From contig NZ_CP117834.1 of NCBI RefSeq assembly GCF_028735875.1, positions 1,848,001 to 1,912,000 of the forward strand: DNA of 64,000 bases, in the 5' to 3' direction. Source of the DNA: Shouchella hunanensis (lineage in GTDB: Bacteria; Bacillota; Bacilli; Bacillales; Bacillaceae_D). Made by a program: the position numbers and the translations under genes. The notes beneath the pieces were generated by a model that was given only the letters and a program-made list of their open reading frames with translations, had not been told where the DNA came from and did no database searches. How positions within the stretch are numbered: position 1 is the first letter of the stretch; every line of letters begins with the position of its first letter. Positions 1-64,000 of this stretch are shown piece by piece.

Positions 1-839
1 ATCGGCATAACCGCTTCATTCATCTCTTCCTCATACATCGATGCGGCGATTGTCCAACCAGTGATTTCATTGGATTTAAAGGTTAAAAGTTGATCGTCTC
101 CGTTAGATGTATAAGATAGAAAGCCTTCGTTATTTTCACTATAGGATAGAAAAGATTCATCAGCTTCGGTTCCCGGCTCTTCATAAGGATGAGATACATA
201 AGTATTGTTTTCATCTAATAAAAATACGTAGCCTGTTTGGCCAATGGAGATACTGGATAAAAGATCTGAGATAACGGTTAACTCTAAATTAAGAGCGGCA
301 ACACCTAATCCGTCATCTGTCGTACGGGCAATGGTTGTTACAGGTTGTTCGGAAGACTGAGAGATATAAGGCGATGTGATGATAACGTCTCCAGACTGTT
401 CCATCGCACGTTGGTACCAAGGTCTTTCCCTTGGATCATAGTCAGGTGGATTTTGAAAAGACGAGGGTGAGTTAATGAAATCGCCAGTTTCCATACCAAC
501 ATAAGTTTGTTCAACATGGTTTTTAGTTGCTTGGAAAGAATCAAGCAAGAATCGCTGAGCTCCTGGGTCGTCCTCGGAGAAATCTGCTAAATCACTGGCT
601 GAAGCAATATAGTCAATATTCTCTACTTGAGATTCTATAAAAAGACTAAGGGTTTCATCTACAATGGCAAGGCTCTCCTCGGTAGCAGAAGTCATTTCAT
701 CCATTACAGCTTCTTTTGCATTTTGATAAGAAATAACCCCAATGAGAGAACTTGGAATGACTAAAATAGCAGTAAAACCAATAAATAATTTCGTTCGTAA
801 CTGCATAAATTGGATACTTTGTAAAAACCGTTTCAACAT
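1..839 (-). CDS. Methyl-accepting chemotaxis protein, N-terminal sensor part (partial)
   Basis: Reading leftward from an ATG at 839 (AGGAG about 10 nt upstream) the frame stays open to the window edge. About 279 residues are visible: a membrane segment near residues 18-37, then an extracellular double-Cache sensor domain carrying DPRERPWYQRA at about 135-145 and a following TSPY motif, the ligand pocket signature of dCache receptors. The HAMP and signalling domains lie outside the window. It should be a transmembrane chemoreceptor for small molecules, possibly amino acids. A sensor kinase or diguanylate cyclase with the same sensor cannot be excluded because the output domain is missing. Confidence 0.8.
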   Translation of the reverse strand, partial: MLKRFLQSIQFMQLRTKLFIGFTAILVIPSSLIGVISYQNAKEAVMDEMTSATEESLAIVDETLSLFIESQVENIDYIASASDLADFSEDDPGAQRFLLDSFQATKNHVEQTYVGMETGDFINSPSSFQNPPDYDPRERPWYQRAMEQSGDVIITSPYISQSSEQPVTTIARTTDDGLGVAALNLELTVISDLLSSISIGQTGYVFLLDENNTYVSHPYEEPGTEADESFLSYSENNEGFLSYTSNGDDQLLTFKSNEITGWTIAASMYEEEMNEAVMP

Positions 840-973
840 AATCAATCTTCTCCTAACTGTTTTACATAAACCGCAACACCCTTAATATCGTCATGAATAA
901 ATGTATATTGAACCTTTTATATGAAAATAATCAAATCAAATTAAATAACGGAAACGACGGTGAAGCTAGAAAA

Positions 974-1006
974 TAAAAAAAGGATGATCAACTGATCATC
1001 CTTTTT
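974..1006 (-). terminator. Rho-independent terminator of pspA
   Basis: A near-perfect 14-bp stem (AAAAAGGATGATCA and its complement) with a 2-nt loop lies just after the pspA stop codon. It has T-runs on both strands, so it may work in both directions. Confidence 0.85.
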
Positions 1007-1010
1007 GGTA

Positions 1011-1685
1011 TTATTTATTACTATTTAACTTCGCTTTTAAAGCAGCAAGTTCATCGTCAACCCCGCTTGATTGATCAAGGGCAGCTAATTCATCATCAAG
1101 TGATTTATTAGCGCTTCTAAGCTCGCCTTTCGCGTCGGCCTCTGCTTCTTGGCGCATGACTTTCTCTTCCATTCGGTTAAAGCCACCGCGCGCACCGCTA
1201 TTACCAATAGATGAAAGAGACTCGTTCACTTTCGCGCGTGCTTTAGCGCTTTCTGAACGTGCTTTCAGTGAATCTTTCTTCATATTCATATCACGGTATT
1301 CGTCTTTCATTTCACGGAGCTTATCTTTTAGTTCTTCTGATAATTTCGCTGATTCAGCATGAGACTCTTGTAGTGCATCGCGTTGCCCTACATGTTTATT
1401 CTTGTCTTCTAATACACGACGAGCGAGATCTTCATCGCCAGATTCAAGTGCGCGCATGGCTTGCTCTTCTCGTTTAGAGACGAGTTCAGTAGCCTCATCG
1501 GCTTGTTTTTTGAGCATTTTTTCGTTAGCGATTTGTTTAGCAACAGCAGCCTCAACCTCAGAAATGTCTTTCTCCATATCAAGCAAATATTGATCAAGCA
1601 TCTTGCCTGGATCTTCTGCTTTGTTTAACATTGAATTCATTTCGGAAGAGACAATAGTACGAACACGATTAAAGAAACGAAACAT
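1011..1685 (-). CDS. pspA: PspA/IM30 family phage-shock protein
   Basis: A 224-residue protein starting MFRFFNRVRTIV, almost entirely charged alpha-helix and coiled coil, as in PspA/IM30/LiaH. These are peripheral membrane proteins that form ESCRT-III-like rods and protect the membrane under envelope stress. The N-terminal amphipathic helix (residues 1-20) is the membrane-binding part. I chose the ATG at 1685 because AAGGGGG stands 6-7 nt upstream; a longer frame up to 1778 adds a non-family N-terminus. It appears monocistronic, with its own terminator. Whether it belongs to a lia-type or psp-type response cannot be told without a neighbouring sensor. Confidence 0.93.
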   Translation of the reverse strand: MFRFFNRVRTIVSSEMNSMLNKAEDPGKMLDQYLLDMEKDISEVEAAVAKQIANEKMLKKQADEATELVSKREEQAMRALESGDEDLARRVLEDKNKHVGQRDALQESHAESAKLSEELKDKLREMKDEYRDMNMKKDSLKARSESAKARAKVNESLSSIGNSGARGGFNRMEEKVMRQEAEADAKGELRSANKSLDDELAALDQSSGVDDELAALKAKLNSNK

Positions 1686-1881
1686 CGGATCTTCCCCCTT
1701 TAAAATAAGTACCCCTAAGATAGCATATCTTGCTTGCTTATAGATGTAAATACGTAAAGGAAATCGAAATGGTTTCATTTTTTATTTCGAGTAACGATTG
1801 TAAAAAGACGGCCGCTGCTTCTTTCAAGCTGTCTCTCTATGGTATGCTTAAGGTAAAGACAGAAGTCGGGGAGTGGGACGT

Positions 1882-2406
1882 ATGAAGCGAATTGCCATTG
1901 ATATGGATGAAGTGATGGCCGATTTCACAAAAAAACATCTTGCACTTTTTAATGCGGATTATAATGAAGCCATTACGGTGGAAGATTTACAAGGGAAGAA
2001 ACTGAGGGATTTGCGTCCACATTTAGTAAATGAGATTAGAGAGTATTTAAAAGACCCTACCTATTTTCGCGATTTAGACGTGATGAAAGATGCGCAAGAG
2101 GTGATAAAAGAATTAAGCGAGTCGTTTGAAATTTATATTGCGACAGCGGCGATGCATTTTCCATCATCCTTTACTGCGAAGTATGAATGGCTTCAAGAGC
2201 ATTTTCCATTTTTAGATGACCAGCATTTTGTCTTTTGTGGCGATAAGAGTGTCATAAAAGCAGATTACTTAATTGATGACAATGTGTATCAGCTTGAACG
2301 ATTTACTGGAGAGGGTATCCTTTTTACAGCACCTCATAATATTCATGAGAATCGTTTTACACGTGTGAATTCTTGGGCAAATGTAAGAAACTTTTTTCTG
2401 AAATAG
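1882..2406 (+). CDS. 5'(3')-deoxyribonucleotidase (NT5C/YorS-like HAD phosphatase)
   Basis: A 174-residue HAD-superfamily protein. DMDEV at residues 7-11 gives the two catalytic aspartates, and the C-terminal DYLIDDN segment is the metal-binding motif IV. The family (cytosolic 5' nucleotidase, deoxy, type C) removes phosphate from deoxyribonucleoside monophosphates and regulates dNTP pools. I chose ATG 1882 over GTG 1873 because GGGGAGTGGG lies 6-10 nt ahead of the ATG. It is monocistronic and ends in a hairpin. Substrate range is inferred from the family only. Confidence 0.88.
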   Translation: MKRIAIDMDEVMADFTKKHLALFNADYNEAITVEDLQGKKLRDLRPHLVNEIREYLKDPTYFRDLDVMKDAQEVIKELSESFEIYIATAAMHFPSSFTAKYEWLQEHFPFLDDQHFVFCGDKSVIKADYLIDDNVYQLERFTGEGILFTAPHNIHENRFTRVNSWANVRNFFLK

Positions 2407-2410
2407 AGCC

Positions 2411-2457
2411 AATGTAAGGAGAACCGGACATCATTTCGGATTTCCTTGCATTTTTTT
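2411..2457 (+). terminator. Terminator after the deoxyribonucleotidase gene
   Basis: An imperfect 17-bp inverted repeat (arms start AATGTAAGGA and end TCCTTGCATT) is followed by seven T residues, a few bases after the stop codon. Confidence 0.8.
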
Positions 2458-2671
2458 ATTCATTCTTCCTAAGCGTGCAGCTCTTGTATGTATGCTGTAA
2501 AGGTGTGGATAGAAAGAATGACCGTTAGCAAAAATGCGTTGTAGAAAGAGAACGTCGTTTGTTGCGGCAAGGAGCAAATCTCAAGCGTTAAACTTGAGCA
2601 CACGACCCTAGCTTTATTTCATTAGATTCACAACCACTCTTTACGAGGTAGTACTAAAACATAGGCAAAGT
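2458..2671. other. Non-coding gap
   Basis: About 210 bases between two terminators. I found no open frame with a ribosome binding site, no tRNA-like structure and no clear repeat here. Confidence 0.6.
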
Positions 2672-2675
2672 AAAA

Positions 2676-2701
2676 AGAGCAGAGGGTTCATCCTCTGCTC
2701 T
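2676..2701 (-). terminator. Terminator of the small membrane protein gene
   Basis: A perfect 10-bp stem AGAGCAGAGG / CCTCTGCTCT with a 6-nt loop. On the minus strand a T-run follows it directly. Confidence 0.85.
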
Positions 2702-2706
2702 GTCCG

Positions 2707-2853
2707 TTACCCTTTTCGACGACCAGAAATTAATTGGAAAATAAGCACAACTAGTGCAACGACCAATAAAATGTGAACAAGGTTTCCACCTATTTCGCCA
2801 ATAAATCCAAGTAACCATAAAACTAAAATAACAATAAGTGCAGTCCAGAGCAT
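2707..2853 (-). CDS. Small membrane protein, lmo0937 family
   Basis: A 48-residue hydrophobic peptide beginning MLWTALIVILVLWLLG and ending GRRKG, with two membrane helices split by a Gly/Glu turn. This matches the lmo0937-type proteins common in Bacillaceae and Listeria, whose function is unknown though some members are stress-induced. AAGGAGGGC stands 7 nt before the ATG, and a strong terminator follows the stop. It is easily missed because of its size. Confidence 0.88.
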   Translation of the reverse strand: MLWTALIVILVLWLLGFIGEIGGNLVHILLVVALVVLIFQLISGRRKG

Positions 2854-2951
2854 GATTCAGCCCTCCTTAATATCGATAGGTTATGGTTTCCCTCTAAATC
2901 TCAAAGTAAACTGAGACTTTCTTCCATATTAGGAGACTCCAAAGTCTTTAA

Positions 2952-3056
2952 ATGCAACCGACTAGTCTGAGGGATCCTGATGGAAATGAATGGGAGTATT
3001 TTTATACGAAGGAAGATGTCGATGTAAAAGACGGCTTTACTTGGTGTAAAGAATGA
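2952..3056 (+). pseudogene. C-terminal remnant of an ArsI/CadI-like vicinal-oxygen-chelate protein
   Basis: The frame ending in TGA at 3054-3056 reads RDPDGNEWEYFYTKEDV and then a short tail. DPDGNEWEFFYTK is the C-terminal signature of ArsI (C-As lyase) and CadI-like glyoxalase-fold proteins. An in-frame TAA lies just before the ATG at 2952, and the upstream part, with the metal-binding His and thiolate cysteines, is gone. The remnant sits directly in front of the arsR promoter, so an arsI gene probably once formed part of this resistance locus. It has no ribosome binding site of its own and is unlikely to be functional. Confidence 0.7.
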
Positions 3057-3060
3057 ATCG

Positions 3061-3116
3061 TATATAAGTAAATATTAATATATAGATTGACTTATATAAT
3101 TATTTACTTATATAAT
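3061..3116 (+). promoter_or_regulatory. ars promoter with ArsR operator palindrome
   Basis: TTGACT at 3087-3092 and TATAAT at 3111-3116 are 18 bp apart. A perfect 14-bp inverted repeat (TATATAAGTAAATA at 3061-3074, TATTTACTTATATA at 3101-3114) has its right arm over the spacer and -10 element. The position and the AT-rich ATATAA/TTACTTATAT sequence fit ArsR autorepression released by arsenite. Confidence 0.7.
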
Positions 3117-3140
3117 GGCTATCAGAGAGGTGAGTCATAC

Positions 3141-3482
3141 ATGGAAAGTACAACATTAACAATGACGGAGCTAACTACATGCTTAAAGGTTATTGGTGAT
3201 CCAACTCGTTTTTTAATGCTTAAATTAGTTGAGAAGAAGACCTATTGTGTGTGTGAGTTCGTTGAAATGCTTGGGCTCAGTCAACCAGCTGTAAGTCAGC
3301 ATTTACGGAAATTAAAAGATTTAGGGGTACTAACAGAAGAAAGAAGAGAGCAATGGCGTTATTTTACTCTCAATACGACCTCTACTTATTTTCCTGTGGT
3401 CCGTGATCTTCTTCAATATAGTGACGATCAAGATGAACGCTATCTTCAAGCTTTAGAAAAAGAAGGGCTTGCGAGTTGTTAA
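3141..3482 (+). CDS. arsR: Arsenical resistance operon repressor ArsR
   Basis: A 113-residue winged-helix repressor of the ArsR/SmtB family. The metal-binding motif is CVC at residues 36-38 in the alpha-3 helix (KTYCVCEFVEML), followed by the recognition helix with SQPAVSQHLRKLKDLG at about 48-63. Arsenite or antimonite binding to these cysteines releases the operator. I chose ATG 3141 because GAGAGGTGAG stands just upstream; an earlier ATG at 3087 lies within the promoter itself. It is first in arsR-arsB-arsC, 13 nt before arsB. Confidence 0.95.
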   Translation: MESTTLTMTELTTCLKVIGDPTRFLMLKLVEKKTYCVCEFVEMLGLSQPAVSQHLRKLKDLGVLTEERREQWRYFTLNTTSTYFPVVRDLLQYSDDQDERYLQALEKEGLASC

Positions 3483-3495
3483 AGGGGATTAGAAA

Positions 3496-4794
3496 ATGGT
3501 AGATGTGATCATAGCTTCGTTGATCTTTGTTGTAACATTAGTGTTTGTTATTTGGCAACCAAAAAACTTGAACATTGGATGGTCAGCTTGTGGGGGAGCC
3601 GTACTTGCTCTTTTACTTGGTGTGGTTCATTTTACTGATGTGATTGATGTAACAGGAATTGTTTGGAACGCAACACTTACGTTCATTGCCGTCATTATTA
3701 TCTCGCTCATTTTAGACGAGATTGGCTTTTTCGAATGGTCAGCTCTACATATGGCGAGGGTCGCTAAAGGAAATGCCGTTCTTATGTTTATTTATGTCTG
3801 TTTACTAGGTTCGGTTGTTGCCGCTTTTTTTGCCAACGATGGGGCTGCACTAATTTTAACGCCTATTGTATTAGCAATGGTTCGTTCGTTAAATTTTAAT
3901 GAAAAGATGGTATTTCCATTTATTATTGCAAGTGGATTTATTGCTGACACAACGTCACTTCCACTTGTCGTGAGTAATTTAGTCAATATTGTTTCAGCTG
4001 ATTATTTTGGTATTGGCTTTATTGAATATGCCACCCATATGATCGTGCCAAACCTTTTTGCTCTAATCGCAAGTATTATTGTCTTGCTTCTTTATTTTAG
4101 AAAGAGCATCCCGAGGCGGTATGATTACGCTCAACTAAAAGAGCCGATGTTGGCGATTAAAGATCGAAGAATCTTTCGCCTCTCTTGGGTGGTATTAGGA
4201 TTACTTCTTGTTGGGTATATGGGCAGTGAATTCGTTGAAATTCCAGTATCGATTGTTGCTGGTGTCATTGCTATGTTATTCTTACTTATTTCTAGAACGA
4301 GCTCTGCCGTAAATACAACAGCTGTCCTAAAAGGGGCTCCATGGAATATCGTTTTTTTTTCCATTGGAATGTATGTCGTGGTTTATGGACTACGCAATGT
4401 CGGGTTAACGGATGTATTAGCAGATGCTATCTTTATCATAGCGGATCAAGGGCTTTTTGTTGCGACAATGGGAATGGGGTTTATAGCCGCTATTCTTTCA
4501 TCCATTATGAACAACTTGCCGACGGTTTTAATTAATGCCATTGCAATAGGTGAATCAGGAACGACTGGATTGACGAAAGAAGCCTTAATTTATGCCAATG
4601 TTATTGGCGCGGACTTAGGGCCGAAAATTACCCCAATTGGTTCACTTGCTACGTTGCTTTGGTTACATGTGCTTTCTAAAAAAGGTGTAAAAATTTCATG
4701 GGGAACGTATTTCAAGACAGGTATCATTATTACGATTCCTGTTCTATTCCTTACCTTACTTGGCTTATATATATGGCTATTAATCATTTACTAA
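3496..4794 (+). CDS. arsB: Arsenite efflux pump ArsB
   Basis: A 432-residue, very hydrophobic protein with about 11-12 membrane segments, matching the ArsB family of arsenite/antimonite:H+ antiporters in length. Family segments seen include [16 protein letters not shown] near residue 115 and [14 protein letters not shown] in the second half. It extrudes As(III) produced by ArsC. AAAGGGGATTAG precedes the ATG. It lies between arsR and arsC with short gaps, so the three are one transcript. Confidence 0.95.
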
Positions 4795-4807
4795 AGGAGA
4801 ATGAAGC

Positions 4808-5224
4808 ATGAAAAAAACAATCTACTTTTTATGTACTGGAAACTCATGCCGCTCGCAAATGGCAGAAGGGTGGGCAAAGTATTATTTGCAAGATGAATGG
4901 GATGTATATAGCGCAGGCATTGAAGCGCATGGTTTAAATCCAAATGCTGTTAAAGCAATGGAGGAAGTAGAGGTTGACATTTCCAACCAAACGTCAGACA
5001 TGATTGATAATACATTGCTTAACAACGCAGACTTCGTTGTAACATTATGTGGAGATGCGGCTGACAAATGTCCAATGACTCCACCTCACGTAAAGCGTGC
5101 TCATTGGGGATTTGATGATCCTGCTAAAGCAGAAGGTTCCGAAGAAGAAAGATGGGCAGTCTTTCAACGTGTCCGTGATGAGATTGGTTTAAGGATAAAA
5201 GCATTTAAAGAAACAGGGAAATAA
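4808..5224 (+). CDS. arsC: Arsenate reductase ArsC (thioredoxin-coupled)
   Basis: A 138-residue protein of the low-molecular-weight phosphatase fold. The nucleophile loop is CTGNSCRS (Cys9), and the redox pair Cys81 and Cys88 lies in CGDAADKC, exactly the arrangement of the thioredoxin-dependent Bacillus/Staphylococcus type. It reduces arsenate to arsenite, which ArsB exports. AAAGGAG stands 7-8 nt before the ATG, 13 nt after arsB. A terminator closes the operon. Confidence 0.96.
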
Positions 5225-5228
5225 AGTG

Positions 5229-5264
5229 AAAAACACAGCTCCTTTGCAGGATTCTGTGTTTTTT
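5229..5264 (+). terminator. Terminator of the ars operon
   Basis: AAAAACACAG and CTGTGTTTTTT form a 10-bp stem right after arsC, ending in a T-run. Confidence 0.8.
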
Positions 5265-5331
5265 GTACGAGCAGAAGACAACCAAATGACATGATGGCTT
5301 AAATAAAATGATAAAGGTGAGTGAAGAAATA

Positions 5332-6129
5332 ATGGAGGAAACGTATTCTAATTTAAAAGATGTATTATCAAATTCGACAATAACAATTTCAAATGAATTA
5401 ATTACTACCATGTTACATTCAATTGGAAATACTGATTCGGTTTTAAGAGATGATCTGATATACGGTACTTTTCATAAATGGATTAGTAATAAACAATTAG
5501 AGCGCAATCAAGTCAACTTTATACTAGAGGTTTGCAACAGTAATTTGTTAAAAGGATTAGGTGAAAAAGAGACTGATTCTGTTTTTAAAAGGTCTTTCTC
5601 AGCTATTGTGTGTGCTGCAATTTTAAACGCTCGATATACGGTGAACGACGACATGTTAAGAGATCTAGCGGATAATAGTCTAAAGGTGATGGTGAATGAA
5701 AAAGATCTACGGGGCTATGTAGAAAATAAAGGATGGGCACACTCAATTGCGCATACAGCGGATCTACTGGATTCAATTGTTCATTACTCTTTGTTCGGTA
5801 GAAAGATACTGTCTAGTTCCATAAATAATATGGTGGAGCCTTTGTTAAAAGGGAACGTATTTATAGATGATGAACAAGAAAGAATAGCGATTCCTTTAAC
5901 AAGTATTATTTCTTTAAGTGAAACACAAACAGAGTTAAACGAATTATTCGTTTGGATGAAACAGAAATTAGAACTAGAGAGAAATGTAGCTGGATTGTCT
6001 TTTTACAGGGTACGAACAAATTATATGGCACTTTTAAACGCTATCTATTTAAATTTACTAGAAAAAAAGGTTAACACCGATATATCGAATAACATTTTAG
6101 CTGAGCTTTTTTATATTCGTAACCTTTAA
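5332..6129 (+). CDS. DUF2785 domain protein
   Basis: About 265 residues, all alpha-helical in character. The segment DLRGYVENKGWAHSIAHTADLLDSI near residue 130 is the hallmark of DUF2785, a family of HEAT-like proteins of unknown function common in Bacillaceae. I prefer ATG 5332 because AAAGGTGAG lies about 12 nt upstream; the in-frame ATG at 5308 would add eight residues but has no ribosome binding site. It stands alone after the ars terminator. No catalytic motif is visible. Confidence 0.82.
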   Translation: MEETYSNLKDVLSNSTITISNELITTMLHSIGNTDSVLRDDLIYGTFHKWISNKQLERNQVNFILEVCNSNLLKGLGEKETDSVFKRSFSAIVCAAILNARYTVNDDMLRDLADNSLKVMVNEKDLRGYVENKGWAHSIAHTADLLDSIVHYSLFGRKILSSSINNMVEPLLKGNVFIDDEQERIAIPLTSIISLSETQTELNELFVWMKQKLELERNVAGLSFYRVRTNYMALLNAIYLNLLEKKVNTDISNNILAELFYIRNL

Positions 6130-6274
6130 ATGTTCCGGCGTGGGCTAAGTTTAGTTATACGAAAAATGTAAGGTGCATAGTCAGGTATTTATTTTCTAAT
6201 TCGGCCTATTATTGTTGCGGGGGTTTCACACAGGTATAGAAGCCAGTTCTATGGCCGATGTTCTTCTTTAATCT

Positions 6275-7438
6275 TTATTTAAATCCAGAATGAGAAGGAA
6301 CCTCGGATCTAAATGAGACAGTTACTACGATAAACGATAGCACTAAAGCAAAACCAGCTAAAAGAAAAGAAAATTGGAAATGTATGAACTCAATAAATAT
6401 ACCGGCAACAGAAGGTCCTATAATTTGCCCGAAAGCGTAAATCACGGTTAATCCACTCACGAGATTTTTACTACCTTTAAATTGCTTACTTATACTCATA
6501 GTAAGAGTTATAATTCCTAAAAATGTTGCTCCAAAAAGGAATGCTGAAACGATTATTAAAAGTAAATGTTGTGATAACACTGGTATGAAGACTGATAGGA
6601 TTTGAATAAAGTATGCGTATTTTAATGCTCTTGAATCTGATATTATCTTTCCAAGCCAAGACCAGATGATACAGGATGGAATCGCTCCTAGACCTACAAC
6701 TGCCCATACATAAGAGGCTTCTAAAGAAAAGCTATTGTGCGTCAGTAGCCCAGTAATGAAAGTGGCATAGATAATGTATCCAAACCCCTCAAACAAATAG
6801 GATAAATAAAGGGCAGTCTTTTTTTTCTTCCCTTGATACTTATACTGAGGCTGTACTGAAAAGGTCATCTGTGTCTTATTGTGTGCCATCTTTTTTACTA
6901 TGAGTGTGATGACAACTGTCAAAAGTAGACTAATGAAGCCAAAGAATAGCCAAGTAAATGACCAGTTAACAGAATTGGTGGTGAAAGGTGTAAAGGTTCC
7001 AGTTAACAAAATGCCAAAACCGACACCACTATATAAATAGCCAGCGTATTGAGTTTTGTTTTGTTGAACTAGACGGCCTAAAACAAGATTGGTGGCTAAT
7101 ACGAAAATGAAACCGCTACTAATACCTGATAAAAATCTAAGCAAAATCCACATGAAATGGTCATCAAATAGTCCCATTAGTACGGTTGTTAGGGCATTTA
7201 TAAATAATAAAAGAATGACTGCTTTACTTGTAGGCTGGACTTTTCTGGATACAAATGCTCCTATAAAATATCCAATATAGTTCCAAGTTGCTAACATTCC
7301 TAATGCTGAAAAAGATTGGCTTGTGTCAACCTCCATATAAGGAAGTATCGGGGTATAGAGAAATCGTCCAATACCAATGACGATAGTAAGGCTAAAAAAA
7401 CCAATAACGATTAAACGAAGGGTTTCTCTGTTATTCAA
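6275..7438 (-). CDS. MFS transporter, YbfB/YjiJ family
   Basis: A roughly 387-residue major-facilitator protein with 12 membrane segments; the N-terminal GIGRFLYTPILPYM segment is the mark of the YbfB/YjiJ group. Substrate unknown. AGGTGGGG on the minus strand best serves a TTG at 7438; GTG at 7450 overlaps that site. It is transcribed divergently from a LysR-type regulator 118 bp away, a common arrangement in which the regulator controls the transporter. This link is inferred from position only. Confidence 0.85.
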   Translation of the reverse strand: MNNRETLRLIVIGFFSLTIVIGIGRFLYTPILPYMEVDTSQSFSALGMLATWNYIGYFIGAFVSRKVQPTSKAVILLLFINALTTVLMGLFDDHFMWILLRFLSGISSGFIFVLATNLVLGRLVQQNKTQYAGYLYSGVGFGILLTGTFTPFTTNSVNWSFTWLFFGFISLLLTVVITLIVKKMAHNKTQMTFSVQPQYKYQGKKKKTALYLSYLFEGFGYIIYATFITGLLTHNSFSLEASYVWAVVGLGAIPSCIIWSWLGKIISDSRALKYAYFIQILSVFIPVLSQHLLLIIVSAFLFGATFLGIITLTMSISKQFKGSKNLVSGLTVIYAFGQIIGPSVAGIFIEFIHFQFSFLLAGFALVLSFIVVTVSFRSEVPSHSGFK

Positions 7439-7556
7439 ATGTGTCCCCACCTATCAAAACGTTTTATTGCTTCAGTTTACTCTACTTGTGGTATCATTAA
7501 TAATGTTTTTATTTCATATTAGAGTTCAAAAAAAATGATAAGAGAGGGGTCATGAG

Positions 7557-8420
7557 TTGAGAATTGATGATTTAAGAACATTTGTTGAAGTATCAAAGCA
7601 TAGTAGTATGTCGAAAGCTGCTGAAGTTTTTAATGTCGGTCAATCAAATGTCACAATGAAAATGAAACGGTTGGAAGCGTATTATCAGTCTAATCTTTTC
7701 GTGCGTACCCCTCACGGTGTAAGACTTACGAACGAAGGTAAAGTTTTGTATGAACGAACGGTTACGATGTTGCATTACTGGGAACAAACAAATGAAATGA
7801 TGAGCAAGAAAGAAGTGTTTAAAGAATTATTTATTGGGTCAATGGAAACGACAGCAGCCATAAGGCTTCCATCTCTTTTAGCGGAGGTCTATCGTATGTA
7901 TCCTAATGTAATGATCAACTTGGAAACAGGAACGACGGAACAGGTTTTAAACAAATTAATGAGTTATGATATAGACGCTGGATTTATCGCAGGGCCAGTT
8001 AAACAGTCAGGCGTTAAAGGTTTTCCAATCTTCAAAGAAGAAATGGTTTTACTTACATCAAAGGATTTAGGGGAGAGGCTTGATTCTACTTTTATACAGT
8101 TAGAAGGTCAGAGTATGCTCACCTTTAAGACAGGGTGTTCCTATCGACGGTTGTTAGAAACATTCTTATATGACCATGCGCTTACTACTACTCGGAAAAT
8201 GGAATTCGGATCAATTGAGGCCATCATTGGTTGTGTGAAAAATGGAATGGGTATTTCCATTTTGCCTTATTCTGTAGTGGAAAATCATAACAATGTTACT
8301 TTAACGGCCTTACCTTCAAAATATAGTATGGTTGAGACATACTTTGTCTATCGAGAAAATGAATGGCTGTCACTATATGATGTGATCGAGAATTTCGGAA
8401 AAAATGATAAGGACGGTTGA
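7557..8420 (+). CDS. LysR family transcriptional regulator
   Basis: A 287-residue protein with the N-terminal LysR winged helix (LRTFVEVSKHSSMSKAAEVF, then QSNVTMKMKRLE at about residues 29-41) and a periplasmic-binding-protein-like effector domain from about residue 90. The start is TTG with GAGAGGGG 7 nt upstream. It probably regulates the divergent MFS gene. The recognition helix differs from the usual QPAVS pattern (VGQSNVT). Effector unknown. Confidence 0.9.
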   Translation: MRIDDLRTFVEVSKHSSMSKAAEVFNVGQSNVTMKMKRLEAYYQSNLFVRTPHGVRLTNEGKVLYERTVTMLHYWEQTNEMMSKKEVFKELFIGSMETTAAIRLPSLLAEVYRMYPNVMINLETGTTEQVLNKLMSYDIDAGFIAGPVKQSGVKGFPIFKEEMVLLTSKDLGERLDSTFIQLEGQSMLTFKTGCSYRRLLETFLYDHALTTTRKMEFGSIEAIIGCVKNGMGISILPYSVVENHNNVTLTALPSKYSMVETYFVYRENEWLSLYDVIENFGKNDKDG

Positions 8421-8612
8421 TCAAAAAGTCCGTGCACAAAACAAAGAACGGTAATTTTCTAGTATAGAGTTTCAGTAGTGTGTGTAAACCGTGATTGATT
8501 TTTAAAGAAGAACGACTTATGAATGAATTAGTAACCATTATTAATTGATCAAAAACAAGGAGAGCGGTTTCATGTGGCTCCTTGACTTGACTCGATGGTT
8601 CAAGACTTAATC

Positions 8613-8646
8613 AACAAGAGCTGATGCCTAAGCATCAGCTCTTGTT
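8613..8646. terminator. Convergent terminator
   Basis: A perfect 14-bp stem AACAAGAGCTGATG / CATCAGCTCTTGTT with a 6-nt loop, between the plus-strand LysR gene and the minus-strand ferredoxin gene. Confidence 0.8.
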
Positions 8647-8653
8647 TTGGGTG

Positions 8654-8977
8654 TCATTCCTCTGGTCGAGTACCAGGGTCCATTTGTTCGCTTGTTGCTG
8701 TTCGCAAAGGCTTCACTTTTAAATCTTTCTCAATACGAATTTGGCAGGATAGGCGTAAATGTTCGGCTGTAATCCCTTTTTTCTCTCGGGCAGCAGCTTC
8801 TAATTCGCCAATTGGACCAGCATCACCGTCAACAATTTCACAGAGACACGTCGTACAGCGTGCTTTCCCGCCACAGCGGTGAAGGATATCAACGCCGTTA
8901 TCCTCTAGAGCAAGAACAAGTTTCTTCCCTTGTTCCGCACGGAAGCTGTGATAGCCCTCAGCATGAATCATTGGCAT
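8654..8977 (-). CDS. 2Fe-2S ferredoxin
   Basis: A 107-residue plant-type [2Fe-2S] ferredoxin. The cluster ligands are Cys35, Cys41, Cys44 (CGGKARCTTC) and Cys78 (LSCQI). The soluble electron carrier's partner is unknown. Two in-frame ATGs exist, at 8986 and 8977; AGAAGGG abuts the first and is well spaced (about 9-10 nt) from the second, so I chose 8977. It is monocistronic. Confidence 0.9.
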   Translation of the reverse strand: MPMIHAEGYHSFRAEQGKKLVLALEDNGVDILHRCGGKARCTTCLCEIVDGDAGPIGELEAAAREKKGITAEHLRLSCQIRIEKDLKVKPLRTATSEQMDPGTRPEE

Positions 8978-9099
8978 CGTGTTCATTCCCTTCTACATAC
9001 AGGCTCTTTATAAGTTTAGCATGAAAGTGAAGGAAGTAGAACGATGTTTCTAAGAGGAGAGAAGGCGTAGGTGTGTTGTGCTGCATAACACAATAGGAT

Positions 9100-9246
9100 T
9101 TAGCTGTTTTCATAGTTGTATAAGAAAATGATGCTGGTGAACAGAACAAAGAGTGGCACAAAAAAGATGGGTAAAGAGCCAAGAATGGTATAAAAATCGG
9201 AACGGAAAAGGAATAGTAGAGATAATAGAAGAGAAGTGATGCTCAC
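9100..9246 (-). CDS. Putative small membrane protein, translationally coupled
   Basis: A 48-residue frame starting with GTG four bases after the stop of the upstream membrane gene. It consists almost wholly of hydrophobic residues, with two membrane-helix stretches, ending YNYENS. There is no separate ribosome binding site, so it would rely on coupling. It could instead be the displaced C-terminus of the 93-residue gene after a frameshift. No family recognised. Confidence 0.45.
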   Translation of the reverse strand: MSITSLLLSLLFLFRSDFYTILGSLPIFFVPLFVLFTSIIFLYNYENS

Positions 9247-9249
9247 TAA

Positions 9250-9531
9250 TCAAAAGAAATAATGTGTGGAGGTAGTCCATTTTTTGACTAACAGGTAGAT
9301 GGCCATGATGGCAAATCCACTTAACAAGTAGAGAAGACTGGTCCATATAATCGTTTCAGCATTCACAATGGCCCTTTCCCCTATATGTGCCATTACTTTA
9401 GTCCAGAAATAAAGAAATGGCAGAAAAACGAGTATATGTACACATGCTGTTTTTTTCTTGCCTAAATAGAGCAGAAGAATGGGACTTAATAAGAAGAGGC
9501 CAATAAGGATGGTTGAAAATAGACTTTCCAA
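9250..9531 (-). CDS. Small membrane protein of unknown function
   Basis: A 93-residue protein with three predicted membrane helices (about residues 5-24, 30-48, 62-83) joined by short loops. The start is TTG preceded by a strong AAGGAGG. I do not recognise the family. It lies between a 62-residue soluble protein and the coupled 48-residue hydrophobic frame, all on the minus strand. The three may be one transcript. Confidence 0.7.
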   Translation of the reverse strand: MESLFSTILIGLFLLSPILLLYLGKKKTACVHILVFLPFLYFWTKVMAHIGERAIVNAETIIWTSLLYLLSGFAIMAIYLLVKKWTTSTHYFF

Positions 9532-9568
9532 GTATAGGCCTCCTTATAGAGAAGTATGTATAGGCCGT

Positions 9569-9757
9569 TTATTCAAGGCCATAATGGACGAGTAGCTGTG
9601 TCTCGAGATGTTCTGCTTGTTCAAAAGGAAGTACGTTACGCTTTTTACGAACATATTCTTCAATAGCGCGCAAGTATGCAGATAATTCGCTTGTAGCGGT
9701 TGGCAAAAACTGTTGCGCACGTTCTTCAACTGCTTGTAAATCTTCTGCTGTATACAT
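9569..9757 (-). CDS. Small protein of unknown function (62 aa)
   Basis: Starts MYTAEDLQAVEERAQQFL and appears fully alpha-helical with mixed charge, no cysteine and no membrane segment. TTAGGAG stands 9 nt before ATG 9757; a GTG three codons earlier overlaps that site. About 37 bp separate it from the following membrane protein gene, suggesting a small operon. No family recognised. Confidence 0.72.
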   Translation of the reverse strand: MYTAEDLQAVEERAQQFLPTATSELSAYLRAIEEYVRKKRNVLPFEQAEHLETQLLVHYGLE

Positions 9758-9962
9758 GATCTTCACTCCTAAGAGATTTCTTATCTCTAGTTTATGGCAG
9801 AAGAGGTCCCATAACTAGTTAAGAGCTGTTAAAGATTACGTAAAACTGTCTTAACAGATTGAAAAGTAGCGGAGGAAAGGTCTTGGATGTTTCAAATCAA
9901 GCTTTTCGTGGGATAGCGGATAAAATAGGTGAAATGATATAGAGAAAGAGGGAGTGGTTGCG

Positions 9963-10892
9963 ATGCTGTGCCAATCGAATGATGAATTACAGTTATTAGT
10001 GAATCAAGCAAGAGAGGTAATTGAGGATGGAAACGTAGCAGACTATATACCAGCACTTGCCAAAGCAGAACAGAACAAATTGTCTGTAGCATTATTCTAT
10101 CCAGATGGGCGGCTCTATTCTGCAGGGGATACAAGTGAGAATTTTACTTTGCAAAGCATCTCAAAGGTGCTAGCCTTAGCCCTTGCGTTAATTGATCATG
10201 GAGAAGAGTATGTGTTCCAACGTGTCGGAAAAGAGCCGACAGGAGATCCGTTTAATTCAATTGCGAAGTTGGAAACAAATAAGCCGTCTAAACCGTTAAA
10301 TCCGATGATCAATGCAGGCGCCCTTGCCGTTACTCATATGATAAAAGGAGAATCTGTTGGTCATCGTTTTGAACGGTTGCTTGAATTTATTCGTTGCTTA
10401 TCAAGCAACGAGACCATATCGTACAATGAAGAAATTGCCAAATCTGAGTATGACACAGCGGATTTAAATCGCGCGCTTGCGTTCTTCATGAAACAGCATG
10501 ATGTCATTACAGAAAACATTGAAGGCTTAATGGATCTTTATACGAAGCAATGCGCAATCGAAATGAATTGCAACGATTTAGCAAGAATCGGCTGTGTGTT
10601 GGCGATGGATGGACGTAACCCCGAAACAGATGAACAAATTATCCCTGTAGATGTCGCCCGTATTTGTAAAACGTTTATGGTGACATGTGGAATGTATAAT
10701 GCATCGGGGGAGTTTGCGATTAATGTCGGTATTCCAGCAAAAAGTGGAGTAGCAGGAGGGATTATGGGTTCAATTCCTAAAAAATGTGGCATTGGCATAT
10801 TTGGTCCATCCTTAGATGATAAGGGAAATTCAATTGCGGGCATTCGGTTGTTAGAAATGATGTCCAGGCAATATTCGTTATCGATGTTTTAA
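9963..10892 (+). CDS. glsA: Glutaminase A
   Basis: A 309-residue serine-dependent glutaminase of the beta-lactamase-like fold. The catalytic pair is in SISK (Ser65, Lys68); NPMINAGALAV at about residue 115 and the GGIMGSIPKK segment near the end are family motifs. It hydrolyses L-glutamine to glutamate and ammonia, which serves nitrogen supply and, in other bacteria, acid resistance. I chose ATG 9963 because GAGGGAG lies about 10 nt upstream, while GTG 9954 is too close to it. It appears monocistronic with a shared terminator. Confidence 0.95.
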   Translation: MLCQSNDELQLLVNQAREVIEDGNVADYIPALAKAEQNKLSVALFYPDGRLYSAGDTSENFTLQSISKVLALALALIDHGEEYVFQRVGKEPTGDPFNSIAKLETNKPSKPLNPMINAGALAVTHMIKGESVGHRFERLLEFIRCLSSNETISYNEEIAKSEYDTADLNRALAFFMKQHDVITENIEGLMDLYTKQCAIEMNCNDLARIGCVLAMDGRNPETDEQIIPVDVARICKTFMVTCGMYNASGEFAINVGIPAKSGVAGGIMGSIPKKCGIGIFGPSLDDKGNSIAGIRLLEMMSRQYSLSMF

Positions 10893-10982
10893 GCCAAGAG
10901 GAGGGAGAATAGCTACAACGATAAGCAATATCGACATTAAGTCTAAGGCTTTTTAATTTTATATCGCTAAACCGGGAACAAT

Positions 10983-11018
10983 AAAAAACAAGAGAGACTC
11001 GTTCCTCTCTTGTTTTTT
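10983..11018. terminator. Bidirectional terminator between glsA and the EamA gene
   Basis: A perfect 14-bp stem AAAAAACAAGAGAG / CTCTCTTGTTTTTT lies between the two convergent genes, with T-runs on both strands. Confidence 0.9.
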
Positions 11019-11029
11019 CCTTAATTAAT

Positions 11030-11917
11030 CTAACCTTTTTCATGATCCTTGTCTTTTAGCACTAGCATGACACCAACCAAAATGAATAAGCAACCTATCC
11101 AAAATGTAATGCTGATCGTTTCCCCTAATAGGAACCATCCTAATAACGCTCCAACTACTGGTTGAAAGAAAAAGAAAATTCCTCCACTTGAAGCATTTAA
11201 TAGGTGTAATCCGCGATTCCATAATAAAAACGCTATTGATGTCGAAATAACTCCTAAATATAAAAGACCACCGAGAATAACTGGGTCTTTAAAAACGTGG
11301 AAATCTAGTTCATGTAGTGTAGGCAAAACAATTGGCGTTAGGACTACCACTGCTATTAGCGTAGCATATGTTGTTACAACTATTTGTGAGTAATGACTTG
11401 GTAACAGTTTAATTAAGACTGACATTAGCGCCCATGTTAATGCTGCTAAGACTAATGTTAAACCACCAATCATACTAGAAAACTCAATACGATCTATCCC
11501 TACAATAGTAATAACCCCTATAGTTGCTAACAAAACAGAAATTGCTTTTTTTACTGTTAATCGTTCCTTTAAAATGAGGCTAGCAAAAACAACCATAAAA
11601 GCTGGGGTTGTCGCAGTAATAATAGCGCCCATTTGAGCAGTCGAGAGCATCGTACCTGTTTCTTGAGCGACAATCGAAATGACATATCCTATCACTGCAA
11701 TCAATAAAATAATAAGCAAGTGATTTTTTTTGATTCTCCATTTCTGTTTGGATATCAAGCCAATAATGACCAATGCCACAAGTGCGATGAGATATCTCAA
11801 CCATACAAGCTCTAGTGGTGGAATGACGGCTACTAATAGTTTTACAACAACATACATTCCGCCCCAAATGCTTGATGCAAGTATAAGAAATAAAGAACCT
11901 GATAGTGATTTTTTCAT
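11030..11917 (-). CDS. EamA family (DMT superfamily) transporter
   Basis: A 295-residue membrane protein with ten membrane segments in two EamA repeats. The first repeat starts SSIWGGMYVVVK, typical of drug/metabolite exporters of the RhaT/YdcZ type. CGGAGGG stands 7 nt before the ATG. Upstream is a long leader with a short peptide frame and hairpins, which suggests regulation by attenuation. Substrate unknown; amino acids or toxic small molecules are usual for the family. Confidence 0.88.
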   Translation of the reverse strand: MKKSLSGSLFLILASSIWGGMYVVVKLLVAVIPPLELVWLRYLIALVALVIIGLISKQKWRIKKNHLLIILLIAVIGYVISIVAQETGTMLSTAQMGAIITATTPAFMVVFASLILKERLTVKKAISVLLATIGVITIVGIDRIEFSSMIGGLTLVLAALTWALMSVLIKLLPSHYSQIVVTTYATLIAVVVLTPIVLPTLHELDFHVFKDPVILGGLLYLGVISTSIAFLLWNRGLHLLNASSGGIFFFFQPVVGALLGWFLLGETISITFWIGCLFILVGVMLVLKDKDHEKG

Positions 11918-11976
11918 TTTTTACCCTCCGAATAGTTTGACTCATTGATTTGAGCCTAACGGAGAGTGGTATTTCT

Positions 11977-12016
11977 CATTTGTATTCTCCCCATTAAGCC
12001 TTGGAGAATACAAATG
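11977..12016 (-). promoter_or_regulatory. Leader hairpin upstream of the EamA gene
   Basis: A perfect 14-bp inverted repeat (CATTTGTATTCTCC at 11977-11990 and its complement at 12003-12016) with a 12-nt loop. It overlaps the end of the leader peptide frame. A competing pairing GGAGA/TCTCC can form between its 3' arm and sequence nearer the EamA start. There is no T-run, so it looks like a translational or antitermination switch rather than a terminator. Confidence 0.55.
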
Positions 12017-12050
12017 GTACATCATTTTCAAAAAGCGGTTTATAAAACAT
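11994..12050 (-). CDS. Putative 18-residue leader peptide of the EamA gene
   Basis: ATG at 12050 is preceded by a strong AAAGGAGG and reads MFYKPLFENDVPFVFSKA before TAA. The last codons form the 5' arm of the leader hairpin. A short, well-initiated frame ending inside a hairpin upstream of an exporter resembles stalling leaders of antibiotic-response genes. That role is inference; no codon enrichment for a single amino acid is obvious, apart from four phenylalanines. Confidence 0.5.
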   Translation of the reverse strand: MFYKPLFENDVPFVFSKA

Positions 12051-12206
12051 GGAATTACCTCCTTTATTGAATACTCCCACCATAACACAGAATGTTAGTA
12101 AGATTATTAATAAAATATGCCTTTATCTTTTCGATATTCGCTTGAAGAGAAAAACCTTTGTAAAGAAGAGTTCGAGTGGCTTCTCTCTTCATTAGCATCC
12201 TTTTTT

Positions 12207-12252
12207 TGTTACATTTGAGCTGCAATACGTATTGAAAACGGCAAATGTAACA
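12207..12252. promoter_or_regulatory. Nested palindromes upstream of the RiPP precursor genes
   Basis: TGTTACATTTG (12207-12217) and CAAATGTAACA (12242-12252) form a perfect 11-bp inverted repeat. Almost concentric inside it is the 12-bp palindrome CAATACGTATTG (12223-12234). It lies about 140 bp ahead of the first precursor start. It is a candidate operator for the HTH-TPR regulator encoded nearby. Confidence 0.5.
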
Positions 12253-12391
12253 GGAAAAACAAAGACTGCATTCGATTTGAAAAATAATTATCTAAAAAAT
12301 TAGAAAATGTATTTTATAATACATTCTTAAACTAGTATACATTGTATTCTAATGAAGAAGAAAAGAAGAAACCAAGAGAGGAGGCCCTAAC

Positions 12392-12532
12392 ATGGAAAAC
12401 AAAAAAGTAATCAATTCAAATGATATCAATGTGAAATTAGAAGACTATAGCGTTAAATCATCAACAGTTATGCAAGAAATGGAAGCATCCATCTATGCAT
12501 CAGTAATTATTCGACCAGAGCTAGCCAACTAA
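12392..12532 (+). CDS. RiPP precursor peptide, copy 1 of 4
   Basis: A 46-residue peptide starting MENKKVINSNDINVKL and ending IIRPELAN, with no cysteine. The N-terminal half is acidic and leader-like (INVKLEDYSV); the C-terminal part has Ser33 and Ser37 in EASIYASV. GAGAGGAGG precedes the ATG. It heads a run of four identical genes followed by a LanB-type dehydratase, which is why I call it a modified-peptide precursor. A leader boundary after Ala32 would resemble thiopeptide leaders ending in E-x-x-A-S; this is inference. Confidence 0.85.
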   Translation: MENKKVINSNDINVKLEDYSVKSSTVMQEMEASIYASVIIRPELAN

Positions 12533-12594
12533 ATTTGCATGAGCATGACCAGCCTTTAAAATCAAAAACCCCAAAAAAGAGGAGTTGCCCTAAC

Positions 12595-12735
12595 ATGGAA
12601 AACAAAAAAGTAATCAATTCAAATGATATCAATGTGAAATTAGAAGACTATAGCGTTAAATCATCAACAGTTATGCAAGAAATGGAAGCATCCATCTATG
12701 CATCAGTAATTATTCGACCAGAGCTAGCCAACTAA
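12595..12735 (+). CDS. RiPP precursor peptide, copy 2 of 4
   Basis: Encodes exactly the same 46-residue cysteine-free peptide as copy 1, with nucleotide sequence that looks identical. AAAGAGGAG lies 9-10 nt before the ATG. The frame is open upstream through the spacer to 12535, but that extension is only spacer sequence and would bypass the ribosome binding site, so I start at the ATG. Confidence 0.85.
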   Translation: MENKKVINSNDINVKLEDYSVKSSTVMQEMEASIYASVIIRPELAN

Positions 12736-12797
12736 ATTTGCATGAGCATGACCAGCCTTTAAAATCAAAAACCCCAAAAAAGAGGAGTTGCCCTAAC

Positions 12798-12938
12798 ATG
12801 GAAAACAAAAAAGTAATCAATTCAAATGATATCAATGTGAAATTAGAAGACTATAGCGTTAAATCATCAACAGTTATGCAAGAAATGGAAGCATCCATTT
12901 ACGCTTCAGTAATTATTCGACCAGAGCTAGCCAACTAA
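12798..12938 (+). CDS. RiPP precursor peptide, copy 3 of 4
   Basis: Same 46-residue product. It differs from copies 1 and 2 only by silent changes near the end (Ile, Tyr and Ala codons at about residues 34-36). The ribosome binding site and spacer match copy 2. Keeping the protein constant while codons drift indicates selection on the peptide. Confidence 0.85.
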   Translation: MENKKVINSNDINVKLEDYSVKSSTVMQEMEASIYASVIIRPELAN

Positions 12939-12999
12939 ATTTGCATGAGCATGACCAGCCTTTAAAATCAAAACCCCAAAAAAGAGGAGTTGTCCTAAC

Positions 13000-13140
13000 A
13001 TGGAAAACAAAAAAGTAATCAATTCAAATGATATCAATGTGAAATTAGAAGACTATAGCGTTAAGTCATCAACAGTTATGCAAGAGATGGAAGCATCCAT
13101 TTATGCATCAGTAATTATTCGACCAGAACTAGCAAACTAA
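13000..13140 (+). CDS. RiPP precursor peptide, copy 4 of 4
   Basis: Same 46-residue product, with the largest number of silent changes (for example aag for a Lys codon, gag for Glu, gaa and gca near the end). Its spacer is one base shorter and has TTGTCC in place of TTGCCC. It is followed by a strong hairpin and then the dehydratase gene. Confidence 0.85.
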   Translation: MENKKVINSNDINVKLEDYSVKSSTVMQEMEASIYASVIIRPELAN

Positions 13141-13164
13141 GCTTGGATCTATTTTCTAAAAAGG

Positions 13165-13196
13165 TTGTGTGGTGTGCTTAGATCCACGCCACACAA
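13165..13196 (+). terminator. Attenuator hairpin between precursors and lanB
   Basis: TTGTGTGGTGTG (13165-13176) pairs with CACGCCACACAA (13185-13196): 12 bp with one T-G wobble and an 8-nt loop, then TTATTTTATATT. Placed between abundant precursor genes and their modifying enzyme, a partly effective terminator would set the usual high precursor-to-enzyme ratio. Confidence 0.7.
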
Positions 13197-13208
13197 TTAT
13201 TTTATATT

Positions 13209-13233
13209 CGTATACGTTATAAATAATACGTTA
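13209..13233. promoter_or_regulatory. ATACGTTA direct repeats ahead of lanB
   Basis: ATACGTTA occurs at 13212-13219 and again at 13226-13233, a spacing of 14 bp; the first overlaps the palindrome CGTATACG. The same 8-mer is found in the regulator/exporter intergenic region at 20196, and its core ATACGT in the palindrome upstream of the precursors. Candidate regulator sites or a second promoter. Confidence 0.4.
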
Positions 13234-13287
13234 AAAAATGGGAAAAAGAAATGAACAATTGGATTTAACTCATAAGGAGGAGTACGT

Positions 13288-16152
13288 ATGATTAAAAGAA
13301 AAGCCGCATTAAAATTCTCTGCTGTGCGCAAATTGTTTACTGAAGAAGAAGATGAGTATTTGCATGAAGTGATAAGAGACTCGGCTTTCTTAGAAAGGAT
13401 CTTATTGAATAGTACTCCCTTATACAACAAGTTAAAAAAAATTGTTGATGAAGATAGAAAGATCGATAAAAAAACAAAAAAAACCGTAGTGAACTATTTA
13501 TTAAGAATGGCGGCGAGACCGCAGCCTAACCGTATTAACTCAGGAATCTGTATGAATGACAGTGACCGTTTTCATGGACGGACCGAATTAAAACAGGTAA
13601 GTATATCTTTGGAATGGGAACAAAATGTAATAAGAAAACTCGAAAATTCTATTCTTACGTTTTCCAACATAAAACTGACGTTAAATCCAAAACTATACGA
13701 GAAAGATCAACAGTTTTTGTTAGAGAAGTTTTCAAAAGAAAACACGGCCTACATCTATTTAGACAGTTCCAGTTTCTTGAAAGACTTGTTCGACTCCTTA
13801 AGATCAACTATTTATAGTCAGACACTATTAGATCAATATCAAGACGATACTCAAAGAGCTCTAGTGCTAGGAGTTATAAAAGAGCTACTAAAATCAGATG
13901 TTATAAAAACTGAACTTTCTACTTATTCTGTCAATAGAGATGCTGATGCTTTTTTAGAAAACCTTTTAAACTATAGTAACTACGATGTTGATTTAGTTTC
14001 ATCTATAAAAACGATTAAAGAATTAGTACATAAATATAGGGAATTGGAAGTTGGCAAAGGGATAGACGTATACAAAGAGTTAATTTCGAAAATGGCGGCA
14101 TTGTGCAAAAGTTCCTCGTACTTACTTATTGATTTGTCTATATACGATCGTTTGGAGAATAAAGAACAAATTAAACATGCCCTTGATAACGGAGAATCCC
14201 TAGAATTAATGACGTTTTTCGATAAACATCAAGGAATTGACTGGAACAACTATTACAATAAATTTATAGGGAAATATGGTTTTTACACTAGGGTTCCTTT
14301 ACTTGAGATGATAAATAAAGACGCTGGGCTTGGGTTTATGCAGCACCTGTCTTTTGATGATAAAAATAAAAAAATAGAAGAATACGTCCTGAACAAGATA
14401 ATGCAGTGGCATATAGGAAGCGATAAACCAATGCTTACCCTGACTGAAGAAGACTTTTTATCGATTAAAGCATTATACGGGAGAAAAGGGAACGGCAGGG
14501 TTCCTATTTCATTTGATTGCAAGATTGTGGAGAGTAAAGCTGGATTTCTTTTACCTCCAAACGCGTTTTCTTTCCCTCGTTATTCTTTTACAGGCCGCTT
14601 TTCGTCTTGTAAGGAAAGTAAAGGAGAGAATTCCCACGGCTATTCAGAAATAAGCTATATTAGCAATTATTTTAAAGATGTCGGTTTAACTTATCGATCT
14701 GAGAGCAATACGTTTATCGATTGCATCGGTCACACTGATCAATTAAAAGGGAGAATTCCCTTGAATGAAATTGATATGGTTGCCCATAAGAATCGCCTTC
14801 ATATGATCCACAAAGATCAAATAATTTATCCTGTATCAACTCATTTGTTCAGTTATCGGAACTTTAATGAACATCCTGCTTTAGTCTTTCTAAGTGAATT
14901 TTCTAGGTACTGTTTCGAGTACCCGAATAACTTTCCTATCGAAAATCTCTCTTATTTGGAATATATCCCCAGGATTGAATACAAAAGTCTCATTGTGTCA
15001 CCTGCTAGAATGAATATTAAATTTGAGCATGAAAGTACGAAGATGGAAAGAGTAAAGAAGATTAACGACCTCTTGAATAAATACAACTTGAATCAAAATA
15101 ATTATATTTATTTTTTGGAGGGAGATAAAACGCTTCCTGTTCCTCTCAATAATGAGGAGGCTATGTTATTTTTGGAAAGTTGTATAAACAAGAAGGATCA
15201 GCTTGTACTGATGGAAGCGCCGGAATTAGATGAATCGACTGAAGAAGTCAGCGATTGGATCTACTCATCAAAACAGTATAACCAAAATCAAGGAACATTT
15301 GATCTCGATACGAAGCAAATCGTACATGCACAAAAATTAGAAGAAAAAATAGATCCTTGTATAAATTCTTATCATTTGTACTACAGAAGTGGTAAAAGAG
15401 AAAAAGTGGAAAACATGATTTTGGCATTGAATGAAAAAGATCACCTGTTAGAAGATGTATTTATTGTGAATTATATTGATGAGAATAAAAAAGAACATAT
15501 GCGTGTACGATACAAAAAAAATCTCGAAAAAGAGAGTAAATGGGAAGAAATCTTATCATCAATGCTTTCATCAGGGTGTTTATACGATTTCCAAAAAACG
15601 TTGTTTCGGCCTGAAGTAAACAGATATGGTGGAAATGGACTGTACCATCTCGTGTATAAATTGTTTTCAGTTGAAACAAAAGTAATGAATGTATTGAAAC
15701 AAGCTTACTCACCTTACAATGAAAGTGAAAGTGCATTGTATCTTTCTAGCTATGTATTATATGGATTGCTTGGGAAAGATACAAATCTATTGTTCAAGTA
15801 CATTGAAAACAGTATAGAGAAAGAGAGCAAATATGTTAAACCATTTGCAAAAAAACGCACGAATTACCGTGGAATCGTGTTACAAGCGTTAAAGGATTAC
15901 AATGAAACATCACATCCACTGCTAATTGAATACAATCAGTTAGCAGCAGACTTGTTGATAGCAGCTAAAAGCCAACTGTTATCAGATGATTACTTGTTTT
16001 ACGTTGTACAAAGCATCGTTCATATGGCCATGAATCGTCATTTTCCTTTTAAGAGAGAACTAGAAATAGAAACCAATCAATATATGAGGTTCTCATTTTC
16101 AAACATTCGCTATTACCTTCAGGAAGGAGTATTAAAAAATGGAGCATTATAG
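13288..16152 (+). CDS. Full-length LanB-type peptide dehydratase
   Basis: A 954-residue lantibiotic-dehydratase homologue. The glutamylation domain shows RMAARPQPNRINSG (73-86, the family's R-x-x-x-RPTPFG-like motif) and VPLLEMINKDAGLG (about 335-348). The C-terminal SpaB_C elimination domain begins near 688 and keeps H737/R739/R741 (HMRVRY), E776 and R779 (EVNRYGG), and H912 with N916-R917 (HMAMNR), corresponding to NisB elimination residues. It should use glutamyl-tRNA to dehydrate Ser/Thr in the Cys-free precursors. GGAGGAG stands before the ATG. The next gene overlaps its end by 14 bp. Confidence 0.9.
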   Translation: MIKRKAALKFSAVRKLFTEEEDEYLHEVIRDSAFLERILLNSTPLYNKLKKIVDEDRKIDKKTKKTVVNYLLRMAARPQPNRINSGICMNDSDRFHGRTELKQVSISLEWEQNVIRKLENSILTFSNIKLTLNPKLYEKDQQFLLEKFSKENTAYIYLDSSSFLKDLFDSLRSTIYSQTLLDQYQDDTQRALVLGVIKELLKSDVIKTELSTYSVNRDADAFLENLLNYSNYDVDLVSSIKTIKELVHKYRELEVGKGIDVYKELISKMAALCKSSSYLLIDLSIYDRLENKEQIKHALDNGESLELMTFFDKHQGIDWNNYYNKFIGKYGFYTRVPLLEMINKDAGLGFMQHLSFDDKNKKIEEYVLNKIMQWHIGSDKPMLTLTEEDFLSIKALYGRKGNGRVPISFDCKIVESKAGFLLPPNAFSFPRYSFTGRFSSCKESKGENSHGYSEISYISNYFKDVGLTYRSESNTFIDCIGHTDQLKGRIPLNEIDMVAHKNRLHMIHKDQIIYPVSTHLFSYRNFNEHPALVFLSEFSRYCFEYPNNFPIENLSYLEYIPRIEYKSLIVSPARMNIKFEHESTKMERVKKINDLLNKYNLNQNNYIYFLEGDKTLPVPLNNEEAMLFLESCINKKDQLVLMEAPELDESTEEVSDWIYSSKQYNQNQGTFDLDTKQIVHAQKLEEKIDPCINSYHLYYRSGKREKVENMILALNEKDHLLEDVFIVNYIDENKKEHMRVRYKKNLEKESKWEEILSSMLSSGCLYDFQKTLFRPEVNRYGGNGLYHLVYKLFSVETKVMNVLKQAYSPYNESESALYLSSYVLYGLLGKDTNLLFKYIENSIEKESKYVKPFAKKRTNYRGIVLQALKDYNETSHPLLIEYNQLAADLLIAAKSQLLSDDYLFYVVQSIVHMAMNRHFPFKRELEIETNQYMRFSFSNIRYYLQEGVLKNGAL

Positions 16153-17140
16153 TATTAAATGTTATGTGGTAGAACCATCTCAAGAATTAAAAGCTACCAT
16201 AAAAAAACTTATAAAGAATTACAACTTTATGATTGATAAAGGGTGGGAAAATGGCTATCACTTGCACCTTAGAGGCACGATTAGTCGCAGCGATTTATCG
16301 TGGATGTTAAAAGAGCTTAAAGAAGGCGTGAATGGTTCTTTAACAAGTTTTGATGAGGCTGAATTTAGTAGAAACTATCAATCTACAGCAACTATATTAA
16401 GAAATGCTCACCCGTTTAATCCTATTTTTAAGAACGAAGTTATCGTTAAAGAAGAGGTTCTTATTTTTAATGAGGAATTAGAAGATGAATTGTTTAAAGA
16501 GTCGAATAAAATTTTCGATCATTATTTTAGCGAACATTACTTTGAAGAAAATGCTTTGCATCCAATTATTGCTGAAATAATGAAGTTTCATCATAAAATG
16601 AAAGAATATGAACAACCAGAGACTTATGTTGTTGAACATCAAGCTTATAATTGTCACCTCTCACACTATGTTGCGTTTATTAATCGTTTAAATGCTCAGG
16701 ACAAAGAACTAGTAGAAAACGATTTTCAACGGAGGTTTGAAAGCGATTCGAAGGAGGGCTTATTGCATTTCGATCTGTCTCCAACAGCATTAACGGAGAA
16801 TTTACTCGGTTTCTTTTATAAATTACGCCCTTTAATAGAAAGGAAAGATCTTAACTTCTATATGCCTTTTGATCGTTCTCATATTGATGAAAAGATTGAA
16901 TATGCTTCCAAAAGACATCAAGTTACTTTTGCAAAAGAGAATATGCATCTTTATTTATACAATGAGGTTCTAATTGCTAACAGATGGGTCACAAATGCTT
17001 TATACAAAAAGTTGTTACTTTTAGGTTTAACCAATATGGATCGCTTCTACATGAATTACGTGATCGCTCGGTTAAATTTTTCGGAAAAGGAATTGTCAGA
17101 TTATCCAGTGCAAAGTCTGAATAAGGCCTCCGTGACATAG
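16139..17140 (+). CDS. Stand-alone SpaB_C/thiopeptide-type domain protein, possible [4+2] pyridine synthase
   Basis: A 333-residue protein with an N-terminal segment WENGYHLHLRG (about 36-46), related to the HLRLR strand of the 'thiopeptide-type bacteriocin biosynthesis' domain. Unlike the elimination domain it lacks the ERYGG and HMxxNR motifs. Its length and lack of dehydratase residues recall TbtD/PbtD and MroD pyridine synthases, which join two dehydroalanines and expel the leader peptide. That function is inference. GGAAGGAG lies 8 nt before the ATG, inside the lanB end, so translation is coupled. A leader-binding partner or second elimination protein is the alternative. Confidence 0.6.
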   Translation: MEHYSIKCYVVEPSQELKATIKKLIKNYNFMIDKGWENGYHLHLRGTISRSDLSWMLKELKEGVNGSLTSFDEAEFSRNYQSTATILRNAHPFNPIFKNEVIVKEEVLIFNEELEDELFKESNKIFDHYFSEHYFEENALHPIIAEIMKFHHKMKEYEQPETYVVEHQAYNCHLSHYVAFINRLNAQDKELVENDFQRRFESDSKEGLLHFDLSPTALTENLLGFFYKLRPLIERKDLNFYMPFDRSHIDEKIEYASKRHQVTFAKENMHLYLYNEVLIANRWVTNALYKKLLLLGLTNMDRFYMNYVIARLNFSEKELSDYPVQSLNKASVT

Positions 17141-17177
17141 AGGTGTATTGACAATAAAATAGATTATTGTAAGCAAG

Positions 17178-17228
17178 CCGTCAAGGGATTGGAAGCAGAT
17201 TAGACCAGTTCCAGACGGTATTTTTTTA
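17178..17228 (+). terminator. Probable terminator of the RiPP enzyme genes
   Basis: CCGTC ... GACGG with inner pairing GGAA/TTCC forms an imperfect long stem followed by TATTTTTTT, 40 bp after the stop codon. Confidence 0.5.
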
Positions 17229-17427
17229 TGTGTAAGAGTCCTTTTTCTCTTACCATTGGTCTATAAGTTTAAAAACTTAACTAGCTGTTAGTCTACTTGT
17301 GTGAGTGGTTAATTAAAGCCTTCATAAAAGCACTTTACGTGTGTTTAATTTACAACAATTTAACCTCTTCTTATTAATCAGAATTTAAAGATACAATTCA
17401 TGTACCAACTAATAAAGGAGAGCGATT
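17228..17427 (+). promoter_or_regulatory. Non-coding region before the signal peptide gene
   Basis: About 200 AT-rich bases that must hold the promoter of the peptide/regulator operon. I see no convincing -35/-10 pair and no copy of the ATACGTTA motif, only a weak TTTACGTGTG at about 17334. Confidence 0.4.
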
Positions 17428-17556
17428 ATGATGAAAAAATTCATGTTTAGTGTAATGGTAAGCTTTTTGTTAGTAGCTGGAGGATCAACTCTTGATGTAG
17501 CTTCTGATGAATATCAACCAGGTCCATTCGGTGATCCAGAGGGTCCTTTAGTTTAA
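17428..17556 (+). CDS. Secreted 42-residue peptide, putative pheromone precursor
   Basis: ATG at 17428 (another at 17431) follows AAAGGAGAG. The product has a short basic N-terminus (MMKKF), a hydrophobic stretch to about residue 19, and a small Pro/Gly-rich tail DEYQPGPFGDPEGPLV. This is the build of Phr/NprX/PapR-type exported signalling peptides. A HTH-TPR regulator of the RNPP type lies 1.3 kb downstream on the other strand. Two bases separate it from the next gene. It could instead be a second bacteriocin precursor. Confidence 0.65.
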   Translation: MMKKFMFSVMVSFLLVAGGSTLDVASDEYQPGPFGDPEGPLV

Positions 17557-17558
17557 TT

Positions 17559-18155
17559 ATGAACCATCAACAGTTTTTAGTAGCAACAAGTGAACTAACG
17601 CAAAAAGTATGCAATAAGCACCCTATTTCTACTCCATGCGTGATTTTTAAAGAACATCAACAAAACCAAGTGAAGTTGATTGACTACACGATTGATAAGG
17701 ATGTATTAAGTCAAATCATATTTGATGTCTTAAGGTCTCTTAGAAAAGAAGAATGCGGGTTACCTATAATTGTTGCTACAGAAAATAATGTGATTAACCG
17801 CATGGAATCTGCTGGGGTATATTATGTAAATGTCCTGAAGAATGAATTTGTTTACTTGTTTGGGAGAGAGGATTATAAGCGTTTTTTTGAGAGTCTGACA
17901 GTCATTCAAGAAAGATTAAACCTCAAGGGTTCTTTACTTATTAGCTTTTTAACTGACAGTCCTAATCAATGTTCTGTGAATGAAAAACTGTCTGATCAAT
18001 TGAATGAATTAATCCATCTACATGGTGATCTTAATTGCGAAAGCATTTCGATCGAACATCCAGAAGTCATTACCTTCCCATTACTTAATACTAATTTCAA
18101 CCTTAGACTACTTCATTGGATTAAAAAAAAAGGTGGAGTTGAACATGTTAAATGA
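17559..18155 (+). CDS. Protein of unknown function (198 aa) in the RiPP region
   Basis: A soluble mixed alpha/beta protein with five cysteines scattered along the chain and no membrane segment. I do not recognise a family. It starts two bases after the peptide gene and overlaps the Crp/Fnr-like gene by 11 bases, so the three are translated as a unit. There is no good ribosome binding site, so initiation should depend on coupling. It may process or sense the peptide or take part in immunity; nothing in the sequence decides. Confidence 0.75.
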   Translation: MNHQQFLVATSELTQKVCNKHPISTPCVIFKEHQQNQVKLIDYTIDKDVLSQIIFDVLRSLRKEECGLPIIVATENNVINRMESAGVYYVNVLKNEFVYLFGREDYKRFFESLTVIQERLNLKGSLLISFLTDSPNQCSVNEKLSDQLNELIHLHGDLNCESISIEHPEVITFPLLNTNFNLRLLHWIKKKGGVEHVK

Positions 18156-18750
18156 GTGTAAAGAAATTCTTTTAAGTGACTATCAAATTGTCAGTATGGA
18201 GCCAGGGTATGTCTATTATCTACAAGAAGGAACTTTGCAATTATGGGAATTACACAATGATGGGGTAGAAATACTCATTAATGTTTTAAAGCCAGACGAT
18301 GCTGTAAGACTGCCAGATCCTAGCATCAATAGTGTATATGAGTTTAGAACGAATAAAGAAAAGGCACAGTTAATTTTATACAATTGGGATTCTCTCCACA
18401 GAATAGAGGAGAAATACTATCTACTGAATAAAGTGGCTACCACAACAATGAGAACAGAAATGATTAATCACATTAAAAGAAAGAAATTTGTGAAAAATAG
18501 GTTGGTGTATTTATTGCAATTCTTGTCCAAAGAGTTTGGCGAAATTGAAAACCAGTATTACATTCTAAACATTCCGTTGACCCACGAACATATATCCAGT
18601 TTGATCCTCTCTAGTAGGGTAACGGTTACGAAACTCTTAAATGAATTAAAAAAACAAAAGGTCATTACGAATGTTCAAGGGTTTCTTTATTTAAGAAAAG
18701 ATCTCATTGATCGTGTAGGCAGCTACGATTGCTCTTTAGAAGTTGTTTAA
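18145..18750 (+). CDS. Crp/Fnr family transcriptional regulator
   Basis: A 201-residue protein with an N-terminal cyclic-nucleotide-binding-like beta-roll (about 10-110) and a C-terminal winged helix with LTHEHISSLILSSRVTVTKLLNELKKQKVI at about 146-175, the usual Crp-type recognition helix. No Fe-S cysteine cluster or cAMP signature is evident, so the signal is unknown. AAAGGTGGAG precedes the ATG, which overlaps the preceding gene. Its position suggests control of the RiPP genes. Confidence 0.82.
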   Translation: MLNECKEILLSDYQIVSMEPGYVYYLQEGTLQLWELHNDGVEILINVLKPDDAVRLPDPSINSVYEFRTNKEKAQLILYNWDSLHRIEEKYYLLNKVATTTMRTEMINHIKRKKFVKNRLVYLLQFLSKEFGEIENQYYILNIPLTHEHISSLILSSRVTVTKLLNELKKQKVITNVQGFLYLRKDLIDRVGSYDCSLEVV

Positions 18751-18823
18751 TAATAGGTACGTTTACCACTATTCATAAGGACTACCAAGACAGGTACAGG
18801 TAGCTTGGACAACATTTCACCAT

Positions 18824-20119
18824 TTACACACTAGAAGAATGGTTAAGTGCCATTAAGTAATACTCGGAAGATTTTTTGTAAAATTTTAAATCAAAGTAGT
18901 AATGAGCTAATTCTTCCGCCATTTTCTTTATTAGTATGGAATGGCTATCTTTTTCAGCACGTTCAATCGTACGTTTTAATAATTTTTCGTAGTTAAGAAA
19001 ATCACCTCTTTGTTTAAAAACAATGGCTTTAATGACATGTAATTCAATGTCTAAATAACTCATTTGGTGTTGATTGACCAAATGTAAGCATGTATCTAGG
19101 AGGTCTTTGACTTCTGTCCATTCTTTTTTTAAGAGTTTTATTTCTAATAAGCCTTTCAGAACGTATACTTTACTAACATCACTTTCGAGGTTAGCTAAAC
19201 TTTTATTGTAATAAACAATGGCTTCGTCATATTTCTCGAGCTTTTGAAACACTTTACCAATATTATACGTGATCATTGTTAATAAACGATTCTTATTTTT
19301 TACATTTAAGTCAGCTAAATATCGTTCAGTCTCTTGTAAAGTCCGTAGTGATTTGTCGTATTGTGAAAGCAAATGATATTGAACGCCAAGGGTTACCAAT
19401 ACATTTACTATGTTTTCGGTATCACCTAATTTTAGGAAAAGATCATAAGATTTCTTACAATAGTAGAGGGCTACTGATTTGTCTTCCATTATTCGTTGTT
19501 TGACTAAGCTAATATTATAATAGAGTTTGGCACTTTCAATAGTTGTGTTATCGACGTTTAAATTTTCTGATATTGAATAATGGTAATGGGCTTGGGAGAA
19601 ATTCTGTTTGGAGTAAAAATACTTCCCTAATATATTATGAAGCCTAAAATAAATCTGTTGTTCGTTAAGGTCTTTAAACTCGGTGTTATCTTTTACATCA
19701 ATTAAGTTTATGTTAGAACGATAAATAGTGTCTGCATCATTCATTTCACCTTTTGTCATTGAATGATTTAATAAGACTGAAAACACTCTAATGAGGAGAG
19801 AAGGTTGAAGAAATTCTAATAGAGACATTCTAAGGAGAGCTTCCTCTTCGTTCGATAACGATTTAGATTCTTCCTCTACTTTATTGAGTACAGTTACAAT
19901 CTTGTCTTGTAGACTAGTCGAACTGTTATGATCCATTATTTCGATAGAGACGTCTAACCTTTTCGAAATCTTATCTAGAAATTGTTTTGATGGCTTCGTC
20001 TTTCCATTTTCAATTCGACTTAAATAGGCAACTGAACAAATGCCTTCTACTAATTCTGATTGAGAAAGTTTTTTATAGATCCTTAAATGTCTAATTTTTT
20101 CACCTATGTATATACTCAT
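18824..20119 (-). CDS. HTH-TPR (RNPP/NprR-like) transcriptional regulator
   Basis: A 431-residue protein. Residues 1-60 form a Cro/C1-type HTH (IGEKIRHLR, SQSELVEGI, YLSRIENGKTKPS); the rest is a run of TPR-like helices (for example YNIGKVFQKLEKYDEAIVYY, LVTLGVQYHLLSQYDKSL). That is the layout and length of NprR, a cytoplasmic regulator switched by a re-imported peptide. GAGGGAAC serves ATG 20119 better than the ATG at 20131. It is divergent from the MFS exporter and convergent with the putative pheromone operon. Confidence 0.85.
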   Translation of the reverse strand: MSIYIGEKIRHLRIYKKLSQSELVEGICSVAYLSRIENGKTKPSKQFLDKISKRLDVSIEIMDHNSSTSLQDKIVTVLNKVEEESKSLSNEEEALLRMSLLEFLQPSLLIRVFSVLLNHSMTKGEMNDADTIYRSNINLIDVKDNTEFKDLNEQQIYFRLHNILGKYFYSKQNFSQAHYHYSISENLNVDNTTIESAKLYYNISLVKQRIMEDKSVALYYCKKSYDLFLKLGDTENIVNVLVTLGVQYHLLSQYDKSLRTLQETERYLADLNVKNKNRLLTMITYNIGKVFQKLEKYDEAIVYYNKSLANLESDVSKVYVLKGLLEIKLLKKEWTEVKDLLDTCLHLVNQHQMSYLDIELHVIKAIVFKQRGDFLNYEKLLKRTIERAEKDSHSILIKKMAEELAHYYFDLKFYKKSSEYYLMALNHSSSV

Positions 20120-20195
20120 TTGTTCCCTCATTTCAATAAATTATTTATTCGATCTATTTATTAAAAATAGGGGGCGTTATTAGGAAGTAGATAAT

Positions 20196-20224
20196 ATACG
20201 TTAACATTTGCAATAAAAACGTAT
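20196..20224. promoter_or_regulatory. Inverted repeat between regulator and exporter genes
   Basis: ATACGTT (20196-20202) and AACGTAT (20218-20224) form a perfect 7-bp inverted repeat 15 bp apart, enclosing AACATTTGCAAT, which resembles parts of the nested palindrome at 12207-12252. Candidate operator for both divergent genes. Confidence 0.45.
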
Positions 20225-20384
20225 CCCCATCCAATTACAGTCGCTTACACACACATTTTGTATAGCTATGTAAATGGAATTATATCAAATAAATTTGGCA
20301 AATAGTAAAGTTTTTGGTTTGTATTTAAATAAAAAGACCTATTTTGACGAAATACTTAGTGAATTGTCTGAATGGAGGGTACAA

Positions 20385-21650
20385 ATGAAGGTAAAATTTG
20401 AGTCGTTTATGTTAGAAAGGAATTTTATCCTTTTAATGATGGGTGTTTTCATCAATGCGCTAGGAAGTGGTGTATACGCAATAGCCGGAATGTTACTAGT
20501 GTTGAGTTTGAGTGGTAGCGTTCTGTATTCTGGTTTTGCTTTATTTGCGATCACCTCAGCAGGTGTACTATCTTTTTTAATTGCACCGTTGGCTAACTAT
20601 TTTAAGTACAAGAACGGGTTGGTTTATAGTAATCTACTAAAAGCGCTTATCCTTTTTACAATCCCTATATTGCACTACACAGTTGGTCTACATGTATGGT
20701 ACGTAATTGGTTTATTGTTTATAACAGCTCTATTTACGCAATTTACGTATCCAATTGAATCAACAATCCTGCCTATCATTGTGGGTAAAGATAATGTGAT
20801 AGCCGCTAACTCCTTTTTGCAAACCATTCGAGAAGCAATGGATATTGCGTTTCTCGCAGGCGCTGGAATTCTTATTACATTTACAGGAACCATTCCAGCT
20901 ATCATCATCACAGCTACATGTCTCATACTGGTCACGATAGCCTATTCTTTTTTTAACTTCTTACAACCAGACGTAAAGAGAGATCCTTCTACATCCGTAG
21001 GTTCTGCAGTTCGTACGTACTTTATTGATTTAAAAGCTGGCTTCACTTATATTGGAAACTCTCTTATTCCTAAGATGATTGTTTCAATTGTTTTTATTAA
21101 CCTGGCTATGGTGATTATGACGACTAATTTACCCGCGTTTTCTCTTATGAAAGGTAGTGGGATAGAAGCTTCTTATGGGTTTTATTTAGCGGCTATGTCG
21201 ATTGGAATTATGATTGGAACGATTCTCGCTTCTAAATTAAAACAAATAGATTTCGGTAAATTAATCATCTTTTCTTTTTTCGGCACAGGTGTGATGTGGA
21301 TTGGAACGGCGCTTCTCCCACTTGTGTTCTCCATGATTTTGTTTAGCATTGGAGCTATTTCAATCGGCATAATAAACATTCTTGTCTTTTCATCAATACA
21401 AAGACAAGTCGAAGTCACTTTTATTGGTAGAGTGATAACCCTGATAACGAGCGCAGCTGCTTTAGGAATGCCCATTGGGGCTTTAATAGGTGGAATGCTA
21501 GGGGAGATGTTTGCAACAGAAATACCCATTCTCATCTGTGGGGTTTCCATGATGCTATTTAGCCTTTCTTGGTTAAGTAGTTCTGCATTGCGTAAACTTC
21601 CAAGTATAGACCACGTTAAGCTTTTCCAAGAATCGAACGTTCAAGCATAG
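20385..21650 (+). CDS. MFS transporter, probable exporter of the RiPP
   Basis: A 421-residue major facilitator with about 12 membrane segments, similar in layout to MdfA/MefA-like macrolide and peptide exporters (NFILLMMGVFINALGSG at the first helix). GGAGGG lies 7 nt before ATG 20385; the frame continues upstream to 20274 without a ribosome binding site. It is divergent from the HTH-TPR regulator and the only transporter in the cluster, so export or self-protection is the likely role. No ABC exporter with a peptidase is present. Confidence 0.82.
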   Translation: MKVKFESFMLERNFILLMMGVFINALGSGVYAIAGMLLVLSLSGSVLYSGFALFAITSAGVLSFLIAPLANYFKYKNGLVYSNLLKALILFTIPILHYTVGLHVWYVIGLLFITALFTQFTYPIESTILPIIVGKDNVIAANSFLQTIREAMDIAFLAGAGILITFTGTIPAIIITATCLILVTIAYSFFNFLQPDVKRDPSTSVGSAVRTYFIDLKAGFTYIGNSLIPKMIVSIVFINLAMVIMTTNLPAFSLMKGSGIEASYGFYLAAMSIGIMIGTILASKLKQIDFGKLIIFSFFGTGVMWIGTALLPLVFSMILFSIGAISIGIINILVFSSIQRQVEVTFIGRVITLITSAAALGMPIGALIGGMLGEMFATEIPILICGVSMMLFSLSWLSSSALRKLPSIDHVKLFQESNVQA

Positions 21651-21747
21651 GCTTTATTCAGAAGTTGACAAATGGAACATGAGGACTTGTAGATGACAAA
21701 GTTTAGTTGAAGATTTGCGCTGTCCTTTACGTTTGTTTAAATAAAGC

Positions 21748-21777
21748 AGAGGACATTTCTAAATTGAAATGTCCTCT
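21748..21777. terminator. Terminator between the MFS and SDR genes
   Basis: A 12-bp perfect stem AGAGGACATTTC / GAAATGTCCTCT with a 6-nt loop between two convergent genes. Confidence 0.75.
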
Positions 21778-21791
21778 TAGTTGTAGTTCTT

Positions 21792-22643
21792 TTAATTCTC
21801 TGGGTGTGGAATGGCTTTTTCAGCAGAACGACTTACCGTTTCCCAATCTTTCCATGTCTTTACTTTACTCAATTCATGTTCAATGGCTGCATCAAAGACG
21901 TGACTCCCTAAAATGAGTCTTAAAGGTGGCTTCTCGTTATGAATCAGTTTTAGTAATGCAGTGGCGGCTTCCTTAGGGTGGCTATCTTTACTTTCATCGT
22001 TTTGTGTTTCTAAAAATTCTCGAACAGGATTATATCCTTCATGTATAGTAGTGAACTGCATGTTTGTATATAAATTTGTCCAATATCCGCCTGGCTCTAC
22101 AATAGATACATGAACCCCAAAATGAGAGACCTCTTGTGCTAATGCTTCACTAAAACCTTCTAATGCGAACTTACTTGCACTGTAGATTCCAGTCATTGGG
22201 CCAGCAAGAATGCCTCCTATACTCGATATTTGTATAATGTGACCAGACTTTTGTTTTCTTAGGTGAGGTAAAACAGCTTGGCTAACCCAAACGGCACCAT
22301 AAAAATTAGTTTCGATTTGTTGTTTAATGTCACCCTCAGTAAATTCTTCAACCATTCCCAATACCATGTTACCGGCATTGTTTACCACTACATCAAGTTT
22401 ACCAAAATGATTAATGGCTTCTTCAACAACCTCAAAAACAGATACCCGTTCAGTGATATCCAACTTAACAGATTTAAAGGTAGTTTTATACCTTTTTTCC
22501 AATTCTGTTAATGGGGCTATATTTCGAGCAACTCCGACTACTTTATCTCCTGAGCTAAGTGCTGCTTTCGTAAATTCAAGTCCTAATCCGCTACTTGCAC
22601 CGGTGATAAACCAGACTCTTGGTGTTGATTTGGTTTGTTTCAT
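21792..22643 (-). CDS. Short-chain dehydrogenase/reductase (SDR)
   Basis: A 283-residue classical SDR. TGASSGLG at about 15-22 binds the cofactor; NNAG at about 90, the catalytic Ser in QISSIGG and YSASK (Tyr/Lys) complete the active site. The ARN after the second beta-strand suggests NADP(H). It resembles the group of oxidoreductases acting on ketones or aldehydes; substrate unknown. It stands alone, and the upstream 400 bases hold no other gene. Confidence 0.92.
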   Translation of the reverse strand: MKQTKSTPRVWFITGASSGLGLEFTKAALSSGDKVVGVARNIAPLTELEKRYKTTFKSVKLDITERVSVFEVVEEAINHFGKLDVVVNNAGNMVLGMVEEFTEGDIKQQIETNFYGAVWVSQAVLPHLRKQKSGHIIQISSIGGILAGPMTGIYSASKFALEGFSEALAQEVSHFGVHVSIVEPGGYWTNLYTNMQFTTIHEGYNPVREFLETQNDESKDSHPKEAATALLKLIHNEKPPLRLILGSHVFDAAIEHELSKVKTWKDWETVSRSAEKAIPHPEN

Positions 22644-23058
22644 TATTCATTCACTCCTCATTTATTCCTTTATCTTCATCATAAAAAGAAATAGAACAGT
22701 GTCTCTAAGACGTTCATTTTAGAGGGGAGGAAAGTCAATGTATATAAAAAAGAGCATGGAGGATAGACCACCACACTCTTCAATAATCGATTAAGAGATA
22801 TAAATGGACAGACAATTTCCGCTAAACTCTGAAATGTAATCCAGAGCCACTGAACTATAAAGTTAGCTGTTCAATGCGCGGATAATTACGATCATCTATA
22901 ATCCCTCCTTCATTTAGTTGTTTCATAATAGCTTATAAAATCGTACTAGTCAAATTGTTGATTAACTTGATCCATCTGTGTAAATGAGGGTGACAATAGG
23001 ATATAATAAGCAAAAAACGATCGTACACATGTATAGCCAAAGAAAGGGATGGATAGAA
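22644..23058. other. Non-coding gap of about 415 bases
   Basis: It holds the promoter regions of the SDR and GNAT genes. A GGGGAGG followed by ATG at 22738 opens an 18-codon frame rich in polar residues, and a similar 10-codon frame lies on the minus strand near 22900. Neither resembles a known peptide. No repeats or tRNA-like folds seen. Confidence 0.5.
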
Positions 23059-23517
23059 GTGAACGGTATTAAGCCAATAGATCAATTGAATCGTAATCGA
23101 GAAACTAAACTGCTACAAATATGGGAATCTGGTGTTAACGAAACACACAGCTTTTTATCGTCTTCAGATATAGAACAAATTAGACCTGATGTTCTGTTAG
23201 GCATAAGAAGCGTAGAACATCTTCTTTGTTTTTATAAGAATAGTCAGGTTGTAGGTTTTATTGGTGTTGATAATAAAAAAATAGAGATGCTATTTATTGA
23301 TTCCGCAGTAATGGGAGAAGGAATAGGAAAGAAATTGCTGTCTTATGCAGTTGAAACGTTACATGCTACAGTAGTAGACGTTAATGAACAAAATACCCAT
23401 GCGGTTCAGTTTTATAAACATATGGGATTTAAACAAATTCATCGTTCTGAACACGATGATAGAGGAAGACCTTTTCCCATACTAACGATGAAAATGGCAA
23501 GCTCAATCATTAGCTAG
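23059..23517 (+). CDS. GNAT acetyltransferase, YjaB-like
   Basis: A 152-residue acetyltransferase. The second half, with NEQNTHAVQFYKHMGF and then RSEHDDRGRPFPIL, follows E. coli YjaB closely; the acetyl-CoA site is GEGIGKKLL. The start is probably GTG 23059 with AAAGGGA about 10 nt ahead; ATGs at 22984 and 23029 would add residues not seen in the family. Acceptor substrate unknown. Confidence 0.85.
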   Translation: MNGIKPIDQLNRNRETKLLQIWESGVNETHSFLSSSDIEQIRPDVLLGIRSVEHLLCFYKNSQVVGFIGVDNKKIEMLFIDSAVMGEGIGKKLLSYAVETLHATVVDVNEQNTHAVQFYKHMGFKQIHRSEHDDRGRPFPILTMKMASSIIS

Positions 23518-23729
23518 AGTCGTTTGTTCTATCCCTTCGAAATAGGTTTTATTTCAAAAAAACTTGTTAAACGAAGGCAGTTTCTATATAGTTATCGTAT
23601 TTTGCATACACGAAAGTCTAAGTTAGTGTCTAGCTAAGACGTAGGAGGCTATTTTTAAAACACCTAATATTATGCAAATAGTTAGATAACGTTTAAACTA
23701 AGTAAAACGTTAAGAAGGAGCTGAGGGAA
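23518..23729. other. Intergenic region before the aldo/keto reductase
   Basis: Holds a small inverted repeat AACGTTT/AAACGTT near 23687-23711, close to the reductase start, which may be an operator. Nothing else is recognisable. Confidence 0.35.
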
Positions 23730-24713
23730 TTGCAATATAGACAATTGGGAGACACTGATTTAAAGATTAGTCAGCTAAGCTTTGGAACTTGGGCAATAGG
23801 TGGATCGTGGGGAAAGACGAATGACAAAGAATCTTTGAAAGCGCTTGAAACAGCAATGGATCATGGTGTGAATTTTTTTGATACGGCTGATGTATATGGG
23901 GACGGTCATAGCGAAGAGCTTCTTGCACAAGCAACGAAGGGGAAAGAAGATGATGTCTATATTGCCACAAAATTTTGTCGAGCAGGGGATATCTTTTCAC
24001 CTGATACGTATTCCGCTGAGCAAGTGCGTTCATATTGCGAAAATAGCCTGAAACGTTTAAATAGGGAGCGCTTGGATTTATACCAGATTCATTGTCCACC
24101 TCTTGACATTCTTAAGAATGGAGAAGTGTTTGCTGTACTTGATCAGCTTCAAGCTGAAGGAAAGATACGAAATTATGGAGTAAGTGTTGAAACCATAGAG
24201 GAAGGTCTATTATGTTTAGAAAATCCGAATGTGAAGGCACTGCAGGTTATCTTTAATCTTCTTAGACAAAAGCCCCTTGAGACACTATTACCGAAGGCAA
24301 AGGAGCGAGGAGTGGGAATTATTGCGAGAGTTCCTTTGGCAAGTGGACTTTTAACAGGCAAATTTATAAACACGCACACGTTTGAAAAAGACGACCACCG
24401 GAATTTTAATCGTGATGGGAATTCATTTAATGTTGGTGAAACGTTTGGTGGGATTGAATTCGAGAAGGGAGTCGAACTGGCTCAAAACCTATCTTGGATT
24501 AAAGATGGTCGTAAGCATCTTTCGAGTGCTGCGCTTCGCTGGATACTAGATCAAGAAGAGGTAACAACTGTAATACCTGGATTTAAAACTGTTGAGCAAG
24601 TAGAGAAAAATCTAGAGGCTATACATGAGCCTAAATTCACAGCCGAGGAATTGAAAAATCTGGCTGCATTTTATAAATCAGAAGTTGAGCAGCATATTCG
24701 AGGACCTTACTAA
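23730..24713 (+). CDS. Aldo/keto reductase
   Basis: A 327-residue TIM-barrel oxidoreductase. NFFDTADVYGDGHSEELL contains the catalytic Asp and Tyr, ATKF the Lys and YQIHCPP the His; the C-terminal IPGFKTVEQVEKN binds NADP(H). It resembles the YdhF/Tas-like group of Bacillus. The start is TTG with AAGGAG about 10 nt upstream. It is monocistronic with a terminator 80 bp beyond the stop. Substrate unknown. Confidence 0.92.
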   Translation: MQYRQLGDTDLKISQLSFGTWAIGGSWGKTNDKESLKALETAMDHGVNFFDTADVYGDGHSEELLAQATKGKEDDVYIATKFCRAGDIFSPDTYSAEQVRSYCENSLKRLNRERLDLYQIHCPPLDILKNGEVFAVLDQLQAEGKIRNYGVSVETIEEGLLCLENPNVKALQVIFNLLRQKPLETLLPKAKERGVGIIARVPLASGLLTGKFINTHTFEKDDHRNFNRDGNSFNVGETFGGIEFEKGVELAQNLSWIKDGRKHLSSAALRWILDQEEVTTVIPGFKTVEQVEKNLEAIHEPKFTAEELKNLAAFYKSEVEQHIRGPY

Positions 24714-24794
24714 GTAACAATAAAAGATACATTTTAAACAGGAAAAAGTTATTAGATATGCTAAAAATGGTTGCCTAATTCATTCAAGTATATG

Positions 24795-24833
24795 ACACAA
24801 AAACAACTGACTGATCATCGGTTGTTTTTGTGT
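24795..24833. terminator. Hairpin terminator after the aldo/keto reductase
   Basis: A 13-bp perfect stem ACACAAAAACAAC / GTTGTTTTTGTGT with T-rich arms, between convergent genes. Confidence 0.7.
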
Positions 24834-24944
24834 ATATTTTGACCTGAAAAGCTTTTAGTACAAACCTTTTAGCAGTACTGTACACGAAGTGAGCCGTTGA
24901 ATACAGCTCCAATTAAGCATAAGATCGTTCGTTGCGCTAAAAAA

Positions 24945-25625
24945 TTATTTTAGAAGTTGTTTGATGACAAGATCTGCCACAGGACCTCCTGAAGCTGGGT
25001 TTTGTCCTGTCACAAGACGACCGTCTTCTACTGCATAAGGTTCAAATGCGTTGGCTTTTTGGAAGTTTGCACCACGATTGATTAGCTCTGTTTCAGTTAA
25101 ATATGGCACATATTGATCTAACTCCGCCATTTTCTCTTCTTCATTTGTAAACCCTGTCACGGTTTTACCCTCGACCAAGTACGCTCCATCAACTGTTTTA
25201 ATATTTAAAAGCCCAACGGCTCCATGACAAACAGAGGATATGATCCCGCCATTAGAATAAATCGCTTGGCTAATTTGTTGAAGTTCTTCGTTTTCAGGAA
25301 AATCCCATATGGTTCCATGGCCACCTGCGTAATAAATTACTCCATAATCATTAGCATTTATTTCGCTCGGTTTAAGTGTACTTCCTAAACGTTTCATGAA
25401 ATCTGGATTTTGATAGTATTTCCAATCTATCTCCTCTGCTTCAGCAAGGCTATGTGGATCAATTGGTGTATAACCACCTAACGGGCTAACATAATCAACT
25501 TCATAACCAGCTTGCTCCACTTTATCGACAAAGTGAACTGCTTCACCTAACCATAACCCGGTTGCTCGGTTTAACCCTGGATATTTTGGATGGCTACTAA
25601 CAACTACTAATATTTTTTTGGACAC
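24945..25625 (-). CDS. DJ-1/PfpI family protein, Hsp31/glyoxalase III-like
   Basis: A 226-residue class I glutamine-amidotransferase-fold protein. Cys133 in SVCHGAVG is the nucleophile with His134 next to it, and Glu28 supplies the acidic partner, as in Hsp31-type glyoxalases or deglycases that deal with methylglyoxal. AAAGGAG is spaced 8 nt from GTG 25625; a GTG three codons earlier overlaps it. It is divergent from a MerR gene, and its promoter has MerR-type geometry, so it is probably induced by electrophile stress. Confidence 0.9.
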   Translation of the reverse strand: MSKKILVVVSSHPKYPGLNRATGLWLGEAVHFVDKVEQAGYEVDYVSPLGGYTPIDPHSLAEAEEIDWKYYQNPDFMKRLGSTLKPSEINANDYGVIYYAGGHGTIWDFPENEELQQISQAIYSNGGIISSVCHGAVGLLNIKTVDGAYLVEGKTVTGFTNEEEKMAELDQYVPYLTETELINRGANFQKANAFEPYAVEDGRLVTGQNPASGGPVADLVIKQLLK

Positions 25626-25654
25626 AAATACCACTCCTTTTTAATGATGAATCG

Positions 25655-25685
25655 ATTATACTAATTAAAGTTAACTTTAAGTCAA
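25655..25685 (-). promoter_or_regulatory. MerR-type promoter of the DJ-1 family gene
   Basis: On the minus strand TTGACT (25685-25680) and TATAAT (25660-25655) are 19 bp apart. The spacer contains the 16-bp palindrome TTAAAGTTAACTTTAA (25665-25680). An over-long spacer holding a palindrome is the classic MerR-activated promoter. Confidence 0.8.
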
Positions 25686-25707
25686 GAACAAAGGGTGGTA
25701 GAACATT

Positions 25708-26109
25708 TTGGCAACTTACACTATGTCTGAAATTGTTGAAATAGTTGGTTTAACAGCCTCAACACTTCGATATTACGAAAGTGAAAAATTAATTCCGAAA
25801 GTTAAAAGAAACTCATCTGGACGAAGGTATTATAGCGATACAGACGTACAGTGGATTCTTTTTATTAAAGCATTACGGAATACAGAAATGCCAATTGAGC
25901 AGATTAAAAAATACGTTTTGCTGTTTAAACAAGGGAATGAAACTATACATGAAAGAAAGATGTTTATTGAAGCACACACTAATAAGGTTGAAAAAGAAAT
26001 TGAGGAAAAAGTGAATAACTTAGAAACGTTGAAGAAAAAACTGAAGTATTACGAACTCATGGACAAAAGGAAACAGAGATTAAATCGTAGAGCATTTGAT
26101 CAAACTTAA
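25708..26109 (+). CDS. MerR family transcriptional regulator
   Basis: A 133-residue MerR protein: HTH with ASTLRYYESEKLIPKVKR at about 17-34, the second wing GRRYYSDTDV, then a long dimerisation helix (about 80-120) rich in Glu and Lys. It has no cysteine, so metal sensing is unlikely; it resembles the AdhR/YraB aldehyde-stress regulators. The start is TTG with AAGGGTGG 9 nt upstream. It is divergent from the DJ-1 gene, which it probably activates. Confidence 0.88.
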   Translation: MATYTMSEIVEIVGLTASTLRYYESEKLIPKVKRNSSGRRYYSDTDVQWILFIKALRNTEMPIEQIKKYVLLFKQGNETIHERKMFIEAHTNKVEKEIEEKVNNLETLKKKLKYYELMDKRKQRLNRRAFDQT

Positions 26110-26129
26110 AGGAGTTTACAATTCCTATT

Positions 26130-26162
26130 TACCCCGCTCAACTGTTGGAAACTGAGCGGGAA
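26130..26162 (+). terminator. Hairpin after the MerR gene
   Basis: CCCGCTCA and TGAGCGGG form an 8-bp GC-rich stem about 25 bp after the stop. The following sequence is only weakly T-rich, so termination is probable rather than certain. Confidence 0.45.
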
Positions 26163-26358
26163 TAGCGTTAGGATTTGTTTTTTTTCAGGACAATACTCCT
26201 GCACAACTCGGAATGCTTATGTCTTACGTATGAAAAAAATTGCCTAATAATACAAGTAGATAACTTCTTTTTTAAGGTTGGAGTGTGCTAATTAACTGTT
26301 AATTTGCCCCAATCATTTCACAAAAAAAAGCTTCGTTTCATTTTAAAGGCAAGCATCA

Positions 26359-27057
26359 CTAAATAGTTCTTTTTTCTTGCTTCTCTGATGCAAAGAGTCC
26401 ATTTAAAATAACCTTTAACCCCCATATTAATCGCTCATTCTTTGCTTTATCACCAGAAAATAAGTCATTCTTATACGCAAAAATAGCAGGGAATTGACTA
26501 GCATCTACTGATAATAGGGACTCTCTCATTGAATGAAATGATTTAAGGTCATTTTTTTTCCAAGAAGCATGTTCAAAACTTGAAGATACTACGTACATCA
26601 TTAAGGCGTCCATACCCCATGCTACAGTCACCGGCTTTAACCCGCTGAATGACAGTTGCTTAAGTAAATATTCCATTAGAACGATTGAATTTTTACCAAG
26701 TGGTACGGTGGTCATGGCCAGTTCAGCTACACCAGGATGTTGATATAACCTATCATGGTAAGATAACAATACTGCTATCAGGTTGTCTCGCCACGTTTTT
26801 TTACTTTCCGGATTATTGGGGAAGGTAATGTCAGACAGGCTGTAGTCTAACACATAAGAACACAATTCTTCTGAGTTTTTTACATAGACATATAAAGATG
26901 ATGCACCAGTGTCAAGAGCTTTTGCCACTTTACGCATCGTCAGTCCGTTAATTCCTTCATTTGTAAGCAATAAGTAAGCTTCTTTAATAATTCGTTCCTT
27001 GCTTAGTGGGTCTTTAGCCGGTCGAGAACGACGGCTAGAACGGTTGTCATTATTCAT
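26359..27057 (-). CDS. TetR/AcrR family regulator
   Basis: A 232-residue protein with a TetR HTH (RIIKEAYLLL, GLTMRKVAKALDTGASSLYVYV at about 38-59) and a TetR C-terminal-type ligand domain. The N-terminus is Arg/Ser-rich. It lies 32 bp behind the TetX-like monooxygenase on the same strand, so both are probably one operon and the operator palindrome at 28314-28354 is its likely target. Ligand unknown. Confidence 0.88.
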   Translation of the reverse strand: MNNDNRSSRRSRPAKDPLSKERIIKEAYLLLTNEGINGLTMRKVAKALDTGASSLYVYVKNSEELCSYVLDYSLSDITFPNNPESKKTWRDNLIAVLLSYHDRLYQHPGVAELAMTTVPLGKNSIVLMEYLLKQLSFSGLKPVTVAWGMDALMMYVVSSSFEHASWKKNDLKSFHSMRESLLSVDASQFPAIFAYKNDLFSGDKAKNERLIWGLKVILNGLFASEKQEKRTI

Positions 27058-27089
27058 GCTACTCTCTACTCCTATATTACTAACATTTT

Positions 27090-28244
27090 TTATTCCTTAA
27101 AAGAATTCATTAACGCTCCTAATTTAGCTGCAGCATCTTCTGAAAAGAAAAGGTCCATATTCTCTTTTGTTTCTTTTGAAGCCTTTGCAGCATAATCGAA
27201 CATTTTCTTTTCATATTCTCTGATTGCTGTTTCTTGATTGTCAGTATTTATGATCGATAATGCGAGCTCTGCCCCGTCTAACATGGCTAGATTTGCACCT
27301 GCACCTGCAAATGGAGACATAAGATGTGCGGCATCTCCTATTAATGTCACGCCCTTTTTATTCTCCCACTTATGAGCTACTGGTAACATGTAGATTCGTC
27401 TTGGGGTAATTTCTTCATTAGCACAAATAATATATTGTTTGAGTTCATCAGACCAGTCTGAATATAAGTTTAACAATGTCTGCTTAGCGATCTCAGGTTC
27501 GTTATTCGATAGCTCTAACGTTTCTAAAAAGTTAGCTTCGGCTTTAAAGCCTAAATAAATACGAATACGTCCATCACCATTCATTTGTGCAATGATTGTC
27601 TTATAATCACTTAAAGCATACACTGTACCTGGACCATTATAAGCAACGAGCTCAGGAAAAAGCTCCTCTGCATTTGTAATGTTCAATTCGACCATACTTA
27701 TTCCAGAATACTTTGCTTTTTCATCACTTACTAAAGGTCGAATACGAGAGAAAGCCCCATCGGCCGCAATGATAAGATCAACAACATCGGTATGGCCATT
27801 CTCAAAATGAAGTTCATACTTCGTATTATCAATTGGTACCGCACCAGTACATGTATGACCCCATAAAATCGTATCGGATTGTAATGAATCCAGTAACAAA
27901 TTCCTTAGTTCTGTTCTATCTACTTCTGGACGAGAGCCCCCTTCTGCTGTTGGTAATACATCACGATCTTCATGATAAATCTTTCCGTTCTTATCCACCG
28001 TCTTACTACTCTGACCTTCAAAGCGGCATACTTCATAAAATAAATCGAGCAAACCTGCTATTTTTAACGCCCTTTGCCCTGTGTGTGTTTCAAGGTCAAG
28101 TGTCCCACCTTGTGGACGTACATGTCTAGAAGCTTCCCCTTCGTATATTACAGGGGTATATCCTGCATTTTGTAAAATTTTTGCTAGTGTTAGTCCACCA
28201 AGTCCAGCGCCAATTATAGCAATCCGATGAGATAGGTTATTCAT
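27090..28244 (-). CDS. TetX-like FAD-dependent monooxygenase
   Basis: A 384-residue class A flavoprotein monooxygenase, close to the 388 residues of TetX. GAGLGG at about 12-17 is the FAD Rossmann motif; GGTLDL at about 46 and RPEVDRTELRNLLLDSL match TetX segments, and GDAAHLMSPFAGAGAN is the second FAD motif. TetX hydroxylates and inactivates tetracyclines; relatives act on other aromatics, so resistance is possible but not shown. It is co-transcribed with a TetR gene and has a palindromic operator over its promoter. Confidence 0.88.
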   Translation of the reverse strand: MNNLSHRIAIIGAGLGGLTLAKILQNAGYTPVIYEGEASRHVRPQGGTLDLETHTGQRALKIAGLLDLFYEVCRFEGQSSKTVDKNGKIYHEDRDVLPTAEGGSRPEVDRTELRNLLLDSLQSDTILWGHTCTGAVPIDNTKYELHFENGHTDVVDLIIAADGAFSRIRPLVSDEKAKYSGISMVELNITNAEELFPELVAYNGPGTVYALSDYKTIIAQMNGDGRIRIYLGFKAEANFLETLELSNNEPEIAKQTLLNLYSDWSDELKQYIICANEEITPRRIYMLPVAHKWENKKGVTLIGDAAHLMSPFAGAGANLAMLDGAELALSIINTDNQETAIREYEKKMFDYAAKASKETKENMDLFFSEDAAAKLGALMNSFKE

Positions 28245-28307
28245 TTTCCTTCACTCCATATAGTCTAAGATTTGAAAAAGATTTTCTATAAAAAAGGAAT
28301 CAAATAA

Positions 28308-28354
28308 GTTATACCACAACGAACATCGTTCGTAAAGAACGGTGTTCGTTGTGG
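28308..28354 (-). promoter_or_regulatory. Promoter and TetR operator of the monooxygenase operon
   Basis: On the minus strand TTTACG (28336-28331) and TATAAC (28313-28308) are 17 bp apart. The whole element is an 18-bp inverted repeat with one mismatch (CCACAACGAACA ... TGTTCGTTGTGG, 28314-28354). It can also be read as two TetR-like sites: the palindrome ACGAAC-ATC-GTTCGT and a weaker AAGAAC-GGT-GTTCGT. Confidence 0.7.
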
Positions 28355-28485
28355 CTGGTGATTTTTTGCCGTTCCAGGTTCTTTGGTCACCTGTTCCTTT
28401 TTTTATAGGGAGATGGGCAAGAATAGGGAGAGTTTATGTTTTATAGTATAATGGTTATAAATTGGGAAAGAGAAAGAGGAAACAG

Positions 28486-29160
28486 ATGCCTACTATACTG
28501 GTTGCTGATGACGATGAGAACATTCGCGAACTCGTTTGTTTATTTCTGCGGAATGATGGATATACAATAGCCGAAGCAGTGGACGGAAAAGAAGCGTTAG
28601 ACGTCTACGCCTCGACTGATGTGGATTTGGTTGTGCTCGATATTATGATGCCGGTCATGGATGGATGGACTTTATGCAAGGAGTTACGACGAGCAAACCC
28701 TAAATTGCCCTTGCTTATGCTGACGGCCAGAGGCGAAACATGGGAGAAAGTAAAAGGGTTTGAGCTTGGCACAGATGATTATTTGACGAAACCATTTGAC
28801 CCGCTAGAGTTGATGGCTCGTGTTCAGGCGTTGCTGAAACGATATCGAATTGGGGTGACGCAGACGATCCAATTTGAAAACGTTACTCTTGACCGGCAGA
28901 CATATAAAGTAACAAGAGGAACAGAATCCCTTACTTTGCCGTTGAAAGAGTTCGAATTGCTGTATAAGCTCGCTGAAACGCCGGGACAAGTTTATACTCG
29001 AGAGCAGTTAATTGATCAAATTTGGGGGATTGATTACACAGGCGATGAACGGACAATCGATGTCCACATCAAGCGCCTGCGTGAGAAGTTTGCAGACACA
29101 CCTGATTTTCAACTGGAAACCGTCCGTGGTCTTGGTTACCGGCTTGGGGTGTATAAATGA
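28486..29160 (+). CDS. OmpR family response regulator
   Basis: A 224-residue regulator: receiver domain with Asp52 (VVLDIMMP) as phosphorylation site, acidic pocket ADDDE at 7-11 and conserved Lys in TKPFDP, then a winged-helix DNA-binding domain ending in TVRGLGYRL. AGAGGAAACAG stands before ATG 28486; an in-frame ATG at 28462 would add eight basic residues without support. Its stop overlaps the kinase start by four bases. The target is probably the following hydrolase operon, whose promoter has 11-bp-spaced direct repeats. Confidence 0.95.
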   Translation: MPTILVADDDENIRELVCLFLRNDGYTIAEAVDGKEALDVYASTDVDLVVLDIMMPVMDGWTLCKELRRANPKLPLLMLTARGETWEKVKGFELGTDDYLTKPFDPLELMARVQALLKRYRIGVTQTIQFENVTLDRQTYKVTRGTESLTLPLKEFELLYKLAETPGQVYTREQLIDQIWGIDYTGDERTIDVHIKRLREKFADTPDFQLETVRGLGYRLGVYK

Positions 29161-30536
29161 TCAGCTCCTTATATACACGAGTTGTTCTAATCTTTTTGTC
29201 CTCTGTTATTGGAGGGACGGTCATTGCGTTTTTTGTGGCAACGTGGATATTTGAAGAGCAATTAAACGAAAACCTGCAAATTACCTTGCTCGATTTTGGA
29301 CAAGATATTGCTCAACTGTATGAGACTTTTCCATTAGAAGAAGCGGATTCATTTGTTTCTGGAATGAAACAGCTCAACTCTTATCACATTCGAATCTATG
29401 AAGAAACTGGAGAACTCCAATCTTATGGATCATTTGATGAAGATAGTATTTCAAGGGTGACCAAGGAAGAGGTAGAGGAAGTACTATCGGGAGAACTGGT
29501 GCAAGTTCCAACAAACGGGATCAATCCGATTCGCTTAGGAATGCCATTGACCACGGAAGCGGGAACAAAAGCCATGTTTGTCGAATCTGTATCACCGTCT
29601 TCCTCTTCCTTTCTTGTGAAGTGGATTTTTTATTTCTTGGCTTTTTCCTTAATTTTTGGAAGTTTATTGGTTTTAATTGCTGCAAGGTTTTTGGTCAGGC
29701 CGATTAAAAAACTAACCGAAGCAACTAGACGGGTCGCAGGGGGAGATTTTAACGTCAAACTAACGATTAAGCAAAAAGGCGAGTTAGGCATACTGGCTCG
29801 CAGCTTTGAAGAAATGATGCGGGACTTACAGCAACTTGAACAAATGCGAAAGGAATTTGTTTCCAATGTCTCGCACGAAGTCCAATCACCGCTTACCTCG
29901 ATATCAGGTTATGCAGCAGCTCTGAAACAAGTGGACCTTGAGGCGGACAAGCGAAATCGTTATCTTGAGGTAATTATTGCCGAAGCGGGACGTATGTCGA
30001 AGATGAGTGACAGTCTGTTAAAACTAAGCTTACTCGAATCAAATTCGCAGCAGGTGCATCTGACCACGCTCAATCTTGATGAACAAATTAGGCGGGTTAT
30101 CGTTGCCATTCAGCCGCAATGGTCAGCTCGTGACATTCGTTTTGAGCTGGATTTAAGAACGGTTGCGATAACGGCTGATCATGAACTGTTGAACCAAGTA
30201 TGGACGAACCTCCTTGGCAATAGCATTAAGTTTTCTGAGGAGAACAGCACGATTGATGTCAGCATTCAACAAGATTCAAAAAACGTAACGGTTCGAGTAT
30301 CTGATACAGGTATTGGTATTTCTCTTGAAGATCAGAAACGTATATTTGAACGCTTTTTTAAGGCTGATCGATCGCACAGCCTTAAGTATGGTGGAAGTGG
30401 TATGGGGCTTGCTATTGTGAAACAAATCGTCACGCTTCACCAAGGTGAGATTCGAGTAGAAAGTGAGCTTAACCGAGGAACAACGTTTATTGTCACGCTG
30501 CCTGTATCAATGGCTTCATCTAATCTAGGAACATAA
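29157..30536 (+). CDS. Sensor histidine kinase
   Basis: A 459-residue membrane kinase: TM1 at about 8-30, an extracytoplasmic sensor of about 120 residues, TM2 at about 155-178, HAMP, HisKA with His240 in SNVSHEVQSPLTS, and a HATPase domain (NLLGNSIKFS, DTGIGIS, GGSGMGLAI). It overlaps the response regulator gene by ATGA, so the pair is co-translated. The HEVQSPL H-box differs slightly from the common HELRTPL. Signal unknown; cell envelope stress is plausible. Confidence 0.95.
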   Translation: MISSLYTRVVLIFLSSVIGGTVIAFFVATWIFEEQLNENLQITLLDFGQDIAQLYETFPLEEADSFVSGMKQLNSYHIRIYEETGELQSYGSFDEDSISRVTKEEVEEVLSGELVQVPTNGINPIRLGMPLTTEAGTKAMFVESVSPSSSSFLVKWIFYFLAFSLIFGSLLVLIAARFLVRPIKKLTEATRRVAGGDFNVKLTIKQKGELGILARSFEEMMRDLQQLEQMRKEFVSNVSHEVQSPLTSISGYAAALKQVDLEADKRNRYLEVIIAEAGRMSKMSDSLLKLSLLESNSQQVHLTTLNLDEQIRRVIVAIQPQWSARDIRFELDLRTVAITADHELLNQVWTNLLGNSIKFSEENSTIDVSIQQDSKNVTVRVSDTGIGISLEDQKRIFERFFKADRSHSLKYGGSGMGLAIVKQIVTLHQGEIRVESELNRGTTFIVTLPVSMASSNLGT

Positions 30537-30570
30537 CTAGGATTATTTTACGCTTTCGACTACTCCTTTT

Positions 30571-30604
30571 TGCTGCAGCACCGTGTGAGGCTGTAGCTTT
30601 TTTA
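30571..30604 (+). terminator. Probable terminator of the two-component operon
   Basis: GCTGCAGC and GCTGTAGC form an 8-bp stem with one wobble, followed by TTTTTT, 35 bp after the kinase stop. Confidence 0.6.
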
Positions 30605-30606
30605 CT

Positions 30607-30649
30607 TGTTCATATTCTGTTCATATTGGCGTCATTAAGAGTACATATT
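30607..30649 (+). promoter_or_regulatory. Response-regulator direct repeats before the hydrolase gene
   Basis: TGTTCATATT occurs at 30607-30616 and 30618-30627 (11-bp period), with an 8-of-10 match AGTACATATT at 30640-30649 (22 bp further). Direct repeats at helical spacing are typical OmpR-family binding sites. Confidence 0.55.
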
Positions 30650-30708
30650 AATCGTATAAACTTTCATTAACGGATAAGAGTTGTACAACAAGATATCGAC
30701 AGGAGAAG

Positions 30709-31692
30709 ATGAAAGTGAAACAAAAAGAGACTGAAAGCAGAACAAGTAAAAAAACAAAGAAAGTGTTATCCATTCTTCTAAAAATAGTGGCAGCCATCAT
30801 TCTAGTCATCGCCCTGTTCTTTGCAGTTGTTTTTATTATCAATCTGATCAGCAGTAAATTTGAGGAAGCCCAGATTGAATCGTATGGACAGCTTGTGCAA
30901 GTGGATGGCGAAACTATGAATGTGCTAATTGAGGGAGAGGGTGAAGAAACGATTGTTCTTCTCCCAGGCTATGGAACAGCTGCGCCTGCTCTTGATTTTA
31001 AACCGCTTATCGAAGAGCTTGCTCCATTTTATAAAGTCGTTGTTGTCGAACCTTTTGGCTATGGATTAAGTGATCATACAGATAAAGAAAGAACGACAGA
31101 AAACATTGTCTTTGAAATCCATGAAGCGCTGCAAAGTCTAGATATTGATGAGTACATTTTAATGGGGCACTCCATTGCCGGCATTTATGGACTCAATTAT
31201 GTGAACAAATACGAAGATGAAGTACAAGCGTTTGTTGGTATTGATACGAGCGTACCAACACAAGGTGGGATGGACGAGGAACTTCCAATCAGTACCTTTC
31301 ACTTCCTGAGAAAATCTGGTTTAGGCAGACTGGTCATTAACCTAGGTGATGACCCATACGAAACACTGCCTTTTGATGAAGAAACAAAAGAACAGATGAG
31401 ATTGATCACACACAAAAATTTGTTTAACGCGAGCAATTTGAATGAAATGAAGCATTTTAGTTCAAATTTTAAGGAGGCACAATCATTGGCTTTCCCTGAT
31501 GAACTTCCGTTGCTCCTCTTTATACAAGCGGATAATTCAGACGTGGAAGGATGGATTCCACTACATGAAGAGCAAGTAGAGAATTCCTTGCATGGCAAGA
31601 CGATGCTAATTGATGCAGACCATTATTTGCACCATACGAAATCAAAGGAAATGGTTGATACCATGAGAGTATTTTTAGGAGAAACAGAATAA
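30709..31692 (+). CDS. Membrane-anchored alpha/beta hydrolase
   Basis: A 327-residue protein with a basic N-terminus, one membrane helix (about 20-45) and an alpha/beta hydrolase domain. LLPGYGTAAP is the oxyanion region, GHSIAG holds the nucleophile Ser155, and the C-terminal DADHYLHH carries the catalytic His. The catalytic domain is probably outside the cell. It follows the two-component genes and is preceded by direct repeats likely bound by that regulator. GGAGAAG lies just before the ATG. Substrate unknown. Confidence 0.88.
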   Translation: MKVKQKETESRTSKKTKKVLSILLKIVAAIILVIALFFAVVFIINLISSKFEEAQIESYGQLVQVDGETMNVLIEGEGEETIVLLPGYGTAAPALDFKPLIEELAPFYKVVVVEPFGYGLSDHTDKERTTENIVFEIHEALQSLDIDEYILMGHSIAGIYGLNYVNKYEDEVQAFVGIDTSVPTQGGMDEELPISTFHFLRKSGLGRLVINLGDDPYETLPFDEETKEQMRLITHKNLFNASNLNEMKHFSSNFKEAQSLAFPDELPLLLFIQADNSDVEGWIPLHEEQVENSLHGKTMLIDADHYLHHTKSKEMVDTMRVFLGETE

Positions 31693-32048
31693 AGAGAGAG
31701 GGGACTTTAGCTCTCGTTCATCTATGCACGGTAAAGAGTGATTACGATAATATGTACTCACTTTGTTGACCGTAGTTAAAAGTGGTAACTGTAGTAGAGG
31801 AGGGCCTGTATTTAGGAGGGCTGCAAGGGGACACCGTGTTGTCTTGCCCATTAATGTTTCACGTGGTCATTGCTTTTTTGCCAACATGAAATGGAAAGCT
31901 AATACGATAATTCAAACCCTCATGATGATTCTGACGATTACTTTGGTTATACGGAGAAATTCGGTAACCATGGTGGGCAAGGTGAATATGTAACAGCGTG
32001 TGTCTACTGCAAAGCTCCGTTCAAGATGAAGCGTTTAAGTGTATTGAA
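31693..32048 (+). pseudogene. Possible degraded coding region
   Basis: About 350 bases without an intact gene. One frame (31763-31993) reads a Cys/Arg-rich stretch containing GNCSRGGP and ANMKWKANT; a different frame continues from about 31911 with GYTEKFGNHGGQGEYVTACV and CKAPF. The two together look like one small gene broken by a frameshift. I do not recognise the family, and there is no good ribosome binding site. Confidence 0.3.
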
Positions 32049-32082
32049 AAAAGCGGTGAACCTTAAAGGTTCATCGCTTTTT
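32049..32082 (-). terminator. Terminator of iolR
   Basis: A 14-bp stem AAAAGCGGTGAACC / GGTTCATCGCTTTT with one mismatch and a short loop, A/T-runs on both sides, just beyond the iolR stop. Confidence 0.85.
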
Positions 32083-32103
32083 AGTTGTTACTTAAACGAT
32101 TAA

Positions 32104-32853
32104 TTAAACTGTGTGTATCGCGATATTTTCTTCATGACAGAATGCTTCATATGATTCATCTAATGGGGCAGATGTGATAATGTGGTCCAATCGGGACAAA
32201 GGAGCATATGTAAGCATAGTTGACTTACCGAACTTTGAAGCATCGGCTAATAGAAAAAGCTCATTTTCTTTCTGTACAATGCTTTTTTTCACTTCGTATT
32301 CATGAAGGTCTGCGTTGGTTAACCCTTTAGAAATACTAGCTCCAGTACAAGCCATAAACGCTTTGTCTACATTATACTTATTAAGCGAAAAACCACTGAT
32401 ACTAACGAATGAACGTGTTTTGACCTGATAATGGTTCCCTAATACAAATAGTTCAATGTTCTCTTTTTCAGACACAGCGTTGATGACGTCTAAATTATTG
32501 GTCAGAATTGTAATAAACTTATCATCAGGAAAGTTATCAAACATCCATTTCGTTGTGGTACCTGAGTCAATGTAAACAAAGTCTTGATCTTCTATAAAGG
32601 ATGCTGCGTGTAAAGCGATCCGGACTTTTTCATCGTTATAGACATGATGGCGGTTTTGAAATGGAATTAACGGTTTATCCGTTGCAGTAACTCCCCCGTA
32701 TACTTTTTCAATGACCCCTTTTTCTGTCAAACGATTAATATCCCGTCGAACTGTATTTTTAGATACGTCGAAACGGTTGCATAAATCGTCAATGGAGACT
32801 GTACCGTTTGCAAGAATGTAATTTTCCATTTCTTGAATTCTAACTAACTTCAT
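32104..32853 (-). CDS. iolR: DeoR-family repressor of inositol catabolism
   Basis: A 249-residue DeoR/GlpR-type regulator: HTH with SIDDLCNRFDVSKNTVRRDINRL at about 20-42, and a sugar-phosphate-binding C-terminal domain (DSGTTTKWM, TNNLDVI). It matches IolR of Bacillus subtilis in size and context. The inducer there is 2-deoxy-5-keto-gluconate 6-phosphate, made by IolC. It is divergent from iolA, with IolR-type direct repeats in the gap. AGGGAGT precedes the ATG. Confidence 0.93.
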   Translation of the reverse strand: MKLVRIQEMENYILANGTVSIDDLCNRFDVSKNTVRRDINRLTEKGVIEKVYGGVTATDKPLIPFQNRHHVYNDEKVRIALHAASFIEDQDFVYIDSGTTTKWMFDNFPDDKFITILTNNLDVINAVSEKENIELFVLGNHYQVKTRSFVSISGFSLNKYNVDKAFMACTGASISKGLTNADLHEYEVKKSIVQKENELFLLADASKFGKSTMLTYAPLSRLDHIITSAPLDESYEAFCHEENIAIHTV

Positions 32854-32888
32854 TCTATTACTCCCTACATCGCAAATTCTTATTTCAT

Positions 32889-32918
32889 ACTATACCACTA
32901 TACTCAAAATATAATCAA
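32889..32918 (-). promoter_or_regulatory. Putative iolR promoter
   Basis: On the minus strand TTGATT (32918-32913) and TATAGT (32894-32889) are 18 bp apart, about 35 bp before the iolR start. Confidence 0.5.
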
Positions 32919-32928
32919 CACCTATATT

Positions 32929-33052
32929 TGTAAGCGGATTCAAAAGAAAATATTCAGGTAAAATATTGACACATATCCAAAATGTTATTAATATATAACC
33001 AATAAGTAACCAATATTTTTATGTTCGCTTATAATGTAAGCGATTACCAATA
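32929..33052 (+). promoter_or_regulatory. iol operon promoter, IolR repeats and cre sites
   Basis: TTGACA (32966-32971) and TAATAT (32989-32994) with a 17-bp spacer form the promoter. ACCAATA repeats at 32998, 33009 (11 bp apart) and 33046 match the IolR operator pattern; the first, TAACCAATAAG, fits WRAYCAADARD fully. Two cre-like sites, TGTAAGCGGATTCA (32929-32942) and TGTAAGCGATTACC (33035-33048), each differ from TGWAANCGNTNWCA at one place, implying CcpA repression. Confidence 0.75.
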
Positions 33053-33076
33053 TGTTTAATAGGTGGAGGGATTGTT

Positions 33077-34555
33077 GTGGCAGAAACAATAAGTAAGGTA
33101 CGCACATTAAAAAACTACATAAATGGAAAATGGGTCGACAGTTTGACCACAGAATATGAGGAAGTGGTTAATCCGGCGACGAAGGAAGTTCTCTGTAGAG
33201 TGCCACTTTCAACAAAACAAGAGCTTCATTATGCAGCCGAAATTGCGAGGGATGCTTTTAAGGCGTGGTCAAATGTTGCTGTACCTCGTCGTGCACGTGT
33301 GCTTTTTTCCTTTCAACAGCTATTGCAACAACATAAAGAAGAATTAGCTCAACTCATTACAATGGAAAATGGCAAGAATTTAACAGAAGCTCGTGGTGAA
33401 GTACAGCGTGGGATTGAGAACGTTGAATTTGCTGCTAGTGCTCCTTCACTTATGATGGGGGATTCGTTGCCTGCCATTGCTACAAACGTAGAGGCGAGTA
33501 ATTATCGTTATCCAATAGGTGTTGTTGGCGGTATTACACCGTTTAATTTCCCGATGATGGTGCCTTGTTGGATGTTTCCAATGGCGATTGCTCTTGGGAA
33601 TACATTTATTCTAAAACCATCAGAGCGTACACCTTTGCTTGTCGAAAAATTTGCAGACTTGCTAAAGGAAGCTGGTCTACCTGATGGTGTGTTTAATATC
33701 GTTTACGGCGCCCATGATGTGGTAAACGGTATTCTTGATCACCCAGAAATTAAAGCGGTTTCCTTCGTTGGATCGAAACCAGTTGGAGAGTATGTCTATA
33801 AACGAGGTAGCGAAAATTTGAAACGTGTGCAAGCGCTAACAGGAGCGAATAATCATACAGTTGTTTTAGGGGATGCGGACCTTGATACAGCAGTGAATGA
33901 TATTGTTGGTGCGGCTTTCGGTTCTGCCGGTGAACGTTGTATGGCCTGCGCGGTTGTGACGGTTGAAGAGGTTATTGCAGATGAATTTATTGCTCGTTTA
34001 AAGGAAAAAACAGATAACTTGGAAATGGGAAATGGGCTTGATGATGGTGTTTTCTTGGGTCCTGTCATTCGTGAGAAGAATAAAAAGAGAACCATTTCCT
34101 ATATTGAAGACGGGGTTGAAGAGGGGGCAACACTGCTTACAGATGGAAGGGATCGATTGAGTGATGACGGTTACTTTGTTGGTCCAACAATCTTTGACCA
34201 CGTTACAACTGATATGAAGATCTGGAGAGATGAAATTTTTGCGCCTGTACTTTCGATTGTCCGTGTGAAGCATCTTAAAGAAGCGATAGCGACTGCAAAT
34301 CAATCAGAGTTTGCGAACGGTGCTTGTATCTTTACGAAAGATGCGCAAGCAATCCGTTATTTCCGTGAAAATATTGATGCAGGAATGTTAGGAGTAAACC
34401 TCGGTGTTCCAGCTCCTATGGCGTTCTTTCCATTTTCAGGGTGGAAATCATCTTTCTTTGGAACGCTTCATGCAAATGGAAAAGATAGCGTTGATTTTTA
34501 TACACGTAAGAAAGTTGTAACAGCGCGTCTTGTTGACCCTGTTTTTGAAGATTAG
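33077..34555 (+). CDS. iolA: Methylmalonate-semialdehyde dehydrogenase (acylating), IolA
   Basis: A 492-residue aldehyde dehydrogenase. The catalytic cysteine is in GERCMACAV (about Cys288), and [18 protein letters not shown] is the family-specific segment of MMSDH. It converts malonate semialdehyde to acetyl-CoA and CO2 with NAD and CoA, the last step of inositol breakdown. The start is GTG with GGTGGAGGG 6-7 nt ahead. First gene of the operon, 9 bp before iolB. Confidence 0.95.
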
Positions 34556-34564
34556 GAGGTTCGT

Positions 34565-35389
34565 ATGGCTAAATTATTACGGAAACCAAAACGAAACCCT
34601 TTATCGAAAGGAGTATGCATCGTTCATGATGTAAAAGAGGGAAACACCCCTCTAGAATATGTAGGTTTTTCTGTTATTGACTTAGATAAAGGTGCGGTTT
34701 TTGAAGAAATGTTAACAGATCAAGAGTGCTGTGCAGTGATTTTAACTGGAAAAGCCACAGTGACAGCAGGTGAGCAGACGTTTGAATCTCTTGGAACAAG
34801 AGAAACTGTATTTGAAAAAGTACCAACAGATAGTGTCTATATTACAAAAGAAGAAACGTATCGTATACAAGGAGAGACGGATACGCGGGTTGCGCTATGT
34901 TATGCGCCTGGGCTGACAAAACGTCCTAACCGTTTGCTTTCTGCTAAAGATATTCAACCAGAGCATAGAGGAATAAAAATGAATCAACGGTCTGTGCATA
35001 ATATATTGCCTGATTCACTAGATGTGGCGGACTCGTTATTGGTTGTTGAAGTGTATACAGAGAGTGGGAACTTTTCGAGTTATCCTCCACACAAGCATGA
35101 CCAAGACAATTTACCGTATGAGTCGCTTTTAGAAGAAACGTACTACCATGAACAAGATCCACCTCAAGGCTTTGTGTTCCAACGTGTCTATACGGATGAT
35201 CGTAGTCTTGATGAAAGCATGGCCGTTGAAAATGAAGATGTTGTACTCGTACCAGCAGGCTATCACCCAGTTGGGGTTCCAGATGGCTATACTTCGTATT
35301 ATTTAAATGTAATGGCAGGTCCTAAACGGATATGGAAATTTCATAATGATCCAGCACATGAATGGATCTTAGATCGTGAGGATTCATAA
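34565..35389 (+). CDS. iolB: 5-deoxy-glucuronate isomerase IolB
   Basis: A 274-residue bicupin of the KduI/IolB family. HKHDQDNLPYESLLEETYYH at about 178-197 supplies the metal-binding His/Glu residues. It isomerises 5-deoxy-glucuronate to 2-deoxy-5-keto-gluconate, the IolC substrate. TTAGGAGGT precedes the ATG. It is followed after one base by the iolC start. Confidence 0.95.
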   Translation: MAKLLRKPKRNPLSKGVCIVHDVKEGNTPLEYVGFSVIDLDKGAVFEEMLTDQECCAVILTGKATVTAGEQTFESLGTRETVFEKVPTDSVYITKEETYRIQGETDTRVALCYAPGLTKRPNRLLSAKDIQPEHRGIKMNQRSVHNILPDSLDVADSLLVVEVYTESGNFSSYPPHKHDQDNLPYESLLEETYYHEQDPPQGFVFQRVYTDDRSLDESMAVENEDVVLVPAGYHPVGVPDGYTSYYLNVMAGPKRIWKFHNDPAHEWILDREDS

Positions 35390-35390
35390 T

Positions 35391-36377
35391 ATGACAATGA
35401 CGTTTTCAACAGATAAACGATTTGACTTAATTGCAGTTGGGCGCGCGTGTATCGATTTAAATGCAACAGAGTACAATCGTCCGATGGAAGAAACAATGAC
35501 GTTCTCGAAGTATGTTGGTGGGTCACCTGCAAATATTGCCATCGGTTCATCAAAACTAGGGTTAAAGACGGGGTTTATTGGAAAAGTGTCTGACGATCAA
35601 CACGGTCGTTTTATTCAATCCTATATGGAAAAAGTCGGCGTCGACACTTCACAGATGGTGAAAGATACAGAGGGCCATAAGTCAGGATTAACGTTTACGG
35701 AAATTAAAAGCCCTAAAGAGTGTAGTATTCTAATGTATCGTACCGATGTCGCGGATTTAAACCTTCGTCCAGAAGACGTATCAGAAGGGTATATCGCTCA
35801 AGCAAAAATACTTCTTATTTCTGGAACGGCACTGGCTAAGAGTCCGTCCCGAGAAGCGGTTTTTCAAGCAGTTGATTATGCAAAACGACAAAATGTTCCG
35901 ATTGTCTTTGAATTAGATTACCGTCCCTATACGTGGCAATCAGAGGAGGAAACGTCCGTCTATTATAAATGGGCAGCTGAACAGTCTACTATTGTCATTG
36001 GTACCCGGGATGAATACAACATTCTTGAGAATTCTGAAGGCAACTCTGATGAGCAAACAGCAAAAGCGCTTCTTTCATCACGAGCTGAGCTGGTTATCAT
36101 CAAGCATGGTGTAGACGGTTCTATTGCATTCGAAGATGATGGCACGATTACCCATGCAAAGGCATACCCTTCGAATGTGTTGAAAACATTTGGAGCAGGA
36201 GATTCTTATGCATCTGCATTCCTTTACGCATTATTGAATGGAAACTCTGTCAGAGAGGCGTTGCAGTTTGGTGGTGCATCCGCAGCAATCGTTGTAAGCA
36301 AGCATAGCTCTTCAGAAGCAATGCCTACGGTTGAGGAAATTAAAGCACTCTTGGCACAGCACGAGCAGAGTGTGTAA
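35391..36377 (+). CDS. iolC: 5-dehydro-2-deoxygluconokinase IolC
   Basis: A 328-residue PfkB-family kinase. GGSPANIAIG near residue 43 is the substrate motif and TFGAGDSYASAF near 265 the ATP/catalytic Asp motif. It phosphorylates 2-deoxy-5-keto-gluconate, producing the IolR inducer. I start at ATG 35391, one base after the iolB stop (GTGAGGA upstream); a second ATG two codons later is also possible. Confidence 0.95.
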   Translation: MTMTFSTDKRFDLIAVGRACIDLNATEYNRPMEETMTFSKYVGGSPANIAIGSSKLGLKTGFIGKVSDDQHGRFIQSYMEKVGVDTSQMVKDTEGHKSGLTFTEIKSPKECSILMYRTDVADLNLRPEDVSEGYIAQAKILLISGTALAKSPSREAVFQAVDYAKRQNVPIVFELDYRPYTWQSEEETSVYYKWAAEQSTIVIGTRDEYNILENSEGNSDEQTAKALLSSRAELVIIKHGVDGSIAFEDDGTITHAKAYPSNVLKTFGAGDSYASAFLYALLNGNSVREALQFGGASAAIVVSKHSSSEAMPTVEEIKALLAQHEQSV

Positions 36378-36394
36378 AAGGAGGTTGTGAGATC

Positions 36395-38305
36395 ATGGCA
36401 GAAACAATTCGTTTGACAACAGGGCAAGCACTTGTGAAATTTTTAAACAACCAATTCATTTCAGTAGATGGGAAAGAGGCGCACTTTGTTGAAGGCATAT
36501 TTAACATTTTTGGTCACGGCAATGTGCTAGGAATTGGTCAAGCACTTGAACAAGACGCTGGCCATCTCAAAGTCATTCAAGGAAAAAACGAACAAGGAAT
36601 GGCACATGCAGCCATCGCCTATTCAAAACAAATGCTTAGAAAGAAAATTTATGCTGTTACCACTTCTGTTGGTCCGGGAGCTGCTAACTTAGTAGCTGCG
36701 GCTGGAACGGCTTTAGCGAATAATATCCCAGTCCTGCTACTTCCAGCTGATACGTTTGCAACGCGGCAGCCTGATCCCGTCCTGCAACAGTTCGAGCAAG
36801 AATATAGTGCAGCAATTACTACAAATGATGCATTGAAACCGGTATCTCGCTACTGGGATCGTGTGGTTCGACCAGAACAACTAATGAGTAGCCTACTTCG
36901 AGCATTTGAAGTGATGACAGACCCAGCAAAAGCGGGTCCGGCCACGATTTGTATCGCCCAAGATGTCGAAGGAGAAGCGTACGATTACCCAACATCTTTT
37001 TTTGAAAAAAGAGTACATTATGTGGATCGATATGAACCTACTTCTCGTGAGCTTAATCAGGCTGTTCAATTAATACGTAAGAGCAGAAAACCTCTTATTA
37101 TTATTGGGGGTGGGGCAAAGTATTCAGAAGCCCGAGAAGAGTTAGTCGCTTTTTCCGAAACATACCGAATTCCTATGGTTGAAACACAAGCCGGTAAATC
37201 GACCGTTGAAAGCAATCACCCGTTTAATTTAGGTGGTGTTGGTGTTACCGGTACAAAACCAGCGAATCTCGCAGCAAAAGAAGCGGATTTAGTCATTGGA
37301 GTAGGAACACGATACACGGATTTTACATCTTCATCCAAAACAGCTTTCTCTTTTAACAACGCATCATTCTTAAACATTAATATTAGTCGGATGCATGCAT
37401 ATAAGATGGACGCTGTACAAGTCGTAGCAGATGCGAGAGTAACGTTATCAATTCTTTTTGGAGAATTAACCGGCTATAGAAGTAAGCATATTTCTATCGA
37501 TTCTTGGAAACATGAATGGCTTCAGGAAAGAGAGCGATTGTCGTCTATCTCATTTGATCGTGAAGTGTTTAAACCTGAAATTGAGGGACAGTTTTCGCAA
37601 CAATTATTAAATGAGTATGCAGATACATTAGATACCGAATTTCCACAAACAACTGCTTTAACGGCACTTAATAAAGCACTATCTAAAGATGCAGTAATCG
37701 TTTGTGCTGCTGGATCTCTGCCTGGAGACCTTCAACGTTTGTGGGATACGGAAACACCAAATACATATCATCTAGAGTATGGCTACTCTTGTATGGGTTA
37801 CGAAATTGCAGGAGGTTTTGGTGCGAAGTTAGCTGAACCCGAAAAAGAAGTCTATTCGCTCGTAGGTGACGGCAGTTTTCTTATGATGCATTCGGAGTTT
37901 GTAACAGCCATTCAGTATGGTTATAAATTAAATGTTGTCTTATTTGATAACGCTGGATTCGGCTGTATAAGTAATTTACAAATGGATCATGGTAGCGGTA
38001 GTCATGGTTGTGAGTTTCGCACACATAGAGGCGACATCATGAACATTGATTACGCCAAAATTGCCGAAGCATATGGCGCAAAAGTCTATCGGGTATCGTC
38101 AGTGGAACATCTTCAAAAAGCAGTGGAGGATGCAAAGTGTCAAGAGGTTTCCACTCTTATTGAAATCAAAGTTCTCCCAAAAACAATGACAGATGGGTAC
38201 GAGAGCTGGTGGAATGTAGGTGTCGCAGAAACCTCAAATGTAACGGCTGTGCAGCGTGCACATCAAAAACACCAAACGAAATTATATGCAGCAAAGCTCT
38301 ATTAA
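36395..38305 (+). CDS. iolD: 3D-(3,5/4)-trihydroxycyclohexane-1,2-dione hydrolase IolD
   Basis: A 636-residue thiamine-diphosphate enzyme. The Glu-containing segment GKNEQGMAHAAIAYSKQ (about 66-82) and the TPP-binding VGDGSFLMMHSEFVTAIQYGYKLN (about 490) are clear. It opens the ring of the diketone from IolE to give 5-deoxy-glucuronate. AAAGGAGG precedes the ATG. It lies 17 bp after iolC. Confidence 0.96.
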   Translation: MAETIRLTTGQALVKFLNNQFISVDGKEAHFVEGIFNIFGHGNVLGIGQALEQDAGHLKVIQGKNEQGMAHAAIAYSKQMLRKKIYAVTTSVGPGAANLVAAAGTALANNIPVLLLPADTFATRQPDPVLQQFEQEYSAAITTNDALKPVSRYWDRVVRPEQLMSSLLRAFEVMTDPAKAGPATICIAQDVEGEAYDYPTSFFEKRVHYVDRYEPTSRELNQAVQLIRKSRKPLIIIGGGAKYSEAREELVAFSETYRIPMVETQAGKSTVESNHPFNLGGVGVTGTKPANLAAKEADLVIGVGTRYTDFTSSSKTAFSFNNASFLNINISRMHAYKMDAVQVVADARVTLSILFGELTGYRSKHISIDSWKHEWLQERERLSSISFDREVFKPEIEGQFSQQLLNEYADTLDTEFPQTTALTALNKALSKDAVIVCAAGSLPGDLQRLWDTETPNTYHLEYGYSCMGYEIAGGFGAKLAEPEKEVYSLVGDGSFLMMHSEFVTAIQYGYKLNVVLFDNAGFGCISNLQMDHGSGSHGCEFRTHRGDIMNIDYAKIAEAYGAKVYRVSSVEHLQKAVEDAKCQEVSTLIEIKVLPKTMTDGYESWWNVGVAETSNVTAVQRAHQKHQTKLYAAKLY

Positions 38306-38317
38306 GGGGAGATTATT

Positions 38318-39235
38318 TTGACCAGTAAGCAGATCAAATGGGGGATTGCGCCCATTGGTTGGCGTAATGACGATATGCCAGAAATAGGGGCAGGTAATAC
38401 ACTTGCCCATCTTCTCAGTGATGTAGTTGTCGCAAAATTCGAAGGAACAGAAGTTGGAGGCTTTTTTCCTGAAGCTTCTATTTTAAATAAAGAAATAGAA
38501 CTTCGGCAGTTAAGAATTGTTGGTCAATGGTTTTCGAGCTATCTCATTCGTGATGGCGTAAGTGCAACGGCAGCTTTGTTTCACGAGCATTGTGCATATT
38601 TGCAGGAAGTGAATGCAGAAGTCGCTGTTGTGTCGGAACAAACTTATAGTGTTCAAAACGAAGAGCGAAACGTTTTTGCATTAAACCTTAAGCCAATTTT
38701 AACAGATGAAGAGTGGGAAATAGTATGTCAAGGCGTGGACATATTAGGTGGAATTGCTAAAACCTATGGTTTGAAACTTGCTTACCATTCTCATATGGGG
38801 ACGGTTGTACAGACGAAAGAAGAGGTGAAGCGGTTAATGGAGGGGACGGATCCGAATCTTGTTGGGTTGCTGTACGATACGGGTCATACGTTTATTGCTG
38901 ACGGTGAGTACTTATCCGTGTTAGACACACACTGTCAGCGAATAAACCACGTTCATTTTAAAGATGTTCGCAAAGATGTCCTGACAACATGTGAACAAAA
39001 AGGTTTAACTTTCAGACAATCATTCTTAAGAGGAATGTTCACGGTTCCAGGAGATGGTTGCATTGATTTTGAACCTGTGTTTTTACGTTTAGTAGAGAAG
39101 GGTTATCAAGGTTGGATCGTTGTTGAAGCGGAGCAAGACCCAGAAATTGCTCATCCATTGGAATACGCTTTAAAAGCAAGACAGTACATTGATAGTAAAT
39201 TATTAAAGAAGAGTATTGGAACAGTCGATAGTTAA
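38318..39235 (+). CDS. iolE: myo-Inosose-2 dehydratase IolE
   Basis: A 305-residue TIM-barrel protein of the AP-endonuclease 2/xylose-isomerase group. It starts [18 protein letters not shown], as in Iol[21 protein letters not shown] and NHVHFKDVR carry the metal-binding His, Asp and Glu residues. It dehydrates 2-keto-myo-inositol. The start is TTG with AAGGGGAG upstream. It lies 12 bp after iolD. Confidence 0.95.
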
Positions 39236-40300
<1,065 letters not shown>

Positions 40301-40315
40301 AGAGGAGTGGGTATC

Positions 40316-41173
40316 ATGGCGTTTGCTTTCATGAAAGAGCTACTCGTAGAAGCAAAAAGAAACCACTATGCAATCGGTCAATTTAATATAAATGGATTGC
40401 AATGGACCAAAGCAATTCTTCTTGCTGCTGAGGAAGAACGATCACCTGTTATCGCAGCAGCATCAGAGAGAATGATTGATTACTTAGGTGGTTATCGTAC
40501 AGTCGTTTCTTTTGTCGACTCTTTAGTCAATGAATTGAATATAAACGTTCCCGTTGTTTTGCATCTTGATCATGGTAGAAGTGTTCAATCATGTTTTAAA
40601 GCCATTGACGCTGGATTTAGTTCCGTCATGATTGATGGATCGCACCTATCTATTGAAGAAAACATTGCGATGACAAAAGAAGTTTCGGATTATGCTGTAA
40701 AGTTTGGTGTTAGCGTTGAAGCAGAAGTTGGGACGGTTGGTGGAACGGAAGATGGTGTAACTGGTGGCGTTTCATATGCGAATGTCGACGAATGCGAGCG
40801 TTTAGTTACAGAGGCGAATATTGATGCGTTAGCAGCAGCGTTAGGTTCGGTTCATGGTCGTTATTATGGAGAACCTAAGCTAGGATTTAAGGAAATGGAA
40901 CAAATCTCAAAGGTAACAGATATTCCGCTTGTGCTTCATGGTGCTTCAGGCATTCCAAGTCATGATTTAGAGCGAGCCATTCAGTTAGGGCATGCCAAAG
41001 TGAATATTAATACAGAATGTATGATTGCTTGGTCTGATCAACTAAGGAAACAGTTGATTGAACAACCAGATGCATTTGAGCCTGCCATTTTATTAACCCC
41101 GGCCATTCATGCTGTTCAAGAAGCTGTACAGCAGAAGCTGAAGGAATTTGGCTCAACTCACAAAGCGAATTAG
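40316..41173 (+). CDS. iolJ: Class II aldolase IolJ (6-phospho-5-dehydro-2-deoxy-D-gluconate aldolase)
   Basis: A 285-residue class II fructose-bisphosphate-aldolase-type enzyme. VVLHLDHGRSV provides Asp and the zinc His; EAEVGTVGG and LHGASGIP are family motifs. In inositol operons this member splits 6-phospho-5-dehydro-2-deoxygluconate into dihydroxyacetone phosphate and malonate semialdehyde. I start at ATG 40316 after AGAGGAGTGG. A role in glycolysis is less likely given its place in the operon. Confidence 0.92.
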   Translation: MAFAFMKELLVEAKRNHYAIGQFNINGLQWTKAILLAAEEERSPVIAAASERMIDYLGGYRTVVSFVDSLVNELNINVPVVLHLDHGRSVQSCFKAIDAGFSSVMIDGSHLSIEENIAMTKEVSDYAVKFGVSVEAEVGTVGGTEDGVTGGVSYANVDECERLVTEANIDALAAALGSVHGRYYGEPKLGFKEMEQISKVTDIPLVLHGASGIPSHDLERAIQLGHAKVNINTECMIAWSDQLRKQLIEQPDAFEPAILLTPAIHAVQEAVQQKLKEFGSTHKAN

Positions 41174-41205
41174 GCTATGCCGAAGTTTTAGAAAGGGTGT
41201 TTTAA

Positions 41206-42237
41206 ATGAAGAAGCGTATAAATATAGCAGTACTTGGACTCGGTCGTCTCGGTTATTCACATACCAAAAATCTATTAACCGAAGTACATGGGGCAAATGT
41301 ATATATGGTTGTGGACCCACTATCAGGCAGAGCGAAAGAAGTAGCGGAAGAATTCGGAATTGAGTTTCATTCTACCAAGATTGAGGATGCTCTTACTCAT
41401 CCAGAGGTAGATGCTGTTGTGATTGTAACGCCAACGAGCACTCATGCTGACATTATAAAAAGTGCTGCATATCATCGAAAGCATATTTTTGTTGAAAAAC
41501 CATTAACGTTAAATCTAGAAGAATCGGAAGAAGTTTCAGTGGCAGTGGAAAAAGCCGGTATTATCTGTCAGGTTGGCTTTATGCGGCGATTTGATCCTGG
41601 GTATGTGGATGCCAAACGTCGAATTGATAACGGTGAAATTGGACGACCACTCTATTTTAAAGCATTCACAAGGGATCCGGGATCACCCCCACCGGAATTT
41701 ATAAAGAACAGTGGGGGCATCTTTGTTGATTGTTCCATTCATGATTATGACATTGCTCGTTACTTATTTAATACAGAGATTACCTCGGTTGCCGCTCATG
41801 GAAACGTATTAAAATATGATTTCATGAGAGAGTTTAATGATATTGACCATGGGTTGACATACGTGGAGTTTGCAAATGGTGCCATTGGCGACATGGAAGT
41901 ATCTAGGAATTCTCCTTATGGCTATGATATTCGTGCTGAAGTCATTGGTACAGAAGGTGCTTTATTTGTAGGCGATTTGAGAGAACAGCAGGTAACCGTA
42001 TTGAACCAAGGTGGAAGTCATTTTAAGGTGTTTCCTAATTTCCAATCAAGGTTCCGTGTGGCATATATTGAAGAATTGAAGCATTTTATTCACTGTATAC
42101 AGACTGGTGAAAAGCCGATTGTGAACGATCGAGATGCCACTCAAGATTTGCGAATTGCTTTAGCCGCAACACACGCTTACCAAACAGGAAAAAAAGTTGT
42201 TGTAGAAGAGTTTGCGCCGGAAAAAACTCACCTATAA
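41206..42237 (+). CDS. Gfo/Idh/MocA oxidoreductase, second inositol dehydrogenase
   Basis: A 343-residue NAD(P)-dependent dehydrogenase: GLGRLGYSH at the N-terminus, VEKPLTLN with the catalytic Lys, and DCSIHDYDIARYLF with the Asp/His pair. It is a paralogue of the IolG three genes upstream and likely works on another isomer (scyllo- or D-chiro-inositol), as IolX/IolW do in B. subtilis. Isomer preference is inference. AGAAAGGG precedes the ATG. Confidence 0.88.
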   Translation: MKKRINIAVLGLGRLGYSHTKNLLTEVHGANVYMVVDPLSGRAKEVAEEFGIEFHSTKIEDALTHPEVDAVVIVTPTSTHADIIKSAAYHRKHIFVEKPLTLNLEESEEVSVAVEKAGIICQVGFMRRFDPGYVDAKRRIDNGEIGRPLYFKAFTRDPGSPPPEFIKNSGGIFVDCSIHDYDIARYLFNTEITSVAAHGNVLKYDFMREFNDIDHGLTYVEFANGAIGDMEVSRNSPYGYDIRAEVIGTEGALFVGDLREQQVTVLNQGGSHFKVFPNFQSRFRVAYIEELKHFIHCIQTGEKPIVNDRDATQDLRIALAATHAYQTGKKVVVEEFAPEKTHL

Positions 42238-42296
42238 AAAGGAAGCGTATAACATGCGCGCTCACCTTATTAGGTTAAAGAAGGGGGAAATTGGTT

Positions 42297-43886
42297 TTGA
42301 ACGCTTTTGCGATAGCCACGTTTCTTTTTATTGTTGTGGCGATATGGATTTTTGCTTATCGAAAAAGTAGGACGATCGATAATTCAAGCTCAGAAGGGTA
42401 CTTCTTAGGTGGTCGTAGCTTAACTGGTATTGTAATCGCGGGTACTGTAATTGGTACGAATCTATCAACAGAACAGATTGTTGGTCAAAACGGACAAAGC
42501 TATGTTGCTGGTATGGAAGTAATGGCTTGGGAAGTAACCTCGGCAATTGCGATTGTCGCCCTTGCGTTAATTTTCCTTCCAAAATATTTAAAGCATGGCG
42601 TAGATACGGTTACCGACTTTATAGAAGTACGCTTTGACAAAACTACAAAGAAGATTGCATCTGCTTTATTCATATTTACATATGTTGTATCTTTCTTACC
42701 TGTCGTTCTTTATTCGGGCTCCTTAGTGTTTAACCAAATCTTCTCTGTTGATGAAATGCTTGGAGTCGATCCACTAATAGCAATTGCATTAATTGCTGGT
42801 GGAATAGGCGTTGTGGGTCTTGCATACTTAATGTTAGGTGGATTAAGGCTAGCCGCATTTAGTGATACGATTTATGGAATTGGCTTACTTATAGCTGGTC
42901 TATCTGTACCAATTTTTGGTTTGATGCTGTTAGGAAATGGAAATATGTTGTCAGGCTTTGAGACAATACGTCAAAACACTCCTGAAATGCTTAATGCGAT
43001 TGGAGCAGTTGATTCTGCTTATGTACCATGGCCAACGTTATTTTTAGGGATGTTTTTTAACAACTTATTTTTTTGGTGCACAAACCAAATGATTGTGCAA
43101 AAAGTATTAGCAGGAAGAGATCTTCGAGAGGGTCAAAAAGGTGCATTGTATGTAGGTTTTTTCAAGATCTTCGGGGCTCTTTTCCTTGTCTTTCCAGGCA
43201 TTATTGCATTAAATATGTTTGGGGACGGCATCTCTAATTCTGATAATGCTTACCCAATGTTGGTATCTGCTGTTTTACCTGAATGGATGTTTGGTGTGTT
43301 CGCTGCTGTCATTTTCGGAGCCATTTTAAGTTCATTTATTGGCGCGTTAAATGCTGCTTCGACACTACTCACACTTGACTTTTATAAGCCAATAGGCAAA
43401 GAGAAAACAGATAAGCAAATTGCCCGTGTTGGGAAAATTTTCACGATTGGTGTCGGTTTAACAGCAACAATTATTGCTCCACTCATTTCGTTTGCACCTG
43501 CTGGTTTATACCATGTTGTTCAACAATTTAACGGTTTGTATAGCATGCCACTTCTTGTTATTGTGTTATTAGGTTTTTATTCAAAATATGCAACGCCTTT
43601 TGCTGCTAAATTTACATTCATCTTTCATGTAATGGTTTATGGAGCATCACAGTTATTTTTAGACATCCATTACTTATATGTATTTAGTGTTATGTTCTTT
43701 GTTGACTTGTTTATCTTATGGGGTGTCAGCCGATTGCAAAAGAATACAACTCCGTTTGTATTCGAGTCAGGCAAGCAAAAAGTTGACCTCACCCCTTGGA
43801 GACATCGTTATTGGGTCAGTGCCGTTGTGATCATCACTGTTCTTGGTACATACCTTATCTTTTCACCATGGGGGATTGCACAATAG
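42297..43886 (+). CDS. Sodium:solute symporter, probable inositol uptake
   Basis: A 529-residue SSS/SLC5 family protein with about 13-14 membrane segments; GYFLGGRSLTGIVIAGTVIGTNLS is the N-terminal Na+-binding region. It is last in the iol operon, so myo-inositol is the likely substrate. Bacillus subtilis uses the H+-coupled MFS carriers IolT/IolF instead; Na+ coupling suits an alkaliphile. AAGGGGG is better spaced from TTG 42297 than from TTG 42291. Confidence 0.88.
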   Translation: MNAFAIATFLFIVVAIWIFAYRKSRTIDNSSSEGYFLGGRSLTGIVIAGTVIGTNLSTEQIVGQNGQSYVAGMEVMAWEVTSAIAIVALALIFLPKYLKHGVDTVTDFIEVRFDKTTKKIASALFIFTYVVSFLPVVLYSGSLVFNQIFSVDEMLGVDPLIAIALIAGGIGVVGLAYLMLGGLRLAAFSDTIYGIGLLIAGLSVPIFGLMLLGNGNMLSGFETIRQNTPEMLNAIGAVDSAYVPWPTLFLGMFFNNLFFWCTNQMIVQKVLAGRDLREGQKGALYVGFFKIFGALFLVFPGIIALNMFGDGISNSDNAYPMLVSAVLPEWMFGVFAAVIFGAILSSFIGALNAASTLLTLDFYKPIGKEKTDKQIARVGKIFTIGVGLTATIIAPLISFAPAGLYHVVQQFNGLYSMPLLVIVLLGFYSKYATPFAAKFTFIFHVMVYGASQLFLDIHYLYVFSVMFFVDLFILWGVSRLQKNTTPFVFESGKQKVDLTPWRHRYWVSAVVIITVLGTYLIFSPWGIAQ

Positions 43887-43891
43887 CGTTA

Positions 43892-43918
43892 AACCAGTAG
43901 TCTTATAGACTGCTGGTT
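43892..43918 (+). terminator. Hairpin at the end of the iol operon
   Basis: AACCAGTAGTC / GACTGCTGGTT, an 11-bp stem with one wobble and a 5-nt loop. No long T-run follows, so it may act as a 3' stabiliser or weak terminator. Confidence 0.55.
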
Positions 43919-44031
43919 AACATAGAAAACCTCATAGTCTCTTTTCAGCGACAACAACCCTCCTGCTTTTTTCCTGTTTTCTACTTACACGGCATCGCGT
44001 ATAATTGGTGGTTGGAATAAGGAGAGAAAAC

Positions 44032-46155
44032 ATGAAGCCAACTATTCAATTGGGTTTGTTTGAACTAAAAGAAGAGATGAAGCAGCGAAAGCATCAGCGA
44101 ATGACGATCAAAATGCGCTCGTTTATGAAGCGAATCGGTCAAAAAAGACGTACGGAGCATATGGTTGCTACTGTAAACAAGCATTTGAAGCGATTAAAGG
44201 TACGAGTGTATTCATCAACAGGAACGCAATGGCATCGTCTGAAAATGGAAGAGTGGGTGACCTTTTCTTTTCAAGAGATGGAACATTCTCCTCATCTTGT
44301 AAAGGTGAGGACCAGTGATTTTCCTTTTCGCCTCTATGTGCATCAAGAAGAAGCGCTCCGGCGGTTAGACAAGATCCCCCTGCCGTTTTCTGGTATCTTG
44401 TCGATCCCAACAGGCGGCGGGAAAACAGTCGTCGCTGTGCATTGGCTATTGAAAGAGGGAGTGAGCAAAGGGCGCAAAGTGCTGTGGTTGACACATCGAC
44501 ATGATTTACTTAATCAAGCTTTTTCTGCCATTCGTACCCTAGCGACAGACGATTTAGTGGAAAAGGTCAAATCCATTTCGTGCCGGCTCATATCAAGTGA
44601 AGAAACACATGAATCGGTAAAGGCTATTCAGGCAGCCGATCAAATTGTTATTGGCACGAATCAAAGTATTGCAGGACAATTATCGTTGCTGCAAGAAAAT
44701 TGGTTAAAGGCGAATGAGGACTTATTGATTATCGTGGATGAAGCGCACCATGCAGTGTCTGAAACGTACGAGCTCATTCTAACCACATTATCTAAAAAAG
44801 CAAATCCGACTATTTTAGGTTTAACTGCTACCCCTTTTCGGACTATAGAAGAAGAAAAAGGATTGTTAAAGAAACGATTTCCTGCTGATATTGTCTATAA
44901 GCTAGATGTTGCCACGTTAATTGCTAGAGGCATTTTAGCAGAGCCGTTTTTTAAAGAGCTTAAAACTGGTGTGGAAAAATTGCCGACTTTATCAGGAGTA
45001 GACATTCAGCACATTCATACAGCCGATCGTCTACCTCCTAAGGTTGAGCATTATTTGGCTGTCCATCAAGCGCGCAATACGCTTATTGTAAAAGAGTATG
45101 GCGATCATAAACAGGTGTATGGCAAGACGCTTGTGTTTGCGATGAACCGCAAGCATGCCATCCTTTTGACAGAACAGTTTGTAGAGGCGGGCATCTCTGC
45201 TGACTATTTCATTTCAGGAGAAGAGAAGAAAGAAGATGCATTAAAACGGTTTAAAGAAAATGAACTAGATGTGTTAGTGAATGTGAACATGTTAACCGAA
45301 GGAACGGACTTACCAGATGTTCAAACCGTCTTTTTAGCTCGACCAACAACGTCTGCTATTTTAATGACGCAAATGATCGGAAGGGCGATGCGAGGTGTCG
45401 AAGCTGGAGGAACGGCGTCAGCGCGAATTGTCCATTTTCATGATGATTGGCCAGAAACGATTTCGTGGATTACGCCTAGTGAGCTCTACCGAGATGAGGC
45501 GGCTGTAATCAAGCAGCGGAGTTTTGAGAATCAAGAGATGCCATTATCGACTTCAATTGTTGACAAGTGGTATAAGAGTCTTCCTACACAAGAAGTGGAA
45601 GCCCATCGTTTTGTTGAAACGATTCCTGTTGGTGTGTACTCGTTTATCGATCCTTCCTTGCAGCAGACAATCGACATTCTTGTGTACGAGCATTTGGCTA
45701 CTGCTTATGAAGCGTGGCTTGAAAACTTGAAGCCAGTAGCGAAAAATGAAGTGAGTGCAATGCTTGATAAAACAGCCAAAACCTACTTCAAAGAAAAAAG
45801 ACATACATTTGGCTTTCATGAACAAGATCTTGCAGCCCTTTACCGCTATTTTAGGGCAACGCAGCAAAAGCCAGTTTTACGCTGGTTGAAAGACCGGGAT
45901 AAAGTGGATATCACAAGAATGGCAGAAGAGATTAAGCAAAGAGGGCTTTATGGTGATGAGAAAAAACACTTTATTGATACTCGTTGGAACAAAGAGCAAT
46001 CCTTTATAGCGGTTTATTTTGGGTTTGATAAGCTTGAATTTCGAAAGCGTTTAGAGCTGGAGCTTATTCGATTAGAAGAGCCGGAGTTATTTAATAGAAA
46101 CGAACCAAATGATTCAATTATAGATGGAGGTCGTCACGACCTGCCCTCTGTATGA
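44032..46155 (+). CDS. DEAD/DEAH-box superfamily II helicase
   Basis: A 707-residue ATP-dependent helicase. Motif I is IPTGGGKTVVAVHWLL at about 125, motif II VDEAHH (DEAH), motif III GLTATPFR, then motif IV-VI in the second domain (TEGTDLPDVQTVFLARPT, QMIGRAMRG). It resembles the SSL2/type III restriction-like helicases of unknown role. The N-terminus is basic, and a roughly 200-residue C-terminal region has no recognised domain. AAGGAGAG precedes ATG 44032. It is monocistronic and followed by a terminator. No nuclease motif seen. Confidence 0.9.
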   Translation: MKPTIQLGLFELKEEMKQRKHQRMTIKMRSFMKRIGQKRRTEHMVATVNKHLKRLKVRVYSSTGTQWHRLKMEEWVTFSFQEMEHSPHLVKVRTSDFPFRLYVHQEEALRRLDKIPLPFSGILSIPTGGGKTVVAVHWLLKEGVSKGRKVLWLTHRHDLLNQAFSAIRTLATDDLVEKVKSISCRLISSEETHESVKAIQAADQIVIGTNQSIAGQLSLLQENWLKANEDLLIIVDEAHHAVSETYELILTTLSKKANPTILGLTATPFRTIEEEKGLLKKRFPADIVYKLDVATLIARGILAEPFFKELKTGVEKLPTLSGVDIQHIHTADRLPPKVEHYLAVHQARNTLIVKEYGDHKQVYGKTLVFAMNRKHAILLTEQFVEAGISADYFISGEEKKEDALKRFKENELDVLVNVNMLTEGTDLPDVQTVFLARPTTSAILMTQMIGRAMRGVEAGGTASARIVHFHDDWPETISWITPSELYRDEAAVIKQRSFENQEMPLSTSIVDKWYKSLPTQEVEAHRFVETIPVGVYSFIDPSLQQTIDILVYEHLATAYEAWLENLKPVAKNEVSAMLDKTAKTYFKEKRHTFGFHEQDLAALYRYFRATQQKPVLRWLKDRDKVDITRMAEEIKQRGLYGDEKKHFIDTRWNKEQSFIAVYFGFDKLEFRKRLELELIRLEEPELFNRNEPNDSIIDGGRHDLPSV

Positions 46156-46172
46156 AGGGAATAAGAAAAAAT

Positions 46173-46200
46173 GAGAGCAAATGAGGGCTCTCTTTTTTTT
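46173..46200 (+). terminator. Terminator of the helicase gene
   Basis: GAGAGC / GCTCTC stem followed by eight T residues, 18 bp after the stop. Confidence 0.85.
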
Positions 46201-46371
46201 ATGCCCTGAATTAGGAGAGATGATTCATTTTTCTAAAAATAGGTTTAGAATGACAAGTACTGGTAAATAGAGTAGCAAGAAGGAACGATGGGTTCTTTGG
46301 AAAGAGGTGACACGAAACGATTTAACAAAGGTTTGGGATAACGGAAGAACGCTCACTATAGGAGGGATTAC

Positions 46372-47586
46372 GTGGCAAATAATCGCGGTGTTGTATACAT
46401 GGGTAAAAAAGGTGTACAAGTACAAGATATTGAGTACCCAGAATTGGTGTTAAAAGATGGCCCAGGAGTTCCTAAAGCGAATGTCGGTCGGAAATGTGAG
46501 CATGGTGTGATTTTAAAAGTCATCGTTACGAATATTTGTGGTAGCGACCAGCATATGGTACGTGGGCGGACTACTGCTCCAGAAGGTCTCGTATTAGGTC
46601 ATGAAATTACTGGTGAAGTGGTGGAAGTCGGTAGAGATGTGGAGTTTATTGAGAAAGGTGACATTGTTTCAGTCCCGTTTAATATTGCGTGTGGTCGCTG
46701 TGTAATGTGTCAGGAGCGAAAAACGCACATTTGTTTAAATGTTAATCCAGACCGTCCAGGTTCGGCCTATGGCTATGTTGATATGGGCGGATGGGTTGGA
46801 GGTCAATCAGAATACGTCATGGTTCCTTATGCTGATTTTCAATTACTTAAGTTTCCAAACAAAGAGAAAGCTATGGAAAAAATCCTTGATTTGACCATGT
46901 TAACAGACATTTTCCCAACTGGATTCCACGGTGCTTATACAGCTGGTGTCGGTATTGGTTCAACCGTTTATGTAGCTGGCGCAGGACCGGTTGGTTTAGC
47001 GGCGGCACATTCTGCTCAGCTTCTAGGTGCGTCAAGTGTCATTGTTGGTGATCTTAACGAAGAGAGATTGGCGCAAGCCCGTAGCTTTGGCTGTGAAACA
47101 GTCGATCTTTCCAAACATGATCGACTCGGGGAACAAATAGAAGCGATCTTAGGTGTGCCCGAGGTGGATGCAGCTGTAGATGCTGTAGGGTTTGAGGCAT
47201 CAGGTCACGGTGAACATGGAGGTGAACAGCCGGCAGCCGTACTCAATGCGATCATGGATGTGACCCAAGCTGGTGGGAAGTTAGGAATTCCAGGGCTTTA
47301 TGTTACCGAAGATCCAGGTGCAACAGATGAAGATGCAAAGACAGGCTCGTTAAAAGTTCGGTTTGGACAAGGCTGGGCAAAGGCGCATACATTTGTTACA
47401 GGTCAAACGCCGGCCATGCAGTATAATCGACAGCTGATGAAGCTTATCTTATCTGGCAAAGCGTCCATTGCAAAAGCCGTCAACGCAACGGTTATTTCTC
47501 TAGATGAAGCACCGGATGGCTATGCTGATTTTGATGGTGGTGCAGCGAAAAAGTTTGTCATTGACCCGCATGGGACCCTTAAATAA
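46372..47586 (+). CDS. fdhA: Glutathione-independent formaldehyde dehydrogenase
   Basis: A 404-residue zinc-dependent medium-chain dehydrogenase. NICGSDQHMVRGR and GHEITGEVVEVG hold the catalytic Zn ligands; CGRCVMCQERKTHIC gives the four structural Zn cysteines; VAGAGPVGLAAA binds NAD. The long insert with GHGEHGGEQPAAVLN is a hallmark of Pseudomonas putida-type FdhA, which oxidises formaldehyde with tightly bound NAD. The start is GTG with AGGAGGG 6 nt upstream. Monocistronic, ahead of a sigma-54 regulator operon. Confidence 0.93.
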   Translation: MANNRGVVYMGKKGVQVQDIEYPELVLKDGPGVPKANVGRKCEHGVILKVIVTNICGSDQHMVRGRTTAPEGLVLGHEITGEVVEVGRDVEFIEKGDIVSVPFNIACGRCVMCQERKTHICLNVNPDRPGSAYGYVDMGGWVGGQSEYVMVPYADFQLLKFPNKEKAMEKILDLTMLTDIFPTGFHGAYTAGVGIGSTVYVAGAGPVGLAAAHSAQLLGASSVIVGDLNEERLAQARSFGCETVDLSKHDRLGEQIEAILGVPEVDAAVDAVGFEASGHGEHGGEQPAAVLNAIMDVTQAGGKLGIPGLYVTEDPGATDEDAKTGSLKVRFGQGWAKAHTFVTGQTPAMQYNRQLMKLILSGKASIAKAVNATVISLDEAPDGYADFDGGAAKKFVIDPHGTLK

Positions 47587-47643
47587 AAAACAAAGCTACT
47601 ATACTCTTTTCTTGGGAGAAGAGTGGGGCTACTGTATATAAAT

Positions 47644-47678
47644 CCGAGCAGGAGATCTTCCTTGCTTGGTTTTTTTTT
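47644..47678 (+). terminator. Terminator of fdhA
   Basis: An imperfect stem CCGAGCAGGA ... TCCTTGCTTGG followed by nine T residues, about 60 bp after the stop. Confidence 0.75.
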
Positions 47679-47718
47679 GGCATAATAAGAAGACTTAAAG
47701 AAAAAAGGAGCGTTTGCA

Positions 47719-47913
47719 ATGGATCAGCATGAGGCACAGCAGATTTTAGGACAATTGCGTAGTGGAGAGATAAAAGAAGTGGTTGTGACAAAAGAGCAAT
47801 TTACTCTTTTTCGCGAGGTGTTAGTGGAGCAAGATGATAAGAAGGATTTTCGTGGTAATGCGCAGCATCGTGGAGCTGTCATTTATACGTATCAACCTGG
47901 TTGGACGGCTTAA
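47719..47913 (+). CDS. Small protein of unknown function (64 aa) ahead of the sigma-54 activator
   Basis: A polar protein starting MDQHEAQQILGQLRSGEI, with no cysteine or membrane helix, ending TYQPGWTA. AAAAGGAG stands about 9 nt before the ATG. The sigma-54 activator begins 12 bases after its stop, so the two are co-transcribed and it may modulate the activator. I do not recognise a characterised family. Confidence 0.75.
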   Translation: MDQHEAQQILGQLRSGEIKEVVVTKEQFTLFREVLVEQDDKKDFRGNAQHRGAVIYTYQPGWTA

Positions 47914-47925
47914 GGAATGAGCCGT

Positions 47926-49488
47926 ATGAATCATTCAGTAAAAGGGAGTGATTCTCTTTCAGCTGTTATTGTTGCGATGGTTAAAGGGGATCATATTTCA
48001 ATTGAAGTCGTTCATCATGACGGTACGGTGCTAGGTACATTATTTCTGTCCGATGTACGCAACGCCATTCAATTAGGTCGAGAAGGCGATACAGCTGCCT
48101 CTCTTCTCGATCACCGCCCAGAATTAGTCGCATCCCATCAGTTTGAATCGTTACTCAAAAGTGAGATGTTTGCGATATTAATGAATTCTCTCTATGACGG
48201 TGTGTACGTAACGGATGGAAAAGGCGTAACGTTAAAAGTAAATAAAGCGTACGAACGAATAACAGGTATTCCGGCGCAAGCCATTATCGGCATGCATATG
48301 CGTGATATGGAAAAAGCCGGCTATATTTCCCGTTCAATCTCCCTTGAAGTCATTAAGCAAAAAAAAGTAGTGACTCGGATGCAGCGTTTAGCGAGTGGAA
48401 GAAACGCTATGGTGTCTGGTACGCCGTCATTTAACGGTTATGGAGAGATTGAATATGTCGTAAGCGTGGTTCGTGATATGACCGATCTTATGAACATGCA
48501 GGCTGAGTTGGAAGGGTTTAAGGAACAACAAGCCGAGCTTGAGCGCTTCATTGGAAAAGGGGACGAAACGCCACTTGTTGCAGAAGACGAAAAAACAGTT
48601 GCGTTTCTTGCTACGGCCAAACGTGTCGCACAAACGACAGCAACCGTCTGCCTCCTTGGTGAAAGTGGTGTCGGAAAAACAAAAGCAGCCGCTTATATTC
48701 ATGAACATTCGCAGCGAAAAGATAAGCCCTTCGTCGTCGTAAACTGTGGAGCTATTAGTGAGACCTTGATTGAAGCTGAATTATTCGGTTATGGACCTGG
48801 TGCTTTTACAGGAGCTCTAGCAAAAGGAAAAAAAGGTCTTATTGAAGCCGCACATGGTGGGACGCTTTTTCTTGACGAAGTGGGGGAGCTGCCACAAGGG
48901 ACGCAAGTGAAGCTGTTGAAGGTGTTGGATGAGCAACGGTTTACACCAGTTGGTTCAACTACGGAAAAACACGTGGATGTTCGTCTCCTATCGGCAACTC
49001 ACCAGAATCTTTCCAGTCTAGTGAAAAAAGGGGTCATGCGAGAAGATTTTTACTATCGAATTGCGGTCGTGCCGCTTTTCATTGAGCCGCTACGTGAGCG
49101 ACCGAAAGAAATTGATCGCTTAGCACGCTTCTTTTTACAAGAATTAAATGGGCGCTATGGAAGAAAGGTTGTACTAGAGTCAGATGCCGTCTTAGCGTTA
49201 CAGAAAAGACAATGGCCAGGAAATATTCGTGAGTTAAAGAATGTGATTGATTTTGTTGTTGCTACGAGCCCTACCCCTGTCATCCATGCAAGTAATTTAC
49301 CGCAACCATTTATTCAACATGAGAAACAGATGCAGGCACCTACGCTAAAGGAAGCTGTAGTACAACTAGAGCAAGCGATGATTACTCAAGCATTGCATGA
49401 CCATAAAACGACCCGAAAAGCAGCTGAGGCATTAGGAATAAGCCAAGCGGCACTTGTAACGAAGCGGAAAAACTACTCATTTGATTAG
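47926..49488 (+). CDS. Sigma-54-dependent transcriptional activator (PAS, AAA+, HTH)
   Basis: A 520-residue bacterial enhancer-binding protein. A PAS domain (about 80-190, SLYDGVYVTDGKGVTLKVNK) precedes the AAA+ domain with Walker A GESGVGKT (about 245), the sigma-54 contact loop GAFTGA (about 292) and Walker B TLFLDEVGEL; a short Fis-type HTH (TRKAAEALGISQAALVTKRK) ends it. AAGGA is well spaced from ATG 47926 but abuts the ATG at 47917. It probably activates the -24/-12 promoter at 49561. Confidence 0.93.
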   Translation: MNHSVKGSDSLSAVIVAMVKGDHISIEVVHHDGTVLGTLFLSDVRNAIQLGREGDTAASLLDHRPELVASHQFESLLKSEMFAILMNSLYDGVYVTDGKGVTLKVNKAYERITGIPAQAIIGMHMRDMEKAGYISRSISLEVIKQKKVVTRMQRLASGRNAMVSGTPSFNGYGEIEYVVSVVRDMTDLMNMQAELEGFKEQQAELERFIGKGDETPLVAEDEKTVAFLATAKRVAQTTATVCLLGESGVGKTKAAAYIHEHSQRKDKPFVVVNCGAISETLIEAELFGYGPGAFTGALAKGKKGLIEAAHGGTLFLDEVGELPQGTQVKLLKVLDEQRFTPVGSTTEKHVDVRLLSATHQNLSSLVKKGVMREDFYYRIAVVPLFIEPLRERPKEIDRLARFFLQELNGRYGRKVVLESDAVLALQKRQWPGNIRELKNVIDFVVATSPTPVIHASNLPQPFIQHEKQMQAPTLKEAVVQLEQAMITQALHDHKTTRKAAEALGISQAALVTKRKNYSFD

Positions 49489-49520
49489 TTTTGTAATCAT
49501 TCGATTCATATAATGATCAA
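49482..49520. promoter_or_regulatory. Putative upstream activating sequence
   Basis: TGATTA (49482-49487) and TAATCA (49494-49499) form an inverted repeat; AATCATT (49495) and AATGATC (49512) form a second, imperfect one. They lie 40-80 bp upstream of the -24 element, where enhancer-binding proteins attach. The first overlaps the activator's own stop codon. Confidence 0.45.
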
Positions 49521-49560
49521 TAAGGGCAATAAAACCGCTCTGTACACCTATGTCATAAGT

Positions 49561-49577
49561 TGGCACACTTTTTGCTT
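49561..49577 (+). promoter_or_regulatory. Sigma-54 (-24/-12) promoter
   Basis: TGGCAC-N5-TTGCTT with GG and GC exactly 10 bp apart, the strict spacing for RpoN. It lies 30 bp ahead of the alcohol dehydrogenase start and next to the bEBP gene. Confidence 0.88.
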
Positions 49578-49607
49578 CTACCTATAAAAAGATAGGGGGA
49601 AGTAAAG

Positions 49608-50774
49608 ATGAATCAGCAACAATTTAAAAGCGCTTACAAAATTTGGACAGGATCAGGTTCTACAAAGCAAGTGAAACACGAGGTTGAGCGCTTAAAGATG
49701 AAGAAGCCGTTAATCGTTAGTGATCGCATTATTGCGAATGCAGGCTTGCTAGATGAAGTCTGTGCTCACTTAGACGAAGTCTCATACGGTACATTTTTGG
49801 AAGTGGAACCAGAACCAGCTTTTGCCGTCATTGAATCATGTAAACGTGTTTTTTTAGAAGGGAATTACGATGGATTTATTGCAATTGGTGGGGGAAGTGC
49901 TATTGATACGGCAAAGGCGGCTTCTGTGTATGCAACGTATGACGGCGCCTTAAGTGACTTTGTTGGCACCGATCTCGTTCCGGAGAAAGGTGCACCCCTT
50001 ATCGCCATTCCTACAACAGCTGGTACAGGTTCGGAAGTCACGAATATTGCGATTTTATCGGACAAAGAAGCACAATTGAAGAAGGGAATTGCGAGCGATT
50101 ACTTATTACCTGATGTGGCAATTGTGTCACCTGAAATGACCCGCACCGCACCACAACATGTCACAGCAGCAAGCGGCATTGATGCCATGGTTCATGGAAT
50201 TGAAGCTTATTTATCTGTAAATGCCTCACCACTTACAGATGCGCTCGCACTTCAATCGATTACGATGATCGCTCGGAGTTTACCGAAAGCATATTCAAAT
50301 GCCCATTTTTTAGAGGCCAGAGAAGAAATGGCGACAGCAAGCTTAATGGCTGGAATGGCATTTGGAAATGCCGGTGTAGGAGCGGTGCACGCACTAGCCT
50401 ATCCGCTAGGAGGTCGTTTTAATATGGCTCATGGGGTGAGTAATGCGTTGCTATTACCGTTTGTAATGGAAGTAAACAAACCTGCTTGCCTAGAGCGTCT
50501 TGGGGATATTGCAACAGCACTAGGAGAGGAAACGACAGGACTAAGTCTAAATGACGCAGCTGACCGTGCTATTCTTGCGATGACGCGGTTATGTGCACAG
50601 GTGAATATTCCTGCAAGTTTGAAGGCATTTGATATTGAAAAAAGCGATTTAGAAGCAATGGCTGATGATGCGTCGAAAATTGATCGTCTCTTAAAAAATA
50701 ACCCACGCCAATTAACGAAAAAGGAAATCTATGAAATCTATCAAGCGGCATATGAAGGAAGGACAGCACGATGA
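49608..50774 (+). CDS. Iron-containing alcohol dehydrogenase
   Basis: A 388-residue group III alcohol dehydrogenase. GGGSAIDTAKAAS is the NAD site and PTTAGTGSEVT the family signature; metal ligands lie in the GIDAMVHGIEAYL and AVHALAYPLGG...AHG segments. Candidates are 4-hydroxybutyrate, 1,3-propanediol or similar short-chain alcohols. First gene after the sigma-54 promoter; it overlaps the transporter gene by four bases. AGGGGGAAG precedes the ATG. Confidence 0.92.
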   Translation: MNQQQFKSAYKIWTGSGSTKQVKHEVERLKMKKPLIVSDRIIANAGLLDEVCAHLDEVSYGTFLEVEPEPAFAVIESCKRVFLEGNYDGFIAIGGGSAIDTAKAASVYATYDGALSDFVGTDLVPEKGAPLIAIPTTAGTGSEVTNIAILSDKEAQLKKGIASDYLLPDVAIVSPEMTRTAPQHVTAASGIDAMVHGIEAYLSVNASPLTDALALQSITMIARSLPKAYSNAHFLEAREEMATASLMAGMAFGNAGVGAVHALAYPLGGRFNMAHGVSNALLLPFVMEVNKPACLERLGDIATALGEETTGLSLNDAADRAILAMTRLCAQVNIPASLKAFDIEKSDLEAMADDASKIDRLLKNNPRQLTKKEIYEIYQAAYEGRTAR

Positions 50775-52150
50775 AATGGAGACAACGGCAGTTTGGTCAG
50801 GAAACACCTTATCAGCCATTAGGTCCGTTTAAACTAAGAGTCCCCTTCTACCATTACCGTTTTGAGTGGCCAGATTATGTGCAGGGGCTATTGATGTGTG
50901 CGGTTGATTTAGCCGCCATTCCGTTATTAATGGAACTGCTCGGTATGCCATTTGAGGCGGCGCTTGCCATCGTTATTTTGAATGGGCTATTTTATTTAAC
51001 TCACCATTTGCTTGGGGATCCGGTTGTGCCAGGTTGGATTACACCAGCCATTCCGCTAATTATGATTTACGTCTCTTCGTTTCCAGAAGATGAACGAGTT
51101 CATGCATTAATTGCGTTTCAATTAACGTTAGGGCTCATTTCCATCTTTTTAGGAGCGACGGGCTTAGCGAGTAAGGTGGTTCGATATGTTCCTAGTGCGA
51201 TTAAATCGGGTGTTATTTTAGGAGCAGGAATTATTGCGGTGATTACGATTTTCGAAGTAGGAGGTCGTTTTGAGTCGTTTCCGTGGACCATCTCAATTGC
51301 AATCGGTATTGGCTTTTATCTAATGTTTTCAAAGCATTTTCAACGTCTGAAAACAAGCGGTGGCATTTACGGTTTAGTAGGGAAACTAGGAATCTTACCT
51401 ATCATTCTTCTTGCCGTTGTGGTTGCACCCTTATTCGGTGAGGCACCTTGGCCATCAATTGAGTGGGGGTTCTCGAAGCCTGACTTTATTACCCTTTGGA
51501 ATGAATACACCTTGTTTGGGGTTGGTTTTCCGCCGCTTATGATGTTCTTAACCTGTTTGCCAACTGTATTTGCTGCTTATCTCGTTTTATTTGGCGATAT
51601 TCTCCAAGCAAAAGCCATTATTAAAGAGGCGGATGAAGTACGCGAAGATGAAAAAGTCGATTACAACCCGAACCGTGCTCATCTTATATTTGGTGGGCGT
51701 AATAGCTTTATGAGCATAATTGGTCCTGATGTAACGATGGCAGGACCAACGTGGGCGGCCATGCAAGTTGTTATTACTGAGCGTTTTAAAGAAGGAAAGA
51801 AATCGATGCATTCCATCTTTGGTGGAATGGGTTCATTCCGATTAGGGACAAATACAGGCCTATTATTATTACCAATTGTAAGCTTAGTTGAGCCAATTCT
51901 TGGAGTGGCAATGGCGCTAACCTTATTAATCCAAGGCTATGTAAGCGTTCGAATCGGGATTTTAGAAGCGAAAAGCCAGCGCGATTTAGGGATCGCTGGC
52001 GTAATAGCGGCTATTTTAGCAGTAAAAGGTGCGGCTTGGGCCTTTGCTGCAGGTGTCATTTTATGTTTACTGATTTATGGAAAGCAGTTCTTTGATGGAG
52101 AAAACGATGAAACCTTTGTAAAAGATCAGAATGAAAAAAGGAGTGCGTAA
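50771..52150 (+). CDS. Multi-pass transporter, possibly xanthine/uracil-permease-like
   Basis: A 459-residue integral membrane protein with about 12 membrane segments. Features such as VPSAIKSGVILGAGIIAVITIFEVGG are reminiscent of the NCS2/SulP fold, with a cytoplasmic loop near residues 275-320. Substrate not evident. Its ATG overlaps the dehydrogenase stop and its end lies one base before the aldehyde dehydrogenase start, so it probably imports the substrate of the flanking enzymes. Confidence 0.75.
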   Translation: MKWRQRQFGQETPYQPLGPFKLRVPFYHYRFEWPDYVQGLLMCAVDLAAIPLLMELLGMPFEAALAIVILNGLFYLTHHLLGDPVVPGWITPAIPLIMIYVSSFPEDERVHALIAFQLTLGLISIFLGATGLASKVVRYVPSAIKSGVILGAGIIAVITIFEVGGRFESFPWTISIAIGIGFYLMFSKHFQRLKTSGGIYGLVGKLGILPIILLAVVVAPLFGEAPWPSIEWGFSKPDFITLWNEYTLFGVGFPPLMMFLTCLPTVFAAYLVLFGDILQAKAIIKEADEVREDEKVDYNPNRAHLIFGGRNSFMSIIGPDVTMAGPTWAAMQVVITERFKEGKKSMHSIFGGMGSFRLGTNTGLLLLPIVSLVEPILGVAMALTLLIQGYVSVRIGILEAKSQRDLGIAGVIAAILAVKGAAWAFAAGVILCLLIYGKQFFDGENDETFVKDQNEKRSA

Positions 52151-52151
52151 T

Positions 52152-53570
52152 ATGAATCGAGCTCTATTTATTAACAATGGAGACGTTTGGACAAATCAAA
52201 CCATTGAAGTAGAAAATCCCGCCACCAAAGAAATCATTGGAACGATTGCCAAAGCAGGGCAGGGAGAAGCGAAGCAAGCCGTAGATGCTGCAGCTTCTGC
52301 ACTAAAAGCTTGGCAACGTAAAACCGCTGCTGAGCGAAGCGAATATTTGCTGAAATGGCACGAATTGATAAGACGAGATGAAAAGACCCTTGGTGAAGGG
52401 ATGACAATGGAGCAAGGTAAACCATTAGAAGAAGCCATTGGTGAAATTCGTTACGCCAATAGTTTTCTTTCATGGTACGCGGAAGAAGGTAAGCGGATTT
52501 ATGGAGAAACGGTACCCGCAAGTGCTCCGAATAAGCGAATATTCGTTCAAAAGCAGGCCATTGGCGTTATTGCAGCAATCACACCATGGAACTTTCCAGC
52601 AGCGATGCTCACGCGTAAATTAGGACCAGCGTTAGCCGCTGGCTGTACCGCTGTCGTCAAGCCTTCAGAATTGACGCCGTTTACTGCCTATCGCCTGGCC
52701 GATCTTGCTTTAGAAGCAGGAATTCCAAAAGGTGTTATAAATGTCATTTCAGGAGACGCGAAAGAAATTGGAGAAGCGTGGATGAACGATGATCGGGTTC
52801 GCAAAGTGTCGTTTACCGGTTCAACGGCAGTCGGAAAATTATTAATGAGACAGGCTGCGGATACAGTTAAAAAGCTCTCCCTTGAGCTTGGGGGACATGC
52901 ACCGTTTATTGTCACCCAACATGCTGATATCGAAAATGCAGTAGATGGATTAATTGGTTCAAAATATCGAAACGGTGGTCAAACGTGTGTATGCGCCAAC
53001 CGCGTGTACGTACACGAATCCATTAAAGACAGTTTTTCAGAAGCATTTGTTCAGGCTGTCAAACAGTTGAAGACAGGTAATGGCTTAGCTGACCATTCAA
53101 CAATCGGTCCCCTTATCAATCAAAGCGCGGTAGATAAGGTTCAGAACCATCTTAGAGATGCGCAAGAAAAAGGCGCAACACTTGTCTATGGACAAGAACC
53201 TGAAGAGACAAATGGTTATTATCAGACACCAGTTGTCGTTATGGATGCAACTGATGATATGCTTTGTATGAATGAAGAAACGTTTGGTCCACTTGCGCCA
53301 ATTACGACGTACCAATCAGTCGATGAAGTCATTCAACGGGCAAACGATACCCCTTTTGGTTTAGCCGCTTACGTATATTCAACGAATATAAGCGAAGCCT
53401 TTACCATTTCAGAAGCACTTGAATACGGAATTGTTGGGCTGAACGACGGGTTACCTTCTGTTGCGCAAGCGCCTTTTGGTGGTATGAAAGAGAGTGGACT
53501 TGGTCGTGAAGGTGGTCATTGGGGAATAGAAGAGTATCTCGAAGTAAAATATATTTCTATGCAGGTGTAA
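52152..53570 (+). CDS. NAD(P)-dependent aldehyde dehydrogenase, succinate-semialdehyde type
   Basis: A 472-residue ALDH. ITPWNFPAAMLTRKLGPALAAG, LELGGHAPFIV (catalytic Glu) and GGQTCVCANR (Cys279) match the GabD/SSADH group. The start is ATG 52152 with AAAAAGGAG 8 nt upstream. It is the last gene of the sigma-54 operon. Together with the alcohol dehydrogenase it would turn an omega-hydroxyacid or alcohol into a carboxylate, for instance 4-hydroxybutyrate to succinate; this pairing is inference. Confidence 0.9.
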   Translation: MNRALFINNGDVWTNQTIEVENPATKEIIGTIAKAGQGEAKQAVDAAASALKAWQRKTAAERSEYLLKWHELIRRDEKTLGEGMTMEQGKPLEEAIGEIRYANSFLSWYAEEGKRIYGETVPASAPNKRIFVQKQAIGVIAAITPWNFPAAMLTRKLGPALAAGCTAVVKPSELTPFTAYRLADLALEAGIPKGVINVISGDAKEIGEAWMNDDRVRKVSFTGSTAVGKLLMRQAADTVKKLSLELGGHAPFIVTQHADIENAVDGLIGSKYRNGGQTCVCANRVYVHESIKDSFSEAFVQAVKQLKTGNGLADHSTIGPLINQSAVDKVQNHLRDAQEKGATLVYGQEPEETNGYYQTPVVVMDATDDMLCMNEETFGPLAPITTYQSVDEVIQRANDTPFGLAAYVYSTNISEAFTISEALEYGIVGLNDGLPSVAQAPFGGMKESGLGREGGHWGIEEYLEVKYISMQV

Positions 53571-53615
53571 TGAAAGAATTCCTTATTAGGGTTCCGCAAT
53601 ATGGAAAAGAAGTGT

Positions 53616-53645
53616 CGCCAGGAAGGTCTTCCTGGCGCCTTTTTG
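53616..53645 (+). terminator. Terminator of the sigma-54 operon
   Basis: A 10-bp perfect stem CGCCAGGAAG / CTTCCTGGCG followed by CCTTTTT, 45 bp after the stop. Confidence 0.85.
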
Positions 53646-53841
53646 TAGATTGTCTGCTTTTATAAAATGAGCACTTCTTTCATCGTACATAACGGAGCAT
53701 CAATAACTGCGGAAGGGATTGGTTCTTTTCTTGTAGAATTTAGTGAAAAGGGAACCTGCGTCCAACAGCTGATTTGAATAGAGTAGTGGAATTGTAAGAA
53801 AACGAATGATCGTATCTTTCTTGAAATGAAGGAGTTTAAAA

Positions 53842-54360
53842 ATGGAGAAATGGGATTTGTATGATAGGCATCGAACGAAACTAGAGAAACAAATCATGCG
53901 TGGAGATCCAATGGAACTAGATGAATTTCATTTAGTTGTACACGTATGCATCTTCAATTCAGAAGGAGACATGCTTATTCAGCAGCGTCAACCTTTCAAG
54001 CATGGATGGCCAAACTTGTGGGATATCACGTGTGGGGGCAGTGCCGTTGCAGGCGATACAAGTCAACAGGCTGCTTCGAGAGAGCTATTCGAGGAGTTAG
54101 GTATCTCATATGACTTTAGAACGATTCGTCCGCACTTTACAATTAATTTTGACCGTGGCTACGACGATTATTACCTAATTGAACATGGTATTGATCTAAC
54201 GAAATTGGTGTTACAGACTGAAGAGGTGAAAGCAGCGAAATGGGCTTCTAAGGAAGAAATTTTAAAGCTAATTCAGAAAAATGAATTTTTTCCTTATTAT
54301 GAAAGTATCCTTTCGTTTCTTTTTGAAGGCCGACATCATTATGGCTCCATTCGGTTATAA
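53842..54360 (+). CDS. NUDIX hydrolase, IDI/YfcD-like
   Basis: A 172-residue Nudix protein. The box starts GGSAVAGDTSQQAASRELF and continues EELG, with Asp in place of the usual first Glu (GDT for GET). It has the length and the QQRQPFKHGWPNLWDIT segment of the isopentenyl-diphosphate-isomerase-like YfcD group. Substrate unknown. AAGGAG lies about 10 nt before the ATG. Monocistronic. Confidence 0.9.
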   Translation: MEKWDLYDRHRTKLEKQIMRGDPMELDEFHLVVHVCIFNSEGDMLIQQRQPFKHGWPNLWDITCGGSAVAGDTSQQAASRELFEELGISYDFRTIRPHFTINFDRGYDDYYLIEHGIDLTKLVLQTEEVKAAKWASKEEILKLIQKNEFFPYYESILSFLFEGRHHYGSIRL

Positions 54361-54392
54361 AAAAGGGGGTCTTACTATAAATAACAGTATGT

Positions 54393-54635
54393 ACTTCAGC
54401 GAATTCAAGTATAGCTAAAACAAGAGTAACTGCTTGGAGTACATTATTAGATGAAAATGCTGCTAGTCATATTGCTTTTGGCCAGGCGTACAGCGATACG
54501 ATTTTAAATGGGTTGGGATGAATACCTCTGCTGTTCATAAAGATATGATGATAGGTGATGATTCAATGAATGTTTTTGGGTTAGTAGAACAAAAAGAAGT
54601 TCTACTAATGGCAAACGGTGAATGGAGCATTTGAG
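54393..54635 (+). pseudogene. C-terminal remnant of an M29 aminopeptidase (AmpS-like)
   Basis: One frame reads TLLDENAASHIAFGQAYSD, and after a frameshift near 54515 a second frame reads MNTSAVHKDMMIGDDSMN and ends NGEWSI before TGA. These are the C-terminal metal-site segments of thermophilic-type (M29) aminopeptidases (LDENAACHIALG, IHVDFMIGS, NGEW). The N-terminal two thirds are missing, so the gene is dead. Confidence 0.8.
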
Positions 54636-54720
54636 CCTTCATAGGTTCCGCTGTGTTTTTAAACGCCCATGATGAAGGGCTACAGAGTTACTCGACTTCT
54701 ACTGGAATGAGGGATATAAA

Positions 54721-55278
54721 GTGGATATACGTACAGATAGAGTAACCATTCGTACGTTTCTAGATGATGATTGGGAAGAGGTTTACCGTTACACCTCGGA
54801 TGCTGCTACGATGTATTACATGCCAGAAGGTGTACTTTCTAAAGACGAAACAAAACAATTGATTCTAAATAATAGTGGTGACGGTGCAAATGCAAAGCGT
54901 TTTCCAGTACTCTTAAAGAAAGATCAGGCCCTAATTGGTCATGTCGTGTTCCATGATTATTTTGGTTCTCACACCTTCGAAATAGGATGGGTGTTTCATC
55001 CGAACTATCAAAACAAAGGTTATGCATCCGAAGCGGCATATGCCGTTCTGAAATATGGGTTTGAAAACTTGAATTTACATCGAGTTATAGCTACCTGTCA
55101 GCCTGAAAACGTGCCGTCCTGGAGAGTGATGGAAAAAGTAGGTATGAGAAGAGAAGGTTATTTTAAGAAATGCATCCCGCATGAAAGTGGATGGTGGGAT
55201 GAATATTACTATGCCATTTTAAAAGAAGAATTTGAAGCATTGGATATGGTCGGTGCTCACGTCCCAAAAAAAGAATAA
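54721..55278 (+). CDS. GNAT acetyltransferase, RimJ/RimL type
   Basis: A 185-residue acetyltransferase. FEIGWVFHPNYQNKGYASEAAYAVLKYGFENLNLHRV is the acetyl-CoA-binding region, and PENVPSWRVMEKVGMRREGYF the second conserved block of the RimJ/RimL/YdaF group. The start is GTG with GAGGGA 6 nt upstream. Acceptor unknown. It directly follows the aminopeptidase remnant. Confidence 0.9.
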   Translation: MDIRTDRVTIRTFLDDDWEEVYRYTSDAATMYYMPEGVLSKDETKQLILNNSGDGANAKRFPVLLKKDQALIGHVVFHDYFGSHTFEIGWVFHPNYQNKGYASEAAYAVLKYGFENLNLHRVIATCQPENVPSWRVMEKVGMRREGYFKKCIPHESGWWDEYYYAILKEEFEALDMVGAHVPKKE

Positions 55279-55375
55279 AATAGTAGAATTCAACGAACGA
55301 AAGAAACAACTGAAAAATACAGTAGACAGCTACCTTACGTCACACGCTATCCTTTGAGATAGGAGGTGTGAAAGA

Positions 55376-55537
55376 ATGAAAAATCCATTTGTATTCGGTC
55401 GATTAAAAGAAGACGATCCTAGGCATGAAGCGTTGGAAGCTACTATCGAGACAGTCTATGATGAATTGGAAAAGATGACAGCTGATGTGAATGTCACGAT
55501 TGAACGACTGTCGAAGAAGTTTACCTGTGTAAGGTGA
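55376..55537 (+). CDS. Small protein of unknown function (53 aa)
   Basis: Starts MKNPFVFGRLKEDDP, continues with an acidic helical stretch and ends KKFTCVR. AGGAGGTG stands 7-8 nt before the ATG, an excellent initiation site. No family recognised, no membrane segment. A MITE-like element follows about 35 bases after its stop and may have trimmed or replaced the original 3' region. Confidence 0.65.
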   Translation: MKNPFVFGRLKEDDPRHEALEATIETVYDELEKMTADVNVTIERLSKKFTCVR

Positions 55538-55570
55538 CAGTTCTGGCATTTTTGTAGTTTTCGTCGCTAA

Positions 55571-55851
55571 AAAGAGGCTGGGACATAACTGAAAGTAGTA
55601 TTTGAAAAGACGAATAGTCTAAAATATGCAGAGTAGCACCGCTACAGGAGAATCCTTCGCTTTCCGGGGGCACGGCCTCAGCCTCCTCCGTGGAAAAACG
55701 CCACTCCAGAGTCTTCAGACACGTGCTGATCCTTCAGGAGTCTTCGGATTCTCCTTCCGCTCATTTTCATATAAAACAAACGACGAACGTTCCTATTTTC
55801 AGGAATGTTCGTCATTTTGGTCTGTCTATCTACTTTTGTCCCATCCTCTTT
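55571..55851. mobile_element. MITE-like intergenic element, about 281 bp
   Basis: The ends AAAGAGGCTGGGAC (55571-55584) and GTCCCATCCTCTTT (55838-55851) are inverted repeats with 13 of 14 matches. Inside are further pairs: GGAGAATCC/GGATTCTCC and GACGAACGTTCCT/AGGAATGTTCGTC. The interior is GC-rich compared with its surroundings and encodes nothing. Elements with GAGGCTGGGAC ends are widespread in Firmicutes intergenic regions. Confidence 0.75.
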
Positions 55852-55930
55852 GTTGTGATTGATTGTTCATTTAAAGCCTTTTAACAGATGCAGTTTCCAT
55901 AATACTTTAACAAACGAGGTTGAACCATTC

Positions 55931-56011
55931 GTGACCATACTTACTTTAGTTGCTTATTTCGTGGTAACGCTGATTTACTCGTTTAACAAGTTAACTTCAC
56001 GCAAAGCATGA
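55931..56011 (+). CDS. Possible 26-residue membrane peptide
   Basis: GTG start after CGAGGTTG; a single hydrophobic helix (about residues 3-17), then a basic tail ending KLTSRKA. No family recognised. The initiation site is moderate, so this is tentative. Confidence 0.4.
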   Translation: MTILTLVAYFVVTLIYSFNKLTSRKA

Positions 56012-56070
56012 CTAGACGGTGAATGAAACCTGTCTTCATCTAACCCGTAAGATGGAATAGGGGGGAGAAT

Positions 56071-56286
56071 GTGAAAACAAGACTACTGTACAAGCTTGAT
56101 GATAATAAAAACACAAGTTTAAAGATTATTGAATCTGATCATCAACTCTTTGTACCAAATGAAAAGGATGTTTTACTACTTGATGGATGGGGTTACGTCA
56201 TTGGTTCTCGTGAATTGTCGTATAAGGATGATCTGTTAGAAATAACCATACTTTGTTATCGAGAATCAAAGAAAAGGATGAAGTAG
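56071..56286 (+). CDS. Small protein of unknown function (71 aa)
   Basis: A soluble, mostly beta-strand-like protein with alternating hydrophobic and charged residues. The start is GTG preceded by GGGGGGAG, and a strong terminator follows the stop at once. No family recognised, no cysteine cluster apart from one Cys near the end. Confidence 0.72.
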   Translation: MKTRLLYKLDDNKNTSLKIIESDHQLFVPNEKDVLLLDGWGYVIGSRELSYKDDLLEITILCYRESKKRMK

Positions 56287-56315
56287 AAAAAGGCGTTCAA
56301 TCAGAACGCCTTTTT
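56287..56315 (+). terminator. Terminator of the 71-residue protein gene
   Basis: A 12-bp perfect stem AAAAAGGCGTTC / GAACGCCTTTTT with a 5-nt loop. The opposite strand of this hairpin also encodes the last codons of the minus-strand membrane peptide. Confidence 0.85.
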
Positions 56316-56467
56316 CTATCTAAATAAAAGTTGCCTATAGGTCTTAAAACAAGTAGCCCAATAACAGCTAAATAGAACCAATCCCCTTCTTTATTAAAGA
56401 CAAATCGTACAATAAGTAGACAAACCAAAAGGACGATTACAGTTGAATGGAATAGTATCTTACTCAT
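56297..56467 (-). CDS. Small membrane protein (56 aa)
   Basis: Starts MSKILFHSTVIVLLVCLLIV, with two membrane helices (about 8-24 and 32-42), and ends in the basic tail LDRKRRSD. TTAGGAG lies 7 nt before the ATG. Its C-terminus overlaps the convergent gene's terminator. Unknown function. Confidence 0.65.
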   Translation of the reverse strand: MSKILFHSTVIVLLVCLLIVRFVFNKEGDWFYLAVIGLLVLRPIGNFYLDRKRRSD

Positions 56468-56594
56468 AGTATGTTCTCCTAAATGATCATTGTTTTTCCT
56501 TTCATTATAATACCTTTTTCATAAGAGAGAGAGTAATTGATAAATGAAACTCCCTTACTAATCCTGTATAATGTGTCAAAAGGGGAGTGTCTTT

Positions 56595-57038
56595 ATGGTA
56601 GTGAGGGAAGCAACATTGAAAGATTTAGAGGGAATTGCGCAATTATTTAATGAGTATAGAAAATTTTATCATCAAGAAGATCATATCGATGGTGCGCGAG
56701 GGTTCATGCGTAATCGCTTCGAACAGGGGGATTCGGTCCTTTTTATGGTGAAGGAGGATAACGCTTACTTAGGATTCACCCAGCTTTACCCAACATTCTC
56801 ATCTATTTCAATGGCGAAAGCGTGGATTTTAAATGATTTATATGTACATAAGGATGCACGGGGAAAAGGTGTAGCAGCAGCCCTTCTTGATAGGGCAAAA
56901 GCCTATGCATTAGAAACGAGTGCAGTGAGTATCGCTCTTAGCACCGCACCTGACAACCTACCTGCACAGCGGTTATATGAAAAACATGGCTATAAACGGG
57001 ACGAGCAGTTTCATCATTATGAGCTTGGACTAGTGTAA
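56595..57038 (+). CDS. GNAT acetyltransferase
   Basis: A 147-residue acetyltransferase. The acetyl-CoA loop is KDARGKGVAAALLDRAKAYA, followed by APDNLPAQRLYEKHGYKRD. AAGGGGAG stands about 8 nt before ATG 56595; an in-frame ATG at 56571 lies upstream of that site. Acceptor unknown. It heads a run of four closely spaced genes (GNAT, P-loop kinase-like, PPOX flavoprotein, Nudix), probably one transcript. Confidence 0.9.
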   Translation: MVVREATLKDLEGIAQLFNEYRKFYHQEDHIDGARGFMRNRFEQGDSVLFMVKEDNAYLGFTQLYPTFSSISMAKAWILNDLYVHKDARGKGVAAALLDRAKAYALETSAVSIALSTAPDNLPAQRLYEKHGYKRDEQFHHYELGLV

Positions 57039-57051
57039 GGGGGGAAACAAA

Positions 57052-57615
57052 ATGGCTGATCTTATTATTCTATTTGGCCCGCAAGCTGTTGGAAAAATGA
57101 CGGTTGGAGAAGCATTAGCAAAGAAAACGGGCATGAAGTTGTTTCACAATCATATGACGATTGATGCCGTTGCTCCTGTTCTTGGTTTTACAGATGAAAC
57201 GTGGCGACTCGTGAATCAATTTCGGAGGGAAATCTTTCAAGCCGCTGCCAAAAGCGATTTAAAGGGTTTGATTTTCACCTATGTGTGGGCGTTTGATTTG
57301 CAGAAAGATTGGGATTATGTTGAAGACATCTCTGCTATCTTTGAGGAGCAGGGTGGACGTGTGTACTTTGTTGAGCTGGAAGCATCGTTAGAGGAGCGCT
57401 TAGTACGAAATAAAAGTGACCACCGTCTTGAAAAGAAACCAACAAAGCGAGACGTCGTTTTTTCAGAGACTGAGTTAAAAGAAACAGCCGAAAGCCATCG
57501 CTTAAACTCAAAAGAGGGCGAAATAAACAAAAAGCAGTATGTACGGATCAATAATACATCGTTATGTCCAGATGAAGTGGCTCAACACATACAAGATGCC
57601 TTTCATTTTCACTAA
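57052..57615 (+). CDS. P-loop NTPase, shikimate/nucleoside kinase-like
   Basis: A 187-residue protein with Walker A GPQAVGKMT at about 9-17 and no clear Walker B Asp-Glu pair; the fold resembles small-molecule kinases such as AAA_18/shikimate kinase-like. Substrate unknown. AAGGGGGG precedes the ATG, 13 bp after the GNAT gene. The Met after GK, where most P-loops have Ser/Thr, is followed by Thr. Confidence 0.8.
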   Translation: MADLIILFGPQAVGKMTVGEALAKKTGMKLFHNHMTIDAVAPVLGFTDETWRLVNQFRREIFQAAAKSDLKGLIFTYVWAFDLQKDWDYVEDISAIFEEQGGRVYFVELEASLEERLVRNKSDHRLEKKPTKRDVVFSETELKETAESHRLNSKEGEINKKQYVRINNTSLCPDEVAQHIQDAFHFH

Positions 57616-57630
57616 GAAGGAGAGCGTATC

Positions 57631-58266
57631 ATGGCATTTACAGACATTATAACCAGTCAAAATGCGTTTGAAGCATTTTGCGAAGAAATTGGAAAGCCAA
57701 GCGAGATGGCAGCAAATAAAGTGATTTCCTATTTAGATGAACAATGTGTGTCGTTTATTCAAGCCTCGCCATTTTTAACGATGGCATCCTCTAATAAAGA
57801 GGGTGAGTGTGATGTGACACCTAGAGGAGACGATAGGGGATTTGTTCATGTAATTGATGAGCATCATTTGTTCATTCCCGAAAGACCTGGAAATAAGCGC
57901 ATGGATTCTGCCCACAATATAATTGAAAATCCTCATGTTGGTTTGATTTTCTTCATTCCTGGATTAGGAGAAACGTTGCGTGTGAATGGGAAAGCTTTCA
58001 TTTGCCGTGACCCGAGCTTGCTTAAGGCATGCGTGGCAAAAGGAAAAACACCACACTTTGGTGTGCTCGTTCGTGTGAACGAGTGCTATGTTCATTGTGC
58101 AAAAGCGTTTCTTCGTTCTGGTCTATGGAAGCCTGAGACGTGGGCTGAGAAAGGGGAGCGTCCTTCACCTGCAAGGATGTTACAGGCTCATGTGAGCGTC
58201 GTTCAAAAATCGGAGCAGGACATTGAACGATCGTTACAAGAAAGCTATACAAAACGTCTTTATTAA
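57631..58266 (+). CDS. FMN-dependent PPOX-type flavoprotein (MSMEG_1061 family)
   Basis: A 211-residue pyridoxamine-5'-phosphate-oxidase-like split-barrel protein. FLTMASSNKEGECDVTPRGD, IPERPGNKRMDS and the GLIFFIPG strand are typical of the MSMEG_1061 group, putative flavin or F420-like reductases of unknown substrate. AAGGAGAG lies 8 nt before the ATG, 15 bp after the preceding gene. Confidence 0.88.
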   Translation: MAFTDIITSQNAFEAFCEEIGKPSEMAANKVISYLDEQCVSFIQASPFLTMASSNKEGECDVTPRGDDRGFVHVIDEHHLFIPERPGNKRMDSAHNIIENPHVGLIFFIPGLGETLRVNGKAFICRDPSLLKACVAKGKTPHFGVLVRVNECYVHCAKAFLRSGLWKPETWAEKGERPSPARMLQAHVSVVQKSEQDIERSLQESYTKRLY

Positions 58267-58292
58267 TGGGTGAATAGAAAGGAGGGAGTACA

Positions 58293-58745
58293 ATGATTCG
58301 CCAAGCAGTTGGAGCCATCATTCATCAAGGCGATGCTTACATTGTTGTGTGTAAGTCGTGGCAGCATACGTTGAATGGGGAAATGAAAATCAACGATGAG
58401 TGGGACATTGTAAAAGGTGGGGTTGAAAAAAGCGATCCATCGTTGGAAGCGGCTATTTTACGAGAGCTTTATGAAGAGACAGGGTCAAACGCATTTACGG
58501 TCTGCAAAAAATTTGACGCAAAGCTACACTTTTCATTCCCTCCTGATATGCAAGAAAAGATTGGCTACAGCGCGCAAGAAACAACAATTTTTCTAGTTGA
58601 GTTTACAGGGAATGTAGACTACCTTAAGCCGGTAGATGGGGAAATTAGTGCAATTAAACTCGTTCATAAAAGCGAATTTTTAACGTATCTTAGTCATGAA
58701 GAGATGAGGCAATATGTAAAAGAAAACATCGCTAATGTCGTTTAA
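58293..58745 (+). CDS. NUDIX hydrolase
   Basis: A 150-residue Nudix protein. The box reads GGVEKSDPSLEAAILRELY and continues EETG, with the core REx2EE. The WDIVKGGVE context resembles RppH/Ap4A hydrolases, but the substrate is unknown. AAAGGAGGG precedes the ATG. The minus-strand peptide gene overlaps its 3' end. Confidence 0.9.
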   Translation: MIRQAVGAIIHQGDAYIVVCKSWQHTLNGEMKINDEWDIVKGGVEKSDPSLEAAILRELYEETGSNAFTVCKKFDAKLHFSFPPDMQEKIGYSAQETTIFLVEFTGNVDYLKPVDGEISAIKLVHKSEFLTYLSHEEMRQYVKENIANVV

Positions 58746-58872
58746 GGAAAAAGCGTTTTTTAATAAGAACAATTAGTAAAACAAGAACAAAAGCAAGACT
58801 TCCATATAAGAAGACGTTAAGAACAGCATCAACCCAGTTAAACTCAAAAAATGTAATAGTTTTCTGATTCAT
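58732..58872 (-). CDS. Small membrane protein (46 aa)
   Basis: Starts MNQKTITFFEFNWVDAV, has a hydrophobic helix at about 16-37 and ends in KKRFFLKRH. AGAAGGGAG stands about 6-7 nt before the ATG. Overlaps the Nudix gene's last codons on the opposite strand. Unknown function. Confidence 0.62.
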   Translation of the reverse strand: MNQKTITFFEFNWVDAVLNVFLYGSLAFVLVLLIVLIKKRFFLKRH

Positions 58873-58933
58873 ATGGTCTCCCTTCTGGACATTTCTTTTA
58901 GTTTAACACGATAAAAGCGAACGGAGGATTGAA

Positions 58934-59083
58934 ATGGATCGAATGACGCGCATTCGTATGAACGAAAGGGCATACCATGAAGGAGTGTACGAGCGACACA
59001 AACTGTTTGAAAAAGGCAGTCGGCTCTATAAACCACTTTCGACTGTTGAGAATCTACTCCCTCACTTGGTGGTACAAAAATAA
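58934..59083 (+). pseudogene. N-terminal remnant of a class I SAM methyltransferase
   Basis: A 49-codon frame with GGAGGATTGAA before its ATG. It reads ERAYHEGVYERHKLFEKGS, then SRLYKPLSTVENLLP, the usual N-terminus of a Bacillus SAM-methyltransferase family (YHxxxYxxHxLFExGSWL-KPVxTVxxLLP). The frame ends before the SAM-binding LDLGSGxG loop. It may still be translated, but cannot be an active methyltransferase. Confidence 0.6.
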
Positions 59084-59104
59084 CGGGTAACACCCGTTAT
59101 TTTT
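59079..59104. terminator. Bidirectional terminator
   Basis: A 10-bp perfect stem AATAACGGGT / ACCCGTTATT with a 3-nt loop and A/T-runs on both sides, between convergent genes. Confidence 0.85.
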
Positions 59105-59501
59105 AATGAGGGAATGTGAGCTGCCACGAGACACCAAACTTGTCATTAACCCAGCCAAAACATTTACTAAACCCATAGTTATCAAGCGGCATTAACGCTT
59201 GTCCACCTTCTGCGAGAGTGTAGTAGAGCCGGTTAATTTCTAGTTCGCTATCACATGTTAGGTAGATTGAAAAAGATGGCGTGAAATCAAATGCATGTTT
59301 TACGTGGCTGTCGATGCACATAAAATCTTGTCCTTTTAACGTAAAAACTGCTTGAATGACGGACCCTGGTTTTCCTGGCCCTTTTTCATCGTACCGTGCA
59401 ATTTCCTTAATCGAAGCATCCTCAATCAGACTTGTATAAAACGTCATTGCCTCTTCGGCATCGTTGTTTTGAAACATTAAAAAAGGTGTTACTTTTTGCA
59501 T
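59103..59501 (-). CDS. VOC family protein, PhnB-like
   Basis: A 132-residue protein of the vicinal-oxygen-chelate/PhnB group (MQKVTPFLMFQNNDAEEAMTF..., SIYLTCDS, GWVNDKFGVSWQLT). Usually annotated as '3-demethylubiquinone methyltransferase-like', but no methyltransferase activity is expected. Function unknown. AAAAAGGAGAG precedes the ATG. It lies just downstream of the DUF4256 gene on the same strand. Confidence 0.88.
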   Translation of the reverse strand: MQKVTPFLMFQNNDAEEAMTFYTSLIEDASIKEIARYDEKGPGKPGSVIQAVFTLKGQDFMCIDSHVKHAFDFTPSFSIYLTCDSELEINRLYYTLAEGGQALMPLDNYGFSKCFGWVNDKFGVSWQLTFPH

Positions 59502-59517
59502 AGGTATGCTCTCCTTT

Positions 59518-60078
59518 TTATATCGTTATGGCTACTCGAAACCCTCTCGCACTATAATACGATGATGCACCATTATGATAGACAAAGACATGTCCGAAGC
59601 GATAGTCACAAAAAAGTGCCCCGCCTCGCTCTCTTATATCCGCTGGTGTTTGTACCCAACTGGATGTCTTAGTATCAAAATCACCAAGTTCTTGTAGAGC
59701 ACGGTATTGCGTTTCTGTGAGTAAAGAGGTGCCCATTGCCTTTACGGTGTCTATTACATTGAGAGTAGGTTTATTTGCTTTTCTAGCGTCTAGGGCGGCC
59801 TTGTCGTAACAGGCGCTTCTCCTCCCCGCAGGACTTTCTTTTGAACAGTCAACAAAAGTGTAGAGGTCTTGCTTAGCATCATAAAAAACCACGTCCGGTT
59901 CTCCGCCGGTAATTTCCATTTGATTTAGAGACCAAAGTGTTTCAGGATGATTCAGTAATCTCTCTTTAACTGTTGTCCATTCAATCGATAGATGACGTTG
60001 TTGATTCGCTTGAAAGCGGCTTTCTAGTGTACTTAGTAATGCTAGACCATCTTTATCAGAAAGAAAATGGTTTTCCAT
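59518..60078 (-). CDS. DUF4256 family protein
   Basis: A 186-residue protein. GGEPDVV, DCSKESPAGRRSACYD, GDFDTKTSSWVQTP and GGALFCDYRFGHVFVYHNGA are the conserved blocks of DUF4256, a family of unknown function frequent in Bacillus. AAAGAGGTGAG is well placed for ATG 60078; an upstream TTG/ATG extension to 60120 lacks a site. Probably co-transcribed with the VOC gene 17 bp downstream. Confidence 0.9.
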   Translation of the reverse strand: MENHFLSDKDGLALLSTLESRFQANQQRHLSIEWTTVKERLLNHPETLWSLNQMEITGGEPDVVFYDAKQDLYTFVDCSKESPAGRRSACYDKAALDARKANKPTLNVIDTVKAMGTSLLTETQYRALQELGDFDTKTSSWVQTPADIRERGGALFCDYRFGHVFVYHNGASSYYSARGFRVAITI

Positions 60079-60205
60079 TAATGACTCACCTCTTTTTATT
60101 ATTAGTATAGTAAACTTCACCCCCTTTTAAAAGCTATAGGAGTTTATGGAATCATTTGTGTTTTTGCATTTATGTACGGTATGCTTGATGAAGCGAGGTG
60201 ATCGT

Positions 60206-60847
60206 ATGAAGAAAGTTTATAACAGTGTCATCCTAATCGGTTTGGCTATCGCTATATTTTTCTCGTATCAATGGTGGCAAAGTACCCAATCTGTTCAGCC
60301 AATGGCAAGTGGACATTTACTTGAGGAGGCGCATGGTACTTCTCTTAATCAGAGAAGCGCTGTTCCAGAAGTTGAAGGCGAGCGTCCGTCTTCGTCAACA
60401 GAACCACAATCGAACGATCAGATCACACACTATTCAAATGGTGAAAACATTGGTCAGTTATCCATTCCTCAGCTAAACAAAACCTATGAAACGTTCTGGG
60501 GCACAGACGATGCGACACTCAATCGAGGAGTCGGCATGTATGTTAGTGAATGGACAACTACGCCAGATGAAAAAGGGCATACCGTATTGAGTGGTCATCG
60601 AGATACGGTGTTTTCTGAATTAGGCGAATTGGTCATAGGGGATCAGCTAATAGTGGAATTCGAAGGGTTTCAATATGTTTATGAAATTGATGACACTTGG
60701 ATTACAGATGCAGAAGATCGAACGGTGATTGTGAAAAAAGACGAAGCAACGTTAACGATTACAACCTGTTATCCATTCCAATACGTAGGCGCGGCACCCG
60801 ACCGTTATATTATTCAATCTCATTTGATCGCAACCTATGAGATGTAG
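60206..60847 (+). CDS. Class D sortase
   Basis: A 213-residue membrane-anchored transpeptidase: TM helix at about 7-23, a Ser/Glu-rich linker, then the sortase barrel with catalytic His131 (LSGHRDT), Cys188 (TITTCYPF) and Arg200 (PDRYIIQS). It joins LPXTG-type proteins to the peptidoglycan. AGGTG lies 6-8 nt before ATG 60206. No LPXTG substrate is encoded nearby, so the target is elsewhere. Family assignment to class D rests on the CYPF context. Confidence 0.93.
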   Translation: MKKVYNSVILIGLAIAIFFSYQWWQSTQSVQPMASGHLLEEAHGTSLNQRSAVPEVEGERPSSSTEPQSNDQITHYSNGENIGQLSIPQLNKTYETFWGTDDATLNRGVGMYVSEWTTTPDEKGHTVLSGHRDTVFSELGELVIGDQLIVEFEGFQYVYEIDDTWITDAEDRTVIVKKDEATLTITTCYPFQYVGAAPDRYIIQSHLIATYEM

Positions 60848-60876
60848 CACACGGCAGACGTTTTTCTAAACAAAAA

Positions 60877-60906
60877 AGCTAAAGCAAGCTGAAGCTGCTT
60901 TAACTT
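60877..60906. terminator. Terminator between sortase and yitT-like genes
   Basis: AAGCTAAAGCA / TGCTTTAACTT, an 11-bp stem with one mismatch, T-rich on the minus side. The right arm overlaps the last codons of the YitT gene. Confidence 0.5.
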
Positions 60907-61742
60907 TTAGGTAACGAAAACCCTTTTCCAATGATTTCAGAAGCGCTTAAGAAGACAACAAACGAATTTGAATCATGCGTTTGAATTAGTTCTTTTAAAT
61001 AAACGGCTTCGGACTGATCAACAACACTAAATAATAATGATTTTCTTGCTTTAGAGTAACCGCCTTCGGACCAAACTTTGGTTACGCCGCGGTCGATTTC
61101 ATTGTAAATGAGATCGGTCACTACTTGATCATGCTCCGTTATAATGAGAACGAGCTTTGAGTTGGTTGAACGTAAAAGCACGAAATCAATAACCTTGCTT
61201 CCAATAAACAATGCGACCATTGCATAAAGAGCAAGCTCTAAATTAAAGACAATCATTGCGGCAACGACAATAATGCCGTCAATAATGAGTTGAGCAAAAC
61301 CACTTGAAACATTAAAATACTTCCGCATAATTTGACTAATGATTGTCGTTCCACCGGTTGATCCATTTCCTTTAAAAACTAGCCCAAGCCCCACGCCGAA
61401 AAGAATACCTCCATAGACGGAAGCGAGAAATGGATCGGTAACAGAAAAAGTCTTGAAGGATGTAAGCCATATAAATACAGGTAGTATAAAGGTGCCAACG
61501 AGTGTTTTAGCACTAAAGCTTTTGCCGAGAATGGCGTAGCCGACAAAGAAAAGAGGCACATTAATAATCAGCTGCACCACAGCGGGTGTAAAGCCGTATA
61601 AGTCATTTAAGATAATGCTAATTCCACTTACTCCTCCAGCTGCTAAACTAGCTGGAAGCATGAAAAGATTAAACGCTAAGGCGACAATAAATGTACCGAG
61701 AATAATTAACGAATATGATCGCAGTTCAGAAACTTGTTTCAT
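60900..61742 (-). CDS. YitT family membrane protein
   Basis: A 280-residue protein with five to six N-terminal membrane helices (residues 10-180; NLFMLPASLAAGGVSGISII, GNGSTGGTTIISQI) and a C-terminal DUF2179 domain (about 200-275). Function unknown across Bacillaceae; a channel or transporter is suspected. GAGG is better spaced from ATG 61742 than from the TTG at 61757. Confidence 0.92.
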   Translation of the reverse strand: MKQVSELRSYSLIILGTFIVALAFNLFMLPASLAAGGVSGISIILNDLYGFTPAVVQLIINVPLFFVGYAILGKSFSAKTLVGTFILPVFIWLTSFKTFSVTDPFLASVYGGILFGVGLGLVFKGNGSTGGTTIISQIMRKYFNVSSGFAQLIIDGIIVVAAMIVFNLELALYAMVALFIGSKVIDFVLLRSTNSKLVLIITEHDQVVTDLIYNEIDRGVTKVWSEGGYSKARKSLLFSVVDQSEAVYLKELIQTHDSNSFVVFLSASEIIGKGFSLPKS

Positions 61743-61986
61743 GAAAACAAACCTCAATTCTATTTACTCATTAACAAATGAGTGCATTCACCAATTTCTA
61801 AATATATAGGAATGATAGAGATCATTCAATATCCTTTTTAGATTTCGTACGTTTTGTTACGATTATCCGTAAATTTACTGCAAAATTGATAAGAAATATG
61901 GTTTTCAACTGTTGCTACCTATCATTTTTGTAATGAGTGTGTTTCAATGATAGTAAAAATTGATACAGATGAAGGAGCAGATAAAC

Positions 61987-63648
61987 TTGGTACGCATTCA
62001 TATTGTCGCACCTTATTCTGCGATGGTTTCCGTTTTGAGCGAGTGTATTCCGCTTTTTCCATCTGCTGACATTACGTATTCTGTTGGGGATTTACAAAAA
62101 GGGCTAGAGATTGCGTTGGAGAAACAAGAAGATGGAATTGATCTCATTATTAGTCGAGGCGGCACAGCAAAGCTAATAAAAAAAGCGGTGTCTATTCCGG
62201 TTATTGATATTCAACTTTCTGGATATGATTTAACAAGATCTTTAACGCTGGCGAGTAAATTAAATGAAAAAACAGCTATTGTAGGCTTTCAGAACATTAC
62301 AGCTGGAGCGGCGGCAATTATTAAGCTTTTACATTTGCCAATCAATGTCTATACGATTCATTCAGCAAACGAGGTTACATCGCTCTTACTTAAACTGAAG
62401 CAGGCAGGTTATAGTCATATACTAGGAGATGTCATTACGATTAATACATCTCATGAGGTTGGATTGAAAGGGATGTTGCTTCAATCAGGGAAAGAGTCTG
62501 TAGCTCGGGCGATTGAAGAAGCGATATACTTAATACAAACGTTGTCCAGGCAGACAATTATTAACCACGTAATGAAATCGTTGCTTATTGAGGAACATCG
62601 TAACATTATTATGTTTGATGAAGACGAGACCTTGTTGTATAAGCATTTTCAAGATTTTCGTGACCCGCTAGAAGAATCGGAATGGTCGCTATTACACACA
62701 AGCCTGGCTATTAATGAATCAATCAAGGAGTTTTATACAAAAGAACAGGGGCGTCTTCAAGTAAGAGGGATGTTAATTGATAAACGCTATAAAGTATACG
62801 TATTAAGTCGCTTGCATCCTGTCTTAAACCTTAAAGGTGTGACAGAAAAGACGATTATGAAAAAAGAACCTGTTGCAATGTCATCGGTTCCATCTGCAAA
62901 TCGGTTTAGACTATTGCAACATTTATTTAAGAAAAATGAAGCTGTTGTTATTTCAGGTGAACGGGGTACAGGAAAAACGTTTCTGACAAGACAACTTCAT
63001 ATACTGGAAAATAGAGAAGAGCCCTATGTGGAAATCGATGCCGATGTGTTTTTATTGCAGGATTTAGAGCACTTGCTTACAAAAAAACCAAGAACCATTG
63101 TGTTAAATCAATTTTCTATAGATGAACATCAAGAACTTTTGTCTGCATGTTTACAGAAAAGGAAAGCAAACTCCTTTCGACTCATTATGCACACGTCTGC
63201 GAGGTGGGATGAGGACCAGCTTGAAGCATGGGGATTGAAACATGTCCATATGCCGGTTTTAGCAGATCGGAAAGAAGACATGGGTGATTTAGCAACATTT
63301 TTCTTAGCCGATTTCCATCAAATTTATGGAACAAGGCCTGTTGGTATCTCCGAGGAGGCTATTGCTTATTTGGAGAACGTGTCTTATAAGCATCACATTA
63401 GAACATTAAGAGAAGTGATTAAGAATGCAACGATGGATGAAAAAGAGTACCTATTAAGTAAAGAAGTAATTAAATCGGTCGTTGAAACAACCGAGCAAAA
63501 ACAAACGTTTCCAATTAATGGAACGTTAAAAGAAATGGAAAAAGCGATTATTGCTCAAGTGCTACAAGAGGAAAATCAAAATCAAACCCAAGCAGCAAAG
63601 CGGTTAGGTATCAACCGAGCAACGCTGTGGAGAAAGCTTAAAGATTAA
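61987..63648 (+). CDS. PrpR_N-domain regulator with degenerate AAA+ domain
   Basis: About 553 residues: PrpR N-terminal sensory domain (1-170; SRGGTAKLIKK, PVIDIQLSGYD), then an AAA+-like domain with Walker A SGERGTGKTFL (about 325) but no GAFTGA loop and no acidic Walker B (IVLNQFS), and a Fis-type HTH (QTQAAKRLGINRATLWRKLKD). Lacking the sigma-54 contact loop it probably acts with sigma-A. AAGGAG lies 9 nt before TTG 61987. Likely regulator of the kdgT gene behind it. Confidence 0.85.
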   Translation: MVRIHIVAPYSAMVSVLSECIPLFPSADITYSVGDLQKGLEIALEKQEDGIDLIISRGGTAKLIKKAVSIPVIDIQLSGYDLTRSLTLASKLNEKTAIVGFQNITAGAAAIIKLLHLPINVYTIHSANEVTSLLLKLKQAGYSHILGDVITINTSHEVGLKGMLLQSGKESVARAIEEAIYLIQTLSRQTIINHVMKSLLIEEHRNIIMFDEDETLLYKHFQDFRDPLEESEWSLLHTSLAINESIKEFYTKEQGRLQVRGMLIDKRYKVYVLSRLHPVLNLKGVTEKTIMKKEPVAMSSVPSANRFRLLQHLFKKNEAVVISGERGTGKTFLTRQLHILENREEPYVEIDADVFLLQDLEHLLTKKPRTIVLNQFSIDEHQELLSACLQKRKANSFRLIMHTSARWDEDQLEAWGLKHVHMPVLADRKEDMGDLATFFLADFHQIYGTRPVGISEEAIAYLENVSYKHHIRTLREVIKNATMDEKEYLLSKEVIKSVVETTEQKQTFPINGTLKEMEKAIIAQVLQEENQNQTQAAKRLGINRATLWRKLKD

Positions 63649-63730
63649 ATTCTTTAGGCTTTTTTTATTTGTATAACTGTTGCATTATTAAACACTTTTT
63701 ATTTTATGGAATTAATTTTACAAAAATGTG

Positions 63731-63789
63731 TTGCAATATTGTTCGATTTCTTTTATGATGCAAGTAACTTATAAGTGAAAGCGTTTTTA
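63731..63789 (+). promoter_or_regulatory. kdgT promoter with cre site
   Basis: TTGCAA (63731-63736) and TATGAT (63754-63759) are 17 bp apart. TGAAAGCGTTTTTA (63776-63789) matches the cre consensus TGWAANCGNTNWCA with one mismatch and lies just beyond the expected start of transcription, a roadblock position for CcpA. Confidence 0.7.
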
Positions 63790-63809
63790 AATAGAGGAGG
63801 AGTAACGAT

Positions 63810-64000
63810 ATGAAGATTAAAGCTTTTTTGGACCGAGTCCCAGGAGGCATGATGGTTGTCCCGCTATTACTAGCTGCGACAATTAATACATTCTTTCCAA
63901 ATGCATTAAGAATTGGTGGTTTTACAGAAGCTCTATTCGTTAATAGTTCAGGCGCACTAATTGCTTTGTTTTTATTAATTGCTGGAACACAGATTACATT
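63810..64000 (+). CDS. kdgT: 2-keto-3-deoxygluconate permease, N-terminal part (partial)
   Basis: Sixty-three codons are visible before the window ends. They start MKIKAFLDRVPGGMMVVPLL and continue to FLLIAGTQIT, matching KdgT, which imports 2-keto-3-deoxygluconate from pectin breakdown with protons. GAGGAGGAG stands about 8 nt before the ATG. Preceded by a PrpR_N regulator and a cre-controlled promoter. The rest of the pathway (kinase, aldolase) would lie beyond the edge. Confidence 0.9.
   Translation, partial: MKIKAFLDRVPGGMMVVPLLLAATINTFFPNALRIGGFTEALFVNSSGALIALFLLIAGTQIT

Follow-up and report, generated by a model that had tools for sequence, protein, structure and literature searches.

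The gene cluster at positions 12374–21650 of the window, the 64,000-nucleotide stretch of Shouchella hunanensis DNA analysed here, probably specifies an azole-free pyritide (probability about 0.78), and would then represent a pathway in the Bacillota that parallels the mro pathway of Micromonospora. The evidence lies in the sequence: the gene content, the superfamily and conserved residues of a 333-aa protein, the homology of the precursor leader, and the fact that YcaO and core cysteines occur together among related clusters. A sequence-only reading had proposed a pyritide-like, Cys-free RiPP made with a TbtD/MroD-type enzyme, and this proposal is supported by a match to NCBIfam model NF045556, a profile match, retained residues, sister clusters and the lack of a YcaO match in the genome.

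Gene content and precursor array

Four tandem 46-aa ORFs on the forward strand (12392..12532, 12595..12735, 12798..12938 and 13000..13140), spaced at 203, 203 and 202 bp, encode identical proteins, confirming the four Cys-free precursors noted previously. Each consists of a leader (residues 1–32) and a proposed core, SIYASVIIRPELAN (residues 33–46; 12488–12529 in copy 1), with the core start placed by an alignment of 12 precursors. Corresponding arrays are present in Shouchella oshimensis (locus L003, genome G003; four copies) and in a genome of a different family (locus L019, genome G756; five copies), and all three azole-free clusters have Cys-free cores of the form S-xxx-S-V-I-[IT], in which V-I-[IT] directly follows the second core Ser yet is not C-terminal. 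Of the 16 codons that vary among the copies of the window and S. oshimensis (four each), 15 differ only synonymously, and in the L019 array five of the six amino-acid-changing codons fall within the core (34, 40–43), leaving both Ser unchanged. The leader and a GA/EA-S junction are common to the precursor and its thiopeptide-type relatives, and the leader/core junction is also found in MroA1. Between the array and the next gene is a terminator-like hairpin (13163..13198, forward strand) of 14 pairs with a T-rich tail, and the RNA fold of 13138–13290 has a z-score of -2.7; the hairpin may act as an attenuator that gives an excess of precursor.

The hairpin is followed on the same strand by the gene for a full-length LanB dehydratase of 954 aa (13288..16152), identified by Pfam/NCBIfam and alignment to NisB, with glutamylation and elimination domains (Lant_dehydr_N, 1.5e-42; Lant_dehydr_C, 3.6e-12). 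The elimination residues H737/R739/R741, E776/R779 and H912 are numbered as previously claimed and lie in segments that align with NisB. The LanB-type Ser dehydratase characteristic of azole-free pyritides is present, as a fused protein. The gene for the 333-aa protein (16139..17140, forward) begins 14 bp inside the LanB gene, so the described coupling holds. Both genes are under purifying selection between the window and S. oshimensis (LanB, dN 0.0327, dS 0.213; 333-aa gene, dN 0.0225, dS 0.159).

Two further forward-strand genes add to the gene list of the sequence-only reading. One (17428..17556) codes for a small peptide of 41–42 aa with a signal-peptide-like start, a proposed pheromone, that shares a QPGP[FY]GD motif with its L019 counterpart, and the other (17559..18155) codes for a 198-aa protein with no function assigned from Pfam/NCBIfam or relatives, and is kept in L003 (95%) and L019 (36%). 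The regulators and MFS gene listed earlier are present in the ORF list and Pfam results: a Crp-like regulator (18022..18750, forward; a 242-aa frame whose start may be closer to 18130), a 435-aa HTH and TPR regulator of RNPP-like layout (18824..20131, reverse), with no RNPP_C match of its own in Pfam, and an MFS transporter (20274..21650, forward; start possibly at 20385). When the ORFs were inspected by eye and six proteins and one precursor were searched against Pfam, neither LanC nor YcaO, nor any protease or ABC transporter, was noticed in the cluster; the first three absences agree with the earlier account.

The 333-aa protein and its relatives

The 333-aa protein groups with the pyridine synthases of thiopeptide pathways (TbtD/PbtD/TclM) and not with glutamate-elimination proteins. 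The former label 'SpaB_C-like' needs correction: the protein has no Pfam match at all and hence none to Lant_dehydr_C/SpaB_C. Its sole NCBIfam match (E up to 1) is to NF045556, a pyridine-synthase model (E 4e-4), at 19.7 bits, which is far below the equivalog cut-off of 325 bits; Staphylococcus hominis TclM, at 68.5 bits, also falls short of it. Of the 9 family members scanned, the window protein among them, 8 match the model with E no higher than 0.1 (best, 1.1e-8). The model also matches two elimination proteins, the 298-aa protein of L024 and S. hominis TclL (1.4e-22 and 9.5e-15), so a match alone is not diagnostic, and only its position in the model separates the two types: 252–338 for the window protein and 245–338 for that of L019, against 1–250 and 1–160 for the elimination controls. 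A search with NF045556 over 299 Bacillota genomes matched the window alone, showing that the model does not collect this family.

Profile comparison (hhalign) of the azole-free group with five pyridine-synthase-type references gave a probability of 94.9 (E 4e-8) over 134 columns in the C-terminal part, against 0.4 with three elimination-type references and 0.3 with nine LanB C-terminal domains. The references include the L031 protein, which matches NF045556 (8e-43) and Lant_dehydr_C (1.6e-6). The bridging L024 sequence also matches the elimination references (probability 74.2). For the azole-free group with two Streptomyces TbtD-like sequences alone the value was 16.4, and the whole 333-aa family against a single one gave 3.3. 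An alignment of 14 proteins shows S175, H176, H260 and Y289 to be invariant in all of them. The counterpart of Y289 in PbtD is the Tyr that is Ala in structure 8EJY and Phe in 8EJZ, the TbtD and PbtD structures being linked to the window protein only via Streptomyces proteins, and a passage of a review credits an active-site Tyr of such a synthase with easing aromatisation (PMC10880069). Sequence searches of the PDB, first with the 333-aa protein alone and then with a nine-row profile, returned only weak matches (best E 0.41 and 0.35), and an AlphaFold2 model, from an alignment with one relative (L003), was too poor for a fold test (mean pLDDT 46, pTM 0.35). Membership of the TbtD/MroD superfamily is indicated by profile and residues rather than by fold, in a comparison that included neither MroD nor the Nonomuraea sequence L030. 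Identity is low, at 26–30% to the L006 and L020–L023 proteins and 22% to that of L007, and the protein sits on a long branch in a tree from which L031 was left out and in which L007, L024 and TclM are themselves long branches of unsure placement; its function may have shifted relative to the thiopeptide-type proteins.

The distribution of core cysteines follows that of YcaO. All seven related clusters with a YcaO gene (L006, L020–L023, L007 and L024), whose leaders are related to that of the window, have a core Cys, whereas none of the three clusters without it does (window, S. oshimensis and L019). No YcaO was matched in the genome of the window or in G756; G003 does encode one (E 3.7e-7), at a distance of about 221 kb from the cluster, so 'without YcaO' is true of the S. 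oshimensis cluster but not of its genome. The sequence-only reading was to fall if a LanC, YcaO or protease encoded elsewhere were shown to act on the precursor. Of these, YcaO and LanC were sought in the genome: for YcaO there is no candidate, and the single LanC-like match is a protein with kinase and LanC parts, encoded about 185 kb from the cluster, to which a Cys-free precursor offers nothing to cyclise. With a Cys-free precursor and no azole-forming YcaO, the cluster is azole-free; it lacks both the YcaO that makes the azole rings (from Cys/Ser/Thr) of thiopeptides and the core Cys and LanC cyclase of class I lanthipeptides. The pathway appears to share ancestry with the Bacillota thiopeptide-type clusters, azole genes and core cysteines being jointly absent here.

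The 333-aa protein family is rare: it occurs in 2 of 41 genomes from the bacterial family to which the window belongs, in 1 of 44 from that of L019 and in 1 of 3 from that of L006. A scan of genome contigs with the protein found one locus, that of S. oshimensis, and neither plasmids (tblastn) nor a scan of viral contigs gave any match. A match in genome G674 (E 9e-4) lies in a frame with stops. The idea that strain G064 shows an ancestral empty site was considered and rejected, since part of the MFS gene, its 3' end, is retained there. In the thiopeptide-type clusters, two genes were provisionally named RRE-like and SagB-like from position and motifs only, and we do not rely on these labels; the L006 and L021 copies of the two genes had no match in Pfam/NCBIfam. 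The Crp-like protein is weakly similar to one of the two L006 proteins (blastp, 32% over 78 aa, E 3e-4).

Proposed pathway, ring size and alternatives

We infer the chemistry, ring, export, regulation and function of the pathway as follows. By analogy with its family, LanB would load glutamate from Glu-tRNA onto Ser33 and Ser37 and then eliminate it to leave two dehydroalanines. The 333-aa enzyme would join Dha33, as dienophile, to the azadiene of Dha37 in a formal [4+2] reaction, aromatise the adduct and expel residues 1–32 as the leader amide, in which case no protease is needed. The product would be a pyridine macrocycle of the core, its canonical monomer having an 11-membered ring and a calculated [M+H]+ of 1474.805. 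The MFS protein would export it, and the secreted peptide and TPR regulator would probably turn the cluster on in response to cell density.

The sequence-only reading did not comment on ring size. The spacing of Ser33 and Ser37, which every copy in the L003 array (four) and the L019 array (five) shares with the window, predicts an 11-membered ring, short of the at least 14 atoms found in known azole-free pyritides, which is a trait of those compounds and not a definition of the class. Passages on MroD (PMC9247985) and on the lactazole enzymes (PMC7210931) report that neither formed an 11-membered ring, implying that the 333-aa enzyme has a new capability or that the product differs, for example as a dimer. 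In such a dimer, the [4+2] reaction would join two precursor molecules into a 22-membered ring with two pyridines, Ser-xxx-Ser being too short for one ring, an outcome that we regard as unlikely. The four to five tandem precursor copies could favour it through high substrate concentration, although RiPP clusters commonly carry their precursor gene in several copies. For TbtD, an intermolecular reaction has also reportedly been published, judging by the title of Bogart and Bowers 2019. However, the literature passages on pyritides that were consulted mention no natural dimer, and we derive an ortho fusion between pyridine and macrocycle, with which a ring of 11 members is not impossible.

A similarly improbable alternative is that the 333-aa protein has diverged within its superfamily and does not cyclise, and that a protease from elsewhere releases a linear dehydropeptide or some other compound derived from Dha. 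The long branch, the low NF045556 score and a ring size without precedent would fit such a loss, but all four conserved residues are retained, the gene overlaps that of LanB, is under purifying selection and is conserved in two families, and no protease gene was noticed among the cluster ORFs inspected by eye. A class I lanthipeptide or linaridin-like cluster that has lost its cyclase can be set aside almost entirely: LanB does have both domains, but this reading is already contradicted by the Cys-free precursor, by the lack of a LanC noticed in the cluster, by the partner protein having no Lant_dehydr_C match in Pfam, and by relatives of the thiopeptide type. We see an even chance that these clusters form a second, Bacillota lineage of azole-free pyritides, with pheromone control, multi-copy arrays that also diversify the core, and a pyridine synthase that closes an 11-membered macrocycle (or else makes a cyclic dimer), where the two enzyme systems tested in print go no lower than 14 members.

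Comparison with known systems

Among the systems closest to the window cluster are the Bacillota thiopeptide-type clusters L006 and L020–L023 and, more distantly, L007 and L024, which have a related leader, an MGA-S junction and LanB with an adjacent TbtD-like protein. LanB is full-length in six of the seven and split in L024. They differ in having YcaO together with other conserved genes, and in the core Cys that precedes the Ser proposed as the second one; if that Ser is used, rings of 20–23 members would result instead of 11. With these YcaO-bearing sisters, gain or loss of azole chemistry may be traceable within one enzyme family. TbtD, PbtD and TclM, of the thiomuracin, GE2270 and micrococcin pathways, belong to the same superfamily as the 333-aa protein and conserve the S-H, H and Y positions, but overall similarity is low and the substrates of these synthases bear azoles.

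According to passages of two sources, nearly all pyritides are thiopeptides (PMC11920963) and Bacillota thiopeptides are mentioned as a separate RRE group (PMC12710340). A search of the open literature found no title or abstract start naming an azole-free pyritide from the Bacillota, which does not establish its absence from print; the described azole-free pathway that we found is that of Micromonospora rosaria. If the present reading is right, this small cluster from another phylum, with four precursor copies, two modifying enzymes and no protease noticed, would provide a second starting point for pyridine macrocycles, and its Ser-xxx-Ser core a sharp test of the smallest ring that such enzymes can close.

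As described in passages of PMC9247985, M. rosaria MroABCD shares with the window a Cys-free precursor, a lack of azole genes, two core Ser dehydrated in the LanB manner, a separate pyridine synthase, a leader that ends in Ala before a core Ser, and hydrophobic residues after the second Ser. LanB is a single protein in the window and split into MroB and MroC in M. rosaria, and the Ser spacing is Ser1–Ser5 (11 ring atoms) against Ser1–Ser6/7 (14/17). The second Ser is followed by 6–9 residues in the Bacillota azole-free cores, compared with a C-terminal tripeptide in Mro. The window cluster is further set apart from mro by its place in the Bacillota, by relatives among the thiopeptide-type clusters of that phylum, and by its pheromone-like peptide gene.

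Precursor array, LanB and the 333 aa protein

The four precursor genes at the head of the cluster (window ~12374–21650) lie in tandem with a spacing of 202–203 bp. Each specifies MENKKVINSNDINVKLEDYSVKSSTVMQEMEA-SIYASVIIRPELAN, of which the second part is the proposed core, and none contains a cysteine. Among the four window copies and the four of Shouchella oshimensis DSM 18940, 15 of the 16 variable codons differ only synonymously. A terminator-like hairpin (13163–13198) separates the array from the gene for LanB, a 954 aa protein with both Lant_dehydr domains (Pfam), and the elimination residues listed for it in the sequence-only reading (H737/R739/R741, E776/R779 and H912) are indeed present. 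The gene for the 333 aa protein starts 14 bp before the end of the LanB gene.

The 333 aa protein has no match in Pfam, and its sole NCBIfam match is to the pyridine-synthase model NF045556 (E = 4e-4), with a score far below the cut-off of 325. Eight of the nine family members scanned, including the window protein, match this model at E ≤ 0.1 (best 1.1e-8), but the model is not exclusive, as two elimination proteins (Lant_dehydr_C by Pfam) also match, at model positions 1–250 and 1–160. The matched region of the azole-free proteins (252–338 for the window; 245–338 for L019, a cluster from another family) is the part of the model that holds H260 and Y289. In profile comparisons, the three azole-free sequences aligned with five pyridine-synthase-type references over 134 C-terminal columns (probability 94.9, E = 4e-8), versus probabilities of 0.4 for three elimination-type references and 0.3 for nine LanB C-terminal domains. 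Against two Streptomyces TbtD-like proteins alone the value was 16.4, and a nine-row family profile scored 3.3 against one such protein, so the link to pyridine synthases leans on intermediates, namely the more distant thiopeptide-type locus L024, TclM and the reference protein L031, each of which matches NF045556 more strongly than the window protein does.

Residues S175, H176, H260 and Y289 are identical in all 14 aligned proteins. In the alignment, Y289 falls on the PbtD tyrosine replaced by Ala in structure 8EJY and by Phe in 8EJZ. An active-site tyrosine is described as aiding aromatisation in a synthase of this kind, in a review (PMC10880069), and the PbtD residue is probably that tyrosine.

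Relatives and the co-occurrence of YcaO with core cysteine

By profile search, nine of 397 genomes of the order, that of the window included, carry the family, with one of them (G674) doubtful; a single-protein search detected it in three of 398 genomes of the class, again with the window. Nine loci were compared with the window, two azole-free (L003 and L019) and seven with YcaO. S. oshimensis (L003) carries the same cluster, with collinear neighbours and a 333 aa protein 95% identical to that of the window. At L019 the identities to the window are 54% for LanB, 58% for the synthase, 59% for the TPR regulator, 55% for the Crp-like protein, 36% for the 198 aa homologue and 73% for the MFS protein.

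No YcaO match was found within the 19–21 kb of the L003 or L019 loci, nor genome-wide in the window's own genome or that of L019; in the S. oshimensis genome there is a single match, located about 221 kb away from the cluster. This YcaO-type protein (354 aa frame, G003:C1 3608013–3608567) is absent from the window's genome. At the other seven loci (L006, L007 and L020–L024) a YcaO gene lies near the synthase (Pfam), and their precursors, that of L022 being read from DNA, have a related leader, an MGA-S junction and core cysteine throughout (for example, SQGHNSCSVVVTQK and SIGKNSCSVIVQQ). Cluster YcaO and core cysteine thus occur together in 7/7 and are both missing in 3/3. The five loci L006 and L020–L023 share a fused LanB, YcaO, two conserved unassigned genes and a MATE exporter; on the assumption that the serine following Cys takes part, their cores predict 20-membered rings, and known thiopeptide rings are larger (26–35 in PMC7210931). 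L024 (8191–18282) is thiopeptide-type, with a split LanB and four precursor genes downstream, and with cores such as SIGKLGCCSSIIIR.

Regulation, export and genome context

A 41–42 aa peptide with a signal-like start (17428–17556) precedes the gene for a family-less 198 aa protein (17559–18155), which is kept in both azole-free lineages, where its gene, that of the putative pheromone and that of the Crp-like protein form an operon-like run. In L019 a similar small peptide (13360–13485) precedes the 198 aa homologue, and both peptides carry QPGP[FY]GD. Small peptides of another kind, also with a signal-like start and with PT[LI]PSED at the C-terminus, are encoded in L020 (3881–4051), L021 (4017–4196) and L023 (5333–5491), near proteins resembling the window TPR regulator. 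The peptides thus fall into two motif classes, QPGP[FY]GD with azole-free and C-terminal PT[LI]PSED with thiopeptide-type clusters. The L021 regulator-like protein matches RNPP_C at 8e-37; the regulators of the window (18824–20131) and of L019 match HTH and TPR models, and neither matches RNPP_C. The layout of peptide and regulator suggests pheromone control of the cluster, and the product is probably exported by the MFS protein.

The window's genome is a single contig of 4.06 Mb. G+C is 0.324–0.360 over 12001–22000 versus 0.354–0.441 in the rest of the window. The only LanC-like match in this genome is an 876 aa frame at ~2.055 Mb with kinase-like and LanC-like parts (709 aa read), a layout that would make it class III lanthipeptide synthetase-like. 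The cluster is missing from strain G064, which is assigned to the same species; since the flanks join there with a 6 bp overlap and the MFS gene has kept its 3' end, the locus reads as a deletion between window ~12160 and 21472.

Predicted ring and comparison with known pyritides

Ala-Ser at the proposed break is common to all 12 aligned precursors, and MroA1 has the same. The azole-free cores, SIYASVIIRPELAN in the window and, in L019, SYVGSVIIVTK (4/5 copies) or SWVGSVITIDR (the fifth), have two serines separated by three residues and then V-I-[IT]. Five of the six amino-acid-changing codons of the L019 array fall within the core, and both serines are unchanged.

Ring atoms were calculated as 2 + 3(n-2), derived here from the geometry of known pyritides, which yields 14 for pyritide A1 and 17 for pyritide A2. 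By the same geometry, the Ser1–Ser5 spacing would give an 11-membered ring. This is surprising: in PMC9247985, MroD failed to produce 8- or 11-membered rings, and PMC7210931 gives 14 as the smallest ring from the lactazole enzymes. Either the synthase of this cluster is suited to unusually small rings, or it joins separate precursor molecules. Reportedly, and going by the title of a 2019 study by Bogart and Bowers, intermolecular reaction has a precedent.

The gene cluster described in the sequence-only reading is confirmed, and its interpretation as pyritide-type is supported at the level of sequence, with the class-defining heterocycle as a predicted part of the product. From its genes, we propose that the cluster works in the same manner as the azole-free Mro pathway of Micromonospora rosaria, and it differs from the known pyritides in its ring spacing, here Ser1–Ser5.
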